22,471 nt of DNA from positions 1-22,471 of the IMG/VR virus record IMGVR_UViG_3300048586_000876, one strand, 5' to 3'. A program made the translations under genes and the position numbers. Numbering within the stretch: position 1 is the first letter of the stretch; the number at the start of each line of letters is the position of its first letter. The notes under the pieces are model-generated. The model was not told the DNA's origin, did not search any database, and saw only the letters and a list, made by a program, of their open reading frames with translations. This DNA comes from a virus. Positions 1-22,471 of the stretch are shown here, piece after piece.

Positions 1-990
1 CAAGGGTCGGACGAGACGCTGCGCGCCGCGCGCAACACGCTTCTGGGCGAGACATGGGTCGAGTCGGGCGACGCGCCGGAATGGCAGCGGCTGGCGGATC
101 GGCGGGAATCCTGGAAGCCGGGCACTGTGCCAATGGCGGGGCTGTTCCTGACGGCCGGGGCCGACGTCCAAAAGGACCGGATCGAGGTTGACATCTGGGC
201 CTGGGGCCGAAGCCTCGAGTCCTGGCTGGTCGATCACATCGTCATTCCGGGCGGGCCTGACGATCCGGCAGCCTGGGACAAGCTGACCGGCCTGCTCGGC
301 CGGTCGTGGAAGCATGCCAACGGCGCCTTCATGACCGTAGCGCGGCTGGGCATCGACACCGGCTACGAGGCTGCGGCCGTCTACGCCTGGTCGCGCAAGG
401 TCGGGTTCGAACAGGTGGCGCCGCTGAAAGGCCTCGAGGGCTTCAACCGGGCAGCGCCAGTCTCGGGCCCGACCTATGTCGACGCCACCATCGGTGGGAA
501 ACGCCTCCGCCGGGGCGCGCGGCTCTGGTCAGTGGCCACGGCGACGTTCAAGGCGGAGACCTATCGGTTCCTACGGATCGAACGGCCGTCCGACGAGGAC
601 CGGGCGCTGGCCGTGCTGGACGTGCCCGGCACGATCCATCTTCCCGGCTGGGCCGACACCGAATGGCTGAAACAGCTGGTAGCCGAGCAGCTGGTCACGA
701 TCCGCAACAAGCGCGGCTATGCCCATCAGGAATGGCAGAAGATGCGGGAGCGGAACGAGGCGCTGGACTGCCGGGTCTACGCCCGCGCAGCGGCGTGGAT
801 CCTTGGCGCCGACCGTTGGGACGAAGCCACCTGGCGGCGGCTGGAAGCTCAGGCGGGAGTCGAAACGCGCATGCCAGCAGCCATCCCGGCTGACGCCGCA
901 CCACCCGATCCGGCCCAGCCCAAGGCCGGAACCCTGACCACGCCGCGCCGGAAACGGCGGGCCTACACTCCGAACTTCATGAGGGACTGA
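1..990 (+). CDS. terL: Phage terminase large subunit, GpA family (5' truncated by window edge)
   Basis: This is the C-terminal 329 residues of the DNA-packaging motor. The frame is open from base 1, so the ATPase half lies upstream of the window. What remains is the nuclease domain that cuts concatemeric DNA at packaging. Asp at window residue 55, in the motif GADVQKDR, and Asp at residue 119, in the motif LGIDTGYEA, fit the metal-binding acidic residues of the GpA (lambda gpA) endonuclease fold. The segment NEALDCRVYARAAAWIL near residues 255-270 is typical of the C-terminus of this family, and the protein ends in a basic tail (RRKRRAY). The stop codon shares one base with the next start (TGATG). 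An internal GTG at 127 is not a real start because coding continues upstream of it. Confidence 0.93.
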   Translation, partial: QGSDETLRAARNTLLGETWVESGDAPEWQRLADRRESWKPGTVPMAGLFLTAGADVQKDRIEVDIWAWGRSLESWLVDHIVIPGGPDDPAAWDKLTGLLGRSWKHANGAFMTVARLGIDTGYEAAAVYAWSRKVGFEQVAPLKGLEGFNRAAPVSGPTYVDATIGGKRLRRGARLWSVATATFKAETYRFLRIERPSDEDRALAVLDVPGTIHLPGWADTEWLKQLVAEQLVTIRNKRGYAHQEWQKMRERNEALDCRVYARAAAWILGADRWDEATWRRLEAQAGVETRMPAAIPADAAPPDPAQPKAGTLTTPRRKRRAYTPNFMRD

Positions 991-1205
991 TGGATCTGGA
1001 ACGCATGCAGTCCCTGCTGACCGCACTGCAGGAAGCCCGCTTCGCCGGGCTGCGCAGCGTCAGCTACGACGGCAAGACCGTGAATTATGGTTCGGATGCG
1101 GAACTGGCCGCGGCCATTCGCGATCTCGAAGGCCGCATTGCAGCGGCTAGCGGCAGTTCCGTCCGACGTCGCCGCTGGGGCACGGTCGCGACGAAGGGTC
1201 TGTGA
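990..1205 (+). CDS. Head-tail joining protein, gpW-like
   Basis: This is a 71-residue protein. Lambda gpW is a similarly small protein that binds the portal after packaging and stabilises DNA-filled heads, making the site for tail joining. The features that identify it are its size, its position between terminase and portal, and a central motif VSYDGKTVNYGSDAELAAAI followed by a helix (RDLEGRIAAA) and a basic C-terminus (VRRRRWG). This is the usual pattern of small gpW-type adaptors in alphaproteobacterial phages. It overlaps the terminase stop by one base and is translationally coupled to it. The portal start region overlaps its own end. Confidence 0.85.
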   Translation: MDLERMQSLLTALQEARFAGLRSVSYDGKTVNYGSDAELAAAIRDLEGRIAAASGSSVRRRRWGTVATKGL

Positions 1206-1207
1206 CG

Positions 1208-2713
1208 ATGGTCTTCGACGCCTTCCGCGCCCGCCTCGGGTCCATCATCGGTGGCTTCGACGCGGCGCAGTCCCATCGGCGCATGCGCGGGTTCCGGGCC
1301 ACCCGCGCGCATGTGAACACGCTGATCGCCGCTTCCGGCGAGACGATCACCGCCCGTGCGCGCTGGCTGGTGCGCAACAACGGCTATGCCGCGAACGCCG
1401 TCGACGCCTTCGCCAACCATGTCGTCGGCGACGGGATCAAGCCGTCCTCGAAGATAAGTGAGGCCGCGAAGAAGGAGGAGCTGCAGAAGCTTTGGCTCGC
1501 CTGGACCGACGAGGCCGATGCCGAGGGTCTGACGGACTTCTTCGGGTTGCAGCGCCGGGCAGCGCGTGAGGTGTTTCTGGCGGGCGAGGTCTTCCTGCGC
1601 ATCCGCACCCGGCGGCAGGAGGACGGGCTGACCGTACCGATGCAGCTGCAGATGCTGCCCTCGGAAATGCTGCCCCAGGACATGACCCGCCTACTGCCCG
1701 GCGCGGGATCGATCCGGCAGGGCATCGAGTTCGACGGGATCGGACGCCGCGTCGCCTACCACTTCCTGCGCCGCCACCCCGGCGACATGACCGATCCGGG
1801 GCTGGCGGGCGAAACGGTGCGCGTACCAGCCTCCGAGGTGATCCATATCCTCGACCCCGTCGAGGCGGGCCAGCTGCGCGGGGTGTCGCGCTTTGCGGCA
1901 GCCGTAGTGAAGCTCTTCACGCTGGACCTCTACGACGATGCGGAACTCGAGCGGAAGAAAACCGCGGCGATGTTCGCGATGTTTATCACTTCCCCTGCTC
2001 CGGAAACCGCCCTCGATCCGGCCGAGGACGATCTGGAGGTGGAACCGGGCCAGGTGGTGCGACTGGACCCGGGCGAGGATGTCACCACGCCTTCGACGCC
2101 GGATTCCGGGTCCACCTATGAACCGTTCCAGTACCGCACGCTTCTGCAGATCGGCGCAGCGCTGGGCGTGCCCTATGGGTACCTCACGGGTGACACCGCC
2201 AAGGGCAACTTCTCCAACACCCGGATCGCCTTGGTCGACTTCCGCCGCCGGATCTCGGCCTTCCAGCATTCGGTGATGGTCTACCAGCTCTGCCGCGCCG
2301 TCTGGACCCGCTGGATGGACATGGCGGTGCTGGCCGGTGCCATCGACCTGCCAGGCTATGCCACGGAGCGGCGGCGATACCTCGCCTGCGATTGGCTCCC
2401 CACAAAATGGGACTGGATCGACCCGGCCAAGGATGCCGCGGCCGAGATCCTGCAGATCGAGGCGGGCCTGAAATCCCGCACGCAGGCCATCGCCGAACGC
2501 GGCTACGACGCAGAGCAGGTCGACCGGGAAATCGCGGCCGAACGCAAACGCGAGGCGGAACTGGGTCTCGACTTCCGGCGGCCGGGATCCCCGGCGCAGG
2601 CGGCCGGTGGCGGCAGCGAGGATCAGGACGGCGAAACGCAACCTGACAAAGAGGACCAGCGCGAGAACGACGATGGCGAGGACCGGGAACCCCGGCCCGC
2701 GGAGGAAGGATGA
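1208..2713 (+). CDS. Portal protein, lambda family
   Basis: This 501-residue protein forms the dodecameric ring at the capsid vertex through which DNA enters and leaves. The N-terminal segment RARWLVRNNGYAANAVDAFA is characteristic of the lambda gpB-type portal family, and the central and C-terminal core (for example PYGYLTGDTAKGNFSNTRIALVDFRR at about residues 322-347) also fits it. The last 40 or so residues are strongly acidic and low in complexity. A GTG at 1202 (GTGA overlap with gpW) would add two residues. I prefer ATG 1208 because AAGGG at 1194-1198 lies 9 nt from it but only 3 nt from the GTG. The next gene begins within the stop codon. Confidence 0.93.
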   Translation: MVFDAFRARLGSIIGGFDAAQSHRRMRGFRATRAHVNTLIAASGETITARARWLVRNNGYAANAVDAFANHVVGDGIKPSSKISEAAKKEELQKLWLAWTDEADAEGLTDFFGLQRRAAREVFLAGEVFLRIRTRRQEDGLTVPMQLQMLPSEMLPQDMTRLLPGAGSIRQGIEFDGIGRRVAYHFLRRHPGDMTDPGLAGETVRVPASEVIHILDPVEAGQLRGVSRFAAAVVKLFTLDLYDDAELERKKTAAMFAMFITSPAPETALDPAEDDLEVEPGQVVRLDPGEDVTTPSTPDSGSTYEPFQYRTLLQIGAALGVPYGYLTGDTAKGNFSNTRIALVDFRRRISAFQHSVMVYQLCRAVWTRWMDMAVLAGAIDLPGYATERRRYLACDWLPTKWDWIDPAKDAAAEILQIEAGLKSRTQAIAERGYDAEQVDREIAAERKREAELGLDFRRPGSPAQAAGGGSEDQDGETQPDKEDQRENDDGEDREPRPAEEG

Positions 2714-4035
2714 TGCACCACACCCAGATCGCCCAGCGCGTCTTCAACACGCCCCTGATGGTCGACCCCGCCAAGGCGCTGGCCTTCCTGACCGGGCTTG
2801 GCCCGCGGATCACCGGCAGGGAAATTACGTTCGAAGGAATGGCGGTGGATACCGCAGATCAAGCTACCGCCACCCTGCCCACCCGCGCCTCGCTGTTCGG
2901 CGATAACCTGACCAACCGCCAGGCACGGAATGGCAGTCAGCCCTTCGCGGTGGTGGACGGAATCGCGGTCATCGAAATCGCGGGCACGCTGGTCCATCGC
3001 GGGGCGTGGATCGGGCAGTCATCGGGCCTGACCTCCTATGAGGGGATTGCAGCCCAGCTGCAGGCAGCGCTGGCCGATCCTGCGATCCGCGGTATCGCCC
3101 TCGACATCGACAGCTTCGGTGGCGAGGTCGCGGGGGCCTTCGATCTGGCGGATCGCCTCCGCGCCGCGAGGGCGCAGAAGCCGGTCCAAGCCTTCGTCGC
3201 CGACCACGCCCTCTCGGCCGCCTATGCGCTGGCGTCCCAGGCCGACCGGATCATCCTGCCCCGAACGGGGGCCGTCGGCAGCATCGGCGTCGTGGCCATG
3301 CACAGCGACATGAGCGGGGCGCTGGACCAGAAGGGCATCGCCGTCACGCTAATCCACGCAGGCGCGCGCAAGGTCGATGCGAACCCTTACCAGCCCCTGC
3401 CCGAGGCCGTCCGCACCCGGATCGCGGGCGAGTTGGAGGACCTGCGCCAGCTTTTCGCCGAAACCGTCGCCGAAGGGCGCGGACGCCGCCTCGACACCCT
3501 ACGCGCGCTGGGCACCGAGGCCGCCGTCTTCCGCGGCGAGGCGGCTGTGCTCGCCGGTCTTGCCGATGAGGTGGCTGATCCGGTCACCGCCTTCCGCGCT
3601 TTCTCCGCCGCACCCCGCGGCACATCCACCCTCACATCCAACCCCAAGGGAAAGGGCCCGATGATGACCACTGCCCCCGAAGACCATGCGCAGCCTGCGG
3701 CCGCGCCAGCCGCCAGTCCCACGCCGGAACCGGCCCCGACCGCGGCAGTCGCACCGCCGCAAACCAAGTCGACCGCGATGTCGTCCGAAGCCATCCGTGC
3801 CGAGGCGGCTGAGGTTGCGCAGGTCTGCGCGCAGGCCTCCCGGCTCGGCGTCCAGATCGATGCCGCCGATGCCGTCGCCAAGGGTGTGAAACCCGAGGCC
3901 CTGCGCGCCAAGGTCCTGGCCGACCTTGCCGCCCGCAGCGATGCCGCGGGCATCATCGCCACCGCTCCTGCGGCTGGCACCAAGGAAAGCCCCATCGTGG
4001 CGGCCGCCAAGAAATCGGCCGCCGCCTCGCGCTGA
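2713..4035 (+). CDS. Head maturation protease, S49 (SppA/lambda gpC-like) family, with C-terminal scaffold region
   Basis: This 440-residue protein, close in length to lambda gpC, is a serine peptidase that processes the procapsid. The S49 core spans about residues 75-290. The nucleophile should be Ser168 in the motif LSAAYALASQADRI, and the general-base Lys220 lies in ARKVDANPY. The glycine-rich DSFGGEV near residue 135 fits the oxyanion region. After about residue 300 comes an Ala/Pro-rich linker and a helical region like a capsid scaffold (see the nested feature at 3661). ATG 2710 and ATG 2713 are adjacent; GGAGG at 2701-2705 is 7 nt from the second, so I chose that one. It precedes decoration and capsid genes, as in lambda. 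Confidence 0.92.
   Translation: MHHTQIAQRVFNTPLMVDPAKALAFLTGLGPRITGREITFEGMAVDTADQATATLPTRASLFGDNLTNRQARNGSQPFAVVDGIAVIEIAGTLVHRGAWIGQSSGLTSYEGIAAQLQAALADPAIRGIALDIDSFGGEVAGAFDLADRLRAARAQKPVQAFVADHALSAAYALASQADRIILPRTGAVGSIGVVAMHSDMSGALDQKGIAVTLIHAGARKVDANPYQPLPEAVRTRIAGELEDLRQLFAETVAEGRGRRLDTLRALGTEAAVFRGEAAVLAGLADEVADPVTAFRAFSAAPRGTSTLTSNPKGKGPMMTTAPEDHAQPAAAPAASPTPEPAPTAAVAPPQTKSTAMSSEAIRAEAAEVAQVCAQASRLGVQIDAADAVAKGVKPEALRAKVLADLAARSDAAGIIATAPAAGTKESPIVAAAKKSAAASR
3646..3656 (+). promoter_or_regulatory. Internal ribosome binding site for the nested scaffold
   Basis: The purine run AAGGGAAAGGG inside the protease gene is followed at 3661 and 3664 by two in-frame ATG codons (spacing 4 and 7 nt). 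Its strength and spacing are as good as or better than those of most gene starts in this window, so it is unlikely to be incidental. It suggests independent initiation of the C-terminal scaffold domain. Confidence 0.55.
3661..4035 (+). CDS. Putative nested capsid scaffold protein (Nu3-like), in frame within the protease gene
   Basis: In lambda, the scaffold Nu3 is translated from an in-frame start inside gene C and equals the C-terminal part of gpC. The same arrangement is visible here. A strong Shine-Dalgarno run precedes ATGATG at 3661, which would give a product of 124 residues (or 123) starting MMTTAPEDH. The product has an Ala/Pro-rich N-terminal half and a helical, Ala/Lys-rich C-terminal half (from SSEAIRAEAAEVAQVCAQAS to the end), consistent with a scaffold. 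Independent expression is inferred from the ribosome binding site and the lambda parallel. The peptide is also part of the full-length protease. Confidence 0.55.
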   Translation: MMTTAPEDHAQPAAAPAASPTPEPAPTAAVAPPQTKSTAMSSEAIRAEAAEVAQVCAQASRLGVQIDAADAVAKGVKPEALRAKVLADLAARSDAAGIIATAPAAGTKESPIVAAAKKSAAASR

Positions 4036-4089
4036 CAATTCCGCCCGCGCTGGGCGCCCCCATCCCACCAACATCCTGGAGACTTAACC

Positions 4090-4470
4090 ATGCCCGTCCT
4101 GACGGAACCGCCCAGCATGGGCGACGTCCTTAAATACGAGGTCAACCCGAACTACACCCGCGAGGTGATCACCCTGCAGCTGGGCCTGTCCTATCCGGCA
4201 GGGTCGGTCCTGGGGCGCATCACGGCCAGCAGCAAATACACCCTCTCGCCCGCGACCGGGGCCGACGGTTCGCAAACCGCGGTCGCCGTCCTGCTCTACC
4301 CGGTGAACGCCACGCTGGCAGACGCCGTGGGCATCGTGGTCACTCGCGGCCCCGCCATCGTCTCGCGCGCCGCCCTTGCATACGAGGCCACGGTCAACGA
4401 CGCGGCCAAGATCGCCGCAAAGATCACCCAGCTGGGCGCTGTCGGCATCATCGCCCGCGACGGCGTCTGA
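4090..4470 (+). CDS. Head decoration protein, lambda gpD-like
   Basis: This is a 126-residue protein of the head-decoration family, whose trimers sit on the expanded capsid lattice and stabilise it against internal DNA pressure. Lambda gpD is of similar size (110 residues). The N-terminus (LKYEVNPNYTREVITL) followed by a short beta-rich body (AGSVLGRI, DGSQTAVAVLL, AIVSRAALAYEATV) matches the family pattern. The C-terminal part, KIAAKITQLGAVGIIARDGV, is also typical. TGGAG at 4077-4081 lies 8 nt from the ATG. It stands between the protease and the major capsid gene, exactly the lambda C-D-E order. Confidence 0.92.
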   Translation: MPVLTEPPSMGDVLKYEVNPNYTREVITLQLGLSYPAGSVLGRITASSKYTLSPATGADGSQTAVAVLLYPVNATLADAVGIVVTRGPAIVSRAALAYEATVNDAAKIAAKITQLGAVGIIARDGV

Positions 4471-4518
4471 CGCAGACCACCCGGCCGCGCCCATCCCCTC
4501 ATTCCCCGGAGTCCCACC

Positions 4519-5541
4519 ATGACCCTCGTCCGCAATCCCTTCGACGCTGGCGGCTATTCGCTGGCCGAGATGACGCAGGCCATCAACATCCTGCCCAACC
4601 TCTACACCCGCCTCGCCCAGATCGGCCTCTTCCGCTTCGAAGGCGTCAGCCAGCGCTCGGTCATCATCGAACAATACGAAGGCGTCCTGAGCCTGCTGCC
4701 TTCCGTCCCCCTCGGCGGCCCGGCCACCGTCGGCACGCGCGAGGGTCGCTCGATGCGATCCTTCGCCCTGCCGTGGATCCCGCATGACGACGTGGTCCTG
4801 CCTGCCGACATCCAGGGGCAACCTGCGCTGGGCGCCTTCGACGCCGCCGATCCGCTCGTCGAGGTGATGAACCGCAAGCTGCTCCTCATGCGCCGCAGGC
4901 ACGCCCAGACCCGCGAATACATGGAGATTAACGCGCTCCGCGGCATTGTGAAGGACGGAGCCGGGACCACCCTCTACAACTACTTCACCGAATTCGGCCT
5001 GGCGCAAATCTCGGTGGACTTCGTGCTGGGCACCGCGGGCACGAACGTGCAGGGCAAGGTCCGTGAGGTGCTGCGCGCCATCGAGGACAATCTCCTCGGC
5101 GAGGCCATGACCTCCGTCCATGCCCTCGTCAGCCGCGAGTTCTTCGACAAGCTGATCGCGCATCCGAAGACCGAGGAGGCTTACAAGTTCTACGCCTCGA
5201 CCGGCGCCCAGCCCCTGCGCGAGGATGTGCGGCGCAACTTCCCCTTCGGCGGGATCCTGTTCGAGGAATACGCAGGGACGGTCACCCTCTCGACCAAGAC
5301 CACCGAACGGCTGGTCCCGGCGAACGAGGGCATCGCTTTCCCGCTCGGCACGATGGACACCTTCACCACCTATGGCGGCCCCGCGAACCTGCTGGAAACG
5401 GCCAACACCATCGGCCTGCCCCTCTACGCCCGCCAGCATCTCGACGAGAAAGGCCGCTGGATCGACGTGATGACCGAGGCCTCGATCCTGCCGGTCAACA
5501 AGCGGCCGCGGCTGGCGATCCGCCTGCACTCGTCGAACTGA
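4519..5541 (+). CDS. Major capsid protein, lambda gpE family
   Basis: This 340-residue protein is almost exactly the length of lambda gpE (341 residues) and builds the icosahedral shell. Recognisable elements are the N-terminal segment NPFDAGGYSLAEMTQAINILPN, a middle helix-rich part (REYMEINALRGIVKDG) and the C-terminal stretch FPLGTMDTFTTYGGPANLLETANT. The C-terminal IRLHSSN-type ending is also common in the family. GGAG at 4508-4511 lies 7 nt before the ATG. It directly follows the decoration gene, and the head-tail attachment gene follows 11 nt downstream. Confidence 0.95.
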   Translation: MTLVRNPFDAGGYSLAEMTQAINILPNLYTRLAQIGLFRFEGVSQRSVIIEQYEGVLSLLPSVPLGGPATVGTREGRSMRSFALPWIPHDDVVLPADIQGQPALGAFDAADPLVEVMNRKLLLMRRRHAQTREYMEINALRGIVKDGAGTTLYNYFTEFGLAQISVDFVLGTAGTNVQGKVREVLRAIEDNLLGEAMTSVHALVSREFFDKLIAHPKTEEAYKFYASTGAQPLREDVRRNFPFGGILFEEYAGTVTLSTKTTERLVPANEGIAFPLGTMDTFTTYGGPANLLETANTIGLPLYARQHLDEKGRWIDVMTEASILPVNKRPRLAIRLHSSN

Positions 5542-5552
5542 CGGAACTACCC

Positions 5553-5867
5553 ATGTCCGTCTTTGCCGCCGCCATGGACCGCATCTTCACCCAGGCTGAC
5601 ATGGCGGCCCCGGCCCTCTGGATCTCTGCCACCACCTCCGAGGAACGCCCCATCCGCATCATCCGCCGCGCGCCCGACCGCGTCACCGACTTCGGCGCTG
5701 GCCGGTTCGTCAGCGACACGACGGTGGTCGATGTGCGCGTGTCCGACCTCCCCGCCCCGCGCCCGGGCGACGTAATCGTCATCGGCGCCGACAGCCATGT
5801 CATCCAGGGAGAACCCCTGCGCGACCGGGAACGGCTGATCTGGACGCTGGACCTGCGCCCGGCGTGA
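5553..5867 (+). CDS. Head-tail attachment protein, gpFII-like
   Basis: This 104-residue protein sits directly after the major capsid gene. Lambda FII is the head-completion protein to which the tail binds, and it holds this place in the lambda order. The short N-terminal helix (VFAAAMDRIFTQADMAAPALW) and a beta-rich body with RVSDLPAPRPGDVIVIGADSHVIQGEPLRDRERLIWTLDL fit the FII and related phage-attachment fold. The GD-VI-G motif followed by a final W-x-L-DL strand is usual in this family. The ribosome binding site is weak (GGA only), suggesting coupling to the capsid gene. Confidence 0.78.
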   Translation: MSVFAAAMDRIFTQADMAAPALWISATTSEERPIRIIRRAPDRVTDFGAGRFVSDTTVVDVRVSDLPAPRPGDVIVIGADSHVIQGEPLRDRERLIWTLDLRPA

Positions 5868-5871
5868 TCCG

Positions 5872-6507
5872 ATGAAACTGAAGCTCACCATCGATCCTGA
5901 CATCGTTGCGATGATGCAGGCGGAAATCGCTGCGGGCGAGAAGGCGGTCACCACCGCCATGCGCGAGGCGGGCGCGGGCCTCAAATCCGCCTGGCGCAGC
6001 CAGATCACCGGCGCGGGCCTTGGCACACGGCTCGGCAACTCGATCCGGCTGGCTACCTATCCCAAGGGCGGCGAGAGCCTGAACGCCGCGGCGCTGGTCT
6101 GGTCCAACGCCCCGGTGATCGTCGGCGCGCATGACACCGGGCCGCTGATCCGGTCGCAGAGCGGCTTCTGGCTGGCGATTCCCACCGCCGCCGCAGGCAA
6201 ATCCACCCGCGGCGGCCGGATCACCCCAGGCGAATGGGAACGCCGTACGGGGCTGCGCCTGCGATTCATCTACCGGCGCCGGGGGCCGAGCCTGCTGGTG
6301 GCGGAGGGACGGTTGAACAGCAAAGGGCGCGCGGTGGCATCGCGGTCGAAGTCTGGCCGCGGGCTGACGACGGTGCCGATCTTCCTACTCGTGCCACAGG
6401 TCAAGCTGCGCAAGCGGCTGGATCTGGTGCGGGATGCGGAACGGGCCATCGACACCGTGCCGGGGCGGATCGTCGCGGGGTGGACGCCAATCGGCTCGTC
6501 ACGGTAA
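5872..6507 (+). CDS. DUF6441-type phage protein, probable minor tail / tail-completion protein
   Basis: This 211-residue protein begins 5 nt after the FII-like gene. The N-terminus (AEIAAGEKAVTTAMREAGAGLKSAWRSQITGAGLGTRLGNSIR) and the segment PVIVGAHDTGPLIRSQSGFWLAIP match a family widespread in Rhodobacterales prophages, which I recall as DUF6441. Its position is that of lambda gpZ or HK97 gp10-like proteins, so a role in head-tail or tail-end assembly is likely, but that is inference from gene order. Its stop is only 25 nt from the end of the convergent accessory cassette, with no clear terminator between them. In related phages the gpU-like gene usually follows directly; here it is displaced by about 2 kb. 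Confidence 0.75.
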   Translation: MKLKLTIDPDIVAMMQAEIAAGEKAVTTAMREAGAGLKSAWRSQITGAGLGTRLGNSIRLATYPKGGESLNAAALVWSNAPVIVGAHDTGPLIRSQSGFWLAIPTAAAGKSTRGGRITPGEWERRTGLRLRFIYRRRGPSLLVAEGRLNSKGRAVASRSKSGRGLTTVPIFLLVPQVKLRKRLDLVRDAERAIDTVPGRIVAGWTPIGSSR

Positions 6508-6532
6508 ACGGCCTGCGCTTCCAATCTTACCG

Positions 6533-7027
6533 CTACGCTGCATCGTCCTCATCATGTTCCACGCTTTCGGCAATGCGCAGTTCGGCAACATCGTCGGTGA
6601 AATCGGTGAAAAAGTTCAGCTGTGGGTCATCGCGATGAACTTTGTTCATTCTATCGACATCACACACCGCCCTGTAGACATCGCTGGCAATCGCATCGCG
6701 CCTCTGTTTGACAGACTTCTGGCGAAGCGATGGTGAGCCACCCGTGTCGGTGTCGAAGTAGTGTTTGATGGCCTCTCCGCCCTCAAACAGCGTGGCCGAC
6801 TGAAATGCCCGATACGTGAAGCGTCCGTCTTCGTCCCAACGCTTTGCCTGACGCAGAGACTGGGTCACCTGCCGTCGTAGCATCTGCTTTACATCGACCG
6901 GGTTCGGTACGAGCCGACGGTTGGACAAAGCCCAGTCGACGAACTCACCCGGATCGGCCGACTCGTAGCCCGTTTCAGCAACCCACTCTTCCCAAAGGTT
7001 CACAACCTGCTCGCTGAAGTTTGCCAT
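6533..7027 (-). CDS. Conserved hypothetical protein, third gene of the HigBA-like cassette
   Basis: This 164-residue acidic protein is of unknown function. It has no signal peptide or membrane segment. The N-terminus (FSEQVVNLWEEWVAETGYESADPGEFVDWAL) looks helical, a basic middle follows (MLRRQVTQSLRQAKRW, RQKSVKQRRDAIASDVYRAV), and the C-terminus is Asp/Glu-rich (SVEHDEDDAA). On the - strand a very strong ribosome binding site, GAGGAGG, sits 7 nt before the ATG. It follows the antitoxin-peptidase stop by 12 nt, so it is almost certainly in the same operon. I recall similar proteins beside ImmA/IrrE-type regulators in other genomes, but I cannot name a family. Possible roles are peptidase substrate, chaperone or third toxin-antitoxin component. 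GC content is lower than in the phage genes. Confidence 0.8.
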   Translation of the reverse strand: MANFSEQVVNLWEEWVAETGYESADPGEFVDWALSNRRLVPNPVDVKQMLRRQVTQSLRQAKRWDEDGRFTYRAFQSATLFEGGEAIKHYFDTDTGGSPSLRQKSVKQRRDAIASDVYRAVCDVDRMNKVHRDDPQLNFFTDFTDDVAELRIAESVEHDEDDAA

Positions 7028-7039
7028 GTTTCGGCCTCC

Positions 7040-8185
7040 TCAAAGTTCCACGCGGGCGACTTCGTCCCACCCGTCGACAGCTTCCCACTCTTTCAGGAAA
7101 GCTCGAATGCTTGTCTGATACTTACGCAACCAGTTGTGGCGGTTCGTCTTGTGCTGGATCTGCCCGATGACGATCGCCGGATGTATCTGTGCCCGTGCTG
7201 CAAATGCGCGGACGTCTTTTTCGGAAATGTAGGGACTCTTTCTAAGAATGAAGGACTGCAACATCGCCTGATCGACGCAGAAATCAGCAGCCGCAGCATT
7301 CGCGAGCTTTTCGCATTCCGGCAGATCGGGGTTGCCTGAACCCAGATTTCCATCAAAATCGTCAATTGGCGCGAACGTATCTTCGCGGCCATCGCCGCGA
7401 AGGACGTGCTCGATTTCATGGCGCAAAACAAAGCAGAGGTTATCGATCCGATCTAGCCGGTTGGTGAGACCGATCACCGGCTGATCATCGAGCCAAGTGC
7501 AAACGCCATCAATCTTCGATCCGGCGATCTGTTCGACTAGGACCAGCCTTACGCCGCACTTCTTCAACAAGGTTGGAATTCTTGGCAGATCATCGGGATC
7601 GATAAAATGCGACCGAAGAGTTGAAAGAACACCGCGCAGGGCATCCTCAGAATACTTCGGGCAATCGATTGTTTGCGCAACACTTCGCACACGATGAAGC
7701 CACACATACTGGCCCGGAAGAATCTCCGAATATGAGGTTTTCCGAGCAGCGTGAGCAATGACTGGAGCTTCACTGACGAACGGAACCTCATCACGACGGC
7801 TCTTGCCAAAAAATCGCACCATCTGCACATCAAGCAGGCTGCTCTCTGTATCTTCGATCCAACCGCGCTTAATCATCTCGCGAACCGGAAAAACCGCAGC
7901 CCAGGATGCTCGCGTCCGCACGCCGGGATCCGCTTTCTTTGCCCGACCCAAATCGTAATGTTTCTGCAGATTCATGAAGAATTCTGCAGGCATGTCAAAA
8001 GCGTCTCCCAGCATGTTCGCGGAGTCAGGCGTAACGTCCGTCTTACCCTTGATAAGACGATTCAACTGGCTGACATCCCATCCCAATACGAATGCCAAAT
8101 CAGCCTGCGACCAGCCCCTCGCTTCAAGTTCTTCGGCGATGAACTCCCCAGGATGCTCCGAAGGTAGGATTTCAAGACTGGCCAT
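7040..8185 (-). CDS. higA: HigA-like antitoxin: XRE helix-turn-helix fused to ImmA/IrrE zinc metallopeptidase
   Basis: This is a 381-residue two-domain regulator. Residues 10-70 form a HigA-type Xre/Cro helix-turn-helix (HPGEFIAEELEARGWSQADLA, then SQLNRLIKGK). The C-terminal half carries an ImmA/IrrE (COG2856-type) peptidase with the zinc motif HEIEH at 256-260 and a candidate third ligand Glu292 in the motif CEKLANAAAADF. Known family members cleave phage or stress repressors. Here the fusion may both repress the operon and degrade a partner (inference). The start ATG at 8185 overlaps the toxin stop (TGATG), and GAGGA lies upstream. The region 70-200 between the domains is of unknown function. 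All catalytic residues look intact, so it is probably an active enzyme rather than a decayed copy. Confidence 0.88.
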   Translation of the reverse strand: MASLEILPSEHPGEFIAEELEARGWSQADLAFVLGWDVSQLNRLIKGKTDVTPDSANMLGDAFDMPAEFFMNLQKHYDLGRAKKADPGVRTRASWAAVFPVREMIKRGWIEDTESSLLDVQMVRFFGKSRRDEVPFVSEAPVIAHAARKTSYSEILPGQYVWLHRVRSVAQTIDCPKYSEDALRGVLSTLRSHFIDPDDLPRIPTLLKKCGVRLVLVEQIAGSKIDGVCTWLDDQPVIGLTNRLDRIDNLCFVLRHEIEHVLRGDGREDTFAPIDDFDGNLGSGNPDLPECEKLANAAAADFCVDQAMLQSFILRKSPYISEKDVRAFAARAQIHPAIVIGQIQHKTNRHNWLRKYQTSIRAFLKEWEAVDGWDEVARVEL

Positions 8186-8487
8186 CAGTGATAGTCCTCA
8201 ATGCTCAATATCGTGATCGTCGGCGGTTTGGTCCCTTCTTCCAGGGTGAAAACCAGTCTGAATTGGTCGTTCAGACGCACAGACCGCTGACCATCTCGTC
8301 CCCCTCTAAGCTTCTCGTAGTGCAGACTCTTCCAGTTCCGCAGCGACCTCTCATCTGGTGCGGCACGAAGCACTGTGAGCTTTCGCCGCGCAGACTTGAT
8401 GATTGCCACCGAAAGACGCGTGGTCCCGGCTTGATCGGTCTCGATGAGTGCAAGTGTGGCATCAGCGAATACTACTTCCATTGCCAT
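8185..8487 (-). CDS. higB: HigB/RelE-ParE family toxin
   Basis: This is a 100-residue protein of the RelE/ParE superfamily, HigB branch. HigB toxins are ribosome-dependent mRNA interferases neutralised by HigA. The diagnostic part is the C-terminal half: YEKLRGGRDGQRSVRLNDQFRLVFTLEEG followed by ITILSIEDYH. The basic-aromatic core (RSVRLNDQFRLVF) and the terminal DYH ending are characteristic of HigB. It is the first gene of the - strand operon, and toxin before antitoxin is the higBA order. A GGAG lies about 9 nt before ATG 8487; a second in-frame ATG at 8481 is possible. Its placement between two + strand tail genes marks it as cargo. Confidence 0.87.
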   Translation of the reverse strand: MAMEVVFADATLALIETDQAGTTRLSVAIIKSARRKLTVLRAAPDERSLRNWKSLHYEKLRGGRDGQRSVRLNDQFRLVFTLEEGTKPPTITILSIEDYH

Positions 8488-8520
8488 CTTCTACCGCTCC
8501 GCGGGCCGCCACGCAACGTG

Positions 8521-8543
8521 AAATTGACTAGATGAGTCAATTT
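8521..8543. promoter_or_regulatory. Perfect inverted repeat, probable HigA operator
   Basis: AAATTGACT at 8521-8529 and AGTCAATTT at 8535-8543 are exact reverse complements, separated by the 5-nt spacer AGATG. The site lies 34 nt upstream of the toxin ATG, within the most AT-rich stretch of the window. HigA proteins bind palindromes in their own promoter as dimers, so this is the natural autoregulatory operator. A possible - strand -10 (TATGCT at 8560-8555) would put the palindrome just downstream of the start point, but no convincing -35 is visible. The operator function is inferred; the symmetry is directly visible. Confidence 0.7.
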
Positions 8544-8585
8544 GGTTTTTATGTAGCATATACTATGGGTTAGGATAACTTTGCG

Positions 8586-9008
8586 ATGCCCACCACCCGC
8601 GAAACCGTCCTCGCCGCGCTGCACGCGCGGCTGCAACCGCTTGCCGCCCTCGCCCTGCGTGACGAGGTGCTGCCCGAGCGGATCCCCGCGGCCGGGCTGA
8701 TCATCCTGCGCGACGGCCAGCCGGGCGAGCCGGAAGTGACGCTGTCACCGCTTCGCTATCACTACCAGCACCGGGCCGAGCTGGAGATCGTCGTTCAGGC
8801 GGGCACCGGCCGGGCCAGCGCCTTCGACGACCTGGTCGCCGCCATCGGCACGGCGCTGGAGGCTGACCGGACGCTGGGCGGCCTCTGCGACTGGGTCGAA
8901 CCCGAGGCCCCGGCCTCGGTCGACCTGCCGGTCGAAGGCGCGGCGGCCCTGAAGGCGGCGGTGATCACCGTCATCCTGCATTACACCACGACCGGCCCTC
9001 TGGCCTGA
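8586..9008 (+). CDS. Tail terminator / minor tail protein, gpU-like
   Basis: This is a 140-residue protein. Lambda gpU caps the growing tail tube and joins it to the head. The N-terminal helix (TTRETVLAALHARLQPLAALALRDEVLPERIPAAGLIILRDG) followed by beta strands (HRAELEIVVQAG, AAVITVILHYTTTGPLA) is the common pattern of these small completion proteins in alphaproteobacterial phages. Some databases label relatives as acyl-CoA transferases, which the sequence does not support. Upstream, AGGA at 8572-8575 serves as ribosome binding site. It precedes the tail tube gene, matching the U-V order of lambda. It would normally follow the DUF6441 gene directly but is separated from it by the accessory cassette. 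Confidence 0.72.
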   Translation: MPTTRETVLAALHARLQPLAALALRDEVLPERIPAAGLIILRDGQPGEPEVTLSPLRYHYQHRAELEIVVQAGTGRASAFDDLVAAIGTALEADRTLGGLCDWVEPEAPASVDLPVEGAAALKAAVITVILHYTTTGPLA

Positions 9009-9030
9009 CACCCCCACATAGGAGACCCCC

Positions 9031-9969
9031 ATGGCACGCGCACACGGCGCGCGGGCGCAGATGGCGCTTGCGTTCGAGACAGTCTACGGCACCCCGCCCG
9101 CCAGCGGCTATCGGCTGATGCCCTTCGCCCGCACCACGCTGGGTGCGGAACAGCCCTTGCTGAATTCTGAGCTTCTCGGATACGGCCGCGATCCCCTGGC
9201 CCCGATCAAGGACGCCGTCACCGCCGATGGCGAGGTGGTCGTGCCGATCGATGTGGAGGCCTTCGGCTTCTGGCTGAAGGCGGCTTTCGGCGCCCCGACC
9301 ACCACGGGGACCACGCCAAAAACCCACACTTTCCAGTCGGGCAACTGGTCCCTGCCTTCCATGGCCATCGAAGTCGCCATGCCCGAAGTGCCGCGGTTCG
9401 CGATGTATGGGGGCTGCGTCATAGACCAGCTTTCGTGGCAGATGAGCCGGTCAGGGCTGCTGACCGCTACCGCCCGGCTGATCGCGCAGGGCGAGGCCAT
9501 CGCTGCCACCACGGCCGCGGGCACGCCGACCGCGCTCGGCCTGCAGCGCTTCGGCCATTTCAACGGGGTGGTGAAGCGCAATGGCACGGCACTGGGCAAC
9601 GTCGTCTCGGCCGAGATCACCTATGCCAACGGCCTCGACCGGATCGAGACCATCCGCAACGACGGCAAGATCGAAGGCGCCGATCCCGGCATGGCCGCAC
9701 TGACCGGCCGGATCGAGGTGCGCTTCGCCGATAGCGCCCTCGTCACCCAATCCATCGACGGCACGCCCTGCGAGTTGGAGTTCGCCTACAGCCTCGGGGC
9801 GAATGCCAGTTTCACCTTCACCGCCCATGCCGTCTACCTGCCCGTCCCTCGGATCGAGATCCCCGGGCCCCAAGGCATCCAGGCGACCTTCGACTGGCAG
9901 GCGGCCCGCGCCACCAGCCCCGCCCGCATGTGTACCGCCGTCCTCGTCAACACCGTCACGGGATACTGA
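9031..9969 (+). CDS. Phage tail tube (major tail) protein
   Basis: This 312-residue protein polymerises into the hollow tail tube that guides DNA into the host. The N-terminal part (GARAQMALAFETVYGTPPASGYRLMPFARTTLGAEQPLLNSELLGYGRDPL) and the middle segment with GEVVVPIDVEAFGFWLKAAFG and THTFQSG are typical of the Phage_tube_2-type tail tube family common in Rhodobacterales prophages. The rest is beta-rich, with an ending like EIPGPQGIQATFDWQAA that is also usual for the family. GGAG at 9021-9024 lies 6 nt before the ATG. It stands between the terminator and the tail chaperone genes, as expected for gpV. Confidence 0.88.
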   Translation: MARAHGARAQMALAFETVYGTPPASGYRLMPFARTTLGAEQPLLNSELLGYGRDPLAPIKDAVTADGEVVVPIDVEAFGFWLKAAFGAPTTTGTTPKTHTFQSGNWSLPSMAIEVAMPEVPRFAMYGGCVIDQLSWQMSRSGLLTATARLIAQGEAIAATTAAGTPTALGLQRFGHFNGVVKRNGTALGNVVSAEITYANGLDRIETIRNDGKIEGADPGMAALTGRIEVRFADSALVTQSIDGTPCELEFAYSLGANASFTFTAHAVYLPVPRIEIPGPQGIQATFDWQAARATSPARMCTAVLVNTVTGY

Positions 9970-9971
9970 TC

Positions 9972-10409
9972 ATGATCCGCCTGAACCTCACGAACCGACC
10001 CAAATGGCTGGACCTGCTGCCCGGCCTTCGCGTGCTGGTGGCCCCTCTCACCACCGCGCTGATGGTCTCGGCACGCGCCGATCCCTTGATCGACAATTTG
10101 TCGGAGGCATCAAGCCAGGAGGACTTGGCGCTGGCCATGGCCAAGGCTGTCGCCCGCCGCGCGGTCCTGGAATGGGAAGGCGTCGGCGACGATGACGGCA
10201 ACCTCGTACCCGTCAGCCCAGCCGGGATCGACGCCCTTCTCGACATCTGGCCGGTCTTCGAAGCCTTCCAGGCGGAATATGTCGCCCGCGGCCTGATGCT
10301 GGATCAGGAAAAAAACGCCTCCGCGCCCTCGCCGACTGGTCCTTCGGCGGGGGCGACGGCTACTGCGCGGCCTGCTCGGGCCCCTGCCCCGACTGCCCCG
10401 CAAGACTGA
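9972..10409 (+). CDS. Tail assembly chaperone, gpG-like, zero-frame product
   Basis: This 145-residue protein lies between the tail tube and tape measure genes, the position of the lambda G/GT chaperones that coat the tape measure during tail assembly. The N-terminal about 110 residues (from LNLTNRPKWLDLLPGLRVLVAPL to VFEAFQAEYVARGLMLDQEKN) look like a real helical domain. The last 30 residues are only Ala/Pro/Thr low-complexity sequence, as expected of a frame not used for a folded domain. A frameshift signal at 10310-10355 would replace this tail with the -1 frame extension. The start ATG at 9972 follows the tube stop by 2 nt; an upstream in-frame start at 9930 lies inside the tube gene and is unlikely. 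Confidence 0.85.
   Translation: MIRLNLTNRPKWLDLLPGLRVLVAPLTTALMVSARADPLIDNLSEASSQEDLALAMAKAVARRAVLEWEGVGDDDGNLVPVSPAGIDALLDIWPVFEAFQAEYVARGLMLDQEKNASAPSPTGPSAGATATARPARAPAPTAPQD
10310..10355 (+). promoter_or_regulatory. Programmed -1 ribosomal frameshift signal (slippery heptamer plus stem-loop)
   Basis: The zero frame reads GAA AAA AAC, so the bases at 10310-10316 form A_AAA_AAC, a canonical X_XXY_YYZ heptamer in the right phase. After a 7-nt spacer, 10324-10335 (CGCCCTCGCCGA) pairs with 10344-10355 (TCGGCGGGGGCG). This is a 12-bp stem with one G-U pair and an 8-nt loop (CTGGTCCT). Heptamer, spacer and hairpin all match the classic signal of the kind used in phage tail chaperone genes. Slippage was not measured; the reading is by eye. 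Confidence 0.85.
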
Positions 10410-10639
10410 ATCGGCCGCAGACGGTCGAGGGCTGGCAGGTCTGGGATCTGACCCAGCGCCTCGGCGGCCAGCTGCGCATCGCGCCGGGGGCGGTCATCGG
10501 TTGGGACATGGGCGCGGCGCTGGCATTGGCGCAGGCGCTGGGCGTCAACGCCCTGATCGCCGCCGAGCTGCTGCCCGAGATCGAGGCGGTGATGGTGCGC
10601 AAACTCAACGAGCAGATGGAAGGACGCCGGAATGGCTGA
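10316..10639 (+). CDS. Tail assembly chaperone -1 frame extension (gpGT-like C-terminal domain)
   Basis: This is the -1 frame continuation after the slippery heptamer, 107 codons ending at TGA 10637-10639, which overlaps the tape measure ATG (10632). Fused to the first 115 chaperone residues it would give a 222-residue product. The frame encodes a protein-like sequence: LADWSFGGGDGYCAACSG, then the cluster CPDC, then QTVEGWQVWDLTQRLGGQLR, APGAVIGWDMGAALALAQAL and AELLPEIEAVMVRKLNEQME. The Cys spacing C-x2-C-x3-C-x2-C suggests a zinc knuckle (inference). In lambda the analogous T domain binds tail tube protein. No good independent start with a ribosome binding site is seen near its beginning, which favours frameshift expression, though a separate gene cannot be excluded. 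Confidence 0.75.
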   Translation, partial: RLRALADWSFGGGDGYCAACSGPCPDCPARLNRPQTVEGWQVWDLTQRLGGQLRIAPGAVIGWDMGAALALAQALGVNALIAAELLPEIEAVMVRKLNEQMEGRRNG

Positions 10640-13094
10640 AAAGAAGGTCTCCGTCCGCCTCATGGCGGAGGGCGGACGCCGCGTGCGTGCCGAACTGGAG
10701 GGTGTCGGCGAGGCCGGTGCCCGCGGCTTCGGTCGTCTCTCGCGCGAGATGGAACTGGCGAACACCCGGCTTGCGGCCTTCGCACGCCGTGCTGGGCTTG
10801 CCCTCGGGGCCGCAGCCGCAGCGGCGACAGCCTCGCTCGGCCTGATCGTCCGCTCCACCGCCGAGAGTGCCGCGCAGATCCGGCAGTTCGCGCAGGTCGC
10901 CAATGCCACGCCCGAGGCCCTTCAGCGCTGGTCGGCAGGGGCGCGGACGGTGGGCATCGAACAGGAGAAGCTGGCTGATATCCTAAAGGACGTGAACGAC
11001 CGGGTCGGCGATTTCCTGCAGACCGGCGGCGGGCCGATGGCGGATTTCTTCGAGAATGTCGCCCCGAGGGTCGGTGTCACCGCTGACCAGTTCGCGCGTC
11101 TATCGGGGCCGGAAGCCCTGCAGCTCTATGTGGACACGCTGGAACGGGCGGGTCTTAGCCAGCAGGAAATGATCTTCTATCTGGAGGCCATGGCGTCTGA
11201 CGCCACGCGGTTGATCCCCCTCCTGCGCAATGGCGGGGCGGAGATGGCCCGGCTGGGCGACCAAGCTTCCGATCTTGGCGCGGTTCTGGACAGCGACGCG
11301 CTGGAAGCCCTGCGCCGCACGCAGCTGGCGCTGGGCACCGTATCGCTGGTCTTCGACGGGTTGCGCAACCGCATCGCCGTCGCCGTGGCCCCGACCATCG
11401 AGGCGCTGGCCAATGCCTTCGTTGCGCTGGCCTCGGATGGCGGGATCCTGCGCTCGGCCATCGACATCCTGATCGGCAACCTCGGCCGTCTCGCCTCCTA
11501 CGCCGCGACCTTCGCTGCTGTCATGGCGGGGCGCTGGGTCGCAGGCATGGCGGCCGCCGCCCTGTCGGTTCGCGGCCTCGCTACCGCGCTGGTCTTCCTT
11601 CGCGGCGCCCTGATCCGCACCGGCATCGGGGCGCTAATCGTCGGTGCGGGCGAACTGGTCTACCAGTTCTCGCAGCTCGTCGCCCGGGTCGGCGGTGTGG
11701 GCGAGGCGTTTCGCCTGCTCGGCGATCTGGCCCGCGAGGTCTGGTCGCGCATCGGACTGTCGCTCGACGCTGCCCTCGCGCGGATGGCGGCTGGATGGGA
11801 GGGGCTGAAGGCGGCTGGTCTCTCGGCCCTCGAGGGCACCATCGCGGGCGTCGTCAGCTTCGGCGACCGGACGGCGGCGATCTTCCAGGGGGCATATGAT
11901 GCGGCGGTGGCGATCTGGGGCAGTCTGCCCGGGGCCATCGGCGACTTCGCCTTTCAGGCCGCGAACGGGCTGATCTCGGGCGTCGAGGCGATGCTGAACG
12001 GCGTCGTCACCCGGATCAACAGCTTCATCGAGACCCTGAACGCGGCCCTTGCGCTGCTGCCGGAATGGGCCACCGGCGAAGGTGGCGTTCGGATCGGCGT
12101 CCTCGACCCGGTGGAACTCGGCCGCATCGGCAACCCCTTCGAAGGCGCGGCGACCGCAGCCGGTACTGCCGCGGCAGATGCTTTCTCGGCCGCGCTGTCG
12201 CGGACCTACCTCGAGCCGCCTGATCTTGGCCTCGGCGCGATGGCCGACGATGCCCGCGCTCGGGCAGACGGCTATCGCGAAGCGGCCGGGATGCTGGCCG
12301 ATGCCGCCGGTCGGCCGCTCGCCAGCTGGCAGGCGCTCAAGGATGCCGTCACCGGCACGGGGACGGAAGCCGAGACCGCACTCGCCGATGCAGCCGCTTC
12401 GGCAGATGCCCTCATGGCAGGGCTGAACGACACGACCACCGCCGCCGAGGGCGCGGGCAGCGCCGCACGCGACGCCGGATCTGCGGCGGCCGAAGGCGCG
12501 GACACGGCACTCACCGGCTGGCAAGCCGTCACCGCAGCCCTCGCCGACTACGCCGCCAAGGCGCGCGACATTGGCGGGGACATCGGCAGCGCGCTGGTGG
12601 GCGCGTTTCAGAGCGCCGAGAATGCCATCGGCGACTTCGTGAAGACCGGGAAGCTCGATTTCCGCGATCTGGTCACCTCGATGATCGCCGATCTCGCCAA
12701 GCTTGCCGCCCGGCGCTTCATCCTCGGCCCCATCGCCAATGCTCTTTCCGGCGCGCTGGGCGGGGCGGGTGGCATCTTCGCGAATATCCTTCATACGGGC
12801 GGCGTGGTCGGCGCCCCTGGCCCCAGCCGGATGGTCCCGGCGCTGGCCTTTGCGGGTGCCCCGCGCATGCACAACGGGGGCTGGGCCGGGCTGCGGCCCG
12901 ACGAGGTGCCCGCAATCCTGCAACGCGGGGAGCGGGTCCTCTCCCGGCGTGAGGCGGCAGCGTACGGCCAGGCGGGTGGCTCGACTGTCAACGTCACGAT
13001 CAACGCCCGTGACGCCGAGAGCTTCCGCCAATCGCGCACGCAGGTGGCAAGCGACATCGCCCGCGCCGTATCGCTGGGCCGAAGGGGGATGTGA
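10632..13094 (+). CDS. Tail tape measure protein, lambda-type
   Basis: This 820-residue protein spans the tail lumen and sets tail length. By the usual rule of about 0.15 nm per residue, the tail would be near 120 nm. The N-terminus (KKVSVRLMAEGG, then EMELANTRLAAFARRAG) leads into a hydrophobic alanine-rich segment near residues 50-75. A second hydrophobic region lies at about 285-345 (ATFAAVMAGRWVAGMAAAAL to TGIGALIVGAGELVY). Long Ala-rich helical stretches follow. The C-terminus has the lambda tape-measure signature (SALVGAFQSAENAIGDFVKT, then LDFRDLVTSMIADLAKLAAR) and the conserved HTGGVVGAPGPSRMVPA and RPDEVPAILQRGERVLSRREA. GGAAGGACG near 10618 serves as ribosome binding site. The stop overlaps the next start (TGATG). 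Confidence 0.94.
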   Translation: MAEKKVSVRLMAEGGRRVRAELEGVGEAGARGFGRLSREMELANTRLAAFARRAGLALGAAAAAATASLGLIVRSTAESAAQIRQFAQVANATPEALQRWSAGARTVGIEQEKLADILKDVNDRVGDFLQTGGGPMADFFENVAPRVGVTADQFARLSGPEALQLYVDTLERAGLSQQEMIFYLEAMASDATRLIPLLRNGGAEMARLGDQASDLGAVLDSDALEALRRTQLALGTVSLVFDGLRNRIAVAVAPTIEALANAFVALASDGGILRSAIDILIGNLGRLASYAATFAAVMAGRWVAGMAAAALSVRGLATALVFLRGALIRTGIGALIVGAGELVYQFSQLVARVGGVGEAFRLLGDLAREVWSRIGLSLDAALARMAAGWEGLKAAGLSALEGTIAGVVSFGDRTAAIFQGAYDAAVAIWGSLPGAIGDFAFQAANGLISGVEAMLNGVVTRINSFIETLNAALALLPEWATGEGGVRIGVLDPVELGRIGNPFEGAATAAGTAAADAFSAALSRTYLEPPDLGLGAMADDARARADGYREAAGMLADAAGRPLASWQALKDAVTGTGTEAETALADAAASADALMAGLNDTTTAAEGAGSAARDAGSAAAEGADTALTGWQAVTAALADYAAKARDIGGDIGSALVGAFQSAENAIGDFVKTGKLDFRDLVTSMIADLAKLAARRFILGPIANALSGALGGAGGIFANILHTGGVVGAPGPSRMVPALAFAGAPRMHNGGWAGLRPDEVPAILQRGERVLSRREAAAYGQAGGSTVNVTINARDAESFRQSRTQVASDIARAVSLGRRGM

Positions 13095-13720
13095 TGGCCT
13101 TCCATGAAGTTCTCTTTCCGGACAACATCAGCCGTGGCGCGCGCGGCGGCCCGGAACGCCGCACCCAGATCGTCGAACTGGCAAGCGGGGCCGAGGAACG
13201 CAACGCCAGCTGGGCCAACAGCCGCCGCCGCTATGACGTCGCCTATGGCATCCGCCGCGCGGATGATCTTGCCGCGGTTGTCGCTTTCTTCGAGGCAAGG
13301 AACGGCCGCCTGCACGGCTTCCGCTTCAAGGACTGGGCCGATTTCAAGTCCTGCCTGCCATCACAGACGCCGGGCCCGACCAACCAGCCGATCGGCACCG
13401 GCAACGGGGCGGCCACTCTTTTCCAGCTGACCAAACGCTACACCTCCGGCGCGCAGTCCTGGACGCGGGCCATCACCAAGCCCGTCGCCGGTACCGTCAC
13501 CATCGCCCTGAACGGGACGCCACAAGCCTCCGGCTGGTCGGTCTCCACGACATCCGGCCTCATCACCTTCACCACCGCCCCGGCCGCGGGCGTGGCCATC
13601 ACCGTAGGCTTCGAATTCGACGTCCCAGTCCGCTTCGACACCGATGCCCTCGACGTCACCCTCGACCTCGAACACCTCGGGTCAATCACCTCGATCCCTC
13701 TCGTGGAAATCCGCACATGA
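13094..13720 (+). CDS. DUF2460 distal tail protein (GTA gp12-like)
   Basis: This is a 208-residue protein of the DUF2460 (TIGR02217-type) family. In the Rhodobacter gene transfer agent a homologue forms the distal tail ring between tube and hub. The N-terminal signature (FHEVLFPDNISRGARGGPERRTQIVELASGAEERNASWANSRRRYDVAYG) and the segment LAAVVAFFEARNGRLHGFRFKDWADFKS are diagnostic. A beta-rich second half ends in ALDVTLDLEHLGSITSIPLVEIR. A GTG at 13091 precedes the ATG at 13094; I chose the ATG, with GAAGGGGG at 13081-13088 as ribosome binding site. It starts the conserved tail-tip quartet with DUF2163, NlpC/P60 and the TIM-barrel hub. Confidence 0.93.
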   Translation: MAFHEVLFPDNISRGARGGPERRTQIVELASGAEERNASWANSRRRYDVAYGIRRADDLAAVVAFFEARNGRLHGFRFKDWADFKSCLPSQTPGPTNQPIGTGNGAATLFQLTKRYTSGAQSWTRAITKPVAGTVTIALNGTPQASGWSVSTTSGLITFTTAPAAGVAITVGFEFDVPVRFDTDALDVTLDLEHLGSITSIPLVEIRT

Positions 13721-14601
13721 AGTCTCTGATCCCCGCGCTGCAGGCCCATCTCGACGATGGCACAACGACGCTCGCCTGGTGCTGGCGCATCACCCGGGCC
13801 GATGGCGTGACGTTCGGATTCACCGACCACGACCGGACCCTGTCATTCGACGGCACCGCGTTCGAACCGGAAAGCGGGCTGACGGCGTCCGAGGTCCGGT
13901 CGGGGTCGGACCTATCGGTGGACGCGCAGGATGCTCAAGGCGTGCTGTCCTCCGACCGGATCACCGAGACCGACATCCTCGACGGCCGATGGGACAATGC
14001 GGCGGTCGAGGTCTGGCGGGTGAACTGGGCCAGCCCGGCGCAGCGCGTGTTCCTGCGCCGAGGGGCCATCGGCCAGATCCGGCGCGGGCGGCTCGCTTTC
14101 GTGGCGGAGGTGCGGTCGCTGGCCCATGTCCTCGGCCAGACGGTGGGGCGGACATTCCAGGCCAGCTGCGATGCCGCGCTGGGCGACACGCGCTGCTCCG
14201 TGAACCTCGAGGCCCCGGCCTTCAAAGGGAGCGGCGCGGTGATCGATGTGCTCCGGGACAGGGCCTTCACGGCCTCCGGCCTCGGCAGTTTCGTGGCGGG
14301 CTGGTTTGCCTTCGGCCTTGTCGAATGGTCGACCGGGACGAACGCCGGGCGACGGGTTGAAGTGCTGTCGCACGACCTCGTCGACGGGGTGGCGATCCTG
14401 ACCCTGCTCGAGGCGCCGGTACGACCGATCACGGCGACGGATGCCTTCGTGATCCGGGCGGGCTGCGACAAGCGGATCGCGACCTGCGGGACGAAGTTCG
14501 CCAATGTCGCCAACTTCCGGGGCTTCCCCCACATCCCGGGCCAGGACGCGGTCCTGCGCTACGCGACGAAAGACGGCGGCCATGAGGGGGCGGTGCTGTG
14601 A
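13717..14601 (+). CDS. DUF2163 / BR0599-type tail hub protein (GTA gp13-like)
   Basis: This is a 294-residue protein of the DUF2163 family, with a C-terminal BR0599-like part. In the Rhodobacter gene transfer agent the homologue joins distal tail and baseplate hub. Diagnostic segments include LAWCWRITRADGVTFGFTDHDR near the N-terminus and QASCDAALGDTRCSVNLEA and RAGCDKRIATCGTKFANVANFRGFPHIPG toward the C-terminus. Four cysteines in two pairs (CDAALGDTRC, CDKRIATC) are conserved in the family, and iron-sulfur or disulfide roles have been suggested for its relatives. It overlaps DUF2460 by 4 nt (ATGA) and the next gene by 4 nt (GTGA). Confidence 0.93.
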   Translation: MKSLIPALQAHLDDGTTTLAWCWRITRADGVTFGFTDHDRTLSFDGTAFEPESGLTASEVRSGSDLSVDAQDAQGVLSSDRITETDILDGRWDNAAVEVWRVNWASPAQRVFLRRGAIGQIRRGRLAFVAEVRSLAHVLGQTVGRTFQASCDAALGDTRCSVNLEAPAFKGSGAVIDVLRDRAFTASGLGSFVAGWFAFGLVEWSTGTNAGRRVEVLSHDLVDGVAILTLLEAPVRPITATDAFVIRAGCDKRIATCGTKFANVANFRGFPHIPGQDAVLRYATKDGGHEGAVL

Positions 14602-15032
14602 GGGCCGCCGATCCCGCGCGCGTCATTGCCGCAGCCCGAACCTGGCTTGGCACGCCTTATCACGACCAGGCCAGCCTGCGCGGGGTCGGCTGCGATTGCC
14701 TCGGCCTCGCGCGCGGGGTCTGGCGCGAGGTCGTCGGCCCGGAGCCGTTCCCGATCCCGCCCTACAGCCGCGATTGGGGCGAGACCTGCCCGCGCGAGGT
14801 GCTGGCTGACGGCACGCGGGCGATGATGCCGGAAATCGCACCGGCTGACGCCCCACCCGGCGCGCTGATCCTGTTCCGCATGATGCCGCGCGCCATCGCC
14901 AAGCATGTAGGCATCCTCACCGGTCCTGACACTTTCCTTCACGCCTACGAACACCTCGGCGTGATCGAGGAACCGCTGACGCCCGCATGGCGACGCCGCA
15001 TCGCCTTCGCTTTCCTCTTCCCCGCACGCTGA
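14598..15032 (+). CDS. NlpC/P60 family cysteine peptidase, tail-tip (GTA gp14-like)
   Basis: This 144-residue protein is a tail-associated peptidoglycan hydrolase that probably opens the wall during DNA entry. The catalytic Cys should be Cys34 in the motif GCDCLGLARGVW. The His is His103 in KHVGIL, and the third position is probably His115 in LHAYEH. The N-terminal segment VIAAARTWLGTPYHDQ is the standard start of the family. It uses a GTG start that overlaps the DUF2163 stop (GTGA), so translation is coupled. Neighbours on both sides confirm its role in the tail tip rather than in lysis. Confidence 0.94.
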   Translation: MRAADPARVIAAARTWLGTPYHDQASLRGVGCDCLGLARGVWREVVGPEPFPIPPYSRDWGETCPREVLADGTRAMMPEIAPADAPPGALILFRMMPRAIAKHVGILTGPDTFLHAYEHLGVIEEPLTPAWRRRIAFAFLFPAR

Positions 15033-15041
15033 GATTTTCCC

Positions 15042-18000
15042 ATGGCCACGCTCGTCCTCGGCGCTGTCGGTTCCGCCATCGGCGGGGCCTTTGGCGGCGC
15101 GATCCTCGGCTTCTCTGGCGCTGCCATCGGTGGCTTCATCGGCTCCACCATCGGTTCGGTGGTGGACAGCTGGATCGTGTCATCGCTGGCGCCCGCGCAG
15201 AAGATCGAGGGCCAGCGCCTCGACAGCTTGCGCATCACCTCCGCCACCGAAGGGGCCATCATTCCCCGCCTCTACGGCCGCATGCGCATCGGTGGCAACA
15301 TCATCTGGGCCACGGATTTCCGCGAGGAGACGAAAACCACGACGCAAGGCGGCGGCAAGGGCGGGGGCGGCGGCAAGGTCCGGACCACCGAATACCTCTA
15401 CTATGCGTCCTTCGCCGTGGCGCTCTGCGAAGGCCCGATCACCGGCATCGGCCGCATCTGGGCCGATGGCAAACCGCTCGACATGACCGGGATCACCTGG
15501 CGCTGGTATCCCGGCAACGAGACCCAGACGGCCGACCCGTTCATTGCGGCGAAGATGGGGGCTGCCAACACCCCGGCCTATCGCGGCACCGCCTATGTCG
15601 TCTTCGAGGAACTGGCGCTTTCCACCTACGGCAACCGTCTGCCGCAGCTCAGCTTCGAGGTCTTCCGGCCACTCGCGGATCCCGACACCGCCGAGGGGCT
15701 CGTGAAGGCTGTGACGATGATCCCTGCCTCGGGCGAGTTCACCTATGCGACCGAAGCCGTCCGAAAAACCGTGGGCGCCACGACCACCATCTTTGGCCAG
15801 ACGACAGGCGGCACCACCTCGGCCGAGAACCTGAACGCGCTGCCCGATGAGGCCGACATCGTCGTGGCCCTCGATCGGCTGCAGGCCATGGCTCCGGCCG
15901 TCGAGAGTGTCAGCCTCGTTGTCGCCTGGTTCGGGAACGACCTGCGCGCGGGCAACTGCACGATCAAGCCGGGCGTCGAGGTGGCGACAAAGGCCACCAG
16001 CCCCAAGGTCTGGACGGTCAACGGGGTTTCCCGCGCTGCCGCCCAGCTCGTCAGCCGGGATGCCGAGAACCGGCCGGTCTATGGCGGCACGCCTGCGGAT
16101 TTCGCGGTGGTGCAGGCGATCCGCGAGATGAAGGCTCGCGGGCTGCGGGTGACGTTCTATCCGTTCCTTCTGATGGACGTCCCGCCCGGCAATACCCTGC
16201 CGAACCCCTACAGCGCGAATGCCGCGACGCCGGGCCAGCCGAGTTTCCCCTGGCGCGGCCGGATCACCTGTTCCCCGGCGGCAGGCTATGTCGGGACCGC
16301 CGACAAGGCCGCCGCCGCCGCAACGCAGGTCTCGGCCTTCTTCGGCGTGGCGACCCCGGCGCAGTTCTCGGTGTCGGGCGACACTGTCAGCTGGACCGGC
16401 CCCGCAGGCGATTGGGGCCTGCGCCGGATGATCCTGCACTACGCCCATCTCTGCGCGGTTGCAGGCGGGGTCGATGCCTTCCTGATCGGCACCGAGATGC
16501 GCGGGCTGACCACGATCCGCTCCAGCGCCAGCGCCTATCCGGCCGTCACCGCGTTCAAGGCGCTGGCGGCGGATGTGAAGACCATCCTCGGGCCGGGCAC
16601 CAAGGTCGGCTACGCCTCCGACTGGTCGGAGTATTTCGGTCACCAGCCCGGTGACGGCACGGGGGACGTGTTCTTCCACCTCGACCCGCTCTGGTCGGAC
16701 GCCAACATCGATTTCATCGGCATCGACAACTACATGCCGCTCTCCGACTGGCGCGATGGGTTCGACCATCCCGATGCTCTCGAGGGCTGGCCCGCCATCC
16801 ATGATCGCGGCTACCTGCAGGCCAATATCGCCGGGGGCGAAGGCTTCGACTGGTTCTACGCCTCGGCCGCCGACCGGTCGGCACAGATCCGGACCCCCAT
16901 CACGGATGGAGCGGCGGGCAAGCCTTGGGTCTTCCGTTACAAGGATCTTCGCGCCTGGTGGTCGAACCCGCATTTCAACAGGCCAGGCGGCGTCGAAAGC
17001 GGCGTGCCGACGGCTTGGGTGCCGCAATCGAAGCCCGTCTGGTTCACGGAACTCGGCTGTCCTGCCATCGACCGGGGGACGAACCAGCCCAACGTGTTCT
17101 TCGATCCGAAGTCGTCGGAGAGCTTCACGCCCTACTTCTCCCGTGGCTGGCGCGATGATGCCATCCAGCGCGCTTACCTGGAGGCCAGCTACCTCTGGTG
17201 GGGTCAGGGCGCGAACAACCCGACCTCGGCGATCTACGGCGGCCGGATGGTGCATGTGCCGGAATGCGCCGCGTGGACTTGGGACGCGCGACCCTATCCG
17301 TTCTTTCCCGAACTGACGGGCATCTGGACGGACGGGCCGAACTGGCGGCTCGGCCACTGGCTGACCGGGCGGCTGGGCGCGGTCTCTTTGGCTGCGCTGG
17401 TGCGCCACCTCTGCCTGCGCGCTGGGCTCGCGGACAGCCTGATCGACGTCTCCGGCCTCTGGGGCGCGGTCGAGGGCTATGTGATCGGCGCGCTGGAAAG
17501 CCCGCGCGCGTCGATTTCCACGCTGGCCCGCCACTTTGGCTTTGACGCCATCGAGACCGAGGGCGTGATCCGCTTCGTCATGCGCGGCGGCGCCTCGGTC
17601 GCCACGCTGGCCCTCGACGATCTCGTCGCCAATCGCGAGGGCGAGGCTTTTGAGCTGACGCGCGGCCAGGAGACCGAGCTGCCGCAGGCCTTGAAGTGGC
17701 AGGTCGCACGCGCCGACGAGGACTATGACGCGGCGCTTGTCGAGGCACGGCGCATCACCGTCGACACCACCCGCATCGCCTCCGAGTCCTTCCCCATGGC
17801 GATCCCTCCCGAGGAAGCCGAACGCCGCTGCCGCCGCGCGCTGATGGAAGCCTGGATTGGGCGGGAAAGCGCCACCTTTCGCCTGCCACCCTCGCGCCTC
17901 GCTCTCGATCCGGCCGACGTGGTCCGGCTCGCGCATGACGGTCGGGAGGTGGAATTCCGCCTCGTCTCTGTCGCAGATGCCGAGGCGCGCGGGATCGAGG

Positions 18001-19040
18001 CGGTGCGTCAGGACCGCGCCGCCTACGATCTGCCACCCGGCGATCCGCGGCCCGCGAACCTTGCCAGCCCCGTCGTCTTTGGCGCGCCCGAGGCGGTCAT
18101 GCTGGATCTCCCGCAAATCTCGGAGGAACAGCCTGCCCATCGCCCCCTGATCGCCGCCCATGCCAGCCCGTGGCCGGACGAGATCGCCGTGTTCCGCAGC
18201 GCCTCGACGGATGGGTTCAACCTGCTAACCACGTTCGGCAGTCGGGCTCGGATCGGCACGCTGGCCTTCGACTTCTTTCCGGGTCCAACCTCGCGGTTTG
18301 ATCTCGGGAATGCGCTGGTGGTCGATCTGCTGTCCGGAACCCTGGAAGGCGTGACCGACGTCACGCTCTTTGGCGGGGCGAACGCCCTGGCGGTCGAGAG
18401 CGCCGCTGGCCAGTGGGAGATCGTGCAGGCCGGAGCTGCCGAACTGATCGCCCCCGGCCGCTACCGCCTGACCCGCCTCCTGCGCGGCCAGCGCGGAACC
18501 GAACAGGCCATGGGCAACCCGGCACCAACTGGCGCGCGGGTGGTGGTGCTGGACACAACGCTGGCCTCGCCGCCCATCGCCGAGGCCGACCTTGGCTTGC
18601 CATGGAACTGGCGCGTTGGCCCGGCCGCGCGGGCGGTCAGTGATGCAAGCTATGCCGCGCTGGGCTTCACCCCCACTGGCCGGGGTCTCGTGCCCTTCGC
18701 GCCGGTCCATGTCGAACAGCCATGGCGAACGGCACGCAGCCCGGGCGATCTGACCATCCGCTGGACGCGCCGGTCCCGCGCGCTGGTCGCCGATGCATGG
18801 GAACAGGTCGAGGTGCCGCTCGCCGAGGACATGGAAAGCTACGATGCGCAGATCCTCGACGGCGCTGCGATCAAGCGCACGCTGACCAGCAGCACGACCT
18901 CCGTCCTCTACACCGCCGCCCAGCAGACCGCGGATTGGGGCGCGCCGCTCGGCCCCGGCCAGACGCTGGCGATCCGCATCTTCCAGCTCTCGAACCGCCT
19001 CGGCCGCGGCACCCCCGCCGCGGTCACATTGCAATTCTGA
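15042..19040 (+). CDS. Tail hub / host specificity protein with GTA TIM-barrel-like domain (gp15/gpJ-like)
   Basis: This 1332-residue protein is the central tail-tip hub, the counterpart of GTA gp15 and of lambda gpJ in position. The N-terminal about 50 residues are Gly/Ala-rich and hydrophobic (GSAIGGAFGGAILGFSGAAI). Residues about 430-720 form the GTA TIM-barrel-like glycoside-hydrolase domain. Two Glu at the expected places, Glu485 (IGTEMRGL) and Glu670 (WFTELGCPA), could be catalytic, which suggests cell-surface polysaccharide or wall cleavage (inference). Residues about 770-980 fit the Phage-tail_3 region, followed by beta-rich segments including RYRLTRLLRGQRGTEQAMG. There is no strong ribosome binding site before the ATG, so coupling to the peptidase gene is likely. 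Confidence 0.95.
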   Translation: MATLVLGAVGSAIGGAFGGAILGFSGAAIGGFIGSTIGSVVDSWIVSSLAPAQKIEGQRLDSLRITSATEGAIIPRLYGRMRIGGNIIWATDFREETKTTTQGGGKGGGGGKVRTTEYLYYASFAVALCEGPITGIGRIWADGKPLDMTGITWRWYPGNETQTADPFIAAKMGAANTPAYRGTAYVVFEELALSTYGNRLPQLSFEVFRPLADPDTAEGLVKAVTMIPASGEFTYATEAVRKTVGATTTIFGQTTGGTTSAENLNALPDEADIVVALDRLQAMAPAVESVSLVVAWFGNDLRAGNCTIKPGVEVATKATSPKVWTVNGVSRAAAQLVSRDAENRPVYGGTPADFAVVQAIREMKARGLRVTFYPFLLMDVPPGNTLPNPYSANAATPGQPSFPWRGRITCSPAAGYVGTADKAAAAATQVSAFFGVATPAQFSVSGDTVSWTGPAGDWGLRRMILHYAHLCAVAGGVDAFLIGTEMRGLTTIRSSASAYPAVTAFKALAADVKTILGPGTKVGYASDWSEYFGHQPGDGTGDVFFHLDPLWSDANIDFIGIDNYMPLSDWRDGFDHPDALEGWPAIHDRGYLQANIAGGEGFDWFYASAADRSAQIRTPITDGAAGKPWVFRYKDLRAWWSNPHFNRPGGVESGVPTAWVPQSKPVWFTELGCPAIDRGTNQPNVFFDPKSSESFTPYFSRGWRDDAIQRAYLEASYLWWGQGANNPTSAIYGGRMVHVPECAAWTWDARPYPFFPELTGIWTDGPNWRLGHWLTGRLGAVSLAALVRHLCLRAGLADSLIDVSGLWGAVEGYVIGALESPRASISTLARHFGFDAIETEGVIRFVMRGGASVATLALDDLVANREGEAFELTRGQETELPQALKWQVARADEDYDAALVEARRITVDTTRIASESFPMAIPPEEAERRCRRALMEAWIGRESATFRLPPSRLALDPADVVRLAHDGREVEFRLVSVADAEARGIEAVRQDRAAYDLPPGDPRPANLASPVVFGAPEAVMLDLPQISEEQPAHRPLIAAHASPWPDEIAVFRSASTDGFNLLTTFGSRARIGTLAFDFFPGPTSRFDLGNALVVDLLSGTLEGVTDVTLFGGANALAVESAAGQWEIVQAGAAELIAPGRYRLTRLLRGQRGTEQAMGNPAPTGARVVVLDTTLASPPIAEADLGLPWNWRVGPAARAVSDASYAALGFTPTGRGLVPFAPVHVEQPWRTARSPGDLTIRWTRRSRALVADAWEQVEVPLAEDMESYDAQILDGAAIKRTLTSSTTSVLYTAAQQTADWGAPLGPGQTLAIRIFQLSNRLGRGTPAAVTLQF

Positions 19041-19061
19041 TCCCAACCCACGGGAACCCCC

Positions 19062-20984
19062 ATGTCCGACACCACGACCCATCTGGGCCTGCCCTACCTT
19101 CTGGCGGCCCAAGCCCAGAAGCATGTCACCCACAATGAGGCGCTGCGCCTGCTCGACGCCATGGTGCAGCTCTCGGTCCTCGACCGCGCGCGAACCTCAC
19201 CTCCCCCAAGCCCGGCAGACGGCAACCGCCATCTTGTGGCCTCGGGCGCTACTGGCCTTTGGGCAGGGTGGGACCTGAACATCGCCTTCTGGGTGGACGG
19301 TGCTTGGATCCGGCTGGTGCCGCGCACCGGCTGGATGGTCTGGGTTGCGGCCGAGGGGCTGTTCCTCGTCTGGACCGGCAGCGCCTGGGAGGTCGTGGGC
19401 GAGCCGCGCGACGTGTCGGACGCAGTCTTCAGCCTGGTGAACGACGCGGACCCGACGAAGAAAGCGACCTTCTCGCTCGCAGGGATCAGCACCGGGACGA
19501 CGCGCAGCTTCACGCTGCCGAATACCTCCTCCGAACTGGCGATCCTCGCGGGCACCCAGACCTTCAGCGGCAACAAGACCTTCTCCGGCACGCTGACGGC
19601 GTCCGGAACCGTGACGGTGTCGGCCGCCAGCGCATCGATCGGCACGGCGACAACGACCGCAACCTACGGGATGGGCACCGGCGCCACTACGACGGGCGTG
19701 ACCAAGACCGTGAACATCGGCACCGGCGGCGCGTCCGGATCCACGACGGTCGTCAACATCGGTTCGGCCACGGCAGGGGCCGGGGGCACGACCGTCATCA
19801 ACACGCCCACGGTCACCTTCGCCAATGCCGTCACGCAGGTCGGCATGCCGCAGGCGAACCTGACCGCACAACTCTTGGGCCTCGGCGGGGCCACGGCCGA
19901 CAGTTACAACCGAGTGTCGGTGAACACCCCGGCCGTGCTGCTGAACAACGCCGGGGCCGGGATCGAGGCGACGGTGAACAAGGCCGCTGCCGGGAACGAT
20001 GCCGCCTTCGCCTTCAAGAGCGGGTTTTCGGCGCGGGCGCTGATCGGCCTTCTCGGCAACGATGACTTCAGCCTCAAGGTCAGCCCGGACGGGTCGGTCT
20101 TCTATGACGCGCTGCGCATCGACCGCACCAGCGGCCAGGTGGAACTGCCGCAGCCCACGGTCCTGCCGGGGCTGTCGGCCGCGCCGTCGCCGCCACCGGC
20201 AGGCAAGGCGACCATCTACGCGCGCAACAGGGCCGGGGCGCCATGGATTGACGTCATGCGTCCCTCGGGCCGAGACTTTCCGCTGCAGCCGCATTTCGGG
20301 GTGAACCGGATCGCCAACTGGTCGCCGTCGGTCAGCACCACGATCACGACCGAGGGCTTGCCGATCACCTCGGTCGGGACCGTGTCGCACCCGGCCCTCG
20401 CCGCGACGAACCTGGCCGCCTCGATGCGACGCTGGCGCCTGACCTCGGCGGCCGTCGTGGACTCGGTCGCCGACCAGCGATCCGCAGGCTGGGCGTGCTG
20501 GCGCGGCAACGCGGCGGGCCTCGGCGGCTGGACCTTCGTCACCCGGATTTCGCTCACAACCCTGCAGGCGACCGGAATGGGCTTCTTCGGCCTATATGGT
20601 TCGACGGCTGCGCTGGCCACCACCCTGACGCTGGCCGCAGCCATCAACTGCATCGGCATCGGCTTCCAGCGCGGGACGCACACCCGCTGGCAGTTGGTCG
20701 CAAACGACGGCACCGGCGCACCGACCCTGACCGACATGGGCACGAGTTTCTCTATCGCTACGGGTGGCGTGCTGACACTGTTCATCGCGGCACCGCCGAA
20801 CGGCAGTTCCGTCTGGGTGCGCGTCGTCGACGAGGTCTCGGGTGCGATCTTCGAGCAGGAGATCACCGCAGACCTGCCCGCCGCGACGCAGTTCCTGTCG
20901 CCGAGGCTGTTCCTGAACACCGGCGCAACCGCCGCTGCCGTCGCCTACGACTGTGCCGGGGTCTACCTGGAAACCGATTTCTGA
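19062..20984 (+). CDS. DUF2793 tail fibre / receptor-binding protein
   Basis: This is a 640-residue protein. The first about 115 residues are a DUF2793 domain (THLGLPYLLAAQAQKHVTHNEALRLLDA, then WVDGAWIRLVP and EGLFLVWTGSAWEVVGE), which anchors fibre-like proteins to the tail tip in alphaproteobacterial phages. Residues about 160-260 are Thr/Gly/Ala/Val-rich with repeating units (TVNIGTGGASGSTTV, then VNIGSATAGAGGTTV), resembling trimeric beta-structured fibre shafts. The C-terminal about 220 residues, from FGVNRIANWSPS on, are less repetitive and probably form the receptor-binding head. GGGA precedes the ATG by 5 nt. It follows the hub gene, the usual fibre position. Confidence 0.88.
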   Translation: MSDTTTHLGLPYLLAAQAQKHVTHNEALRLLDAMVQLSVLDRARTSPPPSPADGNRHLVASGATGLWAGWDLNIAFWVDGAWIRLVPRTGWMVWVAAEGLFLVWTGSAWEVVGEPRDVSDAVFSLVNDADPTKKATFSLAGISTGTTRSFTLPNTSSELAILAGTQTFSGNKTFSGTLTASGTVTVSAASASIGTATTTATYGMGTGATTTGVTKTVNIGTGGASGSTTVVNIGSATAGAGGTTVINTPTVTFANAVTQVGMPQANLTAQLLGLGGATADSYNRVSVNTPAVLLNNAGAGIEATVNKAAAGNDAAFAFKSGFSARALIGLLGNDDFSLKVSPDGSVFYDALRIDRTSGQVELPQPTVLPGLSAAPSPPPAGKATIYARNRAGAPWIDVMRPSGRDFPLQPHFGVNRIANWSPSVSTTITTEGLPITSVGTVSHPALAATNLAASMRRWRLTSAAVVDSVADQRSAGWACWRGNAAGLGGWTFVTRISLTTLQATGMGFFGLYGSTAALATTLTLAAAINCIGIGFQRGTHTRWQLVANDGTGAPTLTDMGTSFSIATGGVLTLFIAAPPNGSSVWVRVVDEVSGAIFEQEITADLPAATQFLSPRLFLNTGATAAAVAYDCAGVYLETDF

Positions 20985-21017
20985 CCGACCGCAGCCCGCG
21001 GCAATGAAAGGACCAAC

Positions 21018-21326
21018 ATGAACGACCAGACCACTCTCGCCGGGGAGGTCGCGCGGGCCTTTCGGGACCACGGGATCACCGCCGCGCTGACTGCCCTGAT
21101 CGGCGGCACCATGGCCCTGATCGCGGCGATCACGCGCAAGGCCTTCACCAACGAGGCCCTGCTGGACCGGCTAGACCGCGAACTGATCGCCGACCGGGAC
21201 CGCATCGACCGCCAGCGCAGCGAAGACCGCAAGGCCGACGACGACCGTCTCGACCGGATCGAAACCGACATCCGCTCGATGCGCGACATGCTCTTCGACG
21301 CTTTCCAGCGCGGTCGATCCGACTGA
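21018..21326 (+). CDS. Small single-TM coiled-coil protein, holin candidate
   Basis: This is a 102-residue protein. One hydrophobic segment at about residues 20-38 (ITAALTALIGGTMALIAAI) is followed by a highly charged helix of about 60 residues rich in Asp, Arg and Glu (LLDRLDRELIADRDRIDRQR onward), likely a coiled coil. AAAGGA at 21006-21011 is the ribosome binding site. Its place between fibre and endolysin suggests a holin or lysis regulator, but a single TM with a long cytoplasmic coil is not a classic holin class, so this is inferred from context only. A tail-tip or superinfection role remains possible. It is followed within 60 nt by a strong terminator. Confidence 0.75.
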   Translation: MNDQTTLAGEVARAFRDHGITAALTALIGGTMALIAAITRKAFTNEALLDRLDRELIADRDRIDRQRSEDRKADDDRLDRIETDIRSMRDMLFDAFQRGRSD

Positions 21327-21359
21327 CCTATCGCCAATTCCTATCCTGCTCGACACCCC

Positions 21360-21383
21360 ACCCGCCCCAGAGGCGGGTTTTTT
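21360..21383 (+). terminator. Rho-independent terminator between holin candidate and endolysin
   Basis: ACCCGCC at 21360-21366 pairs perfectly with GGCGGGT at 21372-21378 around the loop CCAGA, and the stem runs into six T residues (21378-21383). This is a textbook intrinsic terminator on the + strand. It lies only 6 nt before the ribosome binding site (GGAGG, 21389-21393) of the endolysin gene. Confidence 0.85.
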
Positions 21384-21400
21384 CATCTGGAGGATCCACC

Positions 21401-22075
21401 ATGCCGACCCTGACCTATCCCCATTGGCACGACGTTCCCGCGAACACCTGGCGCTGGCCGAACTTCTCGGCCGCCGAGATCGCCTGCCGTGGCACCGGCG
21501 CGATCAAGATCAACACCGAGGCCATGGACAAGCTGCAGGCCCTGCGCGACCGGCTGGGCAAGCCGCTGATCATCCGCTCGGCCTACCGCAGCCCCGAACA
21601 CAACCGTGCTGTCGGCGGTGCACCGGCTTCGAAACATATGCAGGGCACCGCCTTCGACATCGCCATGGCGAACCACGATCCGGTCGCATTCGCAGAAGCC
21701 GCCCGTGCCGTCGGTTTCCTTGGCTTTGGCACCTATCCGCGCTCCGGCTTCATGCACATCGACCTTGGTCCTGCCCGGTCCTGGGGCGATCCCTTCCCGC
21801 CGCGGCCCGTGCCCTTCGCCCCGGAACTGCCGCCCGCGCGCGAAGTCCTGTCGGAAAGCCGGACCCTGCGCGGGGGCGGTGCAGCTGGGGCGGCCACGGT
21901 CGGCGCGGCCGGGGTGGATGCTGTGAGGGGCGTCCTCGCCGAAACCCAGTCCACGATCCAGCCGCTGGTGCCCTACCTCGACACGCTGCGCTGGGTGCTG
22001 ATCGCCATCGCGCTGATCGGCATCGCCGTCACCATCCTCGCCCGGCTCGACGACTGGAAACGGGGCCAACGGTGA
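21401..22075 (+). CDS. M15 family peptidase endolysin with C-terminal transmembrane anchor
   Basis: This 224-residue protein is a D-Ala-D-Ala carboxypeptidase-like M15A zinc peptidase that should cut peptidoglycan cross-links. Zinc ligands are His79 (ASKHMQG), Asp86 (TAFDIAM) and His119 (FMHIDLG). The segment SAYRSPEHNRAVGGA just before them is diagnostic. After residue 130 comes a Pro/Gly/Ala-rich linker, then a clear membrane segment at about 196-215 (LRWVLIAIALIGIAVTIL) and a basic tail. There is no N-terminal signal peptide, so topology is tail-anchored or the TM part acts like a holin. GGAGG at 21389-21393 precedes the ATG by 7 nt. A terminator lies directly upstream. Confidence 0.9.
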   Translation: MPTLTYPHWHDVPANTWRWPNFSAAEIACRGTGAIKINTEAMDKLQALRDRLGKPLIIRSAYRSPEHNRAVGGAPASKHMQGTAFDIAMANHDPVAFAEAARAVGFLGFGTYPRSGFMHIDLGPARSWGDPFPPRPVPFAPELPPAREVLSESRTLRGGGAAGAATVGAAGVDAVRGVLAETQSTIQPLVPYLDTLRWVLIAIALIGIAVTILARLDDWKRGQR

Positions 22076-22317
22076 CCGGCTGGCTCCTCACCCATGGCCC
22101 GGCGCGCAAGGCGCTGGGCCTGATCCTTACCGCCGCAGCGATCCTGCTGTTCCTCCTGAACCTGCGCCGTACCGGTGAACGCGCCGGGCGCGCGGCCGAA
22201 CGGCTTGACCTCCAAGAGAGAAACGATGCCATCCACCGCCAGATGCTCGACGCCGCCGCCCGCCGCCCTCCTGATCACGATGCTCTGGCTGAGCGCCTGC
22301 GCGACGACCGGTTCTGA
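22072..22317 (+). CDS. Putative inner-membrane spanin (Rz-like)
   Basis: This 81-residue protein begins with GTG that overlaps the endolysin stop (GTGA). An N-terminal membrane segment at about 13-31 (KALGLILTAAAILLFLLNL) is followed by a charged helical domain (GERAGRAAERLDLQERNDAIHRQMLDAAA). This is the layout of an i-spanin, which links to an outer-membrane partner and fuses the membranes at lysis. It is shorter than lambda Rz (153 residues). The lipoprotein gene starting inside it at 22226 strongly supports the spanin reading, since Rz1 genes overlap or nest in Rz genes. No sequence family was recognised. Confidence 0.72.
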   Translation: MTGWLLTHGPARKALGLILTAAAILLFLLNLRRTGERAGRAAERLDLQERNDAIHRQMLDAAARRPPDHDALAERLRDDRF

Positions 22318-22471
22318 CGCCCGCGCTCCCTGCCCGCCCGTGGTCGATTACACCAGTGCGGAGCAGGCGCGCGCGGCTGACGAAGTCGAAGCGCTGCCCG
22401 AAGGCGCAGTGATTGTCCGGATGCTGGGCGACTATGCCGTGCTGCGCGAGCAGGCGCGGGCGTGCCGGTGA
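22226..22471 (+). CDS. Putative outer-membrane lipoprotein spanin (Rz1-like)
   Basis: This 81-residue protein overlaps the i-spanin gene by 92 nt in another frame. It has a short signal peptide with a hydrophobic core (AALLITMLWL) and a lipobox LSAC, with the lipidated Cys at residue 25. The mature part begins ATTGSDARAPCPPVVDY and ends in an Arg-rich tail with a second free Cys. AAGAGAG at 22214-22220 sits 5 nt before the ATG; an in-frame ATG at 22175 would spoil the signal peptide, so I chose 22226. It is somewhat longer and less proline-rich than lambda Rz1. The stop codon is the last three bases of the window. Confidence 0.72.
   Translation: MPSTARCSTPPPAALLITMLWLSACATTGSDARAPCPPVVDYTSAEQARAADEVEALPEGAVIVRMLGDYAVLREQARACR

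Follow-up and report, generated by a model that had tools for sequence, protein, structure and literature searches.

A Conserved Frameshift Signal in a Tail Chaperone Gene Related to Rhodobacterales Prophages Predicts Two Lambda G/GT-Type Products

Introduction

In bacteriophage lambda, most ribosomes produce a short tail assembly chaperone and a few shift into the -1 frame to produce a long one; the part common to both products is the one that binds the tape measure protein, and recruitment of the tube protein falls to the extension (PMC5009743). A programmed frameshift is present in the chaperone gene of most phages in a collection isolated on Rhodobacter capsulatus (PMC8601537), and the haloarchaeal viruses HCTV-1 and HCTV-2 carry the slip sites G_GGA_AAC and A_AAA_AAC in their g-t genes (PMC5009743). 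The hosts of the latter two viruses are archaeal, and their likeness to the locus described here lies in the slip sites.

Here, a virus record of 22,471 bases (the window, meaning the whole stretch of DNA that was analysed) was examined. Positions 9972-10639 very probably encode two tail assembly chaperones through programmed -1 ribosomal frameshifting of the lambda G/GT type. This reading, already proposed in an original prediction, is supported by an in-register signal, by synonymous constraint and by a conserved extension protein. The locus resembles lambda G/GT in its gene order, in the pair of a short and a -1 extended chaperone with a common N-terminus and in a slip site close to the end of the first frame (PMC5009743).

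Results

Organization of the Chaperone Locus

The nearest sequenced relatives of the window are prophages of Paracoccus, Gemmobacter, Rhodovulum, and other Rhodobacterales. The chaperone gene is located between a tail tube gene and a lambda-type tape measure gene, and a gene-transfer-agent-like tail tip set (distal tail, hub, NlpC/P60 peptidase, and megatron) follows further downstream. The features of the locus are:

9031-9969, plus strand: tail tube protein gene, directly upstream (PF18906 Phage_tube_2, E 2e-59)
9972-10409, plus strand: zero-frame tail assembly chaperone (G-like), 145 aa (PHROG 313, translation)
10310-10316, plus strand: slippery heptamer A_AAA_AAC (direct reading; heptamer in register at 186 distinct homologous loci)
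10317-10323, plus strand: spacer of 7 nt between heptamer and hairpin
10324-10355, plus strand: predicted stimulatory hairpin, 12 bp with an 8-nt loop (fold, synonymous recodings, pairing across loci)
10316-10639, plus strand: predicted -1 frame extension (T-like), 107 aa plus stop, reached by frameshift only (DUF7697, homologues)
10364-10396, plus strand: four-cysteine motif C17-x2-C20-x3-C24-x2-C27 of the extension (invariant in 27/27 and 25/25 aligned members)
10632-13094, plus strand: tape measure gene, directly downstream (PF09718 Tape_meas_lam_C, E 1.5e-23; PHROG 8462, E 2e-155)

The zero frame starts with the ATG at 9972 and ends with the stop codon at 10407-10409. It matches the PHROG 313 tail assembly chaperones (E 9e-28) and no Pfam family, and its residues 1-115 are common to the 145-residue product and the predicted fusion. 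The -1 frame is read through 107 codons from 10316 to 10636 with a stop codon at 10637-10639, overlaps the start of the tape measure gene at 10632, and would yield a fusion of 222 residues; translation thus returns the three lengths given in the original prediction. The openness of the -1 frame, which the prediction had used as an argument, was rejected as evidence: long open -1 frames are nothing unusual in DNA so rich in GC, and those of other genes in the window extend by chance up to 308 codons. The case for the reality of the extension is made by homology between sequences rather than by the openness of the frame.

The slippery heptamer was read directly in the zero frame as GAA AAA AAC (10308-10316), and AAAAAAC occurs twice within the window (0.39 expected). 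The arms of the hairpin, CGCCCTCGCCGA at 10324-10335 and TCGGCGGGGGCG at 10344-10355, form 12 pairs including one G-U, and the predicted fold contains three further pairs beneath a bulge. The segment 10317-10362 has a folding energy of -30.4 kcal/mol (z -4.1), and none of 200 dinucleotide shuffles was as stable. On re-reading and folding, the originally proposed positions of the heptamer, the 7-nt spacing and the 12-bp stem proved exact to the base.

A separate block on the reverse strand (6533-8487) is located in the tail operon between a DUF6441 gene and the next tail gene:

8185-8487, minus strand: HigB-like toxin
7040-8185, minus strand: protein with HTH and ImmA/IrrE-like peptidase
6533-7027, minus strand: 164-aa protein

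No such reverse-strand block is present at the corresponding place in phage RcKemmy.

Conservation of the Slip Site

A total of 186 distinct homologous loci were identified through protein homology alone. In register with the window, 170 of these carry A_AAA_AAC, 14 carry G_GGA_AAC, and one each carries A_AAA_AAA and G_GGA_CAC, so that 185 of 186 fit the form X_XXY_YYZ. The two main heptamers were interchanged more than once, with a minimum of eight heptamer-state changes on a tree in which many forks are unresolved, and the AAA to GGA swap replaces a lysine with a glycine yet retains the tandem-slippage form. Three loci (L011, L067, and L086) were excluded because of a difference that changes the frame, a shortened run of As or Ns close to the site. 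Overall, the comparison covers the prophages of the Rhodobacterales for which the original prediction had suggested it and reaches well beyond them, with heptamer, hairpin and -1 frame conserved.

Among 395 genomes from the family of one relative, the seven-A site is present in 76 and the in-frame eight-A form, which would permanently fuse both frames, in none. Several of these genomes match the site repeatedly (10 times in G389, 6 in G319, and 5 in G003), which suggests that each contains a number of related prophages or tail modules. Eight As that join both frames into one open reading frame were found at L002/L123 (on a contig of Roseisalinus antarcticus) and at L003. There, the long chaperone would be made by default, and a shift would be required for the short one. 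As both adjoin seven-A relatives on the tree, the eight-A runs look like recent changes or assembly errors.

Heptamers ending in AAC account for 184 of the 186 distinct loci. The ending AAG, which is reported to shift most readily in E. coli (PMC5009743), occurs at none of the 186. A survey of lysine tRNAs in 41 genomes with strict patterns, which miss genes, identified a CUU-anticodon-like pattern in 2 and a UUU-like pattern in 26 of the genomes.

At three loci (L177, L179, and L180) a zero-frame stop codon is located one codon past the slip site, so the short product can do without its low-complexity Ala/Pro/Thr tail.

Selection on the Heptamer and the Hairpin

Synonymous constraint was assessed by comparing observed and expected codon identity at conserved residues in 86 representatives; the pairs are non-independent and the figures are therefore read as a contrast, not as probabilities. 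Codon identity is 1.00 for both heptamer codons (expected 0.77 for AAA and 0.87 for AAC) and 0.79 across the hairpin (10316-10355, expected 0.62). In the dual-coding stretch beyond the hairpin it is 0.69 (expected 0.66), and in the single-coding extension 0.60 (expected 0.63). The fall of the constraint past the hairpin indicates that the two-frame overlap is not its whole cause.

Compared with synonymous recodings of the same peptide, the hairpin region is more stable at every one of the 86 loci (z < 0; mean z -2.9), with p ≤ 0.05 at 86% of them, while control stretches elsewhere in the extension gave z values of -0.03, -0.95, 0.05, and -0.14 in the same test. The hairpin is weak in a Methylobacterium-like group (z about -0.1 at L172 and L173). 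Pairing of the stem is retained in 88.7% of cells across the loci vs. 42-54% in slid registers. Covariation is limited to three pairs that changed on both sides, no more than in slid registers; it is weak as proof because the stem hardly varies and lies within two overlapping coding frames, and the synonymous tests were relied on instead. A stable structure located a few nucleotides past the heptamer is selected as RNA. The test of the stem suggested with the original prediction thus came out in its favor, with synonymous constraint peaking at heptamer and stem and the stem surpassing its synonymous recodings.

The Frameshift Extension

The extension contains a DUF7697 domain (PF24752) at residues 56-105 (E 2e-28, 98.3 bits vs. 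a gathering score of 27), and 26 of 27 aligned extension members match DUF7697 at E ≤ 0.01. Homologues of the extension were traced to about 30% identity. Residues R1, W8, G11, G13, Y16, C17, C20, C24, C27, G39, W43, and G76 are invariant in the alignment, and the four cysteines are suggestive of a metal-binding knuckle, possibly a zinc site, that would be present in the frameshift product only. Because the invariant residues begin right at the slip site, the conserved N-terminal part is without an internal start. Judged by this alignment, the extension is a protein under selection that is encoded in the -1 frame and has no start of its own.

The matches to Pfam DUF7697 (52 positions) and PHROG 11212 (55 positions) are confined to the C-terminal half of the extension (residues 53-106). 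Both families were probably built from mis-started genes, and it is probably due to mis-called starts that they hold only the C-terminal halves. That gene callers would mis-start the extension had been anticipated in the original prediction, and this is seen in the records of two cyanophages, Synechococcus phage Sc-Yong805-1 and Nostoc phage Nsp-JY21, which list a CDS of its own for the extension, with a start 40 codons into it.

An AlphaFold model of the extension (pLDDT 91.9, pTM 0.83) gave no match below E 1.7 in a fold search of the PDB, and neither the shared part nor the extension has a sequence relative among solved structures. In the viral library BFVD, several tape measure chaperones from enterobacterial siphophages are among the top matches of the model (probability 0.84-1.00, E 0.03-0.35). 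The top-ranked include those of Enterobacter phage F20, Klebsiella phage Solomon, and Salmonella phage Shivani (probability 0.84-1.00), which at 16-17% identity and E 0.03-0.2 are suggestive only. The BFVD matches fit a shared ancestry without proving it.

Alternative Explanations

A -1 product could also arise during transcription if the RNA polymerase slips on the seven-A run, which is present in the window and in most relatives and whose length is changeable, as the two eight-A loci demonstrate. However, 14 of the 186 loci carry G_GGA_AAC, a standard ribosomal slip site without a long homopolymer, and polymerase slippage on a homopolymer does not require synonymous constraint on a downstream hairpin, which makes this explanation very unlikely. 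The G_GGA_AAC relatives also share the frame break without any A run, and this bears on the idea that the break is a sequencing error or the mark of a decayed gene. In some data, runs of As often come out one base too long or too short, but the same seven-A run recurs in the genomes of the relative's family, where the eight-A form is absent (76 and 0 of 395, respectively). Recurrence across relatives rules out error or decay for practical purposes.

Equally negligible in probability is a separate gene for a DUF7697 protein with its own internal start. The two family profiles that match residues 53-106 only, the two phage records with a CDS starting within the extension and an available ATG at 10508 in the -1 frame would agree with it. 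In the window, however, ATG, GTG, and TTG are all absent from the -1 frame between the upstream stop at 10193 and the ATG at 10508, and at 127 of 186 loci none of these codons occurs from the upstream stop of the frame to the slip site. The invariant residues (R1, W8, G11, Y16, and the four cysteines) begin at the slip site, upstream of any start codon, and a separate gene would leave the conservation of the heptamer without a reason. Among the homologues examined, none encodes the extension independently with a conserved start.

Discussion

Programmed ribosomal frameshifting, the preferred reading, would operate at this locus as follows. Most ribosomes would pass A_AAA_AAC and stop at 10409 to release the G-like protein of 145 residues. 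A smaller share would be delayed by the hairpin at 10324-10355, slip back by one base on AAA AAC with the lysyl and asparaginyl tRNAs and read the -1 frame to 10639, resulting in the GT-like protein of 222 residues. By analogy with lambda, the shared part may be the one that binds the tape measure protein and the part reached by frameshifting the one that recruits the tail tube protein, and the ratio of the two products would hence matter. We infer the slippage, its efficiency and the binding partners from the analysis of the locus and its relatives. In E. coli, A_AAA_AAC is far less shift-prone than A_AAA_AAG (PMC5009743), and the efficiency of the frameshift may therefore be modest.

A frameshifted chaperone is known in kind, and homologous loci are present in eleven isolated R. 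capsulatus phages. The invariant four-cysteine motif is absent from the annotations examined, as is the fact that DUF7697 and PHROG 11212 cover only the C-terminal half of the extension. Taken together, the sequence comparisons describe a deeply conserved frameshift cassette that is common in prophages of the host family (in the family of the one relative, about a fifth of the genomes surveyed carry the site). DUF7697 and PHROG 11212 resemble short proteins of unknown function that would really be the C-terminal halves of frameshift extensions, and fixing the mis-starts would rename many "unknown" proteins as tail chaperone extensions.

The closest described systems are the R. capsulatus phages RcKemmy, RcOceanus, and nine relatives (GenBank MW677517 and others), whose homologous extension shows 59% identity and is located at the same place as the window gene, between tail tube and tape measure. 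The RcKemmy record annotates both a short and a joined chaperone (j2, a two-part join), and its slip site is G_GGA_AAC vs. A_AAA_AAC in the window. In the window, by comparison with these phages, the tape measure gene is longer and the tail operon contains the reverse-strand insert with HigB and the HTH-peptidase protein. At the level of Pfam, no sequence match to lambda G or T was found. Unlike in lambda, the extension is of the DUF7697 type with four invariant cysteines and the second slip codon is AAC. It is conceivable, although rather doubtful at present, that the DUF7697-type chaperones form a distinct branch of G/GT proteins with a metal-binding four-cysteine domain found in the frameshift product only, and that their AAC endings reflect decoding in alphaproteobacterial hosts unlike that in E. 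coli.
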